DNA of 64,000 bases from Bergeyella zoohelcum ATCC 43767 (GTDB lineage: Bacteria > Bacteroidota > Bacteroidia > Flavobacteriales > Weeksellaceae). The position numbers and the translations under genes are program-made. The notes beneath the pieces are model-generated. The model made no database searches, was not told where the DNA came from, and was given only the letters and a program-made list of their open reading frames with translations. Of the stretch, positions 1-64,000 are shown piece after piece. Position 1 is the stretch's first letter, and every line of letters begins with the position of its first letter. Where the stretch lies: NCBI RefSeq assembly GCF_000301075.1, contig NZ_JH932293.1, positions 1,461,673 through 1,525,672 on the forward strand, read 5' to 3'.

Positions 1-1149
1 AATAAAAGTCAGTACAAAACAAAGAATATTATTAAAAACCCTCCTAAAACTTATGGAGAATATATATATGAAGGCATTTTTACCATTGAAAAAGCTGATG
101 AATATAGATTAGATTTCCATTTCTCGGCATCTCAGCCCACATGGGTAGCACCCCGTATTATTTATTTAAAAATAGAAATAGATGGGATAGTTACTGTGGT
201 TCCCACCAATAATGAGTTTGATTTTTCTAAATCTCATTTTTTTAATATTCAAAATCCTAATACTCAGGTAAAAGTTACATTTAGGTATGATATGGAATTA
301 AGAAGTGGAACCGTGGGCGGTTTTCATGGAAGCGGCTCGGGAACAGATCCTGTAATTCCTGAAATTCTTGTTGCACATCTTCGTTCTCAGTCTGCTCAAC
401 AGACTGATAGTAATGAAAATGCAGAAGAATATAGAGTAGTTATAAATGAAAATAAAATAGATCTTAAAAGGGCAGTTCCAGACATGACATTTAGTGAGTT
501 AATAAATATTATTCAGAATTGGTTTAATTACGATTTAACAATCATAGATAAAAATGTTTATATGAACAAAGTGGTTTCTCAAACCACTCCAATACCAAAA
601 GATTTTAGAAAATATGAAATACTAAAGCCTAAAAGAACTCTTCAGGTAGATAAGTCTTTTTTATTGAAATTCATGGACTTTGATGAAGGTTATAAATTGG
701 ATTCAGTTTTTTATGATAAAAACGGAATGAAGCTCAATGGGAAAGAAGAAAAGGAAACAAAAGTAATTGAAATCAACGGATATGTAATGCCAGTAGCAAA
801 AGCGAAAGAAAATCATACTGCAACGGCTCATGTTAAAAAAGATTCGGATACTATACTTTCATTAGTACATTACGAAGGTTTAGTGAATGGAATTAATAAT
901 GCCACTTATCCTACTGGAACTACTTTCCCTATTCTATTCAAAAATTATTGGGAAAAATGGCTGAATCAAAGAGTAAACAATGAGGAATATTCTTGGAATT
1001 TTATAGCCAATATCTCTGAATTTAGCCAATATGATATATCCCACTATTTGTATTGCTATTCAAAAAAACATATTATCAAAAGAATAAATAAAGATAAGAT
1101 AGGAGATAATACCTATCAAATAGAAATAACCACCGAAACGATAAAATAG
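1..1149 (+). CDS. Partial probable phage/element structural protein (5' end outside window)
   Basis: The reading frame is open from base 1 to the TAG at 1147-1149, so the 5' end lies outside the window; the GTG at 196 is not a convincing start because coding-like sequence continues above it. At least 382 residues are visible. The early part looks beta-rich (FHFSASQPTWVAPRI), followed by a Gly/Ser-rich patch and a segment reading MTFSELINIIQNWFNYDLTI. I have seen similar wording in Bacteroidota prophage tail or baseplate-type proteins, but I cannot name a family. Its neighbour is a convergent integrase beside tRNA-Arg, so it probably belongs to the same integrated element. Function is inferred only from that context. 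Confidence 0.6.
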   Translation, partial: NKSQYKTKNIIKNPPKTYGEYIYEGIFTIEKADEYRLDFHFSASQPTWVAPRIIYLKIEIDGIVTVVPTNNEFDFSKSHFFNIQNPNTQVKVTFRYDMELRSGTVGGFHGSGSGTDPVIPEILVAHLRSQSAQQTDSNENAEEYRVVINENKIDLKRAVPDMTFSELINIIQNWFNYDLTIIDKNVYMNKVVSQTTPIPKDFRKYEILKPKRTLQVDKSFLLKFMDFDEGYKLDSVFYDKNGMKLNGKEEKETKVIEINGYVMPVAKAKENHTATAHVKKDSDTILSLVHYEGLVNGINNATYPTGTTFPILFKNYWEKWLNQRVNNEEYSWNFIANISEFSQYDISHYLYCYSKKHIIKRINKDKIGDNTYQIEITTETIK

Positions 1150-1181
1150 TATGTCTCCGACATTAATGTCGGAGACATACT
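1148..1181. terminator. Perfect 34-bp palindrome between convergent genes
   Basis: The two 17-base halves are exact reverse complements with no spacer (core CGACATTAATGTCG). It overlaps the last bases of the upstream stop codon and most of the integrase stop codon. A T-run follows on the minus strand only. It most likely acts as a terminator for the integrase and possibly in both directions. Confidence 0.7.
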
Positions 1182-2346
1182 AATCAAGCAGTTTCATAGA
1201 TTTTATAGTCTCTGACTCCACAATGTGTACATAAACCATTGTGGTTTTTATATCGGAATGAGCTAAAAGAATTTGTAAATCTTCCACTTTTCCACCACGA
1301 CGAAGATAATTAGTGGCAAAAGTATGTCTAGCAATATGACAAGTAACATGCTTTTTAATTCCAAGAAAAACAGCTATTTCTTTGATAGTTTCATTGATAG
1401 TTTTTGCTGTTACTTTGTTAATAAAAAGTTCAGGATCATGGGTCAAGATCTTTTTACATGTTTCATTGGTCATTAATATTTGTTGTTTTTTTGATTTTTG
1501 ATTCCAAAAGTTAAAAAAATCTTCATTCAACTGTTCTCTTTTGAGCCTGAGTAAGTCATTTATTCTCAATCCTGTCATACAATTAAATAGAAAGTATCCA
1601 AGCGTTTTTTTATGACTCTCCTTAATGAAGTTTGAAAAATAATATTCTTTCATTCTTTCTACTTCTGCTAGAGAAAGATTCGTCCTATGGCTTCTATGTT
1701 GCCTGATTTTTATTCGTTCTAAGTCAATATTTATGATTAGTCCTCTTTTCTTTGCTAATTTAATATAGTGTTTTATCACTTTTATATTACTATCAATGGT
1801 TGCTTCTTGATTGCCTAATTTAGTAGCTAGATATTGTCTATATTTAGCTATAAAAAGTTCATTTATATCTGCGAATAAAATATTCTGTTTGTATTTTTTC
1901 AGTTTTTTAAGTACGGATTCATGGTTTTTTATTGAATTTTCTTCCATCAACTTTAAACTCATCTCGTATTCTACAAAAGATATAAAATCAATAGTAAGAT
2001 CAGGTCTTTTTAAGAGATCTGCACATTTATCGACTGTAAGAATTTGATTACTCAATCTGAATTGAATTTCTATTTCGTTAATTCTAGATTCAATGTTTTT
2101 AAGAATAAGATTATAATCAAAATGATTCTCGCATTTTTTTGAAATTCTTTGTGTGCTTTTTGACCATTCACTTGGAGTAATGAATAAGTTAATAGGAATT
2201 CTTTTTCGTTGCTTATGAATATAAAGGTTCAGATAAAGAGGACATTTCCCTTCTTTATTAACATAAGATTTTTTTAGAAAAAAAGAGTACTTCATAGCTT
2301 CCAATTTATTGGGGCTATGTCTCAATATGTCTGTATTTACTAGCAT
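1180..2346 (-). CDS. Tyrosine recombinase/integrase of an integrated element
   Basis: 388 residues, typical for a Bacteroidota phage or ICE integrase. The N-terminal arm-binding region (about 18-100) is followed by a SAM-like core-binding domain (about 115-205) and the catalytic domain. Visible catalytic residues are Arg261 (TGLRINDL), His337 and Arg340 (CHIARH), His363 (LLAHSDIKTT) and the nucleophile Tyr372. It should catalyse site-specific insertion and excision of the element to its left. Its 5' end faces tRNA-Arg 200 bases away, as expected for an element using the tRNA 3' end as attachment site. Met18 (2295) is an alternative start that matches the usual beginning of the arm domain (MKYSFFLKKS). 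Confidence 0.93.
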   Translation of the reverse strand: MLVNTDILRHSPNKLEAMKYSFFLKKSYVNKEGKCPLYLNLYIHKQRKRIPINLFITPSEWSKSTQRISKKCENHFDYNLILKNIESRINEIEIQFRLSNQILTVDKCADLLKRPDLTIDFISFVEYEMSLKLMEENSIKNHESVLKKLKKYKQNILFADINELFIAKYRQYLATKLGNQEATIDSNIKVIKHYIKLAKKRGLIINIDLERIKIRQHRSHRTNLSLAEVERMKEYYFSNFIKESHKKTLGYFLFNCMTGLRINDLLRLKREQLNEDFFNFWNQKSKKQQILMTNETCKKILTHDPELFINKVTAKTINETIKEIAVFLGIKKHVTCHIARHTFATNYLRRGGKVEDLQILLAHSDIKTTMVYVHIVESETIKSMKLLD

Positions 2347-2544
2347 TTAAAGGTATTTAAATTTAAAATACCGTTGGTCAAATGCTTTTTTTGTCACCCA
2401 AATAAAAGCATGGGGACAAGAGTGGTGACAAAATATGGTTTAATCTTTATAAATTAACCCCCCTCATAATTTTGTAAACTACTCACCTTTAATTAAATGA
2501 GGACTAACATTAAATGAAAGTCCTCATTGAAAAACTATATATCG

Positions 2545-2618
2545 TGAACGCGGGAGGAGTCGAACCCCCAACCTTTAGAGCCGTAATCTAACGCTCTATC
2601 CAATTGAGCTACGCGTCC
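2545..2618 (-). tRNA. tRNA-Arg (anticodon ACG)
   Basis: Cloverleaf on the minus strand: acceptor GGACGCG pairs with CGCGTTC (one G-T pair), D-arm GCTC/GAGC, anticodon stem TTAGA/TCTAA with loop TTACGGC (anticodon ACG), and T-arm GGGGG/CCTCC (one G-T pair) with loop TTCGACT. CCA is not encoded. The integrase lies just beyond its 3' end, so this gene is the likely attachment site. A TATATTTG element on the minus strand at 2636-2643 could be its -7 promoter box. Confidence 0.95.
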
Positions 2619-2667
2619 CTTTGTTTTTGCGTTTGCAAATATAAGAATTATTTCTTTACTTTGGTAC

Positions 2668-3714
2668 ATGAAATCTACTTTTTTTTATTTTTTTATACTT
2701 TTTGGCTTTCTTAGCTGTGAAAAGAAACCACAAACTATTACCGATACAGAAATAAAAATCTCTGAGAGACTGTCTTTTAGCCATAAAAAAGAGGGTATAA
2801 ACATCCAAAGTGGTACGATGAGACATTTTATTGATAATAAGAGTTTACCTTTAGAGAACATCATTTTGCTTAATTCCAGTCTCATCGGTTATTTTGAGAT
2901 GCTAGACGCTTTAGACCAAGTGAAAGGGGTGACCTCTCCACAATATATTTATAGCCCATCTGTGCATGAAAGAATACAGAAAGGAACTATACAAGTCATT
3001 GGTAATGAACAGAAAATAGATATAGAAAAAATATTATCTCTGCAACCTGATGCCGTTTTTTCTAATTATATTGCTACACAGGAAAATGTGTATTCTGTAC
3101 TTAAAAATAATGGAATAGAGGTTATTTTCATCGATGAGTATTTAGAACAAAATCCTCTAGAAAAATCTGCGTATATACAATTATTTGGTGCACTGCTAGG
3201 GAAAAAAGAATTGGCAATAAAGCAATACAATGCCATAGAAAAAAAATACAATACACTCAGAGAAAAAGTGAAAAAATCCCAAAATGCACCTCTCGTAATG
3301 ACCAATGAGATGTATGGGAATATATGGTATATGCCGGGTGGAAATTCGTTTTTGGCAAAAATCATCTCTGATGCAGGTGGAAATTATCTCTTGAAAGATA
3401 ATAGAGAAGTAGGCTCTGTATCCATGTCTTTTGAACAAGTGATATTAGACGCTAAAAATGCTCATGTTTGGGTAAATGCTGGGGCTTATTCTTCTAAAAA
3501 AGAGCTACTAGCTGTACATCCACAGTATCAGTTAATTCCCGTGGTTAAATCTGGTAAAGTTTATTCACTGATGAAAGCACAAAAGGGAAGTGCCAATAAT
3601 TTTTTCGAGCAAGGTAATGTAAGAGCAGACCTTGTACTAAGAGATTATATCACAGCATTTCATCCGCATATTTTTCCTAAAGATAGTCTTACTTTTCTAC
3701 AAGAATTGGAATGA
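2668..3714 (+). CDS. ABC transporter substrate-binding lipoprotein (siderophore/cobalamin type)
   Basis: 348 residues starting with a lipoprotein signal (FLSC, lipidated Cys17). From about residue 65 the sequence follows the periplasmic-binding-protein fold of the TroA/BtuF/FepB class (PF01497): ENIILLNSSLIGYFEMLDAL, then LSLQPDAVFSN and VIFIDEYLE, and a second lobe with MTNEMYGNIWYMPGGNSFLAKII. It should bind an iron-siderophore, haem or corrinoid in the periplasm for an ABC importer. No permease or ATPase gene is adjacent, so the ligand cannot be assigned. Bacteroidota commonly separate this component from the rest of the importer. Confidence 0.85.
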   Translation: MKSTFFYFFILFGFLSCEKKPQTITDTEIKISERLSFSHKKEGINIQSGTMRHFIDNKSLPLENIILLNSSLIGYFEMLDALDQVKGVTSPQYIYSPSVHERIQKGTIQVIGNEQKIDIEKILSLQPDAVFSNYIATQENVYSVLKNNGIEVIFIDEYLEQNPLEKSAYIQLFGALLGKKELAIKQYNAIEKKYNTLREKVKKSQNAPLVMTNEMYGNIWYMPGGNSFLAKIISDAGGNYLLKDNREVGSVSMSFEQVILDAKNAHVWVNAGAYSSKKELLAVHPQYQLIPVVKSGKVYSLMKAQKGSANNFFEQGNVRADLVLRDYITAFHPHIFPKDSLTFLQELE

Positions 3715-3723
3715 GATTTTCTG

Positions 3724-3731
3724 TATATTTG
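3724..3731 (+). promoter_or_regulatory. Probable -7 promoter element for mtgA
   Basis: TATATTTG matches the Bacteroidota -7 consensus TAnnTTTG and sits 20 bases before the mtgA start. A TTG lies 15 bases upstream at 3706-3708, closer than the usual 19 or so. Confidence 0.5.
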
Positions 3732-3751
3732 CACAAAAATGCTTTGAAAAT

Positions 3752-4396
3752 ATGTGGAAATTCATAAAAAGGGTAGTACTAATAGGTCTTTTAGCACATA
3801 TTATTTTTATTTTTTCTGGAAAATATTTTAATCCACCTTTCACCATTACGCAGTTGGGAGGACTCATGGAATATGGAAAATTAGAAAGAAACTATATCTC
3901 ATACGAGGAAATGGGAACGCAGATAAAAAAAGCAGTCCTTGCCTCTGAAGACCAATTGTTTTTTCAGCATAATGGCTTTGATATCAAAGCGATAGAAAAG
4001 GCATTTAAAGACAATGAAAAAGGAAAAAAACTGAAAGGCGGAAGTACTATTTCACAGCAAACAGCTAAGAATATTTTTCTTTGGCAAGGAAGAACTTGGA
4101 CGAGAAAAGGATTAGAGACCATCTATACTTTCATCATTGAAAAACTTTGGGGCAAAGAAGTGATTTTAGAAAGATACCTCAATTCCATTGAAATGGGACA
4201 AGGCGTTTTCGGTGTAGAGGCGGCTTCCCACTATTATTTTAATAAATCTGCTAAAAATCTCACCAAGAGTGAAGCTGCATGGATAGCGGCTGTATTACCC
4301 AATCCTAAAAAATATGATCCTAAAAATCCTACACCTTATCTTCGTAAGAAGCATAAATGGATTATGAAGCAGATGAACCATATTTCTATACCATAA
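3752..4396 (+). CDS. mtgA: Monofunctional biosynthetic peptidoglycan transglycosylase
   Basis: 214 residues with one N-terminal membrane anchor (about 7-23) and a glycosyltransferase family 51 domain. The five-motif pattern is clear: SEDQLFFQHNGFD (catalytic Glu66), GGSTISQQTAKN (96-107), the R-K-G-L-E-T segment, ILERYLNSIEMG (138-149) and GVEAASHYYF. The enzyme polymerises lipid II glycan chains on the outer face of the inner membrane. Length and lack of a transpeptidase domain fit MtgA rather than a bifunctional PBP. It has its own promoter-like element and is followed 9 bases later by the PF10136 gene, so the two may be cotranscribed. Confidence 0.93.
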   Translation: MWKFIKRVVLIGLLAHIIFIFSGKYFNPPFTITQLGGLMEYGKLERNYISYEEMGTQIKKAVLASEDQLFFQHNGFDIKAIEKAFKDNEKGKKLKGGSTISQQTAKNIFLWQGRTWTRKGLETIYTFIIEKLWGKEVILERYLNSIEMGQGVFGVEAASHYYFNKSAKNLTKSEAAWIAAVLPNPKKYDPKNPTPYLRKKHKWIMKQMNHISIP

Positions 4397-4405
4397 ACTG
4401 AAAAG

Positions 4406-6421
4406 ATGATTTTATCCAATCAACAATCATTGCAAACTATTTTCACCAAATATTTCGAATTTAAAAATGACACTCGTGCATTAGAAGCTCTTATTGAGGT
4501 TTTTAAAGTGGTTCGAAAACATGATTTCAATGATGTATTGTCTCTTTTAAAGGCAAATACAGAAATTACCGAAAATTTCACTTATTATATTCACAATATT
4601 TTTAGGGAAAGACATTTTAATATTTCCCTGACAGAAGCCAATATTCTTTCGGAAAACGGTTTTTTTCCCGAATTAAAAAAAAGAATCCTTAATTCCGTTC
4701 TTCCCAATGTGGAAAATGAAAATTCTATTTGGTATTTATTTGATAATATATCCATTAGGCCACACGCAGATTTTAAATTTTTAGCATCTGTTCCCGAAGA
4801 AAAATTCTTTGAACTGATGCAGCTCTTGGGCTTTGAAAAACTTATTACTCAGAAGTTTGTAAAAAATGAATTGTATTTATCTGCCAATGTTTTAGCATGG
4901 CGTGCTATAGGGAATGCCTTAGATGTAGAAATTATCAATATGGCTCCTGAGTACAAAGATTTTGATAACCCTTTCATGGCGTTGCAAGATGAACTGGATA
5001 TTCTAACTGCAAAATTCCAAGAAAATCCAGATTTCACATTGCATTCTAAAGAAGAACACTATAAGCAAATTAGAATTTATCTTACACAATGTCATAATTT
5101 TATAGATACCGCTTATAAAAATGTGGATAAAAAAGGGATTTCGGGTAAAATTAATCTTTCATTATTAAAAATTCGTCAGCAGCTCAATAGAATTTCTGAA
5201 ATCATAGACTTGCTCATTATTGATGAAGAAAAAGACATACTATCAAAAGGTAGAAAACTGATTTATAACACCATAGAATATAAATCTCATAAAAATAATA
5301 TTGCTGAATTATTTAATGATTCTACTCGGCTCATTTCGCATTTGATTACTAATCACACTGCTGAAACAGGGAGACACTATATCGCAGCTAATATTAAAGA
5401 TTTTGTCAAAATGTTTTGGAAAGCCAGTGGGGGTGGAGTAATTGTAGGTTTTCTCTGTGTACTGAAAATGCTTTACTCTTATGGAGAAGGTAGTGAATTT
5501 TCTCACGCTTTTATGTATGCTTTTAATTACGCTATGGGGTTCATTATCATTTATTTAATGGGATATACTCTCGCTACCAAACAACCCGCAATGACTGCCT
5601 CTACCATGGCAAAAGTACTCAGTGAAGGAAATAATAATAAACCTAACTACAGGGAGTTTTCTCACCTCATTGCACAGCTTTCTAGAACACAGTTCATCGC
5701 TTTTGTGGGCAATGTATTATGGGCATTTCCGGTATCTTTAGTCCTCATTTATGGTTTAGATGTCTTGCTCAATCATAATCTTTCTGCGGCCAAATCTAGC
5801 TCATTACTCAAAGATCTTAATCCTCTAGAAACTAGTCCTTTTCTTCATGCTTCCATTGCTGGAGTCTATCTCTTTATTTCAGGTATTATTTCTGGAAATA
5901 TCGGGAATAATTCAGTCTATTACAGGATTCCTGAAAGAATAGCTAAAAATCCTACACTCAGATTAGTTTTTGGGACTAAAGTGGCAGAAAATTTATCTAA
6001 ATTTTACAAGAAAAATTGGGCAGGTATTGCTTCTAATTTTTGGTTTGGGGTATGTTTAGGCGTTACGGGGTCTATTGGTAAATTTTTAGGCTTAGACTTG
6101 GATATCAGACACATCACTTTCGCGGCGGGTAATTTTGCGTTAGGGCTTTATGGTAAAGATTTTGAAATTTCGCTCAATTTATTTTTGGTTTGTGTAGCCA
6201 CTATTGGACTTATTGGTTTCTTTAATTTCATTGTAAGTTTCGGATTGTCTATGATTCTGGCACTTCGCTCCAGAAAGGTGAGTTTAGGAAGAACAGGAGA
6301 CATTTTTAAGGATATTTTCACTTATTTCATAGAAAAACCATTGATTTTCTTTTTCCCTATTCCTTCTAAAGAAATGGACGAAAGAGTAAATAAAGTCATC
6401 GGTAGAAATATTAACGAATGA
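4406..6421 (+). CDS. PF10136-family membrane protein ('site-specific recombinase', Gcr-like)
   Basis: 671 residues. The N-terminal 300 are soluble and helical (FLASVPEEKFFELMQLLGFE, YLSANVLAWRAIGNALD), and the C-terminal half holds several membrane segments from about residue 345 (GGGVIVGFLCVLKM, FIIIYLMGYTLATKQPAM, FVGNVLWAFPVSLVLIYG, IGLIGFFNFIVSFGLSM). The pattern matches the family named 'site-specific recombinase' after gonococcal gcr. No recombinase catalytic motif is visible and the architecture is that of an integral membrane protein, so the name is probably wrong. The 3' end overlaps the convergent DUF721 gene by 11 bases. Confidence 0.75.
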   Translation: MILSNQQSLQTIFTKYFEFKNDTRALEALIEVFKVVRKHDFNDVLSLLKANTEITENFTYYIHNIFRERHFNISLTEANILSENGFFPELKKRILNSVLPNVENENSIWYLFDNISIRPHADFKFLASVPEEKFFELMQLLGFEKLITQKFVKNELYLSANVLAWRAIGNALDVEIINMAPEYKDFDNPFMALQDELDILTAKFQENPDFTLHSKEEHYKQIRIYLTQCHNFIDTAYKNVDKKGISGKINLSLLKIRQQLNRISEIIDLLIIDEEKDILSKGRKLIYNTIEYKSHKNNIAELFNDSTRLISHLITNHTAETGRHYIAANIKDFVKMFWKASGGGVIVGFLCVLKMLYSYGEGSEFSHAFMYAFNYAMGFIIIYLMGYTLATKQPAMTASTMAKVLSEGNNNKPNYREFSHLIAQLSRTQFIAFVGNVLWAFPVSLVLIYGLDVLLNHNLSAAKSSSLLKDLNPLETSPFLHASIAGVYLFISGIISGNIGNNSVYYRIPERIAKNPTLRLVFGTKVAENLSKFYKKNWAGIASNFWFGVCLGVTGSIGKFLGLDLDIRHITFAAGNFALGLYGKDFEISLNLFLVCVATIGLIGFFNFIVSFGLSMILALRSRKVSLGRTGDIFKDIFTYFIEKPLIFFFPIPSKEMDERVNKVIGRNINE

Positions 6422-6704
6422 TGAGCGTATGAAATGTGCCTTCGCCAAACTCTGCGTTAAATTTTGCTAAATAAAAATCAGAACGCATCCTAAAATCGTT
6501 TTTGAGTAACGGCGATGCAATGCTTATGGTAAGAGTGCCACTTTGATAATCCACTTTTTTTATTTCAGTAAATAAGGAAGCATCTAAATATTCTTCCAAA
6601 AATTTCTTTACCTCAAAAGCGAATAGCTTGTCTTCAAAGCCATATTTTCTGGCAATGATTTGCACCAATTCGGAGGCAGAAAAATCTCTTTTTTTCTTAG
6701 TCAT
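6411..6704 (-). CDS. DUF721 (DciA-like) protein
   Basis: 97 residues. The arrangement of an N-terminal helix (SASELVQIIARKYGFEDKL) followed by a beta segment (GTLTISIASPLLKNDFRM) is that of DUF721, the family that includes the DciA helicase-loading proteins. It overlaps the end of recF by a few bases in an ATGA junction, so the two are translationally coupled, a conserved neighbourhood in Bacteroidota. A role in replication is likely from family and context but is not shown by this sequence alone. Confidence 0.85.
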   Translation of the reverse strand: MTKKKRDFSASELVQIIARKYGFEDKLFAFEVKKFLEEYLDASLFTEIKKVDYQSGTLTISIASPLLKNDFRMRSDFYLAKFNAEFGEGTFHTLIIR

Positions 6705-7813
6705 GACAAATGAAAAATTTGTGCTTTTGCATCTATTTTATGTACTATTTCGCTGGTTCTCTCTAGGTGCGTATCGGTGATAAAAATTTGTCCAAAATTT
6801 TCTTTACTCAGTAAATCAATAAGATTTGCCACTCGGGAATCATCTAGTTTATCAAAAATATCATCTAAAAGTACAATAGGATTTTTTCCTGTAAGTGATT
6901 TTATCCTAGCTATTTGAGCTAATTTTAATGCAATGAGAAAAGATTTTTGTTGCCCTTGAGAACCTGTTTTTTTAATGGGTAAACCATTCATTGCGAAAAG
7001 CAAATCATCCTTATGAACTCCTTTTCCTGTATAGGTGAGGATTTTGTCTTTTTCCAGATTTTGGTACAACACCTCTTGCATAGTTGTTACTTTGTCATCT
7101 TCCTCTAAATTAGAAATATAAGATACATTTATTACTTCGTTTCCTCCAGAAAGAATGGTATAAAACTGCTGTACAATGGGAGATAATTCCGCAATGAATT
7201 TCTTTCTTTTTTGGAAAATATTGTTGCCATTATTTGCTAAAGGTTCATCATAGATTTCCAGAGAATCTTTATCAAAAATTCGATTTTTATAGAAATATTT
7301 CAGTAGTGCATTTCTTTGTTGGAGTGCTTTTTGGTATCCCATAATTTGATGAAGATATTCACTATCCGTTTGTGAAATCATGGCATCCATAAATTTTCTA
7401 CGGCTTTCTCCAGAATCCGAAATGAGATTAGAGTCATACGGTGAAATCATCACACTAGGTAAATAACCGATATGATCGGCCAGCCTTTCATAAGGTTTAT
7501 CATTTTTTCTAATGATTTTTTTAGCTTCTTTCTGATAAGAAATAGTAAGTGCATCTTCGGTTTCTTCGCCTAAAATTTCCGCACGAATAGAGAAAAAAGC
7601 CATTCCCTCCTCTTCTTGTTGTCTAAAATAAATATTTTGGACATCGCTACTTCCTAAAAAGCTTTTTCCTACAGAGAGATAGTGTAGGGCATCCAGTACA
7701 TTAGTTTTACCCATTCCATTATTCCCTACAAAGCAATTGATTTTCTCTGAAAATTCAAAATCTTTATAGAGATGATTTTTAAACTGGGTAATATTTAATT
7801 TTTTAATAATCAT
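6701..7813 (-). CDS. recF: DNA replication and repair protein RecF
   Basis: 370 residues, the normal RecF size. Walker A GNNGMGKT is at 30-37, the ABC signature GSQGQQK at 284-290, and Walker B IVLLDDIFDKLD at 313-324. RecF is an SMC-like ATPase that binds gapped DNA and directs RecA loading in the RecFOR pathway. It is transcribed with DUF721 downstream (ATGA overlap) and lies 14 bases below the PAP2 gene, so a tatA-PAP2-recF-DUF721 transcript is plausible. Confidence 0.97.
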   Translation of the reverse strand: MIIKKLNITQFKNHLYKDFEFSEKINCFVGNNGMGKTNVLDALHYLSVGKSFLGSSDVQNIYFRQQEEEGMAFFSIRAEILGEETEDALTISYQKEAKKIIRKNDKPYERLADHIGYLPSVMISPYDSNLISDSGESRRKFMDAMISQTDSEYLHQIMGYQKALQQRNALLKYFYKNRIFDKDSLEIYDEPLANNGNNIFQKRKKFIAELSPIVQQFYTILSGGNEVINVSYISNLEEDDKVTTMQEVLYQNLEKDKILTYTGKGVHKDDLLFAMNGLPIKKTGSQGQQKSFLIALKLAQIARIKSLTGKNPIVLLDDIFDKLDDSRVANLIDLLSKENFGQIFITDTHLERTSEIVHKIDAKAQIFHLS

Positions 7814-7827
7814 AGTGATATTTTTCT

Positions 7828-8400
7828 CTATGAAGATGAATTCATTGCTTGTTTTTCAAAAGTCTTCTGGGTAAGATACGCGAAAATTTTACCGATGATG
7901 AAGCCCATAATAGCCCCTGTAAGAATATCTAATGGAAAGTGTACTCCTAAGTAAATTCTACTGTACGCAAATACAGAGGCCCAAAGAAAAATAATTACCC
8001 CGAAGCCCTTTGCTTTTTCTTTCAAAAAATGAGTGAGAAAGGTAGCGATAAAGAAGGAATTAGAAGCATGTGCAGAGTAGAAACTAAATTGCCCTCCACA
8101 AGTTACCTCTCTAATCAGTCCTTCCAAAGTTTCATCATGACATGGACGAAGCCGCCCTATACCTGTTTTGAAAATATTAGTCAGCTGGTCACTTACTGCA
8201 ATGCCCAATCCTATGAAAATAAGGAAATAAAGTAGTTTTTTCCAGCCATAGTTTTTTACCAAAAGATATAATGCCGTGGTAAATAAGGGAAGCCATATCC
8301 ATACTTTAGTTGCTGTAAGCCAAAAAGAATCAAAAGATTCACTTCCTAATGTATTGAGGAAAATAAGTGCATTTTTGTCTTGAAGGATAATTTCTTCCAT
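7828..8400 (-). CDS. PAP2-superfamily membrane phosphatase
   Basis: 190 residues with five to six hydrophobic segments. The three phosphatase motifs are present: KTGIGRLRP (Lys78, Arg85-Pro86), YSAH (108-111, catalytic His111), and SRIYLGVHFPLD (147-158, Arg148, His154, Asp158). Members dephosphorylate lipid phosphates such as undecaprenyl pyrophosphate or phosphatidic acid at the periplasmic face. The substrate cannot be told from the sequence. It begins 2 bases after the tatA stop codon. Confidence 0.9.
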   Translation of the reverse strand: MEEIILQDKNALIFLNTLGSESFDSFWLTATKVWIWLPLFTTALYLLVKNYGWKKLLYFLIFIGLGIAVSDQLTNIFKTGIGRLRPCHDETLEGLIREVTCGGQFSFYSAHASNSFFIATFLTHFLKEKAKGFGVIIFLWASVFAYSRIYLGVHFPLDILTGAIMGFIIGKIFAYLTQKTFEKQAMNSSS

Positions 8401-8402
8401 AT

Positions 8403-8729
8403 CTATTTTCGGCTTACTGGGCCAGAATATTCATCGTCTAAATGATTCGGTTTTTTAGGATTTTCATCCTCTATAGAAAGTGGATTTTCTAAATCTGAAA
8501 GTGGATTATACTCATTTGCAGCATTTTTCACTTTTTCTATTTCTCTTTTAATTTCAGATATTGGATTATCCGTTTCCTTAAGAATTTCCGTTTTAATGTC
8601 CTCTACTGCTCCTTTCATTTTACGCACACCCGAACCCAAATCCCTTGCGATACTTGGGATTTTATCAGGACCAAATAATATGATGATGAGTAAGGCAATG
8701 ACCATTACTTCTGTAAAACCAACTTCCAT
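8403..8729 (-). CDS. tatA: Twin-arginine translocase subunit TatA/E
   Basis: 108 residues. A single N-terminal membrane helix (about 6-22) leads into the family hinge FGPDKIPSIARDLGSGVRKMK, then an amphipathic helix and a charged tail. TatA oligomers form the protein-conducting element for folded proteins with twin-arginine signals. No tatC is adjacent, which is common in Flavobacteria where tat genes are dispersed. First gene of the leftward group that continues to recF. Confidence 0.92.
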   Translation of the reverse strand: MEVGFTEVMVIALLIIILFGPDKIPSIARDLGSGVRKMKGAVEDIKTEILKETDNPISEIKREIEKVKNAANEYNPLSDLENPLSIEDENPKKPNHLDDEYSGPVSRK

Positions 8730-8804
8730 TTTGCGAAGTTACGATTTTTTTTAGAAATGATTTTAAATAGACTTTTATGTTACAAATTTTCACCTATAAA
8801 TGCT

Positions 8805-8812
8805 TAAATTTG
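8805..8812 (+). promoter_or_regulatory. Probable -7 promoter element for gpmI
   Basis: TAAATTTG matches TAnnTTTG and lies 25 bases upstream of the gpmI start. No clear -33 TTG is seen. Confidence 0.4.
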
Positions 8813-8837
8813 TAGTCTAATTTTATAATATAATACA

Positions 8838-10370
8838 ATGTCAAAAAAAGCAATATTAGCCATTCTGGATGGATGGGGATTAGGAACCAATCCTAAGGTT
8901 TCAGCAATAGACCAAGCCAATACACCTTTTATGGATAGCCTTTATAAAGAATTTCCTCACACGCAACTCCAAGCAAGTGGAATGGCGGTAGGGCTGCCTG
9001 ATGGACAAATGGGAAACTCTGAAGTAGGACATACCAATTTGGGGGCTGGTAGGGTAGTGTACCAAAATCTTGTTCGTCTTAATATGGCAGTAGAAAAAGA
9101 AACCCTAGGTGCTGAAAAGCCTATTACAGCAGCTTTTGACTATGCAAAGAAAAATCATAAATCATTACATTTCATAGGATTAGTTTCTGATGGGGGGGTA
9201 CATGCTCATATCAATCATTTAAAAGGATTATTAAAAGCCGCTTTTGATTTTGGACTAAAAGACAATGTTTTCGTACATGCTTTTACAGATGGTAGAGATT
9301 GTGACCCGAAATCAGGCTACGGTTTTATTTCTGATTTACAATATGCGATGGAGCAGACTACTGGAAAACTGGCCAGTGTAACGGGAAGATATTATGCAAT
9401 GGATAGAGATAAACGCTGGGAGAGGGTAAAGCTAGCCTACGATGCCATGGTAAATGGTGTAGGAGCACTCACTAAAAACCCTTTAGAAGCAATAGAAAAC
9501 TCATATAAAAATGATGTAACAGATGAGTTTCTAATGCCAATTATTCATACCGAAGATGGCATTAACCCAGTTGCTAAAATCCAAGATGGGGATGTGGTAA
9601 TTTGCTTTAATTTCAGAACGGACAGAGGAAGGGAAATTACGGAAGTACTCACCCAAAAAGATTTTCCAGATTTTGGAATGAAAAAATTAGAGCTAAAATA
9701 CATTACACTTACTAATTATGATAGTTCTTACCAAAATGTAGAAGTAGTCTTTGATGAAGAAGTGCTTAGTGAAACCATGGGAGAAGTATTAGAAAGAAAT
9801 GGAAAAACGCAAATTCGTGTAGCAGAAACCGAGAAATATCCGCATGTAACTTTCTTTTTCTCAGGTGGTAGAGAGGCTGAGTTTAAAGGAGAAAAACGCA
9901 TCCTCTGCCCAAGTCCTAAAGATGTACCTACTTATGACCTGAAACCTGAAATGGCAGCATACGATATTACTGAAAAAATTATTCCTGAAATAGAAAATAA
10001 AACCGCTGATTTTATTTGTCTAAATTTTGCCAATACAGATATGGTAGGGCATACAGGCGTATTTAGTGCGGCTGTAAAAGCTGCAGAGGTAGTAGATGAA
10101 TGTATAGGTAAAGTGGCCACTGCTGCGTATGAAAATGGTTATGCCGTATTCATCTTAGCAGACCATGGAAACTCAGACTATATGGTAAATCCTGATGGCT
10201 CACCTAATACGCAGCATTCTGTAAATTTAGTTCCGTTCATTGTAATGGATAAGGATAAGACATGGGAGCTTAAACCTCTAGGAAAATTGGGAGATGTAGC
10301 CCCTACTATACTCAGTGTAATGGGCATAGATATTCCTAACGAAATGAGTGGAAATATAATAGCGGAATAA
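8838..10370 (+). CDS. gpmI: 2,3-bisphosphoglycerate-independent phosphoglycerate mutase
   Basis: 510 residues, the usual length. The alkaline-phosphatase-fold metal site begins with ILAILDGWG (Asp11). The phosphoserine nucleophile Ser61 is in MGNSEVGHTNLGAGR, and a second metal site is in ILADHGNSDYM near the C-terminus. It interconverts 3- and 2-phosphoglycerate in glycolysis using two Mn ions and a phosphoserine intermediate. It stands alone, with a strong hairpin 170 bases downstream. Confidence 0.97.
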   Translation: MSKKAILAILDGWGLGTNPKVSAIDQANTPFMDSLYKEFPHTQLQASGMAVGLPDGQMGNSEVGHTNLGAGRVVYQNLVRLNMAVEKETLGAEKPITAAFDYAKKNHKSLHFIGLVSDGGVHAHINHLKGLLKAAFDFGLKDNVFVHAFTDGRDCDPKSGYGFISDLQYAMEQTTGKLASVTGRYYAMDRDKRWERVKLAYDAMVNGVGALTKNPLEAIENSYKNDVTDEFLMPIIHTEDGINPVAKIQDGDVVICFNFRTDRGREITEVLTQKDFPDFGMKKLELKYITLTNYDSSYQNVEVVFDEEVLSETMGEVLERNGKTQIRVAETEKYPHVTFFFSGGREAEFKGEKRILCPSPKDVPTYDLKPEMAAYDITEKIIPEIENKTADFICLNFANTDMVGHTGVFSAAVKAAEVVDECIGKVATAAYENGYAVFILADHGNSDYMVNPDGSPNTQHSVNLVPFIVMDKDKTWELKPLGKLGDVAPTILSVMGIDIPNEMSGNIIAE

Positions 10371-10375
10371 TAAAC

Positions 10376-10410
10376 TGTACCATGTATAATGTACGAAGTA
10401 CAATGATATG
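10376..10410 (+). repeat. Dispersed GTACAATGTA-type repeat, copy 1
   Basis: TGTACCATGTATAATGTACG followed by AAGTACAATGATATG. It closely resembles the copies at 41239-41275 and 44640-44755. All lie in intergenic DNA. No coding potential. Confidence 0.55.
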
Positions 10411-10541
10411 ATTTAGAATATTTTAATATACAATCTTTATATGTTTAATACTTATATTTTGCTTCGTATTTTCTACAAACAACACTGGAATCAGGTGAAT
10501 ATCGTTCCAAATTTTTATAGAAATTAATTCCATTTTTAATT

Positions 10542-10566
10542 ATGCGACCTTTTGGGTCGCATTTTA
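10542..10566 (+). terminator. Hairpin terminator after gpmI
   Basis: ATGCGACC and GGTCGCAT form an 8-bp stem with a 5-base loop, followed by TTTA. Confidence 0.75.
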
Positions 10567-10651
10567 TTTGGAGGTTATTTTAATATTATCTTTTGAAGAA
10601 TTTGCATAGATAAGATTAGGGGGAATTGCCCAAATAATGGTCAGTCTATTT

Positions 10652-12397
10652 TCATTCTTTCCGTTGTCTTTTCGGTTTTTTGGCTTCCTCTTGGGCTTTC
10701 AGCTGCTCTTGCTCTCGTTGAGCATTTTCCAGCCAAGGATTATTACTTTGATATTGTTCTTCGGGGTAGTTAGGACTCTCCTCAAAAATATCTTGCCATT
10801 TTTGGAGTCGGTCACGCGTATTCCAGTTGAACCCCTGAAGAAATCGTTTTTCGTTGTCTATCTTACTCATAGGGTAAGTTTCCGTTTGAGCACCGATATT
10901 ACAGCTAAGAATCTGCATTTTTCTCTCTTCAAATAATGCTTCTATAATACCACAAGTGGATAGCGTAACGCCTATTCTTACTTTATCTAGGGTATTATTA
11001 GATTTTCTTTTCTCATCATCTACAAATGCTATAGACTGTCCATTTCCAATGACTTTTGCTAGTTTTACTTCATTGCCTTCATAGTACACCGTCATGAATT
11101 TGCCTTTCACTTGGTTAAATTCATCATCATTACTTATAGAATCCACTTTGCTAATAGCGAAAGCATTGTCTATGATTTTTAGAGAGTCTATTTGTTCTTT
11201 TTCAGTGTTAAAATACCCTTCTATTTTATCTCCTGAAACTTGTTTTGCACCGCTCCAAGCAACAGGTTTTCCGAAAAGATGAAGAACGCCATCGGTTTCA
11301 TCAAAAGCCAAAGAATCAGCCCTTGCTTGGATGTTAGATTTAAAAAATCTAGATTGACGGTAGGCTCTTAGATAGCTCTTTTTTACTTGTACTGAATCTA
11401 TTTTTTGAAAGGCAATGATTTTTTCTGCGGAAAAATAGATAGAATCTTTTTCTAAAATTTTCACAGCATAAGGTTTCTGCGTAACCATTGCCGAATCTTT
11501 TAGCTCATAAATCTCACCATACCCTCCTTTAATGAATCTATTTTCTTTAGGGTCATTGAGTATTACCTCGCCTTTTGCATTGCCATAGTGGGTACTTTGA
11601 TTATAGTACATGGTGTTCCCTCTCAAGGTCTTACCATTATAAAAAATGATAGAGTTTTTCAGCAAGTGTACTTCTTTAGAGTTTTGGTGATATGTTCCTT
11701 TCTCTGTGTACACTCTATTTTGAGGATTTTTTCTATTAATAATCGTGGTAGGCCCGCTAAATTCTGCAATATTGGTAATTTGATTTTGAAAAATTTGTCC
11801 TCCTTCTAAAATATAGTCTTTATTTTCTATTTTAGTATTTCCATCCAAAGAAATGGTTCTAGCGCTGATATGATAAGTTCCTATTTTAGTATATATGGTA
11901 CTTTGTCCATTGGTAATAGTTCCTCCGGTATTAAAATAGGCTTTATTGGCCAGTCTATCGTAGTACAAAGTTTCTGTACGGATGGTCTGTGTAGGATCTG
12001 TAAGCATCACATTTTTCCTTGCCAATCCTTTTTCTGTTTCGCCATCATATTCCATTTCTTGGGAAGTAATGACAGAACCATCAGCATTTAATAACTTTAC
12101 ATTACCAATAGCTTTGACAAAGTTTTGCTCTTGGTACCAAATTACCTTATCAGCAGAAAGCCTAGAGCCTTGGTGTTCAAATACCACATCTCCCTCGAAA
12201 TAAGGGTTTCCATCAAAGTTAGTATCTTTTTTTACGCTGTTGGCATGTACCAATTTCACTTTGGGAGCCTCTTCTTTCTGAGTTTTAGAAGTGGAACTAA
12301 AAAAAGGATCTTTTGAAGTGACCAATCTCGGCTGAGTACTAATTTGTCCCCAGATATGAAAGCTGATGAAAAAGAAAAATATAAAGTAACGATTCAT
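10652..12397 (-). CDS. OstA/LptA-like lipopolysaccharide-transport protein
   Basis: 581 residues with an N-terminal signal peptide (MNRYFIFFFFISFHIWGQ). Repeated beta-strand units of the OstA fold run through the middle: GNPYFEGDVVFEHQGSRLSA, AIGNVKLLNADGSVITSQEM, GTYHQNSKEVHLLKNSI and LHLFGKPVAWSGAKQVSGD. The C-terminal 60 residues are Gln/Glu/Lys-rich. This matches the large OstA-like proteins of Bacteroidota (PF13100), thought to carry LPS across the periplasm. Its start overlaps the fur stop by one base (TAATG), so translation is coupled to the regulator. Confidence 0.85.
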   Translation of the reverse strand: MNRYFIFFFFISFHIWGQISTQPRLVTSKDPFFSSTSKTQKEEAPKVKLVHANSVKKDTNFDGNPYFEGDVVFEHQGSRLSADKVIWYQEQNFVKAIGNVKLLNADGSVITSQEMEYDGETEKGLARKNVMLTDPTQTIRTETLYYDRLANKAYFNTGGTITNGQSTIYTKIGTYHISARTISLDGNTKIENKDYILEGGQIFQNQITNIAEFSGPTTIINRKNPQNRVYTEKGTYHQNSKEVHLLKNSIIFYNGKTLRGNTMYYNQSTHYGNAKGEVILNDPKENRFIKGGYGEIYELKDSAMVTQKPYAVKILEKDSIYFSAEKIIAFQKIDSVQVKKSYLRAYRQSRFFKSNIQARADSLAFDETDGVLHLFGKPVAWSGAKQVSGDKIEGYFNTEKEQIDSLKIIDNAFAISKVDSISNDDEFNQVKGKFMTVYYEGNEVKLAKVIGNGQSIAFVDDEKRKSNNTLDKVRIGVTLSTCGIIEALFEERKMQILSCNIGAQTETYPMSKIDNEKRFLQGFNWNTRDRLQKWQDIFEESPNYPEEQYQSNNPWLENAQREQEQLKAQEEAKKPKRQRKE

Positions 12398-12876
12398 TAG
12401 TCCTTTTTCGTACCGTAAAGATAAAGGGAATGTGCATCTATTTTTACGCCAAAAACTTGCTCTATTGATTCTTTGATGGTTTGGATTCTAGGGTCACAAA
12501 ATTCTATGATTTCCTCAATCTCCTTATCGCTATCTTTTTTGTAAATCACAAGATGATCATGCTGTTTATCAAAATAAGATTTTTCATAAGAAGAAGATGA
12601 CGAATTTTTCTCATCAAACTGATGTTTGCGGATGAGCCCAGCATCTAAGAAAATCTCTATCGTATTATAGATAGTAGCCTTAGAGACATGATATTTCTTT
12701 TGGAGCATTTGCAGATAGAGATCATCCACATTAAAATGGTGATCCAATCTGTAAATTTCTTCCAAAATAGTATATCTTTCAGGTGTATTTCTAAACCCTT
12801 TTTCCTGAAGGTACTGTCGCAAAACGGACTTCGTTTGCTCAATATTTTTTTCTAATTGTTCTTCGTTAGTAATCAT
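12397..12876 (-). CDS. fur: Fur-family transcriptional regulator
   Basis: 159 residues. The winged-helix domain (about 15-85) contains RNTPERYTILEEIY and the recognition-helix segment VSKATIYNTIEIFLDAGLI. The metal-binding half keeps KQHDHLVI (His106, His108) and IEEIIEFCDPRI, but the two CxxC zinc motifs of classical Fur are absent; the only cysteine is Cys127. There is a run of five serines at 92-96. It probably represses iron-uptake genes with ferrous iron as corepressor, but a different metal cannot be excluded. Coupled to the OstA-like gene. Confidence 0.88.
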   Translation of the reverse strand: MITNEEQLEKNIEQTKSVLRQYLQEKGFRNTPERYTILEEIYRLDHHFNVDDLYLQMLQKKYHVSKATIYNTIEIFLDAGLIRKHQFDEKNSSSSSYEKSYFDKQHDHLVIYKKDSDKEIEEIIEFCDPRIQTIKESIEQVFGVKIDAHSLYLYGTKKD

Positions 12877-12891
12877 TAATACAAAGATAAG

Positions 12892-12899
12892 AAATAATT
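12892..12899 (-). promoter_or_regulatory. Possible -7 promoter element for fur
   Basis: On the minus strand TATCTTTG fits TAnnTTTG, 15 bases before the start codon. No good -33 element is visible, so the call is tentative. Confidence 0.3.
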
Positions 12900-13133
12900 A
12901 CATTATATCCATCCTAAATTAAAACAGAGAAAATTTAAGTAAACTGTAAAAACAAAAACAAGAAATTTGAATAACCAAATAATAATTGATCAATTCTAGA
13001 AATTACATTTTCCCATTTTTTTATTCAATGGCTGAAGCTTTCCTTTCAATTTTCAATTCTCATCTGCCTTTTTGTCCATTTGATAGACTATGGCAAAACT
13101 TTTGACAAAACACCACCATAAAACAATGATATT

Positions 13134-13673
13134 ATGTCTGAAAATAAAGCATCTCAAGAAGAGCATCTACAAAATGAAGTAGAGAATAAAGAAATAAACA
13201 CAGAAGAAACTACAGAAAATTTGTCACAAGAGAGAAGTACGGAAGAAATTTTGGCAGAAGAAAAAGATCGTTACATTCGTCTTTATGCTGAATTTGAAAA
13301 CTATAAAAAAAGAACAGCAAAAGAAAGAATGGAGTTTTTCCAATACGCAAATCAAGAAATGATGATTTCCATGCTGGGTATTTTAGATGATTTCGAAAGA
13401 GCATTGAATGAAATGACCAAAAATGGAAACGAAGAACAGCTGAAAGGCGTGGAACTTATTTACCAAAAATTTAAGTCTAAATTGGTAGAAAAAGGACTCA
13501 AAACCATAGAGGTAAAAGCAGGAGATGATTTTAATGTGGATTTCCATGAAGCTATTACTCAGATTCCTGCACCTTCAGAAGAGTTAAAGGGAAAAATAGT
13601 AGATGTCATAGAAACAGGCTATACGCTGAACGAAAAAATTATTCGTTTTGCTAAAGTGGTAACAGGAAATTAA
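13134..13673 (+). CDS. grpE: Nucleotide-exchange factor GrpE
   Basis: 179 residues: an acidic, disordered N-terminus, a long coiled coil (about 40-90, with DRYIRLYAEFENYKKRTAKE) and the C-terminal beta domain ending in GYTLNEKIIRFAKVVTGN. GrpE dimers release ADP from DnaK and reset the chaperone cycle. It is followed 32 bases later by dnaJ in a two-gene operon; dnaK is not in the window. No CIRCE element was found upstream, so heat control would have to use another signal. Confidence 0.96.
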   Translation: MSENKASQEEHLQNEVENKEINTEETTENLSQERSTEEILAEEKDRYIRLYAEFENYKKRTAKERMEFFQYANQEMMISMLGILDDFERALNEMTKNGNEEQLKGVELIYQKFKSKLVEKGLKTIEVKAGDDFNVDFHEAITQIPAPSEELKGKIVDVIETGYTLNEKIIRFAKVVTGN

Positions 13674-13705
13674 TTCCTATTTTTCTACAATAACAAAAAA
13701 TAATT

Positions 13706-14830
13706 ATGTCAAAAAGAGATTATTACGAAGTTTTAGGAGTTGCAAAATCTGCCACAGCAGATGAAATAAAAAAAGCCTATAGAAAACTTGCCATCCAATA
13801 TCACCCTGATAAGAACCCTGGAGACAAAGAAGCCGAGGAAAAATTTAAGGAAGCGGCAGAAGCCTATGAAGTATTAAGCGATTCTAATAAAAGAGCCCGA
13901 TATGACCAGTTCGGGCACGCAGGAACGCAAGGTGCAGGTGGCTTCGGCGGTGGTTTCGGTGGCGGAATGAGCATGGAAGATATCTTTGCACAGTTCGGAG
14001 ATATTTTTGGTGGTGGATTCGGCGGTTTTGGCGGTGGATTTGGTGGTGGCAGAAGACCACAGCAAGTGAAAGGCTCTAACCTCCGTGTAAGAATCAAGCT
14101 CAATTTAGAGGAGATGGTAAGTGGTACCCAGAAAACCATTAAAGTAAAAAGAATGAAAGCCGCTGCGGGGGCTACCTCTAAAACTTGTCCTACTTGTAAT
14201 GGTAATGGTGTACAAATAAAAGTGATGAATACCATGTTCGGGCAAATGCAGACGCAAACAGAATGTGGTACCTGCCATGGACTAGGAAAGGTAGCAGATC
14301 ATATCCCAGCAGGAGCCAATGCTCAAGGGCTTATCAAAGAAGATGAAGAAGTAGCCATTAATATTCCTGCGGGAGCCAGAGAAGGAATTCAGCTCAGCGT
14401 AAGAGGAAAAGGGAATGATGCTCCTTTTGGAGGTATTCCAGGGGATTTATTGGTAGTAATAGAGGAAGAAGAGCATCCAGAAATTAAAAGAGAGAATGAT
14501 AATCTTCATCAGGAAATCTACATCTCTTTTGCCGAAGCCGCTTTAGGTACTTCCAAGGAAATTTCTACCGTTAGCGGAAGAGTAAAAATTAAAATTGATG
14601 CAGGAACCCAATCGGGGAAAATCCTCAGATTAGCAGGAAAAGGGCTTCCTAGCTTGGAAGGGTATGGAAAGGGAGATATGTTCGTTCATATTAATGTATG
14701 GACACCCCAAAAACTTTCTCCTGAACAAAAGGCATTTTTTGAAAAACAAATTCAAGATGGCGAAATGCAAGCCGAGCCTTCTGGGAAAGAAAAAACATTT
14801 TTTGATAAAGTAAAAGATTTATTTAGCTAA
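13706..14830 (+). CDS. dnaJ: Chaperone DnaJ with a reduced zinc domain
   Basis: 374 residues. The J domain (4-70) has HPD at 33-35; a long Gly/Phe-rich linker follows (about 73-117). The zinc region has only two CxxCxGxG motifs, Cys161/164 (CPTCNGNG) and Cys187/190 (CGTCHGLG), where canonical DnaJ has four. By position they are motifs 2 and 3, so zinc centre II is kept and centre I (motifs 1 and 4) is lost. The C-terminal substrate domains ([32 protein letters not shown]) are normal. DnaJ delivers clients to DnaK and stimulates its ATPase. Operon with grpE. Confidence 0.96.
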
Positions 14831-14834
14831 ATAA

Positions 14835-14870
14835 AAATCCCCAACCTTTATAAGTTGGGGATTTCTTTTT
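14835..14870. terminator. Bidirectional terminator between dnaJ and the DUF4136 gene
   Basis: An 11-bp perfect stem, AAATCCCCAAC with GTTGGGGATTT, has an 8-base loop and is followed by CTTTTT on the plus strand. It serves the convergent gene pair. Confidence 0.85.
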
Positions 14871-15402
14871 ATCGTTGTGGAGGATAATTTTTCATAATTT
14901 CTGCCACTATTTCAGGAATTTGCTTTCGTTTGGTATTCGGTCTATCCACTGCTATTCCGCTTCCTATTCCTTGCCAAACTAATTTTTGGGTTTTGCTATC
15001 TACAAAATCAAAAATCAATGCCCCCTCATTATAGTTGGAAGACCATGTTCTGTTCATCCCAATACCCCAACCCAATGGACCTCCCCAGCCAAATCCTCCA
15101 TATATCCCCATTGGAGAATGCATTCTGATGTCTGTTATTTTCTTATGATTTGCCTTAACATTGACTATAATGTCTGGATTTTCTCCTGGCTGTAAACCTT
15201 TGGACTGCAACTGTCTAGAAAGTTCATTAAGCACTCTGTCCTTGTCTAAATCATTGAGTTTTAGATCATCTATTCTCAATTTATAAGTTCGGTATTGATT
15301 AAAATTTGCGGTAGCAGCATAGTCTGTTCTTACCTGAAATGGTGAACATGCAGTGAGTGCCAATGCAGAAACCATTACCGCTGCGAATAATATTTTTTTC
15401 AT
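14869..15402 (-). CDS. DUF4136 lipoprotein
   Basis: 177 residues with a lipoprotein signal (LALTACS, Cys19). The mature part follows the DUF4136 pattern: VRTDYAATANFNQYRTYKL near the start, PDIIVNVKANHKK in the middle and a Gly-rich loop (MGIYGGFGWGGPLGWGIG) before GALIFDFVDSKTQKLVWQG. It is presumably anchored in an outer or inner membrane leaflet. The function of the family is unknown. It lies 7 bases downstream of the small DUF5522 gene, so the two may be transcribed together. Confidence 0.87.
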   Translation of the reverse strand: MKKILFAAVMVSALALTACSPFQVRTDYAATANFNQYRTYKLRIDDLKLNDLDKDRVLNELSRQLQSKGLQPGENPDIIVNVKANHKKITDIRMHSPMGIYGGFGWGGPLGWGIGMNRTWSSNYNEGALIFDFVDSKTQKLVWQGIGSGIAVDRPNTKRKQIPEIVAEIMKNYPPQR

Positions 15403-15409
15403 ATCGTTT

Positions 15410-15592
15410 TTATTTTATAGTTTTCTTTTTGTTAAATGAATCCGTTTTCCTATCATAGCCATAAGGGCAATGCTTACAGCCATTTTTACAGCAATATCCT
15501 CGCTTGAGATGAAAAGCCTCAGTGAAGACTTTATAACCATTCTCATTGTAGTAAAAATCAATATTTTCTACCAATTCGTTCTTCTTTTCCAT
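15410..15592 (-). CDS. Small Cys-rich DUF5522 protein
   Basis: 60 residues. The core FTEAFHLKRGYCCKNGCKHCPYGY contains four cysteines and a histidine in a CCxxxCxHCPYGY arrangement that suggests metal binding. This matches DUF5522, a small Bacteroidota family of unknown function. It ends in a basic tail. It is cotranscribed with the DUF4136 lipoprotein, though no functional link is known. Confidence 0.85.
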   Translation of the reverse strand: MEKKNELVENIDFYYNENGYKVFTEAFHLKRGYCCKNGCKHCPYGYDRKTDSFNKKKTIK

Positions 15593-15620
15593 TTCAAAGG
15601 AAATTTATTACATTTGTTGA

Positions 15621-15947
15621 ATGATAATTGTATGCCAAAGACTTCTCAAAAATACAAAAATTAATGCAATTACACTTTTTCCTTTTATTTTACTTAAAAA
15701 TCAAAAGGGTAGGGGAGATAGAGTACTGATGAATCATGAGAAAATTCACTTTCGTCAGCAGCTTGAAATGCTTGTGGTGCCATTTTATATTTGGTATGTG
15801 ATAGAGTATTGGATGCATTGGTTTCGATTAAAAGATGCATATAAAGCATACAGAGCCATTTCGTTTGAAAAAGAAGCCTACGCTCAAGAATTTAATTTTT
15901 CCTATTTGAAACAACGAAAATTTTGGCAGTTCATCCAATATTTATGA
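15621..15947 (+). CDS. Small hypothetical protein with a HEKIH motif
   Basis: 108 residues. A basic N-terminus and hydrophobic stretch (INAITLFPFILL) are followed by MNHEKIHFRQQLEML, an HExxH-like motif reminiscent of membrane M56/M48-type zinc peptidases, then the aromatic segment WYVIEYWMHWFRLKDAYKAYRAISFEKEAYAQE with a possible third ligand (Glu). It is too short to be a complete membrane peptidase, so activity is uncertain. The stop overlaps the start of the next gene in an ATGA junction, so the two are coupled. Confidence 0.7.
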   Translation: MIIVCQRLLKNTKINAITLFPFILLKNQKGRGDRVLMNHEKIHFRQQLEMLVVPFYIWYVIEYWMHWFRLKDAYKAYRAISFEKEAYAQEFNFSYLKQRKFWQFIQYL

Positions 15948-16879
15948 ATACTATTTCCCCATTTTCATCATATTTTTCAGTACCGATTCAGGAGATTCTT
16001 ACTTTCCATGAGGTTACGCTTTGTATGAAAAGAGAAGACTTAATCCACTCAGGGATTTCGGGCAATAAATTTTGGAAACTCTACCATAATATTGAAAATT
16101 ATCGATTAAAGCATCCTTCTAATCCATTCATCATCACTTTTGGAGGTGCTTTTTCTAATCATATTGTAGCCACCGCTTATGCAGGAAAAATAGCCAATAT
16201 CCCTACTTTGGGCATTATCAGGGGAGAAGAATTAGAAGCAAATTTTACAGAAAATCCCTCGCTGGCATTGGCATCTTCATTAGGAATGAAATTTCAATTC
16301 GTGAGTAGAGAAGCGTATAGAGATAAAAAAAACATCGAAAAAGGATGGATGGCTCATTATCCAGACGCCATAATCATTCCAGAAGGAGGTACCAATTTGG
16401 CCGCCGTGGAAGGCATTAAAAATATGCTTAATACATCAACCAAAGATTTTGATTACCTTTGCACCGCTGTAGGAACAGGAGGAACTGTTTCGGGGCTGAG
16501 TAAATACGCAGAGGAACATCAGAAAATATTAGGTTTCCAAGTAGTAGAAGACCCTTCTATTGTACAGGTTATCCATGATTTATCAGGAAGAGATAATGTA
16601 CAGCTATTTACTACCGAACCCAAGGGATATGGAAAATTTGATGAAAAACTCATAGCCTTTATCAATGAATTTTATCAAAAATACCAAATTCCATTAGACC
16701 CTATTTATACAGGTAAAATGATGATGAAACTATTTCAGCTTATTGAAAACGATTATTTTGTGCCTAAGACTAAAATTCTCGCTTTTCATACTGGTGGAAT
16801 ACAAGGCGTATTGGGAGCCAATCAATTATTAAAAAAGAAAAAGAAATTAACCATTGATTTTAATCCATTGCAAATATGA
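15944..16879 (+). CDS. PLP-dependent 1-aminocyclopropane-1-carboxylate deaminase/D-cysteine desulfhydrase-family enzyme
   Basis: 311 residues from the ATG that overlaps the previous stop (ATGA); an earlier in-frame ATG at 15923 would lie within the upstream gene. Fold type II PLP enzyme: Lys42 in SGISGNKFWKL is the expected Schiff-base lysine, FGGAFSNHIVATAYAG binds the cofactor or substrate carboxylate, and AVGTGGTVSGL is the phosphate-binding glycine loop. Family members deaminate ACC or desulfhydrate D-cysteine; the true substrate cannot be chosen from sequence. The next gene starts within its stop codon (ATGA). Confidence 0.88.
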   Translation: MNTISPFSSYFSVPIQEILTFHEVTLCMKREDLIHSGISGNKFWKLYHNIENYRLKHPSNPFIITFGGAFSNHIVATAYAGKIANIPTLGIIRGEELEANFTENPSLALASSLGMKFQFVSREAYRDKKNIEKGWMAHYPDAIIIPEGGTNLAAVEGIKNMLNTSTKDFDYLCTAVGTGGTVSGLSKYAEEHQKILGFQVVEDPSIVQVIHDLSGRDNVQLFTTEPKGYGKFDEKLIAFINEFYQKYQIPLDPIYTGKMMMKLFQLIENDYFVPKTKILAFHTGGIQGVLGANQLLKKKKKLTIDFNPLQI

Positions 16880-17937
16880 AAAAATTGATGTTGAGCTTTT
16901 TGGGAATGATTGCTACTTGTAGCTTCGCCCAAACATGGAAAACAGAAGACCAATACATTCAGAAATTTGCCCTTATGGCGGTGGAACAAATGCAAAAATA
17001 TAAGATTCCTGCTTCCATTACTTTGGCACAAGGCTTATTAGAAACTGGTGGAGGACAGAGCAGACTGGCAAGGGAAGGGAATAACCATTTCGGAATTAAA
17101 TGTAAAAATGATTGGACAGGAAAGACCATGAAACACACTGATGATGCACCGAATGAATGCTTCCGTGTGTATGATGATCCTGCACATAGCTACGAAGATC
17201 ATTCCTTATTCTTAGTCAATAGAAAACACTATGCTAAACTTTTCACCTTGGATATGTTGGACTATAAAGCATGGGCTCATGGGCTGAAAAAAGCAGGCTA
17301 TGCTACCAATCCAAGATATGCTTATGCATTGATTTCTAAAATAGAAAAACATACCTTACAAGCGTTTGATAGGCTTACTCCAAGGGAAGTAAAAGAGGCT
17401 TTGCTGAAAAAATACCCTGCCTTATCCGAAGATTCTACTTTTATGGCACAAGGAAAAAGCAAAGAAAAGAAGGAGAAACCTACTACACTCAGAGTGCCTT
17501 ATCAGCAAGGAGCGTATTCTAAAATAGTGAAAGAAGTAGAAAAAAAACAAGCAGAACTGCTGAAAAACAGAAAACTTACCGATGAATTATTGGTAAGAAA
17601 TCACCCCAATGGTGGACTAAAATACATCGTGGTGCCTCAAAACATGGACTTAAAGCTGATAGCAGACAAATATGAAATTCCAATGATGAAACTCCAAAAA
17701 TGGAATGAATTAAATAGAACCCAACTAAATGCCAAGGAAATCATCTTCTTAGAAGCTAAAAATAGCGAGGGGAGTGTGCCCCATTATACTACTATAAAAG
17801 GGGATACCATGCATAGTATAGCTCAAAAGTTTGGAATCAAAATTGATAAACTTTATAGTAAAAATGATATGATTCCAGGTTCAGAACCCAAAATAGGAGA
17901 ACTCATCTATCTCCAAGGAAGAAAACCGAAAGGATAA
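16876..17937 (+). CDS. Secreted N-acetylglucosaminidase with two LysM repeats
   Basis: 353 residues. A signal peptide (MKKLMLSFLGMIATCSFAQ) precedes a GH73/FlgJ-like glucosaminidase domain (about 22-165) with the probable catalytic Glu56 in TLAQGLLETGGGQSRLA and the conserved NNHFGIKC. Two C-terminal LysM repeats follow (about 245-295, YIVVPQNMDLKLIADKYEI; about 303-350, HYTTIKGDTMHSIAQKFGI). It should cleave peptidoglycan glycan strands in the periplasm or at the cell surface. It is translationally coupled to the upstream PLP enzyme and ends in a terminator. Confidence 0.92.
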   Translation: MKKLMLSFLGMIATCSFAQTWKTEDQYIQKFALMAVEQMQKYKIPASITLAQGLLETGGGQSRLAREGNNHFGIKCKNDWTGKTMKHTDDAPNECFRVYDDPAHSYEDHSLFLVNRKHYAKLFTLDMLDYKAWAHGLKKAGYATNPRYAYALISKIEKHTLQAFDRLTPREVKEALLKKYPALSEDSTFMAQGKSKEKKEKPTTLRVPYQQGAYSKIVKEVEKKQAELLKNRKLTDELLVRNHPNGGLKYIVVPQNMDLKLIADKYEIPMMKLQKWNELNRTQLNAKEIIFLEAKNSEGSVPHYTTIKGDTMHSIAQKFGIKIDKLYSKNDMIPGSEPKIGELIYLQGRKPKG

Positions 17938-17943
17938 AAAAAT

Positions 17944-17976
17944 AAAACGCTTTTTCATAAGAGCGTTTTTTTATTT
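17944..17976 (+). terminator. Terminator after the glucosaminidase gene
   Basis: AAAACGCT pairs with AGCGTTTT, with three more pairs extending the stem inward (one G-T), followed by TTTATTTT. Confidence 0.8.
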
Positions 17977-18014
17977 TCATAAATTTGTACAACCAATTTT
18001 TTAAAAAAAGATTC

Positions 18015-19289
18015 ATGCGATACCAAAGAAGTTCTGCTTTATTTCAAGAAGCACAAAAATACATCCCTGGAGGCGTAAATTCCCCAGTAAGAGCATTCAA
18101 GTCTGTAGGGGGAGTACCCGTTTTTATGCAATCAGCAAAAGGTGCTTACCTTACCGATGTAGATGGAAACCAATACATTGATTATATTAACTCTTGGGGA
18201 CCTGCAATTATAGGTCATGCCCACGAAATGGTAGTGGAAGCAGTAAAAAAACAAGCCGAAAGCGGTTTTTCCTTTGGAACACCTACCGAGCTGGAAACAG
18301 AGATAGCGAAACTCATTACCGAAAGAATTAATGGAATAGACCAAATCCGTATGGTTTCCTCTGGAACAGAGGCTTGTATGAGTGCCATTCGCTTAGCAAG
18401 AGGATTTACAGGGAGAGACAAAATCATTAAATTTGAAGGATGCTACCATGGACATTCAGATGCTTTTTTAATCAAGGCGGGAAGTGGTGCCATTACTTTT
18501 GGAAATCCTAATTCACCAGGGGTTACACAAGGTACAGCAAAGGATACGCTACTGGCAAGGTACAATGATTTAGAACAAATAGAAGCATTATTCCAAAACA
18601 ATGAAGGAGAAATAGCGGCCATCATCATAGAGCCTGTGGCAGGGAACATGGGCTGCGTATTACCAGAAAATAATTTCTTACAAAATCTGAGAAAAATATG
18701 TGATGAAAACGGTACACTACTTATTTTTGATGAAGTAATGACAGGTTTTAGATTGGCATTTGGAGGAGCTCAAGAACGACTGGGAGTAAAGGCAGATATT
18801 GTGACCTATGGAAAAGTCATTGGTGGAGGAATGCCCGTGGGAGCTTTTGCAGCACGAGAGGAAATTATGGACTACTTGGCACCTAAAGGTGCAGTATATC
18901 AAGCAGGTACACTCAGTGGGAATCCATTGGCGATGCGTGCTGGACTAGAGACACTGAAAATCATTTTATCCGAAAAAGATTTTTATCTATCATTAAACGC
19001 ACAGACAGAAAAACTGGCTAGTGAAGTAGCGAAAGCATTGGATGAAAAAGGAATTCATCATTGCATCAATAGATTAGGCTCTATGATGAGCGTATTTTTT
19101 GATGTAGATAAAGTTCAAAACTTTGATGAAGCTCAAAATGCCAATCACCAGAAATTCAATCAATTTTTCCATCACTTGTTAAATAATGGAATTTATTTGC
19201 CTCCGAGTGGTTATGAAACATGGTTTATTTCATCTCATATCCAAGATGCAGAGATAGAAAAAACAGTGGAAGCAATAAGGTCTTTTTAG
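18015..19289 (+). CDS. hemL: Glutamate-1-semialdehyde 2,1-aminomutase
   Basis: 424 residues from the ATG at 18015 ([20 protein letters not shown]), which matches the usual HemL N-terminus; an in-frame ATG 30 bases earlier is less likely. Key features are [26 protein letters not shown], the aspartate motif [11 protein letters not shown] and the PLP lysine Lys267 in [14 protein letters not shown]. It converts glutamate-1-semialdehyde to 5-aminolevulinate in the C5 route of haem synthesis. No other hem gene is adjacent. Confidence 0.97.
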
Positions 19290-19344
19290 AAATATATACC
19301 ATAAAACTTTGCTCCCTCGTATTTTTTCTTAAGACCATTCCAAA

Positions 19345-19382
19345 ATGCTTTGCCAAAGTTTTTTAGTACTTTGGCAAAGCAT
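19345..19382. repeat. 15-bp inverted repeat with TTTGGCAAAG core (repeat family R1)
   Basis: The arms ATGCTTTGCCAAAGT and ACTTTGGCAAAGCAT are exact reverse complements with an 8-base loop. GTACTTTGGCAAAG recurs at 31981-31994, and a related form lies at 50817-50848. It sits between hemL and the serine hydrolase gene and could also stop hemL transcription. Confidence 0.75.
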
Positions 19383-19488
19383 CTAAAAGCGGTGAAAATC
19401 ACTGAATTCATTTTCTTATTTCCGATAAAAAATGTACTTCATTTTTTCTTTCTAATGGATATTACCAAACAAGTTGATATATCTTACT

Positions 19489-20589
19489 ATGAATAAAATA
19501 GCATTATGTATTGTATTCACATTAATTTCAATCATTGGGTTGGGGCAAAAAACACAAAAAGAACAACTGGATAGTCTATTTACCTCATTGTTTGAGCAAA
19601 AAATGTTTAATGGAAATGTACTGATTGCCGACAAAGGGAAAATTATATTTGAGAAAAGTTTTGGGTGGGCAAACGAAGCAACAAAACAACCTATTAATTC
19701 ATCCACGGTATTTGAATTAGCCTCGGTTTCTAAGCAGTTTACGGCAATGGGTATCGTATTACTGGAAAAACAAAAAAAACTAAAATATGACGATAAAATA
19801 TCAAGGTATATTCCAGAGTTAGCATTTTATGGTAATATTACCATTCAAAATTTGCTACACCACACCAGCGGACTTCCAGATTATATGGAACTTTTTGAAG
19901 AAAAATGGGATAAAACAAAATTTGCTGTTAATCAGGATATTGTAAATGAATTAGCGAAGTATCAACCCAAACTCCATTTTTTGCCTGGTGAGAAATACGA
20001 ATACAGCAATACAGGCTATGCTCTCCTGGGACTCATTATAGAAAAAGTGTCTAAAAAGTCTTTTGGTCAGTTCCTGAGTGAGCATATTTTTACACCATTG
20101 AAAATGAAAAACACTTTGGTGTACAGAAGAAGATTTGCTCCTAAAACAATCAAAAATTATGCTCATGGCTATATCATAGATAGTTTGGGAAATAAGGTAC
20201 TTCCCGATAGTTTTGGAAAAGAATATTATACTTATTATCTTGATGGAATAGTAGGTGATGGGATGGTAAATTCTACTGTTAGAGATTTATTGAAATGGGA
20301 TAGAGCCTTGTATAGTAACAAGTTAGTAAATGATAAAGATAGAAAAATCATTTTTAGTAAAGGAAAGACCAATGACGGTAAAACAGTTGATTATGGATTA
20401 GGTTGGGCGGTCTTAGAAAATAAAAAATACGGTACCATTGTCAATCATTCAGGCGGTTGGGCTGGGTATATCACTTTTATTGAACGCCATTTGGACAACG
20501 ATAAAACCATTATTTTACTTCAAAATAACATCACCGAAAATTCCAGCCTGCCCATAGAAGAAGTTTATAAAATTCTTTATAATGAATGA
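19489..20589 (+). CDS. Beta-lactamase-fold serine hydrolase (PF00144)
   Basis: 366 residues from the ATG at 19489. A signal peptide (about 1-19) precedes a class C beta-lactamase/esterase domain. The SxxK catalytic motif is Ser79-Val-Ser-Lys82 in ELASVSKQFTAMG, YxN is Tyr172-Ser-Asn174 in YEYSNTGYALLG, and HSGG occupies the KTG position near the C-terminus. It is a periplasmic or secreted hydrolase acting on peptides or esters; true beta-lactam resistance is not implied by the family. It stands alone behind a hairpin. Confidence 0.92.
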   Translation: MNKIALCIVFTLISIIGLGQKTQKEQLDSLFTSLFEQKMFNGNVLIADKGKIIFEKSFGWANEATKQPINSSTVFELASVSKQFTAMGIVLLEKQKKLKYDDKISRYIPELAFYGNITIQNLLHHTSGLPDYMELFEEKWDKTKFAVNQDIVNELAKYQPKLHFLPGEKYEYSNTGYALLGLIIEKVSKKSFGQFLSEHIFTPLKMKNTLVYRRRFAPKTIKNYAHGYIIDSLGNKVLPDSFGKEYYTYYLDGIVGDGMVNSTVRDLLKWDRALYSNKLVNDKDRKIIFSKGKTNDGKTVDYGLGWAVLENKKYGTIVNHSGGWAGYITFIERHLDNDKTIILLQNNITENSSLPIEEVYKILYNE

Positions 20590-20736
20590 AGGCTATTGCT
20601 GTGAATTTCTATATACTGATAAGAAAAAAAATTCTTGGAGTAATTTTTTCTTTTAGATGAAATTTTAACCCCAATTTATAAAAATAGATTAACGGTATGT
20701 GAGAAAAAGAACAAGTCTATTTTTCCTTTGGCATAT

Positions 20737-21468
20737 TCATCTCACAGTCCAAATTTCCCATGCTTTTTCGGCTTGCCCTATGAGCATTTCTTCGCCATTA
20801 ATTACAGCAGCTCCTTTTTCTTTACATTTTTTCATAAAAAGTGTTTCTGATGGATTGTATATTAAGTCCATAATGAAATGTTGTTCGGTAATCGCTTCAA
20901 AGGGAAAAGGTAAGACTTCTTCTACATTGGGGAAAGTGCCTACGGGAGTACATTGGATGATAAGCAAATGCTCTGATACCATATGATGACTAAGATTTTC
21001 AAAGTGAATCTCGGACTTTCGGGAAACAGTAGTCCATGGAATATTCATCTTATTAAAAACAAAATGAATGGCTTTTGCTGCTCCGCCATCGCCCAAGATC
21101 AATGCTTTGGCATTCTGATGGATGCAAGGGTTCCAGTGATGTTCTAATGCTTGTCTAAACCCAAAAGCGTCGGTATTGTAGCCTTTGGTTTTTCCGTTTT
21201 GGATGGTAACGGTATTTACAGCACCTATGGTTTGGGCTTCCTCACTGATTTCATCCAAATAAGGAATAATTTCTTGTTTGTAAGGAATGGTTACATTCAC
21301 CCCAATGAGCTGAGGAAGAGTAAGAATATCAGGTACTGAGGCTATATTTTCTATATCAAAGTTTTCGTAGGAACAATCTGTGATGGATAGATTTTTAAAT
21401 TTTTCTGCAAAATATTTTCTTGAAAAACTATAACCGATATTTCTTCCGATGAGTCCGAATTTTTTCAT
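20737..21468 (-). CDS. aroE: Shikimate dehydrogenase
   Basis: 243 residues from the ATG at 21466-21468 (MKKFGLIGRNIGYSFSRKYF); a more distal in-frame start would add nine residues not seen in the family. Substrate-site residues are Ser14/Ser16 in GYSFSRKYF, catalytic Lys64 in NVTIPYKQ, Asn85 and Asp100 (GYNTDAFGF); the NADP-binding loop is GDGGAAKA (126-133). It reduces 3-dehydroshikimate to shikimate in aromatic amino acid synthesis. The substrate motif reads YSFSRKYF where most bacteria have HSLSP, a form I recall from other Bacteroidota. Confidence 0.93.
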   Translation of the reverse strand: MKKFGLIGRNIGYSFSRKYFAEKFKNLSITDCSYENFDIENIASVPDILTLPQLIGVNVTIPYKQEIIPYLDEISEEAQTIGAVNTVTIQNGKTKGYNTDAFGFRQALEHHWNPCIHQNAKALILGDGGAAKAIHFVFNKMNIPWTTVSRKSEIHFENLSHHMVSEHLLIIQCTPVGTFPNVEEVLPFPFEAITEQHFIMDLIYNPSETLFMKKCKEKGAAVINGEEMLIGQAEKAWEIWTVR

Positions 21469-21481
21469 GGATTGAAGATAT

Positions 21482-21515
21482 AAAAATAAGGTCAAAGTAC
21501 AATTACTTTGACCTT
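21482..21515 (-). terminator. Terminator after the secreted nuclease gene
   Basis: A 12-bp perfect stem, AAGGTCAAAGTA with TACTTTGACCTT, has a 4-base loop and is followed on the minus strand by ATTTTTA. Confidence 0.85.
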
Positions 21516-21525
21516 AATAAATTGA

Positions 21526-23331
21526 CTATTTTACAATTATTTTCTTAGTAAATTTCTCGCTTACGATGAGATAAACACCTGAAGGAAGTGATTGTAAATC
21601 AATGTATTTTTGATTTTTAAAAGGATTTATAATACGCTTCATCCATTTGCCATCTGCAGAATATACATCTATTTTCTTTATATTCTCATTGTCTTTATCT
21701 TGGATGAAGAGTAGTCCATTTTCCATAGGATTAGGATAAAGAACGATAGAACTTTCAGCATTTACTTCGGATGTAGAAAGTGTATAACATTCCCAAGATA
21801 AATCATCTATGGCAACTCTATTATTGGTATTATTAGCTATGGTAATATTCACATCACCTGCGATATTGATATTGTCAATGGTCCATGTCTCTACCGGATG
21901 TGTACTAGCTGAAGCACCAGCATGATAATTAATAGTTCCTACAGTATTTCCATTTACTTTTACATCTAGAGTACCATCGGTTCCTGTATATTTTAATTGT
22001 GTTTTAAATGTAATCGATCGGATACCACCGCTGAAAATATCACTTGTAAGATTTCCAGATCTGATGGTAATGGCTTTACCGTTAATGGTTTGGTCTGTCC
22101 TAGAATCGGTTGCAGTCCAAGCAATTCCATGATTAGTCCAAGTATTGGTGCTATAAGAAGTGCCATTATCAGGAATAGCATCAAAAGTTTCTGTAGTAGT
22201 ACATTGTGGAGTAGGGGTAGTCCCTGTAAGCGTAGTTCCTGTAGCAGTGTTACTATTGCCCGAAAGATTTCCTGCTGCATCTTTTGCCACAATATAGAAG
22301 CTGTATAGTGTATTTGGTGTAAGTCCAGAAATAACGGTAGTATTGCTAGTGCCTGAAACAGTGGTATGTAGTGTTCCGTTCATATAAATATCATAACCTA
22401 TCACTCCTACATTATCTGTAGATGCTGTCCAGGTGAGCGTTAAACTATTCGCCATAGGCTGAGATACAGTCACATTAGATGGAATGGTAGGTGGAATATT
22501 ATCCACAGTGGCATTCGGATTCCAAACGAGGTTTACCCAATTAGGATGATCAATATAAGGATTCCTATTTCCTTGATAAGTATAAGCGGCATTGTTTCTA
22601 GTAATTTCTGACGCTGAAACAGGGTCTTGATTATGCCAAGCAAGAAGCACCTGAAGTTGCCAATCTTGAAGAGAAGGATAAGTATTCTGTGCAAGCATAT
22701 TCCCCGTAGAGAAACTATTCATTCTATCTTGGTAACGCGTAACAAAATAGAAAATCATCCTTGCGATATCTCCTTTAAATTCATTGATAGGTTCAAAGAC
22801 GGTTCCAGAATATCCTAGTGTAGCGTTAGCTCCTTTTTTAGAGCCATTAAGAGAAGTATAGTTTGGGTGATTTACCACGCCAAAAGGAAGATTTCCTCTT
22901 TCTCCATTTACTTTTCCATCCGAAGGTCTTACAAAATGAATATCTGACTGCATAGGGGTAGCAGAACCAAAAAGACTCTGAGGAATGATATGTTCCCTAT
23001 TGTAGCAATCGCCTTCTTGGCTGTAATTGCCACATCTATCTCCAGATGAATGTGTGTAATTATAAGGATCTGTTCCTGAAGGATTTTCAGAATACATATC
23101 AAGCACGGTATTATCATTTTCATAGAAGCTATCCTTATCCGTTGTCTGATATCCTGTATAAAGCTGACCGTAGGATTTTGTAACATGCCCTGATTTAATG
23201 ATATTATGCAATTGTGTTTTAAGCTGTGCCCCTGTAAGCCCCTGAGTACCATTATAGTAATGAGCAGGAGGCTGTGCTAGGAAGAGTGTGAACATAAAAG
23301 TTCCACTCAAAGTCAATAATTTTCTTATCAT
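21526..23331 (-). CDS. Secreted endonuclease I with FnIII domain and T9SS sorting tail
   Basis: 601 residues. Signal peptide (1-19); endonuclease I domain (PF04231, about 25-270) with NREHIIPQSLFG (catalytic His114) and DIHFVRPSDGKVNGERGNLP; fibronectin type III domain (about 280-370, PSNVTVSQPMANSLTLTWTA); a beta-rich module (about 380-515); and a C-terminal type IX secretion signal (VLYPNPMENGLLFIQ ... LPSGVYLIVSEKFTKKIIVK). It is predicted to be exported through the T9SS and to degrade extracellular nucleic acid, perhaps for nutrient use. Single gene with its own terminator. Confidence 0.93.
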   Translation of the reverse strand: MIRKLLTLSGTFMFTLFLAQPPAHYYNGTQGLTGAQLKTQLHNIIKSGHVTKSYGQLYTGYQTTDKDSFYENDNTVLDMYSENPSGTDPYNYTHSSGDRCGNYSQEGDCYNREHIIPQSLFGSATPMQSDIHFVRPSDGKVNGERGNLPFGVVNHPNYTSLNGSKKGANATLGYSGTVFEPINEFKGDIARMIFYFVTRYQDRMNSFSTGNMLAQNTYPSLQDWQLQVLLAWHNQDPVSASEITRNNAAYTYQGNRNPYIDHPNWVNLVWNPNATVDNIPPTIPSNVTVSQPMANSLTLTWTASTDNVGVIGYDIYMNGTLHTTVSGTSNTTVISGLTPNTLYSFYIVAKDAAGNLSGNSNTATGTTLTGTTPTPQCTTTETFDAIPDNGTSYSTNTWTNHGIAWTATDSRTDQTINGKAITIRSGNLTSDIFSGGIRSITFKTQLKYTGTDGTLDVKVNGNTVGTINYHAGASASTHPVETWTIDNINIAGDVNITIANNTNNRVAIDDLSWECYTLSTSEVNAESSIVLYPNPMENGLLFIQDKDNENIKKIDVYSADGKWMKRIINPFKNQKYIDLQSLPSGVYLIVSEKFTKKIIVK

Positions 23332-23364
23332 GATTTTATATTTCTATAAAAATAAAATTAAATC

Positions 23365-24600
23365 CTAAATTTTTAATTTCTTGGTTCTAGAAAAAAGCCA
23401 AGCGATAATGATTCCAAAAAATAAAGCGACACTCACCACAATTAAGTAATTGAGTAATGTGATTTTTACAGGGAAGGGGAATACAGGACTAGCCATAAAA
23501 AAACCCGTTTGCATCTGTACAAAAGTAATAATGGAGCCTAGCATAAGCCCTAATACCACACCTACCAATACAATGAGTACTCCTGTATAAAAATATATTT
23601 TCCTAAGGTCTAAAAAGCTCATACCGAGAGATAAAAGCGTTTTAGCCTGTTTTCTTTTATCCAATTGTAGAATGATGATGGCACCTGCAAGGTTAAATGT
23701 AGTAACAAAAATAACCAATGAAAAAATAAGATAGATAAATAATTTCTCTATATTAATCATTTTCCAGAATGCTGCATTTTCCTCTTTCTTAGTGGTGAGT
23801 ACAAAATCTTTACCGAGCTTATCAGATAAAGCATCTCTTAGTTCATCTGTAAATTCAGGGTGATGTAGCCGAATGACTATTTGGTAAGCCTCCCCTTTGT
23901 TCAGCTGTAAAAGCCCTTGACTAAGTTCTATAGGAGCAATAATAAAATTATTCATCTGGTCTTTTCCCTCGAAAGCTCCTGTACTGTAAATTTCTTTCTT
24001 ATTGAAAATGTCAGACTCTTGGGTAACCAAGCCTTTTCCTGCTTTCGGCATAAAGATAGACGCAGAAATATGAGTATCAAGCCCCGTAGGAAGTCCCAAT
24101 CTATGTGCCAGAAGATATTCTATAATCACTTCGTTTTCAAAATTAAAACTCGGATAGCTTCCCACAATGACACTGTGATGAATAGGGTTTACAGCAAGAT
24201 AATTTTCATCTACACCACGCAAATAAGCAATATCTCCCTTTCCATCATGCTCTATATATACTTTTTCTTCAATGAGTTTAGAAAAAGCAGCTATTTTTTC
24301 TTCCTTTTGGAGTATTTTTTCTACATTCTGTATATTTTTCAGCACTTTACCTGAATTACTTTTAATGGTAATATCTGCATGTAAATCTTTAATGATATTA
24401 TTATTCAGCTCTTCTAGTCCTGAAAATACGGATAAAATAATGAACATAGCCGCCACAGCCACCATCATCGCTAAGGCTGAAAGCCATGTGATAAAAGTAA
24501 CAGCGGTACTTCCTTTTTTAGCGGTAATATACCGAAGTGCGATATAAAAAGCAGTATTTCTCAAGGAGGGTTCTGATTTTTTAGAGGATAGGATTATCAC
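23365..24600 (-). CDS. FtsX-type ABC transporter permease (LolE/MacB-like)
   Basis: 411 residues with one N-terminal and three C-terminal membrane segments around a large periplasmic domain (about 65-270), the FtsX/MacB_PCD layout of lipoprotein-releasing permeases. WLSALAMMVAVAAMFIILSVFSGLEEL and ATTFNLAGAIIILQLDKRKQAKTLLSLGMS type segments are characteristic. The first in-frame start is a GTG at 24600 that overlaps rbfA by 20 bases; a TTG at 24562-24564 (giving MRNTAFYIALRY) avoids the overlap and fits homologues better. It could extract lipoproteins for delivery to the outer membrane. The ATPase partner is not adjacent; the LolD-like ATPase at 46896 is one candidate. Confidence 0.87.
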   Translation of the reverse strand: MIILSSKKSEPSLRNTAFYIALRYITAKKGSTAVTFITWLSALAMMVAVAAMFIILSVFSGLEELNNNIIKDLHADITIKSNSGKVLKNIQNVEKILQKEEKIAAFSKLIEEKVYIEHDGKGDIAYLRGVDENYLAVNPIHHSVIVGSYPSFNFENEVIIEYLLAHRLGLPTGLDTHISASIFMPKAGKGLVTQESDIFNKKEIYSTGAFEGKDQMNNFIIAPIELSQGLLQLNKGEAYQIVIRLHHPEFTDELRDALSDKLGKDFVLTTKKEENAAFWKMINIEKLFIYLIFSLVIFVTTFNLAGAIIILQLDKRKQAKTLLSLGMSFLDLRKIYFYTGVLIVLVGVVLGLMLGSIITFVQMQTGFFMASPVFPFPVKITLLNYLIVVSVALFFGIIIAWLFSRTKKLKI

Positions 24601-24949
24601 CCTCTCCTCGGAGTTCTTTTTCTATTTTTTCTACATCATCTAGCGTAGTGTCTAGGAAGAAATACAGCTCGGGTATGATTCTTACCTGTTTAGCCATTTT
24701 TTTTCCAATAAAATTGCGATACTGAGATTTATTGGTCTCTATTTCCTTCATAATGGCAGTTCTATATTCACTTGGAAATATGCTTAGATAAATTTTAGCA
24801 ATACTAAGGTCTGCGGTTACTTTTACATCAGAAACCGTAATCATAAACTGCTGAGGGCTTTCCGCAGATTGTTTTCTAAAAAGTTCAGCAAAATCTTCTT
24901 GGATGATTTGTGCTACTTTGCGTTGTCTGTTCGTTTCATTCATGGCCAC
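24581..24949 (-). CDS. rbfA: 30S ribosome-binding factor RbfA
   Basis: 122 residues, KH-like fold: NRQRKVAQIIQEDFAELFRK, then ITVSDVKVTADLSIAKIYLSIFP and the C-terminal VRIIPELYFFLDTTLDDVEKIEKEL. RbfA binds 16S rRNA during late 30S maturation and is needed for growth in the cold. The first ATG is at 24949, and Met3 (24943) is equally possible. The permease gene overlaps or abuts its end, an arrangement that I recall being common in Flavobacteria. Confidence 0.95.
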   Translation of the reverse strand: MAMNETNRQRKVAQIIQEDFAELFRKQSAESPQQFMITVSDVKVTADLSIAKIYLSIFPSEYRTAIMKEIETNKSQYRNFIGKKMAKQVRIIPELYFFLDTTLDDVEKIEKELRGEGDNPIL

Positions 24950-25013
24950 AAAGGTAAGATTTTGTTTTGAAAATGAAGAAATGAAAGAAAATTGGTTTTA
25001 TCAGGGGAAAATA

Positions 25014-25982
25014 CTACGGACGGTATTTAGAATCATTAAAAATCTCTTGTGTTTTTTTGGATAAAAAATGAGGCAAATCTTTGGCGTTTTTATGAAGGTA
25101 TTGGTCACAGATAGACTTTCCTACAAAAACACCCACTTGTGGCGAAGCTTCTTTATCTATTTCCGAATAAAACTTGGAAAAAGGAGCTTGGGAAATAAAT
25201 CTTTCAACAAGTTTTTGGTCTTCACTGAAAAGAACATCCTTCTCTATGAAATAATTCCATATATTCGCTTCGTTTTCTTTTGTCCATTGGTATTGTGATT
25301 CAGTAAGGTACATTCTTAAATGAGCGGGTAGGGTAGGGCAAAATGCCTCCTGAAGTACCTTTACTTTCCCCTCATAAATCATTAATTCCACAAATTTTTG
25401 CTCCTCTCTATGGAATGGCACCATGGTTCTAGCAACTGCTTCTGCCATCTTAGGAATGATATGCGCTGGAGTCATGCTTTTTTTGAGGTAATTCTCTATG
25501 TCTGTATAAGCCGCATGATTTTCACCCAAAAAACAAGATAAATCTATGAAAAGTACTTTTTCTTCGGGATTATAAATAATAGGGTCAAGATACATTTGAC
25601 CATCAGAAGAATAAGTATATACTTTAGGAGATTCATATTGTGGAAAATACATTTTTATTCTTCTAAATACATCTGCTATTTCTTTTTCTAAAGAAATGTT
25701 TTGGGTGCTTTTTTTTATGTCATTATAGATTTGGAGTGCATTTGCATCTGTTCTTCTGGCTGAAAAAAGACTATCTGACACGGAACCTTGAAACCAAGGA
25801 TATTGCTGTTTAAACTGTTCATCGGTAACATTTTTATCAAAATAAGTTTCAGATAAATCAATGATTTTTACTACTTCCTCTGGTGTGGAAATCTTTGTAT
25901 CCCAAAGGTTCTCATCAGAAGAGTTACAGGCAGACAAGAATAGTGAAAAAACAATTATTGCAGTAATTTTTAGTGATTTCAT
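25014..25982 (-). CDS. gldB: Gliding motility lipoprotein GldB
   Basis: 322 residues from the ATG at 25980-25982, which places a lipoprotein signal at the N-terminus (FSLFLSACN, Cys19). The body matches GldB: a helical segment FRRIKMYFPQYESPKVYTY, LFIDLSCFLGENHAAY, MTPAHIIPKMAEAVARTMVPF, MIYEGKVKVLQEAFCPTLPAHL, APFSKFYSEI and the ending FNDSKYRP. GldB is required for gliding in Flavobacterium and is tied to the T9SS machinery, which fits the T9SS-tailed nuclease two genes away. Many non-gliding relatives also keep it. Confidence 0.88.
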   Translation of the reverse strand: MKSLKITAIIVFSLFLSACNSSDENLWDTKISTPEEVVKIIDLSETYFDKNVTDEQFKQQYPWFQGSVSDSLFSARRTDANALQIYNDIKKSTQNISLEKEIADVFRRIKMYFPQYESPKVYTYSSDGQMYLDPIIYNPEEKVLFIDLSCFLGENHAAYTDIENYLKKSMTPAHIIPKMAEAVARTMVPFHREEQKFVELMIYEGKVKVLQEAFCPTLPAHLRMYLTESQYQWTKENEANIWNYFIEKDVLFSEDQKLVERFISQAPFSKFYSEIDKEASPQVGVFVGKSICDQYLHKNAKDLPHFLSKKTQEIFNDSKYRP

Positions 25983-26059
25983 AAGGATAGTTTCAATGGA
26001 GACAAAAGTAGTAATATTTATCATGATTCTCAAAATTCACAAAAAACTGTAAAAAATAT

Positions 26060-26090
26060 TTTGGCAGAAAGAAAAAAAGTTATATATTTG
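26060..26090 (+). promoter_or_regulatory. Consensus Bacteroidota promoter for the tRNA-Phe pair
   Basis: TTTG at 26060-26063 and TATATTTG at 26083-26090 are separated by exactly 19 bases, the textbook spacing. The first tRNA begins 22 bases downstream. Confidence 0.75.
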
Positions 26091-26112
26091 CACCACTCAA
26101 AAACAGAGTAAT

Positions 26113-26185
<73 letters not shown>

Positions 26186-26190
26186 CTTTA

Positions 26191-26263
<73 letters not shown>

Positions 26264-26270
26264 CCTCAAA

Positions 26271-26301
26271 GGGATTACCCAAAAGGTAATCTCTTTTTTT
26301 T
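26271..26301 (+). terminator. Terminator after the tRNA-Phe pair
   Basis: A 9-bp stem (GGGATTACC with GGTAATCTC, one G-T pair) with a 5-base loop is followed by eight T. Confidence 0.85.
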
Positions 26302-26315
26302 ATGTATCTTCACCT

Positions 26316-27197
26316 ATGTTTCATGCCTTTTTTTATAATCTGGAAAATTTTTATATCCATCCTAATTCCCACGATGAAGATTTACTCCAATTTTCAAAGT
26401 TAAAGAATTGGAATGCAATACGATATGAGAATAAATTGCAAAAACTAAATCACCTTTTTTCTCTATTTAAAAATCAATATTTAAGACTACCTGCCATCAT
26501 TGGTCTATGCGAGTTTCAGGGGGAAAATGTTTTAGAATCCATTACTAACCTTTCTATTTTTGATGGAAATTATACATTTCTTTGCACACAAAATTCAGAC
26601 AAAAGAGGAATGAAAGTGGGTATGCTGTATGATACATCTATAGTACATATTCTATTTTCAAAGTCCTTGTCATTAGGGAATGAATTGGGGGCTAGAGGTT
26701 ATGTTCCCAGAGAAATTTTACACTGTAGATGTGAAATAAAAAAACGAGTGTATGATGTCTTCATCGTTCATTTGCCCTCAAAAAGAAATAAAGACGAAAA
26801 TAAATCATTGAGGGCCAATATTCTATTAGAACTAGAAAAAACAGTTAAACATAGTTTATCTCAAGGATATGAGGTATTACTTATGGGAGATTTCAATCAA
26901 GATTTTTCTACTCGCTCTAAAGATGAGAACTGGCTTACAAGCTTTTCTAATAAGCTACTTTTTTCTTTTCCTACTTCATTTCATCATCGAAAAGGAATTT
27001 ATGTAGATGCCATTTTTCATTTTCAGCCTAATGAGAATGAACTGGTGCTTCGTAAGATGCCCATTTCCGTTTTTAATACAGGATTTCTGACCCATTTCGA
27101 GAGGAAAAAAATAGGAGAACCTTTACCTACTTTTTTGGGGACGAGGTATTTGGGGGGCGTGAGTGATCATTTTCCTGTTTTTTCCGAGATAAAATAA
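26316..27197 (+). CDS. Endonuclease/exonuclease/phosphatase-family protein
   Basis: 293 residues from the ATG at 26316; an upstream in-frame start would lie inside the tRNA gene. The fold is shown by AFFYNLENFYI (Asn8, Glu10), GLCEFQGENVLESI (metal-binding Glu), VHLPSKR, LLMGDFNQDF and the C-terminal GGVSDHFPVFSEI (catalytic Asp-His). Members cleave phosphodiester bonds in nucleic acids or other phosphate esters; no signal peptide is seen, so it is probably cytoplasmic. The N-terminal LENFY is usual for the Bacteroidota subgroup. Confidence 0.9.
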   Translation: MFHAFFYNLENFYIHPNSHDEDLLQFSKLKNWNAIRYENKLQKLNHLFSLFKNQYLRLPAIIGLCEFQGENVLESITNLSIFDGNYTFLCTQNSDKRGMKVGMLYDTSIVHILFSKSLSLGNELGARGYVPREILHCRCEIKKRVYDVFIVHLPSKRNKDENKSLRANILLELEKTVKHSLSQGYEVLLMGDFNQDFSTRSKDENWLTSFSNKLLFSFPTSFHHRKGIYVDAIFHFQPNENELVLRKMPISVFNTGFLTHFERKKIGEPLPTFLGTRYLGGVSDHFPVFSEIK

Positions 27198-27248
27198 GGT
27201 AAAAAAGAGATTATTTCTTACCTTTGACTAACATTTTTTATAAATCTT

Positions 27249-27992
27249 ATGGAGAATTTAGCACAATATTTAGACTCTACCTACTTGAAATTACCCGAAC
27301 AAGCAGAAATTAGCTCAGAAGAGACGGAAAAAATCGTATTCAATTTAGTAGATGAAGCCATAGCCCATAACATTTTTGCGGTGATGATTCGTCCTCATTT
27401 CGTTTCAAAAGTAAAACAGTATCTTTCTGAAAAAAATAGTACCGTAAAAGTAGGAACCGTCATTGGTTTTCATCAAGGAACGGCTTCTCAATCAGAAAAA
27501 TTAAAAGAGGCTAAAAAAGCGATAGAAGATGGTGCGGATGAACTAGACTTTGTGATGAATTATGAAAAATTCCTCACAGAAGGATGGGAAGCAGTGAAAG
27601 AAGAAATGTTAGAATGTACTCAATTATGTATTGAAAATCAAAAAGTAGCAAAGTGGATTATAGAAATTGCTGCACTTACAGATACCCAAATTGCTGAAGT
27701 AACTAAAAATATAGCTACACTAGTAGAAGAGAACTTCCCTGAAAACACCTCAAAAGTATTCGTAAAATCTTCTACAGGTTTTTATGTAACTGAAAATGGA
27801 AAACCTAATGGTGCTACGGTAGAAGGAATCAAGATAATGCTGGCAAATGCTGGGCAACTTCCCGTAAAGGCGGCAGGAGGTGTGAGAAATGCAGAAGAAG
27901 CAAAAGTAATGATAGACCTAGGCGTGAAAAGAATAGGTACATCTGCTGCAAAAAGCATAGTAATAGGAGAAAATTCACTATCTAATTATTAA
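27249..27992 (+). CDS. deoC: Deoxyribose-phosphate aldolase
   Basis: 247 residues, class I TIM-barrel aldolase. The Schiff-base lysine is Lys173 in VFVKSSTGFYV, the general acid/base pair includes Asp in ADELDFVMNY and Lys in VKAAGGVRNAEEAKVM. It splits 2-deoxyribose-5-phosphate into glyceraldehyde-3-phosphate and acetaldehyde in deoxynucleoside breakdown. TACCTTTG at 27219-27226 is a likely -7 promoter element. The BON-domain gene begins within 20 bases downstream. Confidence 0.95.
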   Translation: MENLAQYLDSTYLKLPEQAEISSEETEKIVFNLVDEAIAHNIFAVMIRPHFVSKVKQYLSEKNSTVKVGTVIGFHQGTASQSEKLKEAKKAIEDGADELDFVMNYEKFLTEGWEAVKEEMLECTQLCIENQKVAKWIIEIAALTDTQIAEVTKNIATLVEENFPENTSKVFVKSSTGFYVTENGKPNGATVEGIKIMLANAGQLPVKAAGGVRNAEEAKVMIDLGVKRIGTSAAKSIVIGENSLSNY

Positions 27993-28008
27993 TTTAAAAA
28001 TGATTAAC

Positions 28009-28485
28009 ATGAAAAGATTAGTTTTATCACTTGCCATTTTGGGAGGAATATTTACCGCTTGCAATAATGGTATATCTGAAAAAGAACAAACTGCTAAGGC
28101 ATCAGAAATATTATCCGCATATCCTAATGCTACTGTAGAGGTAAAAGATGGCACAGCCCATGTTATGGGGACTTTCAGTTCTGAAGAGGAGAAAAAAACA
28201 GCACTTTCTGCCGTAGGAACAGTGGAGGGCGTAAAAGATGTAATGGATATGGCAGTAGTGTCTGCAGATGGAAAACCCGTAGAGAATATAGCTGATGCAA
28301 TGCACATCCATCACAATCAAGAGAAAGTAAAGACAGCATTAGAAAATTTTCCAAGTGTAAGCGTGGAAGTGATTAATAATGAGATTACTCTTACCGGAAA
28401 TGTATCTGCTACTCAAGAAAAAAGAATTAACGAGATTATTAAAGAATATAAGTTTCCTATTCATAATAATTTAGTAGTTAAATAA
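28009..28485 (+). CDS. BON-domain lipoprotein
   Basis: 158 residues from the ATG at 28009, which puts a lipoprotein signal at the start (LGGIFTAC, Cys18). Two BON-like repeats follow: about 28-88 (SEILSAYPNATVEVKDGTAHVMG ... VEGVKDVMDMAVV) and about 100-158 (KTALENFPSVSVEVINNEITLTG). BON domains bind membranes or cell-wall polymers in periplasmic proteins such as OsmY. Role here unknown; an envelope stress function is a guess. Probably cotranscribed with deoC, ending at a strong terminator. Confidence 0.85.
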   Translation: MKRLVLSLAILGGIFTACNNGISEKEQTAKASEILSAYPNATVEVKDGTAHVMGTFSSEEEKKTALSAVGTVEGVKDVMDMAVVSADGKPVENIADAMHIHHNQEKVKTALENFPSVSVEVINNEITLTGNVSATQEKRINEIIKEYKFPIHNNLVVK

Positions 28486-28504
28486 CAATCTATTATCAAA
28501 AGTG

Positions 28505-28530
28505 AAGGCTGCCTTGGGGGCAGCCTTTTT
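28505..28530 (+). terminator. Terminator after the BON-domain gene
   Basis: AAGGCTGCC and GGCAGCCTT form a GC-rich 9-bp stem followed by TTT. Confidence 0.85.
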
Positions 28531-28616
28531 ACATGAGTTAATACTGATATAATTTTTTGTGATAGAAACCTTGTAAAATCAATAAGTATAGGCTTCCGCT
28601 TACTACTAATAGTATT

Positions 28617-29045
28617 TTAGTTATTCACAAAAACATTTTGAAACTGAATAGAAGTTTTAGCTACTAGCTCTATTCCTTTTACGGTAGTAGTATTCACTAC
28701 CTTATCATTAACCAAAATAGAAACGGTCAATTCTGAATCTGCATTAACTCCCGTAGCCGTAGCAGACAAATGCACCGCCCCTTGCTGGGTATTTACTACA
28801 GTACCATTACTTGTCCATGAGGTGGTAGTAGGGGCTGTAGTGTAGTTACTCGTTTGGGCAGTACCGATTTGTGTAACAATCGCATTGATTCGGGTTCCTG
28901 CAGTGGCATTTACCTTAAAAACCACATTCACATCTTTGTATTCCACTTCTGCCTCATCTCTACAACTGCTTGTTAGCAAAGCAAGTGCGGTAAAAAAACT
29001 TAGGAAAAATGCCCATTTTCCGAATTGAATAGATTTTATTTTCAT
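28617..29045 (-). CDS. Small hypothetical lipoprotein
   Basis: 142 residues with a lipoprotein signal (LALLTSSC, Cys28) and a Thr/Val/Asn-rich, probably all-beta mature part (VEYKDVNVVFKVNATAGTRI, SELTVSILVNDKVVNTTTVKG). I recognise no family; the composition suggests an immunoglobulin-like surface or periplasmic fold. On the minus strand TATATTTG at 29068-29075 is a probable -7 promoter element. It is a single gene facing the BON-domain terminator. Confidence 0.7.
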   Translation of the reverse strand: MKIKSIQFGKWAFFLSFFTALALLTSSCRDEAEVEYKDVNVVFKVNATAGTRINAIVTQIGTAQTSNYTTAPTTTSWTSNGTVVNTQQGAVHLSATATGVNADSELTVSILVNDKVVNTTTVKGIELVAKTSIQFQNVFVNN

Positions 29046-29132
29046 GATGAAGTTATTTTTTAATTACCAAATATACTTATTTTTGCGATTCTAAAAGATG
29101 TTTTTTAAAAATATTTAATTTTTTTACATAAT

Positions 29133-29777
29133 ATGAGTTTATTTTATTCAGTACAAGCTCCCGAAACCATCACAGAAAATACTCGTGCCATATTTTATAT
29201 TCATGGCTATGGAAGCAATGAACAAGATTTACTAGCACTCACGCAAGATTTACCTAAAGATATACTACATGTTTCTTTCAGAGGTAGATTTCCTGTAGAG
29301 ATGAGCGGTGGCTATGCTTGGTATGATATTAATTTTAATCATCCCGAAGAATATTTCCACAAGGAACAAGCTGTAGAATCCCTCAACGCATTGCTGAATG
29401 CTTTTGTAGAAATTCAAAAGAAATACGGTATCAAAGACGGGAACATCAGTTTATGTGGATTCAGCCAAGGAGGAATTTTAGCGTATGCTTTAGCATTTAA
29501 AAATCCACACTTATTCTCTAAAATAGCATGTATGAGTGCCTATCCAGAGGAAAAATTACTTAATGATATTCCAAAAGATAGGAAAAAACTAAACCAACTC
29601 CGATTTTTTATTTCTCATGGTACCGATGACGCCATCATTCCTATAGAGTGGGGAAAAAAAGGAGCTGATTTACTCTATGACTTGAGCTGTTATTTCACCT
29701 TTAGAGAATATATGTTCGGGCATGGAATTAATCAGAAGAACTATATAGACCTCGTTGAATTTTTATCTAATGCCTAA
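29133..29777 (+). CDS. Alpha/beta hydrolase, phospholipase/carboxylesterase family
   Basis: 214 residues, the size of the Abhydrolase_2 esterases. Oxyanion region FYIHGYGSNEQDLLALTQDL, nucleophile Ser111 in LCGFSQGGI, acid Asp166 in SHGTDDAIIP and base His197 in MFGHGI form the triad. No signal peptide, so cytoplasmic. Relatives hydrolyse short acyl esters or lysophospholipids; the natural substrate is unknown. Single gene ending in a strong hairpin shared with the convergent membrane protein. Confidence 0.92.
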   Translation: MSLFYSVQAPETITENTRAIFYIHGYGSNEQDLLALTQDLPKDILHVSFRGRFPVEMSGGYAWYDINFNHPEEYFHKEQAVESLNALLNAFVEIQKKYGIKDGNISLCGFSQGGILAYALAFKNPHLFSKIACMSAYPEEKLLNDIPKDRKKLNQLRFFISHGTDDAIIPIEWGKKGADLLYDLSCYFTFREYMFGHGINQKNYIDLVEFLSNA

Positions 29778-29795
29778 AATTTCTATTCTCAATAA

Positions 29796-29830
29796 AAAAG
29801 CTACCTCAATAAGGTAGCTTTTATTTTTTT
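29796..29830. terminator. Bidirectional terminator between convergent genes
   Basis: AAAAGCTACCT and AGGTAGCTTTT form an 11-bp perfect stem with loop CAATA and T/A tracts on both sides. Confidence 0.85.
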
Positions 29831-30170
29831 AATCATCACTCACAATGCCTTGAATGATGGAAGTAATTACAGAGAGACATATACTGAATATCAATGCCCA
29901 CCAAAATCCATCAATTTGCATTCCATTAATAAAGCGTTCTGCGATAAGAACTACTACTGCGTTAATCACCAATGAAAAAAGCCCGAGAGTCATCAGATTA
30001 AAGGGAAGTCCAATGATTTTGAGTATAGGCTTCACCGTAACATTAAGAAAGGATAAAAAGATGGCAAATGCCAATGCTGTGGCAAAAGCATCAAAGTGAA
30101 TACCTTCTAAAAAATGCCCGAGTAACATGGCTACTACTGCGGTAATAATCAGTTTAATAATGAGTTTCAT
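29829..30170 (-). CDS. Phage-holin-4-type membrane protein (PF04020)
   Basis: 113 residues with four hydrophobic helices and the family motif FLSFLNVTVKPILKIIGLPFNLMTLGLFSLVINA. Despite the family name, these proteins are widespread in chromosomes, and no phage gene lies nearby. Role unknown, perhaps membrane organisation. It follows the DUF808 gene by 5 bases and is the last gene of a speB-DUF808-holin-like group. Confidence 0.88.
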   Translation of the reverse strand: MKLIIKLIITAVVAMLLGHFLEGIHFDAFATALAFAIFLSFLNVTVKPILKIIGLPFNLMTLGLFSLVINAVVVLIAERFINGMQIDGFWWALIFSICLSVITSIIQGIVSDD

Positions 30171-30175
30171 AGATT

Positions 30176-31015
30176 TTAGGCTTTTTTAAAGTAAGAGAAG
30201 ATTTTCTTTCCTAATAACATGATGAATAATACTGCAAATCCACCTACTAATCCTAAGATTGCTTCGGTAAGAATACCAGGTAACATCGGTAGGAAATGAT
30301 GGAAATAATCAATATTATGTACAAAAATTCCACCCGCTACCAATATCAGAGCCACTGTTCCTATTACGCTTAAAGAACGAATGATTATAGGCAGTGCATT
30401 AACTAAAAATTTTCCTAGTTTTCCTCGGAATCCTTCTTCTCCGTATTTTTTAATCATCATAAACCCAGCATCGTCCATTCTTACAATGAGTGCCACTATG
30501 CCATAAACCCCCACCGTAGCAATGATGGCCACAGTAGATACCGTCAGAATCTGGGTACTTAAACTTCGGTCTAATACGGTTCCTAAAGCAATGATAACAA
30601 TTTCTACAGATAGGATAAAATCTGTAGAAACTGCTGCTTTAATTTTATCTTTTTCACTTACCTCTACGGTAGGAGTTTCGTGCGTATCATTTCGATGAAA
30701 AAGGTAGTGCCAAATCTTTTCTGCTCCTTCATACGCCAAATAAAGTCCTCCCAAAACCAAAATGATTTTAATAAGTACAGGCAAAAAATAATTCAGCAAT
30801 AATGCCAATGGTACAATGATGAGTTTGTTAATGAACGAACCTTTGGTAATTGCCCAAAGTACAGGAATTTCTCTAGAGGAAACGAATCCCGTGGCTTTAT
30901 CAGCATTTACCGCCAAATCGTCCCCTAAAATTCCTGCTGTTTTCTTGGTTGCCAATGCCACATCATCCATCAGTACCGCAATATCATCTAATACTGCAAA
31001 AATTCCAGATGCCAT
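30176..31015 (-). CDS. DUF808 membrane protein (YedI-like)
   Basis: 279 residues. The opening MASGIFAVLDDIAVLMDDVA and the segment TKKTAGILGDDLAVNADKATG are characteristic of DUF808. Several hydrophobic helices follow (LIIVPLALLLNYFLPVLIKIILVLGGLYLAYEGAEKI). It is an inner-membrane protein of unknown function. Its start codon overlaps the speB stop by one base (TAATG), so expression is coupled to agmatinase. Confidence 0.9.
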   Translation of the reverse strand: MASGIFAVLDDIAVLMDDVALATKKTAGILGDDLAVNADKATGFVSSREIPVLWAITKGSFINKLIIVPLALLLNYFLPVLIKIILVLGGLYLAYEGAEKIWHYLFHRNDTHETPTVEVSEKDKIKAAVSTDFILSVEIVIIALGTVLDRSLSTQILTVSTVAIIATVGVYGIVALIVRMDDAGFMMIKKYGEEGFRGKLGKFLVNALPIIIRSLSVIGTVALILVAGGIFVHNIDYFHHFLPMLPGILTEAILGLVGGFAVLFIMLLGKKIFSYFKKA

Positions 31016-31872
31016 TATTTTTTATTGTTTAAATGATAATAAGCTAACATCTTGTAATACAATTTTGCTGCCAAAAATGCTGTAGGTTTAGCATAAGGGC
31101 TTCCCATAAGCTCTACAATGTCAAATGCTACTACATTACACTTTTCAAATACTTTTCTGAGTAATTCTAAAGTAGGGTACCACTGTAGTCCTCCCGGCTC
31201 TGGAGTTCCTGTAGAAGGAGCAATGGCAGGATCAAAAGCATCTAAATCAATGGTAATATATACATTCCCAGATAGCTTACTCAATACATCATCTATCCAA
31301 TTAGGATTAGAAGCAATGGTGTGTGCCCAGAAGCATTGCTCTTCATTTACATGTTCCATTTCAGATTCATCACAAGAACGAATACCTACCTGCACTAGAT
31401 TCAGTTGTTTAGAAGCCTCATACACAGCACAAGCATGGTTAGAAGTAGAACCGTGAAACTCTGGACGAAGATCTGTATGGGCATCCAATTGTAACACCGT
31501 GAGATCAGGGTATTTTTCACCCAAAGCTCGAATAGAACCGATGGATACTGAATGCTCTCCACCAAAAAGTGTAAATAGTTTGCCCTCATGCTGAATCATT
31601 TCCTTAGTTTTTTGATATACCGCTTCAGTCATCGCTTCGGGAGAAGAGTTTTCAGAAACTTCTCCTGCCATCCATACCCCTTCTAAATAAGGCTCTGTAC
31701 GAGTTTCGATATCAAACAATTCCATATTTTCAGAAGCATCTAAAAAAAGCTCTGGTCCTTGGTCTGCTCCTTTTCCCCAAGTAGAAGTACCATCATACGG
31801 CACTGTAACTAGCATTACTTTAGAAGTTTCAAGCTGTGCATTTTCTTCTGGAATACCTGCGTAAGTTCTCAT
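31015..31872 (-). CDS. speB: Agmatinase/arginase-family ureohydrolase
   Basis: 285 residues from the ATG at 31872 (MRTYAGIPEENAQ). The binuclear manganese site is built from FGGEHSVSIG, QLDAHTDLRPE and TIDLDAFDPAIAPSTGTPEPGG; DIVELMG closes the pocket. It should hydrolyse agmatine to putrescine and urea, although family members differ in substrate. In many Bacteroidota speB follows speA, but no arginine decarboxylase is adjacent here. TATATTTG on the minus strand at 31900-31907 is a likely -7 box. Confidence 0.92.
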   Translation of the reverse strand: MRTYAGIPEENAQLETSKVMLVTVPYDGTSTWGKGADQGPELFLDASENMELFDIETRTEPYLEGVWMAGEVSENSSPEAMTEAVYQKTKEMIQHEGKLFTLFGGEHSVSIGSIRALGEKYPDLTVLQLDAHTDLRPEFHGSTSNHACAVYEASKQLNLVQVGIRSCDESEMEHVNEEQCFWAHTIASNPNWIDDVLSKLSGNVYITIDLDAFDPAIAPSTGTPEPGGLQWYPTLELLRKVFEKCNVVAFDIVELMGSPYAKPTAFLAAKLYYKMLAYYHLNNKK

Positions 31873-31899
31873 ATTTATTTTACCAAATTTATTAAGGGG

Positions 31900-31907
31900 C
31901 AAATATA
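31900..31907 (-). promoter_or_regulatory. Probable -7 promoter element for speB
   Basis: TATATTTG on the minus strand, about 28 bases before the chosen start; a TTTTC lies 18 bases further up in the -33 position. Confidence 0.5.
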
Positions 31908-31961
31908 CTCAATTCGTCTTTAGCTGAAAACCTTGTCTCATTTTTTTGTCCTAATAGTTCA

Positions 31962-32004
31962 ATAAACTTCATCGTTTGAGGTACTTTGGCAAAGTGTTTT
32001 GACA
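31962..32004 (+). repeat. Repeat family R1, intergenic copy
   Basis: ATAAACTTCATCGTTT followed by GTACTTTGGCAAAGTGTTTT. The first 16 bases recur exactly at 50800-50815 and the GTACTTTGGCAAAG part recurs in the 19345-19382 hairpin. Confidence 0.65.
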
Positions 32005-32144
32005 GTATATAGAACTCAGGCAATTTAAGCAAAATAAAAATACAAACCATTATTGCCATTTAACAAATATTTAACGGTAAAGAAAAAGCACGCATTTGGT
32101 GGTTTTGGGGAATATTTGTACTTTCGACCTTCTAAATCAGTACT

Positions 32145-33149
32145 ATGTCAGAAACATATCAAGCGGAAGATATTCAAAACTTATCTGAACAAATTAAAGA
32201 ATTAAATACGCATTTTTCACTCCTTAGAAATCAAATTAATAGTGTAATTATTGGGCAAAATTATATGGTAGATAGGCTGTTAGTAGGCCTTTTAGGGAAT
32301 GGACATATCCTTTTAGAAGGAGTCCCTGGTCTTGCTAAAACCCTTGCCATAAAAACCCTTGCAGATGCAGTAGAAGGACAGTACTCCAGGATTCAATTTA
32401 CGCCCGATTTACTTCCCGCAGATGTGATAGGTACTCAAATTTATAATGTTAAAGAAAATGATTTTTCTATAAAAAAGGGACCTGTATTTGCTAATTTCGT
32501 TCTCGCGGATGAAATTAACAGAGCACCTTCTAAGGTTCAAGCTGCTCTTTTAGAAGCCATGCAAGAAAAACAAGTAACCATAGGTGATGAATCTTTCTCT
32601 TTACCTAAGCCTTTTCTTGTATTAGCCACTCAGAACCCCATTGATCAAGAAGGTACATATGTACTTCCCGAAGCACAGACCGATCGTTTTATGCTCAAGT
32701 GTAAGATAGATTATCCACAATATGAAGATGAGAGAAAAATAATGCGAATGGTTTCTACTTCAGATATACCTAGCATAAAAGCGGTAATAAACATAGATAT
32801 CATCAGCAAAGCGAAATCTCTTATTAATACAATTTATTTGGACGAAAAAATAGAAAAATATATTTTAGATATGGTTTTCGCAACCAGATTTCCTGAGCGT
32901 TACGGCCTGTCCGAACTAAAAAATTATCTTTCTTTTGGTGCATCGCCCAGAGCTTCTATTAATTTTTGTATTGCAGCAAGAGCCTACGCATTCCTGAAAG
33001 GTAGAGCTTTTGTAGTACCAGAAGATGTAAAAGAATTAGCTAAAGATGTACTAAGACATAGAGTAGGACTGAGTTTTGAAGCCGAAGCAGAAAACATAGA
33101 TGCGGATAAAATAGTAGATATGATTTTAAGCAAAATCCAAGCCCCCTAA
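32145..33149 (+). CDS. MoxR-family AAA+ ATPase
   Basis: 334 residues. Walker A GVPGLAKT (59-66), Walker B VLADEIN (119-125), sensor segment ATQNPIDQEGTY and arginine-finger region LPEAQTDRFMLKCKIDYP. MoxR ATPases act as chaperones for assembling metal- or cofactor-containing complexes, normally next to DUF58 and von Willebrand A genes. Those partners are absent; the next gene, 18 bases downstream, is a glycosyl hydrolase-like protein. Confidence 0.95.
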   Translation: MSETYQAEDIQNLSEQIKELNTHFSLLRNQINSVIIGQNYMVDRLLVGLLGNGHILLEGVPGLAKTLAIKTLADAVEGQYSRIQFTPDLLPADVIGTQIYNVKENDFSIKKGPVFANFVLADEINRAPSKVQAALLEAMQEKQVTIGDESFSLPKPFLVLATQNPIDQEGTYVLPEAQTDRFMLKCKIDYPQYEDERKIMRMVSTSDIPSIKAVINIDIISKAKSLINTIYLDEKIEKYILDMVFATRFPERYGLSELKNYLSFGASPRASINFCIAARAYAFLKGRAFVVPEDVKELAKDVLRHRVGLSFEAEAENIDADKIVDMILSKIQAP

Positions 33150-33167
33150 TCTGAAAAAATAAAAACA

Positions 33168-34868
33168 ATGAAATTAGTAAATATAAAACATACTTTTTTA
33201 TTAGGAAGCCTCGCATTTGGATTCATGCAATGTACTGTACATACCTCATCTTCCAAACCGAAAACTGCAACCACCAATAATAAAATTTCTACTCATACCC
33301 AACCGGTTAAGAAAAAAAATAATACCACCAATAAAGTGGTTAATCTACCTCCGAAATCTGCTGGAACTACACCTGTTAAGGAAAAAATAGCTAGTCGTTC
33401 CTCTACCAATAGCCTATCTATCCCTCCCAAAAATGAAGCGTACAAAACAGAAAATAATAAAAGAAACTCTGTACAGCTCCCTACCATAAAGAGAGAATTT
33501 AGAGCTGTATGGATTGCTTCTGTAGCAAATATCAATTGGCCTTCGAGAGGGAATTTTTCCACTGAGGGACAAAAATCTGAGGCTATAAAACTCCTCAATA
33601 TGTTACAAAAGGCGAATTTTAATGCCGTAATTTTTCAGATAAGACCTTCCGCAGATGCACTCTATAAAAGTAACCATGAACCTTGGTCTTATTTTCTTAC
33701 AGGAAAAACAGGCAAAGCACCATCGCCCTATTATGACCCTTTAGAGTTTTGGATAGAAGAAGCACATAAAAGGGGAATGGAAATTCATGTTTGGCTGAAT
33801 CCTTACAGAGCTCATCATACCGCAGCAGGAGCCGTTACAGGAGAAAGTATGGTGCATAAAATGGGGAATAAAATCGTTCGGTTAAAAAATGGAATGTACT
33901 GGATGGATCCTGCTGATGAAACAGTCCAAAACCATGTTTCTACCGTGGTAAAAGACATTGTTAAAAGGTATAATATAGATGCCATTCACATAGATGATTA
34001 TTTCTATCCCTACAAAGATTATAACGGTGGGGCAGACTTTCCTGACCACACCTCTTGGGCAAATTACCAAAAAAGAGGAGGAACGCTTTCTCGCCCGGAC
34101 TGGCGTAGAGCAAACATTAATCAGTTTATTAAAAGATTACATACAGAAATAAAAAGAGAAAAATCTTTCGTGAAGTTCGGGATTTCACCTTTTGGAATTT
34201 GGAAACCTGGCTATCCTGCAGGTATTAAGGGGTCTTCTCAGTACGATGAACTTTTTGCCGATGCAAAACTTTGGCTCAATGAAGGGTGGTGTGATTATTT
34301 TTCTCCGCAGTTGTACTGGAAAGATGGCGGTGCACAAAGTTTTTCTGAACTTCTAAAATGGTGGCAGCAAGAGAATTATAAACAAATTCATCTCTGGCCT
34401 GGTCTAAACACCGTAGCACTGAAAGGAGTGACAGACAGAACAGAGGAAATTTCTTCCCAAATAGAGCTTACGCGTACCATTGTCCCGAAAAGCCCTGGTG
34501 CCATCCATTACAGCATGGATGGACTGCTAAAAAGTCCTGCCATGTTACAAAAAGTGGCTCAAAAATATTCTGATGCGGCATTACCTCCGTTAAGCCCATG
34601 GATTCCCTCTATCCCGATGACTGCTCCAAAAATGAGTGTTCAGACCGCTGGAAATCAATATAAAGTATCATGGAATAAGAGTGATGATGCGTTCCGTTGG
34701 ATACTATTTGCACAGTATGGAACTCAGTGGGAATATATTATTCTTACCAAAAATGAAATTATGGCACATTATCCAAAGGAGAAAAATGGACAAGCATTAA
34801 AAGGTTTTGCCTTAAAAAAAATTAACCGATTGGCCGAGGAGTCAGAAGCTACATTTTGGATGCCATGA
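33168..34868 (+). CDS. GHL10 family glycosyl hydrolase-like protein
   Basis: 566 residues. An export signal with a possible lipidation site (LAFGFMQC, Cys22; Gln at -1 is unusual) leads into a Ser/Thr/Lys/Asn-rich linker (about 25-100). The GHL10 domain (PF02638, about 105-430) is marked by REFRAVWIASVANINWPSRG, EIHVWLNPYRAH, IDAIHIDDYFYPY and GISPFGIWKPGYPAG. A C-terminal FnIII-like module may cover 470-560. It is probably a surface or periplasmic glycan-acting enzyme, possibly on peptidoglycan. The stop overlaps the next start (ATGA). Confidence 0.87.
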   Translation: MKLVNIKHTFLLGSLAFGFMQCTVHTSSSKPKTATTNNKISTHTQPVKKKNNTTNKVVNLPPKSAGTTPVKEKIASRSSTNSLSIPPKNEAYKTENNKRNSVQLPTIKREFRAVWIASVANINWPSRGNFSTEGQKSEAIKLLNMLQKANFNAVIFQIRPSADALYKSNHEPWSYFLTGKTGKAPSPYYDPLEFWIEEAHKRGMEIHVWLNPYRAHHTAAGAVTGESMVHKMGNKIVRLKNGMYWMDPADETVQNHVSTVVKDIVKRYNIDAIHIDDYFYPYKDYNGGADFPDHTSWANYQKRGGTLSRPDWRRANINQFIKRLHTEIKREKSFVKFGISPFGIWKPGYPAGIKGSSQYDELFADAKLWLNEGWCDYFSPQLYWKDGGAQSFSELLKWWQQENYKQIHLWPGLNTVALKGVTDRTEEISSQIELTRTIVPKSPGAIHYSMDGLLKSPAMLQKVAQKYSDAALPPLSPWIPSIPMTAPKMSVQTAGNQYKVSWNKSDDAFRWILFAQYGTQWEYIILTKNEIMAHYPKEKNGQALKGFALKKINRLAEESEATFWMP

Positions 34869-35629
34869 TGAATTTTAATGAACTCAAAGACCTGCTAGAT
34901 GCCAAAGTAGAGCAGTACAATACACCTGATTTTATCCTCAATGACCCGATACAAATTCCGCATCGGTTTTCTGCGGTTCAAGATATAGAGATTTCCGCTT
35001 TCCTTACCGCTACTATCACTTGGGGAAATAGAAAAAGTATCATCAAATCAGCGGATAAAATGATGCAACTTTTGGGAGATGCTCCTTTTGAATTTGTTCA
35101 AAATCATACCGCAAAAGATTTAGATTTCATTGAGAAACAAACGGTTCATAGAACTTTTAAGGGAGAAGATTTAGTATTTTTCATTCATAGACTTCGTTTA
35201 TTGTATCAAGAGCAGCCCTCTTTAGAGCATTTCTTTTTACCTTTGGAACATGAAATCAATATGAAAGAAGCACTGCATCGGTTCAGACAAAAATTTTTGG
35301 GCGAAAATCCTCATAGAGCATTTAAACATGTGAGCTCTACCTATGCCAATGCACCTGCGAAACGACTGATGATGATGCTCCGGTGGTTAGTAAGAAGAGA
35401 CCATAAAGGGGTAGATTTAGGCATTTGGAAAAAAATTCCTACCGAAATACTTTCACTTCCATTGGATGTTCATGTAGGAAATTTGGCAAGAACTTATGGG
35501 CTTTTAACCAGAAAACAAAATGACTGGAAAGCGGTGGAAGAACTGGATTATATACTGAGAAAAATGGATGCAGTGGATCCTGCAAAATATGACTTCGCCC
35601 TCTTTGGAATGGGCATAAATGAGAAATAA
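34865..35629 (+). CDS. TIGR02757 family protein
   Basis: 254 residues from the ATG at 34865 that overlaps the previous stop; a second ATG follows directly. The sequence fits the TIGR02757/DUF2400 family: FILNDPIQIPHRFSAVQDIEI, FLTATITWGNRKSIIKSADKMM, MMMLRWLVRRDHKGVDLGIW, LPLDVHVGNLARTYGLL and the ending DFALFGMGI. The second half resembles the helix-hairpin-helix DNA-glycosylase-like fold, so a nucleic-acid role is possible, but nothing is established. Confidence 0.9.
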   Translation: MMNFNELKDLLDAKVEQYNTPDFILNDPIQIPHRFSAVQDIEISAFLTATITWGNRKSIIKSADKMMQLLGDAPFEFVQNHTAKDLDFIEKQTVHRTFKGEDLVFFIHRLRLLYQEQPSLEHFFLPLEHEINMKEALHRFRQKFLGENPHRAFKHVSSTYANAPAKRLMMMLRWLVRRDHKGVDLGIWKKIPTEILSLPLDVHVGNLARTYGLLTRKQNDWKAVEELDYILRKMDAVDPAKYDFALFGMGINEK

Positions 35630-35648
35630 TTTGAAAAACAATAATGAT

Positions 35649-36236
35649 ATGACATCAGCTGAAAAAGCACAAGAAAGCATTTCAAGATTAGAAAAAATAT
35701 GCAATAATATTATGTACTGGATGGGCTCCACACAATCGCTCATAGTACACACGCTTATTTTCATTTTGTCATTTTTACTTCCTGTTTTTAATATTGTGGA
35801 TTTTGACAAAATGCTCATGGTACTTACCAATGTACTTTCTCTAGAAGCAATTTATTTGGCCATCTTTATTCAAATGTCCGTAAATAAAAGTTCTGAGCAT
35901 ATTGAAGATCTTAGGGATGATGTAACTGAAATTCAAGAGGATATAGAGGATATTCAGGAAGATATTGAAGAGATTTCAGAGGACATCGAAGAAATTTCTG
36001 AAGATATTGAGGAAATCTCTGAAGATATTGAAGAAATTAATGAAGATATTGAAGATATTCAAGAAGATATTGAGGAAATCAACGAGGAAGAAGAAGACGA
36101 AGATCACAATGAAAGAGCAAAAACAGTAATGCTCAAAAGTAATGTCTATACCAATAAAAACGCCATCAAATCTCTTCAGGAGAAAATCCAAAAAATGGAA
36201 GAAGAGCTGAATAGACTGAGAAATAAAGAAGAATAA
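35649..36236 (+). CDS. Two-TM protein with seven-fold heptad-repeat coiled coil
   Basis: 195 residues from the ATG at 35649 (an ATG at 35619 would overlap the previous gene). Two membrane helices (about 30-48 and 55-77, ending EAIYLAIFIQMSVNKSS) resemble DUF1003. Seven nearly identical heptads of the type (Q/S/N)EDIE(E/D)I follow at 96-144, encoded by 21-base tandem units, then a strongly acidic patch and a second coiled coil. The product should be an inner-membrane protein with a long acidic cytoplasmic coiled coil. Function unknown. Confidence 0.75.
   Translation: MTSAEKAQESISRLEKICNNIMYWMGSTQSLIVHTLIFILSFLLPVFNIVDFDKMLMVLTNVLSLEAIYLAIFIQMSVNKSSEHIEDLRDDVTEIQEDIEDIQEDIEEISEDIEEISEDIEEISEDIEEINEDIEDIQEDIEEINEEEEDEDHNERAKTVMLKSNVYTNKNAIKSLQEKIQKMEEELNRLRNKEE
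35934..36080 (+). repeat. Seven tandem 21-bp units encoding heptads
   Basis: Units of the form CAAGAAGATATTGAGGAAAT plus C begin at 35934, 35955, 35976, 35997, 36018, 36039 and 36060. The units differ mainly at wobble positions. Confidence 0.9.
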
Positions 36237-36248
36237 CAAAACAAAAAA

Positions 36249-36284
36249 TAACCGCATTCAAGAATTAGAATGCGGTTATTTTTT
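36249..36284. terminator. Bidirectional terminator after infC and the coiled-coil gene
   Basis: TAACCGCATTC pairs with GAATGCGGTTA (11 bp, 8-base loop), with six T following on the plus strand and six A preceding it, giving a T-run in both directions. Confidence 0.9.
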
Positions 36285-36299
36285 ATATCAACAAAAAGA

Positions 36300-36860
36300 T
36301 TATTTTGTAGCTTTTTTAGGGCTCATCATCATAATCATTCTTTTTCCTTCTAGTTTAGGAAGTTGATCTACCTTACCTACATGCTCTAGGTCTTGTGCTA
36401 GTCTCAGAAGAAGTATTTCTCCTTGATCTTTAAAAACAATGGATCTCCCTTTAAAGAAAACATAAGTTTTCAGTTTAGAGCCTTCCTCTAAAAACTTCTC
36501 AGCATGCTTTTTCTTGAATTCATAATCATGCTCATCAGTCTGAGGTCCGAACCTTATCTCTTTCACTACCACTTTTACTTGTTTAGCTTTCAGTTCCTTT
36601 TGTTTTTTCTTTTGTTCATAAAGGAACTTCTTGTAGTCGAGAACTCTTGCGATATAAGGTTCTTGCTTATCACTGATGACTACTAAGTCTAACTCTTGGC
36701 TCTTAGCAATATCTAATGCCTTAGCCAATGGATACACGCCCGGTTCTACATTATCTCCTACAAGGCGAACTTCCTTGGTGCGGATTTTTTCATTAATCTG
36801 ATGAGCGTCTTCTTTCTGTATCGGACGCCTCGGGCCTCTGGGGTTAAATCTCTGTGCTAT
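36300..36860 (-). CDS. infC: Translation initiation factor IF-3, inferred AUA start
   Basis: 186 residues when read from the ATA at 36858-36860. Both IF-3 domains are present: [18 protein letters not shown] and [18 protein letters not shown] in the N-domain, then [20 protein letters not shown] and [14 protein letters not shown] in the C-domain. The GTG at 36735-36737 lies inside a conserved segment and cannot be the true start. No ATG, GTG or TTG exists in frame between it and an upstream stop, so initiation must use a rare codon; ATA fits the flavobacterial N-terminus (IAQRFNPRG) best, with ATT at 36795-36797 as the alternative. IF-3 is known to repress its own mRNA through such codons. It follows thrS by 29 bases. 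Confidence 0.93.
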
Positions 36861-36889
36861 TGTTTTATATTTTTAAAGTTATTATTCTA

Positions 36890-38827
36890 TTATTCACCGA
36901 AAGATATAGGTAATTCCGCTTCATCTTTGAACTTTTGGATAAATCCTTCTACGCTCATAGCTCCTAAATCTCCCTCGCCACGCTTACGAACGGAAACCAA
37001 TCCATCTGCTGCTTCTTTCTCTCCTACGATGAGCATGAATGGGTACTTATTTACCTCTGCATCACGAATCTTCTTACCTGTCTTTTCGTTTCGGTCATCA
37101 ATTACGCCACTAATATCGTGAATTTCTAGCAATTGACGAATTTTTTTTGCATAATCTACGAATTTTTCTGAAATAGGTAGTATGATGAACTGCTCTGGTG
37201 CCAACCATAATGGAAACTCTCCTGCTGTATTTTCTAATAAAATAGCAATGAACCTTTCCATAGAGCCGAATGGTGCACGATGAATCATGATAGGTCTATG
37301 TTTCTCATTATCACTACCTATATAGCTAAGGTCAAACCTTTCGGGTAGGTTATAATCCACCTGAATGGTCCCTAACTGCCACTGTCTTCCCAAAGCATCT
37401 TTTACCATGAAATCTAGTTTTGGACCATAAAAAGCAGCTTCTCCGTATTCTACCACAGTATTGAGCTTTTTATTCGTTGCAGCTGTAATAATTGCTTTTT
37501 CTGCTTTTTCCCAGTTTTCATCGGAACCTATGTATTTTTCTCTATTGTCTGGATCTCTGAGGGAAACCTGAGCTACAAAATCATGGAAGCCTAAGTTACC
37601 GAAAACATACATCACTAGGTCTATTACATTTTCAAACTCGTAAAGTAATTGGTCTGGTGTACAGAAAATATGAGCATCATCTTGGGTAAAGCATCTTACT
37701 CTGGTAAGTCCGTGAAGCTCCCCAGACTGTTCATATCTATATACCGTCCCGAATTCTGCTAGCCTCTTCGGTAAATCTCTATATGACCACTGTCCCACCT
37801 TATAAATTTCGCAGTGATGAGGGCAGTTCATCGGTTTAAGTAGATATTCCTCTCCTGCATGTGGAGTAAGAATAGGCTGGAATGAATCAGCACCATATTT
37901 TTGATAATGTCCCGAAGTTTTGTATAGGTCAATATTCCCAATATGTGGTGTCATTACAAATTCATATCCTGCTTTTTTCTGTGCTATAGAAAGGAAATTT
38001 TCTAATTTTTTTCTCAGTGCAGCTCCTTTAGGTAACCAAAGGGGAAGCCCTGCACCTACTTTTTCACTGAATGCAAAAATTCCCATTTCTTTACCTAGTT
38101 TTCTATGGTCTCTTCTTTTAGCTTCTTCTAGTTTTTCTAGATAATCTGTAAGTTCTTTTTGCTTAGGAAAAGAAATACCATATACACGCGTGAGCTGAGG
38201 TTTCTTTTCATCACCACGCCAGTAAGCACCTGCTGCATTGAGTATTTTCACCGCTTTTACAATACCCGTAGAAGGGATGTGCCCACCTCTACAGAGATCT
38301 GTAAAATCATCATGTTTACAGAAAGTGATTTCCCCATCATTAAGGTTTTCTATCAGTTCTGTTTTGAAAGGATTATCTGCATATTCTTTAAGTGCTTCTT
38401 CTTTGGATACAGAATAAAGATTAAATGTAGAATTTTTCTTTGCATTTTCCAGCATTTTCTTTTCTATCTTTTCAAAATCTTTTTCGCTGAACGCATGGTC
38501 ACCAAAATCTACATCATAGTAAAACCCTTGTTCTATTGCTGGACCAATGGTAAGTTTAGCATCTGGGAAATAAGCTAATATAGCTTGTGCTAAAAGGTGA
38601 GCAGATGAATGCCAAAATGCTTTTTTTCCTAAATCATCGTTCCAGGTAAACAGTTGAACCGTAGCATCTTCTGTAATAGGTGTGGTAACTTCTACCTGTT
38701 TACCATTAATAGTTGCAGAGATGGTATTTCTGGCCAATCCTTCACTAATAGATTTGGCAAGGTCTAACGGAGTGCTGTTTTTTTCGATTGCTCGAATGCT
38801 GCCATCTGGAAGCGTGATGTTTATCAT
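36890..38827 (-). CDS. thrS: Threonyl-tRNA synthetase
   Basis: 645 residues with all domains: TGS domain (1-60), the editing domain (about 65-220) with [11 protein letters not shown] and the [10 protein letters not shown] zinc-type motif, the class II catalytic core (about 245-535) with [25 protein letters not shown] and [17 protein letters not shown], and the anticodon-binding domain (about 540-645). It charges tRNA-Thr and clears mischarged serine. It forms an operon with infC. TAATTTTG on the minus strand at 38853-38860 is the probable -7 promoter box. Confidence 0.98.
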
Positions 38828-38852
38828 AAAATTAGTTATTTTTGTTGTCGTG

Positions 38853-38860
38853 CAAAATTA
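38853..38860 (-). promoter_or_regulatory. Probable -7 promoter element for thrS-infC
   Basis: TAATTTTG on the minus strand fits TAnnTTTG, 25 bases before the thrS start. Confidence 0.45.
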
Positions 38861-38915
38861 GTAAAATATTTATTTCTATTTTTTAGAATAATATATTTTT
38901 TTACAGAAAAAAGGG

Positions 38916-39518
38916 TTAGAGATGTTCTATAGGAATGGTTTGGGTGTTATCGACAATTTCATAGTTCAATGCTTTTGCTAAAACAAAGATTTGCTCCAGA
39001 TTCACAAAAAGTTGTTTTCTACCTTCCACTTTTAGCTGCTCTTGATTCACACGCTGAATAGCGGTGGCTTTGGCTTGTTCTGTAATTTTCTTCAAATCGG
39101 TATCTTTAATTCTATTAAGAAAGGAATCATCTATGGATTCTATATCTACCTGAGGCGTTATTTTTACTTGAGGTTCAGGGAGTTCCTCTATAATGAGTTT
39201 TCTCTGCACAGAATCTATTCTCACTTTCATTTTCGTGAGATCATAGCTCACTTGAGCATTGGTTTTAGTAAGTGTCATCACTTTTGTTCCCATCATTTCT
39301 TTTCCCAAAAAAGAATAAGACGAGTTGTTTTTTTGGATAAAGCTAAAATCTTGCTCTACCACCACCATTTTATTCATCTTAGAAATTTGGTTATTGAGGA
39401 TGAAATAATGGTTAGTCTCTTCTTTTTTATTTTCAGAAAAAGGATTTTTCACCCATAGAAAAAGTACGATAGAGCACAATATCCCACATAAAATTCCGAT
39501 AAGAAATTTATTTTTCAT
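38916..39518 (-). CDS. DUF4230 protein
   Basis: 200 residues with one N-terminal membrane anchor (about 5-23). The rest matches DUF4230: MNKMVVVEQDFSFIQK, MTLTKTNAQVSYDLTKMKVRIDS, and the C-terminal helical region ATAIQRVNQEQLKVEGRKQLFVNLEQI. The bulk should lie on the periplasmic side. The family function is unknown. It starts 2 bases after the stop of the thioredoxin-like gene, forming a three-gene leftward group with it and the MazG-like gene. Confidence 0.85.
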   Translation of the reverse strand: MKNKFLIGILCGILCSIVLFLWVKNPFSENKKEETNHYFILNNQISKMNKMVVVEQDFSFIQKNNSSYSFLGKEMMGTKVMTLTKTNAQVSYDLTKMKVRIDSVQRKLIIEELPEPQVKITPQVDIESIDDSFLNRIKDTDLKKITEQAKATAIQRVNQEQLKVEGRKQLFVNLEQIFVLAKALNYEIVDNTQTIPIEHL

Positions 39519-39520
39519 TA

Positions 39521-40078
39521 TTAATTAAAAGGATTTTTATTGTTTTTATAAAATGTGTTGATAATCTCTACCAAATCTCTTTCTATATAGCCCGATTTCG
39601 GAAATTCAGTAATTCTTCCTACTTCTTTACCATATTTAGAAACGATAAAGGTAGGTACTTTATGAATGTTATTAATTACTTCTTCTCCCGTAGGGGATTG
39701 TTTTTTAGTATTTACAGTAATAATTTCCAGCTTGTCCATCGGATATTGAAGTTCCTCTAAAATTCGGATAAATCTAGGAAATTCCCTATGGCTATCTTCA
39801 CACCAAGTCCCTACAAAAGCCGTAATCTTAAAAGTGTGTAGCTTCTGTTTTTTCAGCTGTTGCATTCCTTTGCTGTCCAGCTGATATTCTGATTTTTCTT
39901 GACTATACCAAGTATTAAATGGAGCTTTTTCAAACTGACTAAGCGATTGTAATCCTAAAAGCATCTTTCCATGCTGAGAATGTTCTACTTCTCTATTAAT
40001 CACTTTTTTCTGTGGTGAGCAATGGGTAATACTCAATAGAGTGATGGCAAAAAGGGTAGAAGAGATGATTTTTTTCAT
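39521..40078 (-). CDS. Thioredoxin-like lipoprotein with a CEDS active site
   Basis: 185 residues with a lipoprotein signal (LLSITHC, Cys20). The thioredoxin fold is visible: KITAFVGTWCEDSHREFPRF in place of the WCGPC motif, LEIITVNTKKQSP, and the cis-proline segment KVPTFIVSKYGKEVGRI. Only Cys93 of the CxxC pair remains, with Ser96 at the second position. It probably faces the periplasm as a monothiol or non-redox member of the TlpA-like group. It is followed closely by DUF4230. Confidence 0.87.
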   Translation of the reverse strand: MKKIISSTLFAITLLSITHCSPQKKVINREVEHSQHGKMLLGLQSLSQFEKAPFNTWYSQEKSEYQLDSKGMQQLKKQKLHTFKITAFVGTWCEDSHREFPRFIRILEELQYPMDKLEIITVNTKKQSPTGEEVINNIHKVPTFIVSKYGKEVGRITEFPKSGYIERDLVEIINTFYKNNKNPFN

Positions 40079-40080
40079 TA

Positions 40081-40557
40081 TTATTCAGAGATAATTGCAT
40101 TAAGATTAGCTGGAGAATAGTTTACATTTTTGAGTACTTTTTTATCATCATTCCTTAAAACGATGAACTTATTATCCTTGGTAATAATATGACTTTCCAT
40201 TCCTTTTTGTTGATAAACAGCTACTGTTTTTTGAGCTTCTTCTTCCGTACTACATGCCTTAGACATATTAGAACGATGAACTTCATTAAAAAGTGTTACA
40301 AACTTCTCCCCCAAACCGAATTCTAAAACTGCTCCACTAAGGACATACTGCAAATCTGCAAGTGCATCTGCTATTTCAGTGATATTTCCATCTGCTATGG
40401 CTTGTTTCATTTCGTTTAATTCTTCCTGTAAGAGATTTACTCTGAGGTTGGCTCTTTCTTGTGAAATGAGCTGAGGAGTATCTAAAATGGGAGCACTGAA
40501 AGTCCTGTGAAATTCAGCTACTTGGTTAAGACTATCTATTTTTTCAAAATTTTTCAT
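40081..40557 (-). CDS. MazG-like nucleotide pyrophosphohydrolase
   Basis: 158 residues from the ATG at 40555-40557; an upstream extension would read through the region opposite the riboswitch. The all-alpha NTP-PPase signature EELNEMKQAI ... EIADALADLQYVLSG supplies the EExxE and ExxD metal ligands, and VHRSNMSKACSTEEEA completes the pattern. It should hydrolyse a nucleoside triphosphate to the monophosphate and pyrophosphate; the substrate is unknown. The C-terminal 40 residues are basic. Divergent from the riboswitch. Confidence 0.88.
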   Translation of the reverse strand: MKNFEKIDSLNQVAEFHRTFSAPILDTPQLISQERANLRVNLLQEELNEMKQAIADGNITEIADALADLQYVLSGAVLEFGLGEKFVTLFNEVHRSNMSKACSTEEEAQKTVAVYQQKGMESHIITKDNKFIVLRNDDKKVLKNVNYSPANLNAIISE

Positions 40558-40601
40558 ACCAACAAAGTTACTAAAAAAAGGAATAATTTTAAAATTATGT
40601 G

Positions 40602-40609
40602 TATTTTTG
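40602..40609 (+). promoter_or_regulatory. Probable -7 promoter element of the riboswitch transcript
   Basis: TATTTTTG fits TAnnTTTG directly upstream of the cobalamin riboswitch. Confidence 0.45.
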
Positions 40610-40611
40610 TG

Positions 40612-40730
40612 CATTCGTTTTTTAGAGGAATTACGGTGAATCATGTGAAAATCATGAGCTGTCGCGCAACTGTAATTTGTTTTGATACAAAAAGCCAGAT
40701 CCCGTCTTCTAAAACTACTTCGCGAAAACC
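40612..40730 (+). ncRNA. Cobalamin (B12) riboswitch
   Basis: The conserved core GCTGTCGCGCAACTGTAA (40658-40675) is that of RF00174. TTACGG (40631-40636) pairs with CTGTAA (40670-40675, one G-T pair) and encloses a TCATG/CATGA stem with a GAAAAT loop (40641-40657). A small TTTGT/ACAAA hairpin and the B12-box-like AAAGCCAGATCCCGTC (40691-40706) follow. It would fold around a corrinoid and shut down the downstream gene. Such riboswitches normally precede btuB-type TonB receptors or transporters; here the next gene is a thioesterase. ATGATGCT/AGCTTCAT (40731-40757, one mismatch) might be part of the expression platform. Confidence 0.85.
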
Positions 40731-40780
40731 ATGATGCTGAAAATGATTTAGCTTCATAATAAATAAGTAAACGATAAACA

Positions 40781-41197
40781 ATGAATTACGAAGACAGAAT
40801 TGCGGATTCTATTACCCGCGTGTGTAAAGTAGTGTTTCCTAACATTACTAATCATCACAATACCATGTTCGGAGGTACCGTTATGGAAATGATGGACGAA
40901 GTAGCTTTTATGACTGCTACTAGATTTGCCAGAAAATCTTTCGTTACGGTAAGTTGTGATAAAATAGATTTCAAAAAGCCTATTCCTGCAGACACCATCG
41001 TAGAGCTCATCGGGAAAGTAAAATATGTGGGCAATACCAGTATTAAAGTAAATGTAGAAATTTTTGTAGAGGAAATGTTTGCCGAAAGCCGAGAAAGGGC
41101 TGTTTCAGGAGATTTCACTTTGGTAGCAATTAATAAAGATAAAAAACCTGAAAAGATTTTTAATGGTGTAGAAGAAATTACATCTATTGGTAAATAA
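40781..41197 (+). CDS. Hotdog-fold acyl-CoA thioesterase (YciA type)
   Basis: 138 residues. The hotdog signature is NHHNTMFGGTVMEMMDEVAFMTATRF with the catalytic Asp in MMDEVAF, followed by VTVSCDKIDFKKPIPADT and VKYVGNTSIKVNVEI. It hydrolyses acyl-CoA thioesters, possibly a wide range of chain lengths. It starts about 50 bases after the cobalamin riboswitch with no other gene between, so it may be controlled by B12, which has no obvious metabolic reason; alternatively the riboswitch is a relic. Confidence 0.92.
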   Translation: MNYEDRIADSITRVCKVVFPNITNHHNTMFGGTVMEMMDEVAFMTATRFARKSFVTVSCDKIDFKKPIPADTIVELIGKVKYVGNTSIKVNVEIFVEEMFAESRERAVSGDFTLVAINKDKKPEKIFNGVEEITSIGK

Positions 41198-41238
41198 TCC
41201 TTAAAGCTACCTAAATAAAAGTTTTTAGAAGTTAGAAT

Positions 41239-41275
41239 TTGTACAATGTAAAATGTACAAAGTACAATGATATAT
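41239..41275 (+). repeat. Dispersed GTACAATGTA-type repeat, copy 2
   Basis: TTGTACAATGTAAAATGTAC then AAAGTACAATGATATAT, a close match to copy 1 at 10376-10410. Confidence 0.55.
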
Positions 41276-41440
41276 ATAGGTTTAAAGTTAAAGACCTATT
41301 GGCTATTGCTTTTTTAGAAGTTAAAAACTTAGCTTTTAGGCTTGCTAAAATATCCATACTGAACATAACTGAACCATTCCAATAAATTCAAAAATTATTC
41401 AATATAAGAAATTCTATTTTTGTTTTATTTTTTTATGGGA

Positions 41441-41476
41441 AACGCCGAAATTCTAATGAGTTTCGGTGTTTTTTTT
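41441..41476 (+). terminator. Terminator after the thioesterase region
   Basis: AACGCCGAAA pairs with TTTCGGTGTT (10 bp, one G-T pair), followed by six T. Confidence 0.8.
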
Positions 41477-41538
41477 AATTAAAAACCCTTTCAGAATTTA
41501 TTGCTCTAAAAGGGTAATCATTTAATATTAAATATAAT

Positions 41539-42666
41539 TTATTGAGTAATAGCTCTCCCAATCACTAATTTTTGGATTTCAGAAGTTCCTTCTCCAATAG
41601 TACAAAGCTTAGAATCTCTATAATATTTCTCCGCAGGGAAATCTTTCGTATATCCATATCCTCCAAAGATTTGTACTGCATTATTAGCTATTCTCACACA
41701 TGCTTCGGAAGCATAAAGTTTTGCCATAGCTCCCTCTTTAGTCATTTTTTGTTTTGCATTTTTCAGTGTAGCAGCTTTATTGATGAGAAGTTCGGCAGCA
41801 TCTATTTCCGTTGCCATATCTGCTAGCATAAAGTTGATAGCTTGGAAGTTAGCAATTGGTTGCCCAAACTGGTTTCTTTCCTTAGCGTATTTTAAGGCCG
41901 CTTTGTATGCTCCTTTTGCGATACCCAATGAAAGTGCAGCGATAGAAATTCTTCCTCCATCTAAAATTTTCATGGCTTGTTTAAATCCTTCTCCCACTTC
42001 TCCCAGTCTATGGCTATCTGGCACTCTTACATTATCGAAAATAAGCTCTGCCGTTTCAGAAGCCCTCATGCCCAGTTTGTTTTCTTTCTTACCAGAAGTA
42101 AATCCAGGCATTCCTTTTTCTAAAACAAAAGCAGTAGAATTGTTCTTTGCTCCTTTTTCACCTGTTCTGGTCATCACTACGGCAATGTCTCCAGAAATAG
42201 CGTGTGTAATGAAGTTTTTAGCACCATTAATCACCCACTCATCACCATCTTTCACAGCAGTGGTGGACATACCTCCAGAATCCGAACCTGTATTGTGCTC
42301 TGTAAGCCCCCAAGCTCCAATTACCTTCCCAGTAGCCAATTGGGGTAACCACTTCATTCGTTGTTCTTCGTTCCCGAATTCATAGATATGATTGGTACAA
42401 AGTGAATTATGTGCAGCTACAGAAAGCCCAATGGAAGGATCTACCTGAGAAATTTCATCCAAGATGGCCACATACTCATGATACCCCAATCCTGAGCCAC
42501 CATATTGCTCTGGTACCACGATTCCCATGAACCCCATTTCTCCTAACTGATGAAAAAGCTCTACTGGAAAAGTTTGGCTTTCATCCCATTCCATAATATG
42601 TGGACGGATATTTTTCTCAGCAAACTCTCTTGCTGTTTCTGCAAACATTTTTATTTCATTACTCAT
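41539..42666 (-). CDS. Acyl-CoA dehydrogenase
   Basis: 375 residues, flavoprotein of the short/medium-chain type. FAD and acyl-CoA contacts are in WGLTEHNTGSDSGGM and WVINGAKNFITHA; LGMRASETAELIFDNVRVP and GRISIAALSLGIAKGAYKAALKYAKER are family hallmarks. IFGGYGYTKDFPAEKYYRDSKLCTIGEGTSEIQKLVI holds the catalytic-base region: the Glu of GEGTSE matches the base position of short-chain and butyryl-CoA enzymes. It introduces the alpha-beta double bond in fatty-acid or branched-chain catabolism. Single gene. Confidence 0.95.
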   Translation of the reverse strand: MSNEIKMFAETAREFAEKNIRPHIMEWDESQTFPVELFHQLGEMGFMGIVVPEQYGGSGLGYHEYVAILDEISQVDPSIGLSVAAHNSLCTNHIYEFGNEEQRMKWLPQLATGKVIGAWGLTEHNTGSDSGGMSTTAVKDGDEWVINGAKNFITHAISGDIAVVMTRTGEKGAKNNSTAFVLEKGMPGFTSGKKENKLGMRASETAELIFDNVRVPDSHRLGEVGEGFKQAMKILDGGRISIAALSLGIAKGAYKAALKYAKERNQFGQPIANFQAINFMLADMATEIDAAELLINKAATLKNAKQKMTKEGAMAKLYASEACVRIANNAVQIFGGYGYTKDFPAEKYYRDSKLCTIGEGTSEIQKLVIGRAITQ

Positions 42667-42728
42667 TTTTAAGTTTTTTCCAAAGGTAATGAAAATATTT
42701 GAATATTACCAATAGCAGGAGGGAAAAA

Positions 42729-44534
42729 CTAATTCTGGGCAGGTGCATCATGGAAATAGCTAAAAATAATTTCTGCTTTTTTCTTTCCTACGATTTCTTC
42801 TAAAATTTCTTTAGAACTTTCTTTCACTCTTTTTACAGATTTCAGCTGTTTTAGGAGAGCCTCTGAGGTTTTTTCTCCTATACCTGGAATGTGATGGAGC
42901 TCTGTGCCTAGGGTGCTATTTTTCCTTCTCGTTCTATGATGTTTTACCCCAAACCTGTGGGCCTCATCTCTTACCCTTTGGAGAATTTTTAGCGTTTCTG
43001 ATTTTTTATCTAAATACAGCGGAATAGGGTCTTCTGGGAAGAAGATTTCTTCTAACCTTTTAGCAATACCAATAATGGTAATTTTTCCATACAATCCTAA
43101 TCTTTTTAGGCTTTTTATCGCAGAGGAAAGCTGTCCTTTACCACCATCAATAAGGATGAGCTGAGGGAGTTCTGCATCATCTTCTAAAAGTCTTTTGTAT
43201 CTTCTGTATATCACCTCTTCCATAGTGGCAAAATCATTGGGACCTTCTACCGTTTTGGGGTGGAAGATTCTATAATCTGCCTTAGAAGGTTTTCCATTTT
43301 TAAAAACCACACAGGCAGAAACGGGATGGGTTCCTTGGATATTAGAGTTATCAAATCCCTCTATATACCTTGGCTCCACAGGCATTCTGAGAAGTTTTTG
43401 CATCTCTGCCATAATTCTATTGGTATGCCTTTCAGGATCTACTATCTGCACTTGCTTGAGTTTTTCTACTCGGTATTCTTTAGCATTTTTTTCAGAGAGC
43501 TCTACCAGTCTTTTTTTGTCTCCTATTTTGGGAACGATGAGTTTCACATCAGGAATTTCTATACCCAAATGAAAAGGGATGAGAATCTCTGATGAATCGG
43601 AATTAAATTTTTGACGAATTTCTATGATGCTTCTTTCTAATATTTGCTCATCCGATTCTTCTAATTTTTTCTTCAGCTCCGTGGTGTAGCTTTGGATGAT
43701 ATTTCCATTTCTTATCTTAAAATAATTCACATATCCTGCGGCTTCATCACTGGTCATCCCGAAAACATCTACGGCATCTATAGATGCGTTTACTACGGTA
43801 TACTTGGACTGATAATCATCTAATGATTCTAGTTTCTCCTTCACCATCTGGGCTTTTTCAAACTCCAAATTCTGTGCATAGGTCATCATCTCCTCCATGA
43901 GATATTCTTTTGCCAAACCAAAATCTCCCTTAATCATTGCCCTGATGGCATCTATTTTTTTATTGTATTGTGCTTTACTTTCTAGTTGTTCACAAGGACC
44001 ATCACAATTTTTAATATGGTATTCTAAACAGATTTTGTATTTATTTCTTTCAATTTTCTCATCAGACAAGTCTAGACTACAGCTTCTTATTTTATAAAGG
44101 TTTTTAATGGTTTCTAAAAGTACTTTGGCGGGTTTTATTTTGGCATAAGGTCCAAAGTATTCGGAGCCGTCTTTTATTTTTTTTCGGGTGAGGAAGATGC
44201 GTGGGAAGGCTTCATTTTTGATACAAATCCAAGGGAAAGACTTATCATCTTTCATCATAATATTATAGAAAGGCTGATGCTCTTTGATGAGATTATTTTC
44301 TAGCAGCAGTGCATCATACTCACTGGGAACTACGGTGGTTTCTAGGTGATGTATCTTCGCCACCATAATTTTTGTTTTATAGCTATTTTGGTTTTTATTA
44401 AAGTAAGAGAGTACTCTTTTTTTCAGGTTAATGGCTTTCCCTACATAGAGCAATTGGTTATTTTTATCATAATACCGATACACACCAGGTTCTGAGGGGA
44501 GGGTTTTGAGCTGAATTTCTAATTGTGGAGACAT
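42729..44534 (-). CDS. uvrC: Excinuclease ABC subunit C
   Basis: 601 residues. The N-terminal GIY-YIG nuclease domain (GVYRYYDKNNQLLYVGKAINLKKRV) makes the 3' incision; a UVR motif (LMEEMMTYAQNLEFEKAQMVKEKLESL, about 210-240) binds UvrB; the RNase H-like domain (RYIEGFDNSNIQGTHPVSACVVF, ILIDGGKGQL) makes the 5' incision; and a C-terminal tandem helix-hairpin-helix (LHHIPGIGEKTSEALLKQLKSVKRVKESS) binds DNA. It cuts both sides of bulky lesions in nucleotide excision repair. Confidence 0.97.
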   Translation of the reverse strand: MSPQLEIQLKTLPSEPGVYRYYDKNNQLLYVGKAINLKKRVLSYFNKNQNSYKTKIMVAKIHHLETTVVPSEYDALLLENNLIKEHQPFYNIMMKDDKSFPWICIKNEAFPRIFLTRKKIKDGSEYFGPYAKIKPAKVLLETIKNLYKIRSCSLDLSDEKIERNKYKICLEYHIKNCDGPCEQLESKAQYNKKIDAIRAMIKGDFGLAKEYLMEEMMTYAQNLEFEKAQMVKEKLESLDDYQSKYTVVNASIDAVDVFGMTSDEAAGYVNYFKIRNGNIIQSYTTELKKKLEESDEQILERSIIEIRQKFNSDSSEILIPFHLGIEIPDVKLIVPKIGDKKRLVELSEKNAKEYRVEKLKQVQIVDPERHTNRIMAEMQKLLRMPVEPRYIEGFDNSNIQGTHPVSACVVFKNGKPSKADYRIFHPKTVEGPNDFATMEEVIYRRYKRLLEDDAELPQLILIDGGKGQLSSAIKSLKRLGLYGKITIIGIAKRLEEIFFPEDPIPLYLDKKSETLKILQRVRDEAHRFGVKHHRTRRKNSTLGTELHHIPGIGEKTSEALLKQLKSVKRVKESSKEILEEIVGKKKAEIIFSYFHDAPAQN

Positions 44535-44609
44535 TGGGTAAGCTGTTTTTAACGGGAGTTCAACAAAACTGGTGCAAAAATATTATTTTTTCTGCTTTTC
44601 ACCCTGCAG

Positions 44610-44626
44610 ATGACCTCGGAGGTCAT
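44610..44626. repeat. 17-bp palindrome ATGACCTC-G-GAGGTCAT
   Basis: Two exact 8-base arms around a single G. Lies between uvrC and ogt. Too short to be a clear terminator; no further support. Confidence 0.4.
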
Positions 44627-44639
44627 ATTTATTATAGAG

Positions 44640-44755
44640 GTTGTACAATGTACAAGGTATAAAGTATAAAGACTTTTGGTGTATAGTTTACTGCCAGATT
44701 GTATAATGTGTAAAATAAAGAGTACAAAGATTTTTAGCGTATAGCCTCCTGCTAA
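44640..44755 (+). repeat. Two tandem diverged GTACAATGTA-type repeat units, copy 3
   Basis: Unit A (44640-44697, beginning GTTGTACAATGTACAAGGTA) and unit B (44698-44755, beginning ATTGTATAATGTGTAAAATA) align base for base along 58 positions (both contain AAAGA, TTTT, GTATAG and CTGC at the same offsets). They share their start with the copies at 10376 and 41239. Confidence 0.55.
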
Positions 44756-44760
44756 TAGCC

Positions 44761-45360
44761 TTAAGACCTTGCTGCTTCCCAAGCTATCATCATGGCTTTT
44801 CGAGTGCTTCCCCACATATATCCTCCTATGGCTCCAGAAGAGGGTAGTACTCTATGACAAGGGATAAGAAAACTGACAGGGTTTTTACCTACAGCCGTTC
44901 CCACCGCTCTATAAGCCTTAGAACTTCCCACTTCATGAGCTATTTCCCCATAAGAAGACCGCTTACCGAAAGGGATTTTCAGCAGACTTTTCCATACTTT
45001 AAATTGGAAATCTGTTCCCCAGAGATGGAGCTTTACTTTCTGAACCTCTTTACCGATATTTTGAAAAACCGCTAATGCTTGTTGCTGGAAAATTGTACTT
45101 TGTTCAGTGAATTTTGCTTTGGGAAATCGAGCTAGTAAGTCCTTAAATGCTTTATTTTCTCCATCTTCGAAACCTAGATAGCATACTCCTTTATGTGTAG
45201 AAGCCACCAATATTTTCCCAAAAAGGCTATCTGCATAATGGTAGGCAATGGTAAGTTTTCCATCCTTATTTTGGTATTCATCAGTAGTCATTCTTTGGAT
45301 ATATACCAAGGCATCATGGCATATATCGTTTCCTTTATCAAATTCAATACGAGATGACAT
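44761..45360 (-). CDS. ogt: Methylated-DNA-protein-cysteine methyltransferase
   Basis: 199 residues. The active site is FLIPCHRV with acceptor Cys168; the DNA-binding helix is SYGEIAHEVGSSKAYRAVGTAVGKNP, and GGYMWGSTRKAMMIAWE ends the domain. It directly removes O6-methyl groups from guanine and is consumed. The N-terminal part (IQRMTTDEYQNKDGKLTIAY) resembles the linker before the transferase domain in Ada-type proteins, but no AraC helix-turn-helix domain is present, so it probably does not regulate transcription. Confidence 0.93.
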   Translation of the reverse strand: MSSRIEFDKGNDICHDALVYIQRMTTDEYQNKDGKLTIAYHYADSLFGKILVASTHKGVCYLGFEDGENKAFKDLLARFPKAKFTEQSTIFQQQALAVFQNIGKEVQKVKLHLWGTDFQFKVWKSLLKIPFGKRSSYGEIAHEVGSSKAYRAVGTAVGKNPVSFLIPCHRVLPSSGAIGGYMWGSTRKAMMIAWEAARS

Positions 45361-45385
45361 TGTTTTTTATAAATATTGAATAAAT

Positions 45386-46825
45386 CTATTGAGATATACT
45401 TTTTTGAAGCACAATATCTACCCATTGCTCTTCATTTTCAGGATTTAATAAAACATCAGGCGTTATTCCTATCATTTCTAAATTTATATCATTACTAAAA
45501 ATCATGCGTTTCTGGGTAAGTCCAATCCGAGCGGGAAAATCTATAATTTGTATTTCACGCCAATCTCCATAAGTCAGAGCTCCCATGGTGTTTTGTCCAA
45601 AAGTTTTCACCTTCTTACTTTGTTTAGCATTTAATATGAAGCCTTCTGTAGAACTTGCACACTGTTTATTTTGAATAATATATACATTTTGAGGAAAATC
45701 ATAGATAGAAGATACAATAGTTTTCTTCGAAGTATTTTTCACAGGTTCAAATCTACCAATATATTTTCTAAGTGCCTCCATTTTTTTGTCCGCATTTAGG
45801 CTATCTTTTCGGCTATCAACTCCATATTTATACCTGTCGTTATAAAAACTCTTAAAATTGTCTTTACTAAGAAAAATAGAAGCAGCTATGATAGGCTTTT
45901 CATATTCCTTTTTATCCATAATATAAGGTAATAAAAGCTGATAACTCCAGTCGCTACCACCTTCATTTCCTCTTACATCAATAATTAAGTTAGGTTTTGT
46001 TAATTTCTCTTTATTTGCCGAAAAAATAGAATCTATATTTTTCTTATTAGCGTAATCAAATGAATGAATTCTAAAGTAATTTGTATTCTTATTAAGTTCT
46101 TTAAAATAGGTTTTTGAGGGCAATTGGAATTTTTTCTTTTTTTCCTTGCTCACAGAGTTGCGATAAAAAGTAACATTCCCAATTTTTAATTTTTGGTCTG
46201 AAAATGCCAATTCATATGCCATAGGTTTTTGTCCAAAGTCCCAAAAAATTGCTTGTAAATTCCCTTTGTAATTCCTATAAATATCAATTTTCACATCTCC
46301 TTTAAACCCTAAAAACTGATTATTTATTCTGACATCTTGAGTTAAAACACCTACGAAAGGTCTTTCTTTCTGATTCGTTTTCTGAATCTGAATATTAAAA
46401 ATACCAGATTCATGATGCCATATCCCCTCCATACCTTTATTTTCATTATTTTTTAATGAAATATTTTCCACATTTTCTTTAATGAATTTTTTTACTGAAA
46501 CGGTATCAGAAAAAGTAGTAAATGGATAGTAATCATTGGTAACAAATATCCCTTGATGATTATCCTTCAAAAACGAAAAGTAATATTGTAATACCCCCAG
46601 GCATTGTCTATTAGTAAAAGCAGTTTTTGCTATATTTTCAATATGCTTTTTATGTTTTCGATAATCAGATTTCTTCTTTTGTGAAATTACCTGATGATGA
46701 TATGATGCAGAGTTTTCCTCCACCTGTTTACTTACGAAATGAATGATTTTCTTACAATCGCATACATTTTTTGAATAAACGAATACAGAAAATAATATTA
46801 ATAATAAAGATATTTTATATTTCAT
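45386..46825 (-). CDS. Secreted S41-like (tail-specific) protease family protein
   Basis: 479 residues with a signal peptide (MKYKISLLLILFSVFVYS). The C-terminal half follows the S41 fold: PNLIIDVRGNEGGSDWSYQLLLPYI, IIQNKQCASSTEGFILNAKQSKKVK (serine nucleophile expected in CASST) and FGQNTMGALTYGD, where the TFGKG lysine of CtpA is replaced. No PDZ domain is evident, so it is closer to the tricorn-like S41 branch found in Bacteroidota. The N-terminal 250 residues are unassigned. Whether it is proteolytically active is open. Confidence 0.8.
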   Translation of the reverse strand: MKYKISLLLILFSVFVYSKNVCDCKKIIHFVSKQVEENSASYHHQVISQKKKSDYRKHKKHIENIAKTAFTNRQCLGVLQYYFSFLKDNHQGIFVTNDYYPFTTFSDTVSVKKFIKENVENISLKNNENKGMEGIWHHESGIFNIQIQKTNQKERPFVGVLTQDVRINNQFLGFKGDVKIDIYRNYKGNLQAIFWDFGQKPMAYELAFSDQKLKIGNVTFYRNSVSKEKKKKFQLPSKTYFKELNKNTNYFRIHSFDYANKKNIDSIFSANKEKLTKPNLIIDVRGNEGGSDWSYQLLLPYIMDKKEYEKPIIAASIFLSKDNFKSFYNDRYKYGVDSRKDSLNADKKMEALRKYIGRFEPVKNTSKKTIVSSIYDFPQNVYIIQNKQCASSTEGFILNAKQSKKVKTFGQNTMGALTYGDWREIQIIDFPARIGLTQKRMIFSNDINLEMIGITPDVLLNPENEEQWVDIVLQKSISQ

Positions 46826-46895
46826 GTTTTGTATGAAATTAATCAGTTTATATAGCTTTCGTTAGTATTATTTTATGATGATGAGAGATTGTAGT

Positions 46896-47585
46896 TTATA
46901 ATATTTCTTGCACTATTTTCATATCCGTTTCTATAACACCGTCTTTAAGTACTACATTGCGTTTGGTTTGTGCCGCTACATCGGGTTCATGGGTTACGAT
47001 AATAATAGTTTTTCCCTCGTTATTAATTTCCTGAAGCAATTTCATAATATCATGTGTGGTTTTACTATCCAGAGCACCCGTAGGTTCATCTGCCAGAATT
47101 ATTTTGGGTTCGGTAATTAATGCACGAGCAATGGCCACCCTTTGTTTTTGTCCTCCTGAAAGCTCATTAGGGTAATGATTCGCCCACGGTGCCAAGCCTA
47201 CTTTTTCTAAATACGCCATAGCTTTTCGGTTCCTCTCCTTTCTAGAAACATTCTGGTAATAAAGGGGAAGAGCTACATTCTCTAGAGCGGTTTTATAGCC
47301 TATTAAATTAAACGACTGAAAAACAAAACCTAAAAACCTGCTTCTATATTCGGCTGCTTTTGTCTCGTTGAGATGCTCTATGGGAATACCGTCCAGCTCA
47401 TAGATACCACTGTCCTTTTCATCTAAAATTCCGATGATGTTCAGCAAGGTAGATTTTCCCGAACCCGAACTCCCCATGATGGAGACAAATTCCCCTTGTC
47501 CTATTTCCAAATTAATTCCTTTAAGAACATGAAGCTTATTCTTACCCGTATCGTATGATTTATGAAGATTTTCTATTTTCAGCAT
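46896..47585 (-). CDS. ABC transporter ATP-binding protein (MacB/LolD type)
   Basis: 229 residues. Walker [10 protein letters not shown] (38-46), Q-loop [17 protein letters not shown], signature LSGGQ (142-146), Walker [12 protein letters not shown] (163-173), and H-loop VTHE. The ENVALPLYY context is typical of the MacB/LolD branch, which works with FtsX-like permeases in lipoprotein release, efflux or other mechanotransmission. No permease is adjacent; the one at 23365 is 22 kb away and partnership is only a possibility. Confidence 0.92.
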
Positions 47586-47749
47586 CTACCTGATTTTTAG
47601 TAATTGGTAGTAAAGATAAGCAATTTGTTACACTGAGAGGAATAAAAGTAAACCAAATATTGTTTAAACTTTATACATTGATTTTATGATAATTAAAATA
47701 TGCTATTTAATACAATTTCTCAAAATAAGCCATATTTGTGAAAAACAAA

Positions 47750-47758
47750 TGTGGATAA
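47750..47758 (-). promoter_or_regulatory. Perfect DnaA box (TTATCCACA) upstream of nrdB
   Basis: The plus strand reads TGTGGATAA, the reverse complement of the consensus 9-mer, about 150 bases above nrdB. DnaA boxes control nrdAB in E. coli; a single box could arise by chance. Confidence 0.45.
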
Positions 47759-47797
47759 CTGAAAGGAAGAAATATTTTTTTTTAATAAAGGATTTTC

Positions 47798-47805
47798 TAA
47801 TTTTG
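47798..47805 (+). promoter_or_regulatory. Possible -7 promoter element for nrdB
   Basis: TAATTTTG fits TAnnTTTG; it would give a leader of roughly 95 bases. No clear -33. Confidence 0.35.
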
Positions 47806-47907
47806 TAAAGCTAAAAATGAACAAAAAACAGCCTACTTTTTCATATATTTTTTTACACAAGGAGGGCTTAGTATCATTTTTTTAACAACATAAAAAAACA
47901 AAGCAAA

Positions 47908-48882
47908 ATGGGAATTTTTGATAAACGCATAAGCTATAAACCTTTTGAATATCCAGAGGTATTACAATTTATAGAGGCAATTAATAAATCTTTTTGGGTA
48001 CACTCTGAAGTAGATTTTACTGCGGATATCCAAGATTTTCACTCTCAGCTAGAACCCCATGAAAAAAATGCAGTAAAACATGCACTTTTGGCAATTGCTC
48101 AAATAGAAGTTTCCGTAAAAACTTTTTGGGGAAATCTCTATCAGCATCTTCCAAAGCCAGAACTCAACGGGCTGGGAGCTACATTTGCAGAATGTGAGTT
48201 TAGACACTCAGAAGCCTATTCTAGATTATTGGAAGTGCTCGGTTACAATGATGAGTTCCTCAGCGTGGTGGAAATACCTGCAGTAAAGAAAAGAATAGAT
48301 TTTCTTAGTAATGTATTGAAAAATGCCAATTCTACTACGCCAAAAGAATATGTATCATCACTATTACTATTCTCCATTCTCATAGAAAATGTCTCTCTTT
48401 TTTCTCAGTTTGCCATTATTCTATCGTTTACCCGATTTAAAGGCTATATGAAAAATGTGAGCAATATCATCGCTTGGACCTCTGTAGATGAACAAATTCA
48501 TGCCAATGCAGGAATCTATCTCATCAATAAAATCCGTGAAGAGCAACCTGATCTACTTACAGACCAAGACATCGAAGAAATTTACCAGCTTATAGACGAG
48601 TCTTTAAAGGTAGAGAGCGAAATATTAGATTGGATTTTTGAACTGGGCGAAATTGATCATGTTTCAAAGGAAAATCTACTCCATTTTATGAGATACAGAG
48701 TAGATGATTCTCTTAAAAAGATAAGTATGCCTACTCGCTATAATGTATCAGAAGAAGAATATAAACCTATGGTTTGGTTTGAGGAGGAAGTTTTCGCCAA
48801 TTCACTAGATGACTTTTTCGCCAAAAGACCAGTGGACTATACCAAACATGATAAATCCATTACAGCAAACGATTTATTTTAG
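47908..48882 (+). CDS. nrdB: Class I ribonucleotide reductase small subunit
   Basis: 324 residues, ferritin-like. Metal ligands are visible as Glu67, Glu97 with His100 (ECEFRH), and later Glu in LIENVSLFSQF and Glu/His in SVDEQIHA. Tyr104, four residues after His100, occupies the place of the E. coli radical Tyr122. The N-terminus starts directly at the fold; no ATP-cone is fused. It stores the radical used by NrdA. A hairpin with a T-run separates it from nrdA downstream. Confidence 0.96.
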   Translation: MGIFDKRISYKPFEYPEVLQFIEAINKSFWVHSEVDFTADIQDFHSQLEPHEKNAVKHALLAIAQIEVSVKTFWGNLYQHLPKPELNGLGATFAECEFRHSEAYSRLLEVLGYNDEFLSVVEIPAVKKRIDFLSNVLKNANSTTPKEYVSSLLLFSILIENVSLFSQFAIILSFTRFKGYMKNVSNIIAWTSVDEQIHANAGIYLINKIREEQPDLLTDQDIEEIYQLIDESLKVESEILDWIFELGEIDHVSKENLLHFMRYRVDDSLKKISMPTRYNVSEEEYKPMVWFEEEVFANSLDDFFAKRPVDYTKHDKSITANDLF

Positions 48883-48918
48883 CTTCTTACCCCAGAGGGG
48901 CAATTCTATAAATTAAGG

Positions 48919-48946
48919 GGCGAATTTTTATTCGCCTATTTTTTTA
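48919..48946 (+). terminator. Terminator-like hairpin between nrdB and nrdA
   Basis: GGCGAAT and ATTCGCC form a 7-bp stem with loop TTTT, followed by TATTTTTTT. It could lower nrdA expression relative to nrdB or mark separate transcripts. Confidence 0.7.
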
Positions 48947-49008
48947 AAAGATAATTTTTAGGTTGTTTTCATAAATAATCTGAGTAATCACATATTTTTA
49001 TTTGTACG

Positions 49009-50664
49009 ATGGAAGAACAAACGCACATATGGTGGCTCAATGAAGAGTCTGAACAAATGCTCAATAGAGGGTATTTATTAAAAGGTGAAACCGTGGAAGG
49101 AGCTATCGATAGAATAACGATGGCTGCTGCTAAACGCCTTTATAAACCAGAACTTCAGTCTGCTTTCAAAGAAATGATTGTGAAAGGGTGGATTAGCTTT
49201 TCATCTCCTGTTTGGGCAAATATGGGAACACAAAGGGGCTTACCTATTTCTTGTTTTAATGTACATATCCCAGATAGTATAGAGGGTATTACGCATAAAA
49301 TGGGAGAAGTGATTATGCAGACGAAAATAGGAGGGGGCACTTCGGGCTATTTTGGGGAGCTGAGACATAGAGGGACTGCTGTTACCGATAATGGCAAATC
49401 TTCGGGAGCTGTTTCTTTCATGAAATTATTTGATACTGCAATGGATGTAGTATCACAGGGAGGGGTTCGCCGTGGAGCTTTTGCCGCTTATCTGGATATT
49501 GACCATGGGGATATCGAAGAGTTTTTATCCATTAAAGATATAGGTTCACCTATTCAGAATCTTTTCATCGGAGTTTGTGTACCAGACTATTGGATGCAAG
49601 ACATGATAGATGGGGATCTGGAAAAAAGAAAAATCTGGGCAAGGGTACTAGAAAGTCGCCAGCAGAAAGGACTTCCGTATATTTTCTTTACCGATAATGT
49701 CAATAGGAATAAACCTCAAGTGTATAAAGACAAAGGGCTCATGATTAATGCGAGTAACCTTTGTTCTGAAATCATGCTTCCATCCACCCAAGAAGAGTCT
49801 TTTATTTGCTGTTTATCTTCCATGAATTTAGAACTTTACGATGAATGGAAAGATACCAATGCAGTGAAATTGGCGGTGTATTTCTTAGATGCTGTTTTAT
49901 CTGAGTTCATTGAGAAAACGGAAGGCAATTATTATCTACAATCGGCAAGAAATTTTGCTATTCGCCATAGAGCATTAGGTTTAGGTGTTTTAGGGTATCA
50001 CTCTTATTTACAGAAAAATATGATTCCTTTTGAGAGCTTTGAGGCTACCCAATTTAATGCGAAAGCATTTAGGCAAATTAAAGAACAAGCCGAAGCAGCA
50101 TCCAAAGAATTGGCAAGTATCTACGGAGAACCAGAAATGCTGAAAGGCTATGGACTGAGAAATACTACCACCATGGCTATAGCTCCTACTACTTCTAGCT
50201 CCGCAATTTTAGGACAAACTTCTCCAGGAATAGAGCCTTTTGCTTCTAATTATTACAAAGCGGGACTAGCCAAAGGAAATTTTATGCGTAAAAATAAATA
50301 CTTGGCCAAGCTATTGGAACAAAAAGGATTGGATACCGAAGAAACTTGGAGAACAATTATGCTGAATCACGGCTCAGTGCAGCATTTGGAAGGACTTACG
50401 GACCACGAAAAAGCTGTATTTAAAACTTTCAAGGAGATTTCACCTATGGAAATCATTTCTCAGGCTGCCCAGAGACAGCAGTATATAGACCAAGCTCAAT
50501 CGTTGAATTTACAAATACCTTCTACCATGCCAGTGAAAGATGTGAATTATTTATTGATAGAAGCATGGAAAAAGGGAGTGAAAACACTGTACTACCAGAG
50601 AAGTTCATCGGTTTCTAAAGAACTAATGGTGAACTTTGTAAATTGCACCAGTTGTGAGGCTTAG
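49009..50664 (+). CDS. nrdA: Class I ribonucleotide reductase large subunit, short form
   Basis: 551 residues, about 200 shorter than E. coli NrdA, mainly because the N-terminal ATP-cone is missing; the protein begins near the catalytic barrel. Active-site residues are Cys82 (PISCFNV), Asn250-Cys252-Glu254 (NASNLCSE), and Cys267/268 as partner; the radical-transfer tyrosines are in KTLYYQRSSS and the C-terminal redox cysteines are Cys546 and Cys549 (CTSCEA). It reduces ribonucleotides to deoxyribonucleotides. Without a cone in either subunit, dATP inhibition through that site is not expected. Confidence 0.96.
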   Translation: MEEQTHIWWLNEESEQMLNRGYLLKGETVEGAIDRITMAAAKRLYKPELQSAFKEMIVKGWISFSSPVWANMGTQRGLPISCFNVHIPDSIEGITHKMGEVIMQTKIGGGTSGYFGELRHRGTAVTDNGKSSGAVSFMKLFDTAMDVVSQGGVRRGAFAAYLDIDHGDIEEFLSIKDIGSPIQNLFIGVCVPDYWMQDMIDGDLEKRKIWARVLESRQQKGLPYIFFTDNVNRNKPQVYKDKGLMINASNLCSEIMLPSTQEESFICCLSSMNLELYDEWKDTNAVKLAVYFLDAVLSEFIEKTEGNYYLQSARNFAIRHRALGLGVLGYHSYLQKNMIPFESFEATQFNAKAFRQIKEQAEAASKELASIYGEPEMLKGYGLRNTTTMAIAPTTSSSAILGQTSPGIEPFASNYYKAGLAKGNFMRKNKYLAKLLEQKGLDTEETWRTIMLNHGSVQHLEGLTDHEKAVFKTFKEISPMEIISQAAQRQQYIDQAQSLNLQIPSTMPVKDVNYLLIEAWKKGVKTLYYQRSSSVSKELMVNFVNCTSCEA

Positions 50665-50681
50665 TAACACTACTAAAAAAC

Positions 50682-50717
50682 AATAGGCTACCTAAAAAAG
50701 GTGGCCTATTTTATTAT
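50682..50717 (+). terminator. Terminator after nrdA
   Basis: AATAGGCTACCT and AGGTGGCCTATT (12 bp, one G-T pair), followed by TTATTATTT. Confidence 0.8.
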
Positions 50718-50799
50718 TTGTGCGTTTTTATTATGAGTCTATTTGGATAATCATCGTCAGTAAAGGAAATTCAATATAGTGATTTTTTGTAAAAAATCT

Positions 50800-50848
50800 A
50801 TAAACTTCATCGTTTTGGATGTTTTAGCAAAAAGTGCTTTGAAACACA
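50800..50848 (+). repeat. Repeat family R1, copy next to the insertion sequence
   Basis: ATAAACTTCATCGTTTTGGA then TGTTTTAGCAAAAAGTGCTTTGAA, matching 31962-32004 exactly over the first 16 bases. It ends 30 bases before the left end of the IS. Confidence 0.65.
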
Positions 50849-50878
50849 AAATTCTGAAAGAAAAACAGTTATTACATC

Positions 50879-51793
50879 GAGTCTATCTTGACTTTTTGAA
50901 AACAAACAAGGAATTATGATTTTTGTGGTGTGAAACATAAAAACCTAAGACCTTGTTTGTAGTACTGGACAAAGATACGATAGTAGGAGAAATTATCCCA
51001 CATTTACCTAAAAGAAAAAGAGGGTTTAAACCAAAATCACCTATTAGTGAGATAATTAACTGTATTTTATACAAATTGAAAACAGGTATTCAATGGGCAC
51101 TTTTACCAATGGAACAATTATTTTCAGAGGTAGTTCCGAGCTATAAAACCGTGTTTGGACATTACCGGAAATGGTGTGAAGAAGGTGCTTGGCAGACTTG
51201 TTGGGTAGAAATTTTGAAGAAAAACAAATCGAAAATAGATTGTTCAAGTTGCGATTTTGACGGTAGCCAAACACCCGCAAAAAAAGGAGGCGAACAAGTA
51301 GGATATCAAGCTCGTAAAAAAGCAAAAACAACCAATAGTTTGTACCTGTCCGACAGGCAAGGTTTGATGTTAGCAATGTCTCAGCCTATATCTGGCCAGC
51401 ATCACGACTTGTATAATATAGAGACTCATTTTCAAGAAATTACATCCGTTTTGAAAAAGGCTAAAATCTCCACAGAAGGTTTATTTGTGAATTTTGATGC
51501 AGGTTTTGACAGTGAAAATCTTCGGAAAATAACCGCCTCAGAAGGTATCATAGCCAATATTTGTGAAAACAAAAGAAACCAAAAATCCCCCTCTGAAACG
51601 GAACATTATTTCGATAAAAAACTCTACAGAGAGCGTTACACCATTGAAAGAAGCAACGCTTGGATGGATAGTTTTCGTTCAGTTTTAAATCGTTTTGATA
51701 CTACCGTAAGTAGTTGGATAGGTTTTAATTACCTTGCCTTTGTCGTCTTAGGACTCAGAAAATTTAAACAAAAGAGAAAGTCGAGATGAGTTC
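50879..51793 (+). mobile_element. IS5-family insertion sequence, about 0.9 kb
   Basis: The element carries one transposase gene bounded by imperfect inverted repeats: GAGTCTATCTTGACTTTTT at 50879-50897 and, read on the opposite strand, GAACTCATCTCGACTTTCT at 51775-51793. Thirteen of 19 bases agree, and all mismatches are transitions. The exact ends and target duplication cannot be fixed; the flanks may extend the similarity by a few bases. It sits in intergenic DNA after the nrdA terminator. Confidence 0.75.
50953..51789 (+). CDS. IS5-family DDE transposase
   Basis: 278 residues read from a TTG (50953-50955); no ATG lies between the upstream in-frame stop and this point, and the opening FVVLDKDTI fits related transposases. 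The N-terminal DUF4096 region (KRGFKPKSPISEIINCILYKLKTGIQWALLP) is followed by an RNase H-fold DDE domain: Asp103 (CDFDGSQTPA), Asp182 (NFDAGFDS) and Glu232 (YTIERSNAWMDSFRSVLNRFD). The single uninterrupted frame suggests that the element may be active, if the TTG start works. Confidence 0.93.
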   Translation: MFVVLDKDTIVGEIIPHLPKRKRGFKPKSPISEIINCILYKLKTGIQWALLPMEQLFSEVVPSYKTVFGHYRKWCEEGAWQTCWVEILKKNKSKIDCSSCDFDGSQTPAKKGGEQVGYQARKKAKTTNSLYLSDRQGLMLAMSQPISGQHHDLYNIETHFQEITSVLKKAKISTEGLFVNFDAGFDSENLRKITASEGIIANICENKRNQKSPSETEHYFDKKLYRERYTIERSNAWMDSFRSVLNRFDTTVSSWIGFNYLAFVVLGLRKFKQKRKSR

Positions 51794-51932
51794 AACATTG
51801 TGTTTATTATCAGAAAAATTGGAAAAATTTCTTAATTTTCCAAAAAAAGTATCATTTACGCACCATTTTATTTTTTCATATTTTTTATTTAGAGTTTTAT
51901 GATTACATTTGTCGTTATAAAATTAAAGAAAT

Positions 51933-52349
51933 ATGAGAGCGTTTTTATCTATTGGTTGTATGGTATTATTTTTAATTGGCTGTAGTGTAGCAAATACTCC
52001 TAAAGATGTTGCTACTAAATTTTTTGAGCATCTCAATAGGGGAGAGATAGAGGAGGCGAAAAAGTATTGTGATGGACCTACGGCAGATTTATTAGGTGCG
52101 GTGAATACCTTAGTAGGAAACAGTATTAAGGAAAAAACAATTCAAAAGAATAATAAAAATGTGGAAGTGATTCGTGTAGAGGAAAAAGGAAATAAAGCAA
52201 AGGTATATTTCAAAGGAGAGAATGATAAAGAAGAGAGTATAAATCTTAAGAAAGTAAATGGTAAGTGGAAAGTATATATGAATAAGGAGGATGAGAAAAA
52301 AGAAGATGTTCCTTCTATGAAAGATGAAGAATCTTCAGCCACAGAATAA
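51933..52349 (+). CDS. DUF4878-like lipoprotein
   Basis: 138 residues with a lipoprotein signal (VLFLIGCS, Cys17). The mature part has the NTF2-like DUF4878 pattern: PKDVATKFFEHLNRGEIEEAKKYC, then AKVYFKGENDKEESINLKKVNGKWKVYM. The C-terminal tail is acidic. Cell-envelope location is expected; function unknown. The YiiX-like hydrolase starts 5 bases after it, so they form an operon. Confidence 0.8.
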   Translation: MRAFLSIGCMVLFLIGCSVANTPKDVATKFFEHLNRGEIEEAKKYCDGPTADLLGAVNTLVGNSIKEKTIQKNNKNVEVIRVEEKGNKAKVYFKGENDKEESINLKKVNGKWKVYMNKEDEKKEDVPSMKDEESSATE

Positions 52350-52354
52350 TACTT

Positions 52355-53080
52355 ATGTTAAGAAGACTTATCGGTACATTAAAGGCACTTCCGAAACCCA
52401 TTTTATGGATAATGGTTTTCGGAGGTGTTTTTTTATTTCTATTTTTAAGCATTGAGTTTTTCTTTTATACCCATAAAAAAGTGGAAAATCATAAAGTGAG
52501 AGAAGATAAATCTTTAGCTCGGTTATCCACGGAAGAAATGGGAAGGCTACAGGAGGGGGATATTATCTTGAGGAGAGGCTATGGCTTTTTTAGTGATATG
52601 ATAGCTACACATTTTAATGATAGTCATTATGATGTAACTCATGCGGGAATTCTTTATCAAAAGGAAAATCAGTGGTGGGTCATTCATTCGTTATCTTCAA
52701 AAGTTTCAGAAATAGAAGGCGTTCAGGAACAGTCATTGGAAGATTTTTTGTACTATTCTGTACCGAATAAAATAATGGTGGTTCGCTTAAAAGGTATTCA
52801 AAAAACAGAGCAAGAGCAGTTGGTATGTTTTGCTCAGGAGTATGTAGCGAAAAAAACACCCTTTGACACCAAAGGTATTATACATGATGACAAGTCTTTA
52901 TATTGTACTGAGCTCATTTGGCATATTTTGATTCACAAAATGAAAAAAGTGCCATTACCAAAGGATATGGAAATGAGAAAAGAGCTATTCTACTCCATGA
53001 AAGGAATGTATCATCCTCATTATTTTGATATGATTATTAATACTTATGCCCAAACTCCATCGGCTAAAATAGAAAATTAA
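52355..53080 (+). CDS. YiiX/YebB-like cysteine hydrolase (NlpC/P60 superfamily)
   Basis: 241 residues. One N-terminal membrane anchor (about 17-35) precedes the YiiX domain: LQEGDIILRRGYGFFSDMIA, His96 in DVTHAGILY and Cys184 in SLYCTELIW. The circularly permuted His-then-Cys order is typical of this family. The catalytic domain should lie in the periplasm and cleave an amide or thioester bond, perhaps in cell-wall peptides or lipids. Cotranscribed with the DUF4878 lipoprotein. Confidence 0.87.
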   Translation: MLRRLIGTLKALPKPILWIMVFGGVFLFLFLSIEFFFYTHKKVENHKVREDKSLARLSTEEMGRLQEGDIILRRGYGFFSDMIATHFNDSHYDVTHAGILYQKENQWWVIHSLSSKVSEIEGVQEQSLEDFLYYSVPNKIMVVRLKGIQKTEQEQLVCFAQEYVAKKTPFDTKGIIHDDKSLYCTELIWHILIHKMKKVPLPKDMEMRKELFYSMKGMYHPHYFDMIINTYAQTPSAKIEN

Positions 53081-53112
53081 ATCTTCTAAAAATAGATAAT
53101 ATATCTTTTGAG

Positions 53113-54549
53113 TTAATAAAAGTTTCTGAGCGTTACATCTTCTTTATATCCGAACATTCCTCTCTCCTTAATGGTTTTGGCTACACCTGGTGGCAAAACT
53201 TTTTCCCATCCTGCTTCACCATCCTGAATCATTTTTAGTACTTTTCTGGAATGGATGTCCAGATATTCTTTTGTGTAAGTTTTGATATCTTTAATTCTCT
53301 GGTTATGTTTAAAGAATTTGTATAATTCTTTCAGATTATCGTTTACACGGAGGTTGTTAGAATCTAGTAAGCAATTATTTTCTTGATCAAGGTAAGGGTA
53401 GAGGTACACCGTAACATCATTCCTAAAAAATTTACCAAATGCCTCTAGTATTCCCCCCGAAAGGTTTTTATAATAATGCTCATCAAATACCATCAGAAGA
53501 TTATTTACCCCCATAGCAATGCCTATATTTTGTGTAGTGAAAGAAGCGAAATAATCTATCAATCGGTAATACTCAGAATAATTAGAGATGATGACGGTAT
53601 AGCCTAATTTTGCCAAAATATCTACACGATTTAGGAAGTCTCTTTCGTCTATTTCTCCCTGACTTTTTAGGTTAGAAATGGTAATTTCAAAAAGAACTTC
53701 TGTGTTTTCTTCATTACATGCCATGTCTTCATAAAATGCTTCCAGCCCCTTTTCAAACATATCCACATTTACTCGGGTTACAGGTCTGAAACTTCCTCTT
53801 ACGGCAAAGATGTTTTTCTTGTAAAGGAGGTCTGCAGGGAGCATATTAACGCCTTCAGGATTAAAAATTACAGCATCGGTCATGCCATTTTTTACCAGCT
53901 GAAGGCTCATCAGTCGGTTATCTACATAAGCGAAAGCGGGGCCACGAAAATCAATCATGTCAATCTCTAGTTCATCCAAAGCAATATCATCATACAGAGA
54001 TTCTATCAGTCTTCTAGGGTTATCGTTATAAAAGAAAGCACCATAGATGAGATTTACTCCTAATTTACCTAAGGTTTCTTGCTGTAGGGTAGCATTGTTT
54101 TCCTTAAATTTAATGTGAAGGATGATTTCGCTATAGCCCTCATCATGTTCTCTCTGAAAACGCACACCCGCCCATCCGTGTCCTTTAGAAGTTTTAGTAA
54201 AATTAATGGTGGTTACGGTATTGGCGTAGGAGAAAAATTTTCTTTTTGGGGTGTTCTCTCTTGTCAGTCGTTCTTCGATGAGTTCTACTTCATAACGAAG
54301 CATTTTCCTTAGACGATTTTGAGTAACATACCTGTTTTTGGTTTCTTTACCGTAGATGGCATCAGAAAAATCTTTATCATACGCAGACATGGCTTTTGCT
54401 ATGGTTTGGGAAGCCCCTCCTGCTCTGAAAAAATGTCTTACCGTTTCTTGTCCTGCACCTATTTCTGCAAATGTTCCGTAGATGCTAGGTTCTAGATTAA
54501 TGGCTAAAGCTTTTTGTTTTGGGGTAAGTTTCGGTGTCATCGTTGGCAT
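53113..54549 (-). CDS. Conserved protein of unknown function (inconsistently named family)
   Basis: 478 residues, no signal peptide, so cytoplasmic. Well conserved stretches include LEPSIYGTFAEIGAGQETVRHFFRAGG, SQTIAKAMSAYDKDFSDAIYG and FSYANTVTTINFTKTSKGHGWAGVRFQ. I recognise this as a widely distributed protein labelled variously as nicotinate-nucleotide adenylyltransferase or TonB-dependent receptor in databases; neither name is supported by visible motifs (no HxGH, no beta-barrel). The true activity is unknown. Divergent from the MBL-fold hydrolase. Confidence 0.75.
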   Translation of the reverse strand: MPTMTPKLTPKQKALAINLEPSIYGTFAEIGAGQETVRHFFRAGGASQTIAKAMSAYDKDFSDAIYGKETKNRYVTQNRLRKMLRYEVELIEERLTRENTPKRKFFSYANTVTTINFTKTSKGHGWAGVRFQREHDEGYSEIILHIKFKENNATLQQETLGKLGVNLIYGAFFYNDNPRRLIESLYDDIALDELEIDMIDFRGPAFAYVDNRLMSLQLVKNGMTDAVIFNPEGVNMLPADLLYKKNIFAVRGSFRPVTRVNVDMFEKGLEAFYEDMACNEENTEVLFEITISNLKSQGEIDERDFLNRVDILAKLGYTVIISNYSEYYRLIDYFASFTTQNIGIAMGVNNLLMVFDEHYYKNLSGGILEAFGKFFRNDVTVYLYPYLDQENNCLLDSNNLRVNDNLKELYKFFKHNQRIKDIKTYTKEYLDIHSRKVLKMIQDGEAGWEKVLPPGVAKTIKERGMFGYKEDVTLRNFY

Positions 54550-54597
54550 TAAATATTTTTTGTAGTTTTACAAAAATAAAAAAAATCCGAAAAATAA

Positions 54598-55362
54598 ATG
54601 CAGTTAACTTTTTTAGGAACGGGAACATCTCAGGGAGTGCCAGTGATAGGATGTGCTTGTGATGTGTGTACTTCTTTGGATATCAGAGATAAAAGATTGA
54701 GGACTTCGGTGATGATTACTACGGACAATGGAGAAAAAATTTTAATAGACTGTGGCCCCGATTTTAGACAACAGATGCTTCGCCAAGGAGAAAAGAGAGT
54801 GGAAGCAGTTTTTTTAACCCATGAGCATAATGATCATGTCATCGGTATGGATGACCTTAGACCGGTGATTTTTAGAGAAGGGAAGGCTACGCAGGTGTAT
54901 GCCTACCCAAGAGTATTGGATGAAGTAAAAAAGCGGTTTCCCTATGCTTTTGCAGATAAAAAATACCCTGGAGCACCTTCCTTTGATTTAATACCCATTC
55001 ATGGAGCGTTTTCATTATTTGGAGAAAATATTATTCCTATAGAAGTGCTTCATTTTCAGTTGCCAGTATTAGGATTTAGAATAAAAAATTTGGCATATAT
55101 TACCGATGCAAGTGATATCTCAGATGAAGAGAAGGAAAAACTTAAAGACTTAGATGTTTTGATTATCAATTGCTTGAGAAAAGAAAAGTCTCATATTTCT
55201 CACTTTATTTTACCTCAAGTACTGGCATTGTACCAAGAACTTCGGCCTAAAAAAATGTTTCTCACTCATATTAGTCATGAGTTTGGGCTTCATAGTGTTG
55301 AAAATGAAAAACTTCCATTAGGAGTAGAAATGGCGTATGACGGGTTGATGATAGATTTTTAA
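54598..55362 (+). CDS. MBL-fold metallohydrolase (PhnP/lipoate-like)
   Basis: 254 residues. The metallo-beta-lactamase motif THEHNDH (His75, His77, Asp79, His80) and later ISHFILPQVL and MFLTHISHEFG supply the binuclear site. The N-terminal GCACDVC (Cys19, Cys21, Cys24) matches the extra metal site of PhnP-type phosphodiesterases. It could hydrolyse a cyclic phosphate or similar ester; PhnP function itself needs the phn operon, which is absent. Single gene. Confidence 0.9.
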   Translation: MQLTFLGTGTSQGVPVIGCACDVCTSLDIRDKRLRTSVMITTDNGEKILIDCGPDFRQQMLRQGEKRVEAVFLTHEHNDHVIGMDDLRPVIFREGKATQVYAYPRVLDEVKKRFPYAFADKKYPGAPSFDLIPIHGAFSLFGENIIPIEVLHFQLPVLGFRIKNLAYITDASDISDEEKEKLKDLDVLIINCLRKEKSHISHFILPQVLALYQELRPKKMFLTHISHEFGLHSVENEKLPLGVEMAYDGLMIDF

Positions 55363-55381
55363 TTTTTTTTATGTGAAAAAG

Positions 55382-55412
55382 TTGCATATGAAAATTAAAC
55401 ACACTACATTTG
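55382..55412 (+). promoter_or_regulatory. Bacteroidota-type promoter for tRNA-Leu
   Basis: TTG at 55382-55384 and TACATTTG at 55405-55412 are 20 bases apart; the tRNA begins 19 bases downstream. Confidence 0.7.
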
Positions 55413-55430
55413 CAATCGCAATTCAGTAAT

Positions 55431-55510
55431 GCCCAGGTGGCGGAATTGGTAGACGCGCTGGTCTCAAACACCAGTTCTTAGGAGTGCCGGTTCGATCCCG
55501 GCCCTGGGTA
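55431..55510 (+). tRNA. tRNA-Leu (anticodon CAA)
   Basis: Class II tRNA: acceptor GCCCAGG pairs with CCTGGGT (one G-T pair), anticodon stem CTGGT/ACCAG with loop CTCAAAC (CAA), a short variable arm, and T-loop TTCGATC. It reads UUG. CCA is not encoded. Confidence 0.95.
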
Positions 55511-55513
55511 CAA

Positions 55514-55548
55514 AAAAGAGGTTATCTTTCGAGGTAGTCTCTTTTTTT
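55514..55548 (+). terminator. Terminator after tRNA-Leu
   Basis: AAAAGAGG...CTCTTTT stem with an imperfect inner part, followed by a T-run. Confidence 0.6.
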
Positions 55549-55685
55549 GTTTATAGGTTTTGAGTTAAATAGAGTAGTTTATTGTTTTAGGATAACATAC
55601 TATAGTTATTTCTTTTCAGAAAATTTGAAAAGAAGAAAATTAAGCCTTACTTTTGTAGAGTAAAAAATATTAAAAAAATACAATT

Positions 55686-57314
55686 ATGTCAAAAGCATTT
55701 TCCCAAGTTCCAGTGGCAGTGAATGAGGAAGTTCGTTCTTATGCTCCAGGTTCTTCAGAGGTGAAATCTCTCCTCGCCATGTATAAAAAAATGTGGAATG
55801 AAAAGGTGGAAATCCCAATGGTCATCGGAGGGAAGGCGGTTACCACAGGAAATACAGTAAGAGTAGAATCTCCGCAAGATCATCAGCATGATTTAGGTTT
55901 TTACCACGCAGGAGACATGACTCATGTAGATGCGGCTATTGAGGCTTCATTGGCGGCAAAAGAAAAATGGAATGCTCTCGGATGGGAACAAAGAGCGGCT
56001 ATTTTCTTAAAAATGGCAGACCTTATTGCTGGACCGTACAGAGATAAATTGAATGCGGCTACCATGATTGGTCAAGGGAAAAATGTTCATCAAACGGAAA
56101 TAGATGCAGCATGTGAACTTATAGATTTCCTACGATTTAATGTAGAGTTTATGACGGAAATGTATGCTGAACAACCCATTTCTGCAGAGGGAATGTGGAA
56201 CAGAGCGGAGTATAGACCTTTGGAAGGATTTTGTTTTGCGGTAACGCCGTTTAACTTTACAGCTATTTCAGCGAATTTGCCTACTTGTATGGCAATGATG
56301 GGGAATGTAGTGGTTTGGAAACCTTCTAACTCTCAGATTTATTCTGCCCATGTATTGATGGAAATCTTTAAAGAAGCAGGATTACCAGATGGGGTAATTA
56401 ATATGGTGTTTACAGATGGGGCTAAGACCGCAGAAAAAGTACTTTCTCACCCTGATTTTTCAGGATTGCATTTTACAGGTTCTACATCCGTTTTCCAAGG
56501 AATGTGGAAGATGATAGGGGATAATATTCATAAGTACAAAACTTACCCTAGAATAGTAGGAGAAACAGGTGGTAAAGATTTTGTGATGGTACATCCATCT
56601 GCCCATGCAGTTCAGGTAGCTACGGCATTGGTGCGTGGTGCTTTTGAATACCAAGGACAAAAATGTTCTGCAGCTTCTCGTGCTTATATTCCGAAATCAC
56701 TTTGGAATGAAGTGAAGGAGATTATGGGAACGCAGCTTGCCAGCATTAAAGTAGGTTCACCTGAAGACCCGTCTAATTTTGTGAATGCAGTGATTCATAA
56801 AGGTTCTTTCGAAAAGTGTGAAAAATACATTAAAAATGCTCAAAGTGCTTCGGATGCAGAAATTATTTTCGGTGGAAAATGTGAAGGCACTAAGGGGTGG
56901 TTTGTAGAACCTACGGTGATTTTAACTACCAATCCGAAATATCCTTCAATGACAGAAGAGATTTTTGGACCTATTTTGACAATATATGTATATGAGGATG
57001 AAAAATGGGCAGAAACATTAAAATTGGTAGATGAGACTTCGCCGTATGCACTTACAGGGGCTATTTTCTCACAGTGTAGATATGCAATAGATGAGGCTAC
57101 CAAGGCACTTGAAAATGCTGCAGGAAACTTCTATATTAATGATAAACCTACGGGTGCAGTGGTAGGTCAGCAGCCATTTGGTGGAGCGAGAGCTTCAGGA
57201 ACTAATGATAAGGCAGGTTCTAAAATGAATCTTCTTCGTTGGGTTTCTGTTCGCTCTATTAAGGAAACATTTAATCCTCCTACAGATTATAAATATCCTT
57301 TTTTAGGTGAATAA
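55686..57314 (+). CDS. pruA: 1-pyrroline-5-carboxylate dehydrogenase
   Basis: 542 residues. Aldehyde-dehydrogenase fold with Glu293 (IVGETGGKDFVMVHPSA) as general base and Cys327 (YQGQKCSAASRA) as nucleophile; FTGSTSVFQGMW contacts NAD, and GQGKNVHQTEIDAACELIDFLRFN is specific for the P5C branch. It oxidises glutamate-semialdehyde to glutamate, the second step of proline breakdown. It lacks a proline dehydrogenase domain, so that activity must be encoded elsewhere. Ends at a clear hairpin. Confidence 0.96.
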   Translation: MSKAFSQVPVAVNEEVRSYAPGSSEVKSLLAMYKKMWNEKVEIPMVIGGKAVTTGNTVRVESPQDHQHDLGFYHAGDMTHVDAAIEASLAAKEKWNALGWEQRAAIFLKMADLIAGPYRDKLNAATMIGQGKNVHQTEIDAACELIDFLRFNVEFMTEMYAEQPISAEGMWNRAEYRPLEGFCFAVTPFNFTAISANLPTCMAMMGNVVVWKPSNSQIYSAHVLMEIFKEAGLPDGVINMVFTDGAKTAEKVLSHPDFSGLHFTGSTSVFQGMWKMIGDNIHKYKTYPRIVGETGGKDFVMVHPSAHAVQVATALVRGAFEYQGQKCSAASRAYIPKSLWNEVKEIMGTQLASIKVGSPEDPSNFVNAVIHKGSFEKCEKYIKNAQSASDAEIIFGGKCEGTKGWFVEPTVILTTNPKYPSMTEEIFGPILTIYVYEDEKWAETLKLVDETSPYALTGAIFSQCRYAIDEATKALENAAGNFYINDKPTGAVVGQQPFGGARASGTNDKAGSKMNLLRWVSVRSIKETFNPPTDYKYPFLGE

Positions 57315-57342
57315 AAAAAATAGAAAAGATTCGTATTCAGAG

Positions 57343-57369
57343 AGCTATCCATTTTTGGATAGCTTTTTT
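57343..57369 (+). terminator. Terminator after pruA
   Basis: AGCTATCCA and TGGATAGCT (9 bp, TTTT loop), followed by TTTTTAT. Confidence 0.85.
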
Positions 57370-57413
57370 ATATTGAGTGTAAAATATTTTAGCAAATTAA
57401 GAAAGGTTTTTAG

Positions 57414-57421
57414 TATATTTG
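57414..57421 (+). promoter_or_regulatory. Probable -7 promoter element of the polysaccharide locus
   Basis: TATATTTG, about 100 bases before the first gene, consistent with a long leader. No clear -33. Confidence 0.4.
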
Positions 57422-57522
57422 TATTCCTATCGATAAATATATTATTGATGGAATATTAAATTAAAAAAGATTATAAAAATAAAGTGAATAGATAGTTTTT
57501 AACAATTTAATTGTAAAATGTC

Positions 57523-59451
57523 ATGTGGTTTAGGAGGTTTACAGATAAGATATACAGCGGTAATAACATTGTTAATTTCAGTGAGATGAGATATCTTCCT
57601 AGATGGCTGGTACTGTTTATAGATATCGTAATTTTGTGGGTTTCTATGATTTTATCCTACTATATTCTCATGAGACTTAATATATGGAAAGCCAACCAAA
57701 TTTCTACATGGAATACATTTGTGTTTGTTACTCTGGTGAATGGTGCTTTTATGTTTTTATTTAAAACTTATGCGGGAATCATTAGACACTCTACTTTCGT
57801 AGATTTACTTAAGATTTTCTTTTCTAGTATCTGTACATTTATTGTTTTAGGAATACTTAACTCTGTATTTCGTTTAGCGGCAGGGTATAGTTGCTTAAAC
57901 TTTTCTTTTTTAACGATTTATTTTACCATCTCAGTAGTAGGCTTGTTTTTATTTCGGTTAATAGTAAAGGAAATTTTTCATTTTGCAAGGGAATTTAGAA
58001 GAAGCACACTGAAAAAAAGAATATTAATTCTGGGAATTGATGAACAATCTATTTCCATAGCCAGAGCTATTTTAGATAATCCTCAGTTGCCTTATTCGGT
58101 GGTGGGCTTTTTGACAGAAAGAAAAGATTCATCTATGGCAAAACTTTTGGGCAAACCGATATTGAGCAGAAAAAAAATAGAAGAATATGATGAGAAAACA
58201 GAAGATATAGATGGTGTATTAATTAATAGAAATCAGCTTACTAAAGAAGAGATGACCGATTGGGTAAATATGTTTTTATCTAAAAATCTTCAAGTGTTTA
58301 AAGCTCCTACCGTGCAAAAAGTAAGAGGAGATGAACATCAAATTAATATTTATAATCTTCAAATAGAGGACTTACTTAATAGAAAGCCAATTGTTATTGA
58401 AAATCAAGAGGTCACTAAAAGACATTTCCAAAAGAATATTTTGGTAACGGGAGGAGCAGGTTCTATTGGAAGTGAATTGGTAAAGCAAATTGCACAGTTT
58501 AACCCTTCTCTGATAGTGGTTTTAGATCAAGCAGAAACACCTCTTTATGATGTAGAACTGGAGATGCGTCATTGTTTTCCAAACATTCGTTTTAAATTTG
58601 TTTTAGCAGATATTACTCAAAAAGATAGAATGGAGCAGTTGTTCCAAAAGTATCAATTTTCTATGGTGTACCATGCGGCAGCGTATAAGCATGTGCCTTT
58701 GATTGAGCAAAACCCACACGAAGCAGCTAGAGTAAACATTCAAGGAACTAAAAATATCGCTTTGCTTTCCAGTAAATATGGCGTGAATAGATTCGTGATG
58801 GTTTCTACAGATAAAGCGGTGAACCCTACCAATGTGATGGGGGCTTCTAAGAGAACAGCAGAGTTATTCGTTCAGGCTTTACAAACTGAAAAAGGGCATA
58901 CCACGAAATTTATTACTACTCGTTTTGGAAATGTACTCGGCTCTAATGGTTCTGTAATTCCTTATTTCAAAAAACAAATAGCAAAAGGAGGTCCTGTAAC
59001 CATCACTCATCCTGATATTGTTCGTTATTTTATGACTATACCAGAAGCATGTGAACTGGTTCTTCAGGCAGGAACCATGGGGAAAGGGGGCGAAATTTTT
59101 GTATTTGACATGGGAGAACCTGTAAAGATTCTTCATTTGGCAAAAAAAATGATTAAATTATCTGGATTTGAACCCGATGTAGATATAAAAATTGTTTTCA
59201 CAGGATTGAGACCAGGCGAGAAGCTATATGAAGAACTATTAAGTGATAATACGAAAACACTTCCTACACATCATGAAAAAATCATGATTTCTAAAGATGA
59301 ACCCATGGCTTTTGAACAGATTAATTCATTGACAGAAAAAATATATGAACAAACTCAATCTTGCAGCCCATTGGAAATAGTAAAAACACTCAAAGAAATA
59401 GTAAAGGAATATAAAAGCAATAACTCAGTATATGAGCAATTGGATAAATAA
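57523..59451 (+). CDS. Membrane nucleotide-sugar 4,6-dehydratase (WbpM/PglF/CapD type)
   Basis: 642 residues. Four N-terminal membrane helices (about 28-155) and a small Rossmann-like CoA-binding domain (ILILGIDEQSISIARAIL, about 165-195) precede the catalytic short-chain dehydrogenase domain with NAD loop LVTGGAGSIGSE (307-318) and VSTDKAVNPTNVMGASKR (427-444), where Met439 and Lys443 replace the YxxxK pair, the WbpM-type arrangement. It converts UDP-GlcNAc to a 4-keto-6-deoxy sugar for capsule or LPS. First gene of the locus; Met22 is an alternative start. Confidence 0.93.
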   Translation: MWFRRFTDKIYSGNNIVNFSEMRYLPRWLVLFIDIVILWVSMILSYYILMRLNIWKANQISTWNTFVFVTLVNGAFMFLFKTYAGIIRHSTFVDLLKIFFSSICTFIVLGILNSVFRLAAGYSCLNFSFLTIYFTISVVGLFLFRLIVKEIFHFAREFRRSTLKKRILILGIDEQSISIARAILDNPQLPYSVVGFLTERKDSSMAKLLGKPILSRKKIEEYDEKTEDIDGVLINRNQLTKEEMTDWVNMFLSKNLQVFKAPTVQKVRGDEHQINIYNLQIEDLLNRKPIVIENQEVTKRHFQKNILVTGGAGSIGSELVKQIAQFNPSLIVVLDQAETPLYDVELEMRHCFPNIRFKFVLADITQKDRMEQLFQKYQFSMVYHAAAYKHVPLIEQNPHEAARVNIQGTKNIALLSSKYGVNRFVMVSTDKAVNPTNVMGASKRTAELFVQALQTEKGHTTKFITTRFGNVLGSNGSVIPYFKKQIAKGGPVTITHPDIVRYFMTIPEACELVLQAGTMGKGGEIFVFDMGEPVKILHLAKKMIKLSGFEPDVDIKIVFTGLRPGEKLYEELLSDNTKTLPTHHEKIMISKDEPMAFEQINSLTEKIYEQTQSCSPLEIVKTLKEIVKEYKSNNSVYEQLDK

Positions 59452-59499
59452 TTTCTTTTTATCAATATTCTGTGTGGTAGATGAGTTTAGTGAAAACCG

Positions 59500-59507
59500 T
59501 ATATTTG
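59500..59507 (+). promoter_or_regulatory. Probable -7 promoter element for the Wza-like gene
   Basis: TATATTTG, 28 bases before the chosen start. Confidence 0.5.
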
Positions 59508-59535
59508 CGGATTCAGATTGAAATATAGTAAAAGT

Positions 59536-60336
59536 ATGAAGATAAAAATCATATTATTCGTATTAGCAGCTTTATTGCTTTCATGTAAAGCACAGAAAGA
59601 CATAGCGTATATGCAAAATATAGAGCAAATAGCTCAGGAAGCATATACTAAAAATGTACAATCTACTATTCAGCCTAATGATCAGCTCCTCATTTATGTA
59701 GCTGCAAAAGATATGATGGTGGCAGCACCGTTTAATCAAAGTGTTAGCACTGATGGAAATAGTTCCAGAGTAGCTTACTCCCAATCCAGTACCAATATGC
59801 CGACAGGAAATCAAACCTCTCTCTCGGGGGTATCTTATACCGTATATCCCGAAGGGTATATTGATTTTCCGATTATAGGTAAAGTGGAAACCCAAGGAAA
59901 AACTCTAGAAGAACTCAAAGTAGAACTTACCCAAAAAATTAAAAAATACATTTATAATCCTACCGTGAGCGTAAGATATGGAAATTTTAAAATTTCAGTT
60001 TTAGGAGAAGTAAATAGACCTGGAGACTATATTGTCCCTGATGGTAGAGCTACGCTTCTCAGTGCATTAGCCATGGCAGGAGATCTGAATCTATATGGAA
60101 GAAGAGATAATGTATTAATCATCAGAGAGCAAGATGGTGTGAGAACCCAAACTTATATTAATCTTAAAGATGCTAACTTTATTAATTCTCCTTACTATCA
60201 TATTAAGCAGAATGATGTGATTTATGTAACGCCCAATGAAACTAAAAAACAGTCTGCAGCGTATGGACCACAAACAGGAATTTACATATCAGTAGCATCT
60301 GTTATATTAGGACTCCTCACATTAATAGTAAGATAA
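59536..60336 (+). CDS. Wza-like polysaccharide export lipoprotein
   Basis: 266 residues from the ATG at 59536, which gives a lipoprotein signal (AALLLSCK, Cys17); a start 18 bases earlier would be a TTG. The polysaccharide export domain (about 45-125, [31 protein letters not shown]) is followed by a SLBB domain (about 140-200, [34 protein letters not shown]) and a C-terminal hydrophobic helix. It forms an outer-membrane channel for exopolysaccharide with the Wzc-like protein 19 bases downstream. Confidence 0.93.
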
Positions 60337-60355
60337 TTTTTTGGATATAAACACT

Positions 60356-62728
60356 ATGGATAATAATAAAGAAGAAAGAATCAACGAATCTAAAAGGGGA
60401 AAGGAAATTAATATTCAAGAAGTCATCAAACCTTATCTTAGAAGATGGCATTGGTTTGTTCTCTCAGTTATTACAATGACCGCTTTGGCGATTGCCTATA
60501 TTAAAATTTCTGCTCCTGTATATCAAGTAAAATCCACCGTTCTAATTAAAGATTCTAAAAAAGGTGGTGGGGATATGGATATTCTCAAGGAAATTTCAGG
60601 AATAAGCGGTATGACCTCCAATAGTATTGATAATGAACTGGAGATTTTTAAGTCTAAAAAATTAATGCATCATGTGGTAGATGCTAAAAATTTACAAACG
60701 GCTATTTTTTCCGAAGAACAATTAGGAGAAAGGGAACTCTATGGAGATACGGCACCGATTATTGTTCATGTCATTTCTGAAAAAAAGAATAAAAAATTTC
60801 CTAAAAAACCTGTTTTTGTTAGCTGGAAAGGAAATGAAATCACCCTTGCTTCAGAAGAGCTTAACGCTGATGTTAAAGCACAGTTTGGTAAAACCATTGG
60901 GCTTCCGTATGCTAATATTATCATCACGAAAAATGACCAATTTGATGCAGTAAAAGCAAAAGAACTCGGTAGGATAAAGCTCAATTTTAAATCTAAAGCA
61001 TCTAGAATCACAGCACTACAAGAGCCACTCAATGTACAGCTCGTGAATAAAGATGTTACTGTTGTTGCACTTTCATACAATCATACCAATGCTGATAAAG
61101 CGAAAGACATTATCAATGGATTGGTATATGCGTATAATCAAGATGCGATTAATGACAAAAACTTCCAGTCTAATGAGACCATGAAGTTCATAGAAAACAG
61201 AATAAAAGTAATCTCTGATGAATTAGAAAGCATTGAAAGTCAAAAACAAAATTTTAAAACACAAAATAACCTTACCGATATCGGTACCGAAGCAAAAATT
61301 AATTTAGAAACCACTGCAGAAGCTAGAGCAAAACAATTAGAAATAGATGCACAGCTTCAGCTTACTGATGCACTCATCGGATACCTTAATAAGCAAGGAG
61401 CATATCAGGTGCTTCCTTCTGCATTGGGGCTCAATAGCCCTGCGGCCTCTGCAGGAATTAATTCCTATAATGAATTGGTACTGGAGAGAAATAGACTCTT
61501 GGCAACTGCCACGCCTGAGCATCCTGCAGTAGAAAATATTTCTAAACAACTCAATAATTTAAAAACCTCCGTAATTCATAGCTTACAGAAAACTCGTACG
61601 GGGCTTCAGATTTCCAGCAATGAACTCCAAACGGAACAAAACAAAGCCATCGGTAAAAATTCTAGGCTTCCTTCTATAGAAAAAATGTTCAGAGGAATAG
61701 AAAGGCAACAGGCTATCAAAGAGCAACTCTATCTCCTCCTCCTAAAGAAAAGAGAAGAAACAGCAATTTCTTTGGCTATTACTACCCAAAAAGCCAAAGT
61801 TATAGATGAAGCGTATGCCATGGATAAGCCTGTATCTCCTAAAATCCCTATTATCCTTATTGGGGCGATGGTGTTAGGACTTGTTCTACCTTTTGCTTAT
61901 ATCTATATCAAAGAATTATTAGATACCAAAGTAACTACTAAGCATGATATAGAGAAGCTATCTTCTACACCAGTGATTTCTGAACTGCCTTCGGTAGCAA
62001 AGGGACAAAATGAATTGATAGGAATGAATGACTTGTCTCCTATGGCAGAGGCATTCCGTATTCTTACTACCAATATGAATTTCCTGTTGCCGAAAAAAGA
62101 AAAAGGAAAAGTTATTTTTGTTACTTCTACCATTAAGGGAGAGGGGAAAACATTTGTTTCGGTAAATCTTGCTTTGATTTTGGCTGCCCCTGGGAAGAAA
62201 ACCATCATCATCGGTTCGGATATTAGAAATCCACAGCTCCAAAGGTACAATGACAGCCGAAAAGGCTTGGCAGGACTTTCAGAATTCTTGTATGATGAAA
62301 CCACTCCGCTGGAGAGTATTATTCATGTTTCTTCATTTAATCCACATTTGGATGTAATTTATTCTGGTAGCATCCCTCCTAATCCTACGGAGTTGCTTAC
62401 CAATGGTAGGTACCAAGTGTTATTAGAACAATTAAAAGAGGAATATGATTATATCATAGTGGATACTGCACCGCTATTATTAGTAACAGATACCATGCTG
62501 ATTTCAGATTTGGCAGATGCTACCCTCTATGTAACTCGTTCACAATATACAGAGAAACAACTCATAGAATTTGCCAATAAAAACATTGCTGCTGGAAAAA
62601 TTAAAAATGTAGGTTTCGTGCTGAATGATGTTTCTAAAAGTAATTATGGCTATGGAAATAAGTACGGCTATGGCTACCACGCCACGGAAGAAAAAAGTTT
62701 TATACAAAAACTGAAATCTAAATTTTAA
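60356..62728 (+). CDS. Wzc-like polysaccharide co-polymerase and tyrosine autokinase
   Basis: 790 residues from the ATG at 60356. Wzz-type chain-length domain with membrane helices near 25-45 and 497-515 and a long periplasmic coiled coil between; the cytoplasmic BY-kinase has Walker A ([11 protein letters not shown], 589-599), Walker A' (IIGSDIRNP) and Walker B ([14 protein letters not shown]). The C-terminus is tyrosine-rich ([18 protein letters not shown]), the expected phosphorylation cluster. It links polymerisation and export of the polysaccharide through the Wza-like channel. Confidence 0.95.
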
Positions 62729-62744
62729 ATGAATTCATAATGAT

Positions 62745-62783
62745 GAACTTGATACTTTGTTTTTCACGGTATCAAGTTTTTTG
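62745..62783 (+). terminator. Terminator after the Wzc-like gene
   Basis: AACTTGATAC pairs with GTATCAAGTT across a 13-base loop, followed by TTTTG. Confidence 0.75.
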
Positions 62784-62825
62784 TTTAAACGGCATAATCA
62801 TTCACAAACAAATTATTGTATTACT

Positions 62826-64000
62826 ATGAAAAACTATCTTTTATTATTCATTATTATAGGTTTTGGAACGAAGTTTTTGGGTCAAAATACCCTTCAGGTG
62901 GTAGATGCTAAAACGAAAAAACCACTTTCTAAGGTAAATGTGTATTGTAATGATGAGCTGGTAGGAAAAACCAATGCCAAAGGGACTTTAGCGTACAAGA
63001 CGAAATGTAAAACCATTGATGTGCAGAGAGATGATTATGATGAAAAAACCGTCAGTGTAGAGAAAAATATGACCATCGCACTCCAAGAATCCTCTGAAAA
63101 ATCAAAGAAAATACAGGCAATAGCCATTCGTAATGCGTCTGACCCAAAAGCACTACGCATTCTGGATAAAGTAGTAAAAAAGTATAAAGAAAATAGCCCT
63201 AAATCTTTAGACGGGTATCGTTTTAAAAAATACTCTAAAATATCCATAGATGTAGATCAAGATAGCCTTGCTTCGTATAGAGCATTTGTCAGCCGTAGGG
63301 CAGATTCTTTGGCACAAATAGGGCATACCCCAAAGAAACAAACGGAAAAAGATAAGAAAGATTCTCTCATGACAGAAAGCTTTTTTAATATAGCTAAGGA
63401 GTCTAATTTTTTCCTTTGGGAAAAAGCCGAGGAATATAAATTTTCTAAACGGCACGGAGAGAAAATAGTGGTTCTGGACAATAGAATGTCGGGGTTCAAA
63501 GATCCTATCTATGAATTCATGGCATTGGGCATTTCTAATTTAGACCGTATTCCAAGACAGGTAAATCCAGATAATAGGCATCTGTATCGTTTTTTTCTTT
63601 CAGATACCATTATGGTAGAAGGTAGGAGAACCTTCGTTATTAACTTCCGAGAACTTTCCAGTAAACAAAAGCAGAAGAGCAATAAATTCGCTGGGAGTGT
63701 TTTCATTGATACCGAAACTTTTGCCATAAAAAAAATTACTTCTCATAGTACCAAAAGGAACCAAGGCACGGTAACTTCTGTATGGAAACCTATGGCAGGA
63801 AAATGGTTTTTAGATACTGAGGATATTCGGTTTAGAATAGGGCATCAGGAGTTTGAAACAGGAAAAAAAGAACCTGATGATGCAACTCAAAAATCTAAAT
63901 CTACCAAGAAAAAATTTGGTAATTATGCTTTCGTAACGCACAGATTTTTTGATGTAGAGATTAACCCAGAGCAGAAAGCCGAAGAGTTTCAGGGCTATAC
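62826..64000 (+). CDS. DUF5686 outer-membrane protein, 3' end outside window
   Basis: 391 residues are visible and the frame is still open at base 64000. A signal peptide (MKNYLLLFIIIGFGTKFLGQ) is followed by a carboxypeptidase-regulatory-like beta domain (about 22-85, LQVVDAKTKKPLSKVNVYC) and the DUF5686 start (AIAIRNASDPKALRILDKVVKKYKENSPKSLDGY). Such proteins end in a TonB-receptor-like beta barrel not seen here. Likely an outer-membrane protein of unknown role, transcribed separately from the polysaccharide genes because a terminator lies between. Confidence 0.88.
   Translation, partial: MKNYLLLFIIIGFGTKFLGQNTLQVVDAKTKKPLSKVNVYCNDELVGKTNAKGTLAYKTKCKTIDVQRDDYDEKTVSVEKNMTIALQESSEKSKKIQAIAIRNASDPKALRILDKVVKKYKENSPKSLDGYRFKKYSKISIDVDQDSLASYRAFVSRRADSLAQIGHTPKKQTEKDKKDSLMTESFFNIAKESNFFLWEKAEEYKFSKRHGEKIVVLDNRMSGFKDPIYEFMALGISNLDRIPRQVNPDNRHLYRFFLSDTIMVEGRRTFVINFRELSSKQKQKSNKFAGSVFIDTETFAIKKITSHSTKRNQGTVTSVWKPMAGKWFLDTEDIRFRIGHQEFETGKKEPDDATQKSKSTKKKFGNYAFVTHRFFDVEINPEQKAEEFQGY

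Follow-up and report, generated by a model that had tools for sequence, protein, structure and literature searches.

A cobalamin riboswitch precedes an acyl-CoA thioesterase gene in Bergeyella zoohelcum and in many of its relatives

Cobalamin riboswitches are grouped in Rfam clan CL00101 (RF00174; RF01482, AdoCbl; RF01689, AdoCbl-II), whose members have a common core, stems P3-P6 and an L5-L13 kissing loop. Their targets are typically transporters, enzymes of corrinoid biosynthesis or isozymes of B12-dependent enzymes, the last group including the B12-repressed MetE and class I NrdAB. Other targets, a fatty acid desaturase among them, were described by Kazanov 2007 (PMC2211319). A conceptual analogue of the locus presented here, and the closest idea, is the low-B12 propionate shunt of Caenorhabditis elegans, in which low B12 switches on a B12-independent route round blocked propionyl-CoA breakdown (PMC7561351). 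Among hotdog thioesterases of the YciA/ACOT type (PF03061), YciA of Pseudomonas putida acts on propionyl-CoA (PMC9399607), and methylsuccinyl-CoA and mesaconyl-CoA are substrates of enzymes in the wider family (PMC9529712). In the open-access papers searched, no cobalamin riboswitch was reported to target an acyl-CoA thioesterase. The riboswitch class is known; the thioesterase target and the regulatory logic appear to be new.

The window analysed here (the whole 64-kb stretch of DNA) displayed such a pairing:

40622-40712, + strand: compact aptamer of a cobalamin riboswitch, comprising P1-P6 but no large accessory domain (RF01689, RF00174, lineage model, covariation)
40781-41197, + strand: acyl-CoA thioesterase of the hotdog fold (4HBT), 138 amino acids (PF03061, PDB profile matches, orthologues)

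The window element shared the core, P3-P6 and the kissing loop with clan CL00101 and was of the same kind as the elements found before btuB-like, metE and nrd genes in relatives. It differed from the clan in being compact, in scoring slightly under the Rfam cut-offs and in its rearranged expression platform. Its target differed as well, being a hydrolase rather than a transporter, a corrinoid biosynthesis enzyme or an isozyme of a B12 enzyme.

At Rfam gathering thresholds, which are curation thresholds, the 64-kb window yielded tRNAs only, and the cobalamin aptamer was missed by a small margin. It was recovered with lowered Rfam thresholds and with a lineage-specific covariance model. AdoCbl-II (RF01689) was the best Rfam match to the leader (35.0 bits, cut-off 36.5, E 9.2e-7), while RF00174 reached 27.7 bits in a genome-wide search (cut-off 31.5, E 3.6e-5). 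The RF00174 match above the gathering threshold, by which the original prediction was to be judged, therefore failed narrowly; the cobalamin aptamer itself stood, as a compact form scoring best with RF01689 and not as a full-length RF00174 element. Homologous loci with the aptamer directly upstream passed the RF00174 cut-off (111 bits for L010 and 114.7 bits for L198). The lineage model (R1), built from the aptamers of 20 relatives with the window excluded, matched the window at 40632-40735 (+) with 72.2 bits (E 2.4e-17), which confirmed a cobalamin aptamer upstream of the thioesterase, and it gave no second match anywhere in the 64 kb. A single RF00174 match in the genome was stronger (80.6 bits); it lies upstream of a gene for a TonB-dependent receptor. 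The ATG of the thioesterase gene (40781) lies 68 nt 3' of the aptamer end, correcting the spacing of about 50 bases given previously.

The thioesterase matched PF03061 with 60.6 bits (Pfam cut-off 20.6, E 1.9e-16), and its PDB profile matches were the acyl-CoA hydrolases 2gvh, 2eis, 1yli and 3bjk. Orthologues were 53-86% identical and conserved the motif NHHNT-FGG-MDE. Fold family, size and conserved motif were thus common to this protein and to the YciA/ACOT type, from which it differed by forming a separate Bacteroidota orthologue group and by its predicted B12 control. The YciA equivalog model NF007970 gave 50.2 bits, far under its 162-bit cut-off, so that "YciA-type", as the protein was first called, is a loose label: the hotdog 4HBT assignment held and the YciA equivalog assignment did not. 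A more distant hotdog paralogue of the same genome (C1:619491) was near neither of the two riboswitches of the genome.

The leader contained the following further elements:

40602-40609, + strand: putative Bacteroidota -7 promoter element TATTTTTG, just 5' of the riboswitch (sequence inspection)
40662-40666, + strand: L5 loop UCGCG, 5' side of the L5-L13 kissing loop (alignment)
40721-40725, + strand: L13 CGCGA, 3' side of the L5-L13 kissing loop (alignment)
40716-40769, + strand: predicted expression platform, stem UACUU (40716-40720)/AAGUA (40765-40769) round hairpin 40731-40757 (minimum-free-energy folds)
40731-40751, + strand: six-codon frame ATGATGCTGAAAATGATTTAG, proposed as a scar, inside the predicted platform hairpin 40731-40757

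The putative promoter fits the Bacteroidota -7 consensus, TAnnTTTG, and TATATTTG-type elements occupied the equivalent place in relatives. In a structural alignment of 22 aptamers including their expression platforms, standard pairs filled 96.5% of cells (35-51% in slid controls), compensatory changes on both sides occurred at 12 of 28 pairs, and the covariation score was 0.238 against 0.04-0.08 in the slid controls. P6 alternated between U-A and C-G, and P13 between A-U and G-C. The L5-L13 interaction (UCGCG/CGCGA) was paired in 99% of cells over the 22 sequences; in Filimonas (L109), L5 read ACGUG and L13 CACGA, so that one C-G pair has become U-A and one pair is mismatched. The minimum-free-energy fold of the whole window leader was unexceptional compared with shuffles (z -1.10), and folding energy alone was therefore not counted as evidence.

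Relatives carried the covarying P13 followed by a hairpin, P14, at the position of the platform. In the window, the predicted UACUU/AAGUA stem replaced this conserved P13, two of whose four pairs in model R1 were lost, a rearrangement which could have weakened the window's switch. In ligand-free folds of the leaders of three relatives, the hairpin reached into the 3' strand of P13, suggestive of two mutually exclusive states. Together with the sub-threshold Rfam scores and the loss of the riboswitch in sister genera, the rearranged P13 could point to a decaying, non-functional remnant. This seems quite improbable for an element which retained every core motif, intact stems P4-P6 and complementary L5 and L13 loops, which scored so well with the lineage model, and for which an alternative stem round the hairpin was predicted.

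The same region bears on another explanation, proposed with the original prediction, according to which btuB or another transporter gene once lay between riboswitch and thioesterase and its deletion left ATGATGCTGAAAATGATTTAG as a scar. The location of this frame within the predicted hairpin at the platform position means that, if the fold is right, it is no evidence of a deleted gene, and several genera kept the direct riboswitch-thioesterase order, with no intervening btuB. The deletion was rejected on both grounds, relatives' synteny and the folding of the frame into a hairpin, and is hardly credible.

Conservation of the pairing was wide. A first search of relatives, covering 12 orthologues, displayed the aptamer directly upstream of the thioesterase in seven besides the window (L004, L005, L007-L010 and L012), while in L013 it preceded an nrdB-thioesterase pair. 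A same-strand aptamer was found upstream of the thioesterase in 61 of 80 named relatives (60 by core motif, and L109 by inspection and covariance model). In a family census of 138 genomes, 83 of which had the thioesterase, the orthologous gene followed a same-strand aptamer in 66 of these 83, counting one locus found by RF00174. Conserved placement under a cobalamin riboswitch, as for metE- and nrdAB-type stand-ins, was thus found for the thioesterase in both samples. The scan covered as much as about 5 kb before each gene (1.5 kb for the window itself, represented by locus L003), and the opposite strand gave no match in 483 kb of upstream DNA, including 15 non-family loci, where about 0.8 was expected from shuffles. 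Judged from these sequence comparisons, the window aptamer is real and co-conserved with the thioesterase gene, and the regulatory link between the two is strongly supported by comparative genomics.

The riboswitch was missing before the thioesterase in 10 of 15 Epilithonimonas-like genomes (L143-L150, L152 and L156) and in the Riemerella loci, which represent natural controls without the switch. Most of these riboswitch-less Epilithonimonas-like genomes, as well as Riemerella columbina, kept acyl-CoA mutases. In Epilithonimonas tenax the riboswitch was gone and a promoter-like TATATTTG still stood before the thioesterase gene. A thioesterase tree (127 columns, poorly resolved) needed 26 changes of gene context, and on it gains and losses could not be dated. 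A genome titled Glaciecola amylolytica (CP034120.1, L087) grouped with Flavobacteriales in this tree and carried the same operon; it is probably misnamed, or else received the genes by horizontal transfer.

Several operon contexts were encountered. The thioesterase stood alone after the riboswitch in Chryseobacterium, Kaistella and the window, followed metE in Pedobacter, Mucilaginibacter, Taibaiella and others, and followed metE and fabH in five Pedobacter loci (L079, L085, L088, L092 and L108). It came after nrdB or nrdB-nrdA in Myroides, a Flavobacterium and further genomes of the family and class. A cysteine-rich CWC gene lay between riboswitch and thioesterase in L070 (5657-5905), L086, L087, L077 (4754-5173) and L110; the CWC proteins are small (PF14375), with DUF5522 also present in L077, and the gene is possibly a further B12-scarcity gene. 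Pfam matches in representative loci were to MetE, small and large ribonucleotide reductase chains, a FabH-type synthase and CWC. FabH would also consume short acyl-CoA starters. In one locus (L053), the fabH-thioesterase pair was kept, and neither metE nor a riboswitch motif occurred in the upstream DNA examined. The window has its own nrdB (47908-48882, +) and a short, 558-aa nrdA-like gene (about 49249-50595, +), with no cobalamin riboswitch match, unlike the nrdB-nrdA pair which is under a cobalamin riboswitch in relatives.

metE and class I nrdAB encode B12-independent substitutes, which places the thioesterase among genes for B12 scarcity. It shares operons with both in relatives and stands behind the same kind of riboswitch, but would bypass or relieve a stalled step instead of catalysing the same reaction. 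The recurrence of the pairing across relatives suggests an enzyme switched on at B12 scarcity, and repression by B12 is the direction expected by analogy with metE, nrdAB and btuB, which have the same element. A few operons also included a BtuF-like binding protein, DUF6580 or CWC proteins (L077), and in L089 a BtuF-like gene was close to the riboswitch and the thioesterase, which would fit a thioesterase acting itself in corrinoid uptake or remodelling. We regard such a role as improbable, as most loci contained the thioesterase alone or with metE or nrd genes, and as the PDB relatives of this motif-conserving protein are standard acyl-CoA hydrolases.

The B12 enzymes of the window's genome give an indication of the step concerned. 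A search for the B12-binding domain PF02310 yielded exactly two proteins, both acyl-CoA mutases: MutB, the large subunit of methylmalonyl-CoA mutase (740 aa), and an IcmF-like fused mutase of 1148 aa. This genome gave no match to the MetH activation domain, and both ribonucleotide reductase large subunits appeared, from gene context or sequence, to belong to class I, so that no link to methionine or deoxynucleotides was evident in it. A relief valve for the substrates of these mutases is the simplest reading. With B12 plentiful, the riboswitch would repress the thioesterase; with B12 scarce, the enzyme would be made. MutAB and the IcmF-like mutase would then lack their cofactor and acyl-CoAs of the propionyl-, methylmalonyl-, isobutyryl- or isovaleryl-type would pile up, which the thioesterase would hydrolyse, releasing CoA and an excretable acid. 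We lean slightly towards this reading, in which a riboswitch-controlled thioesterase, made at B12 scarcity and repressed at plenty, hydrolyses the acyl-CoAs behind idle mutases; its substrates and relief-valve role are what we infer from the genomic evidence. Genuine B12-controlled hydrolysis of CoA esters, one of the two possibilities originally raised, was supported by the recurrence of the riboswitch-thioesterase link in many genera and several operon contexts, and the suggested propionyl- or methylmalonyl-CoA connection is plausible on indirect evidence. By comparison with the C. elegans shunt, which relies on animal transcription factors and a multi-enzyme breakdown pathway, the window would use an RNA switch and a hydrolase.

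Co-occurrence with mutases was counted as weak evidence. Among thioesterase-bearing genomes of the family, the gene was riboswitch-linked in 65 of 78 with PF01642 mutases and in 1 of 5 without (Fisher p 0.006, kinship ignored), but this correlation is not phylogenetically independent, the tree offering no more than 2 to 4 independent pairs (sign test p 1). The exception, G271, had no PF01642 match and kept the thioesterase in a riboswitch-metE operon. This genome, the position of the gene behind metE or nrdBA in several clades and the presence of fabH in some Pedobacter operons are consistent with a thioesterase which belongs to the B12-scarcity regulon in a role not tied to stalled mutases, for example general adjustment of the acyl-CoA/fatty-acid pool, or service to the MetE- or NrdAB-dependent state. 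Such a role is possible, though less likely, given that the window's genome had no match to MetH or a class II reductase and that acyl-CoA mutases were its only PF02310 enzymes.

Extended to Bacteroidota at large, the relief of acyl-CoAs at B12 scarcity would add the riboswitch-controlled thioesterase to transport/biosynthesis and to B12-independent isozymes as a third class of target for cobalamin riboswitches, a generalisation to which we give an even chance. If true, the cobalamin riboswitch regulon would extend to acyl-CoA hydrolysis in a large, ecologically important phylum, and B12 shortage would be predicted to alter the excretion of short-chain and branched acids by Bacteroidota. A vaguely defined thioesterase family gains a condition under which to seek its substrate, and the way in which bacteria cope with idle methylmalonyl-CoA mutase becomes directly testable.

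Two other features of the window were observed. Two tandem tRNA genes (26113-26263, +) were identical in the anticodon arm (read by inspection as GAA, Phe) but differed in the acceptor stem. A predicted protein encoded at 35619-36236 (+) contained many EDIEEISEDIEE repeats, likely forming a coiled coil behind membrane-like segments.
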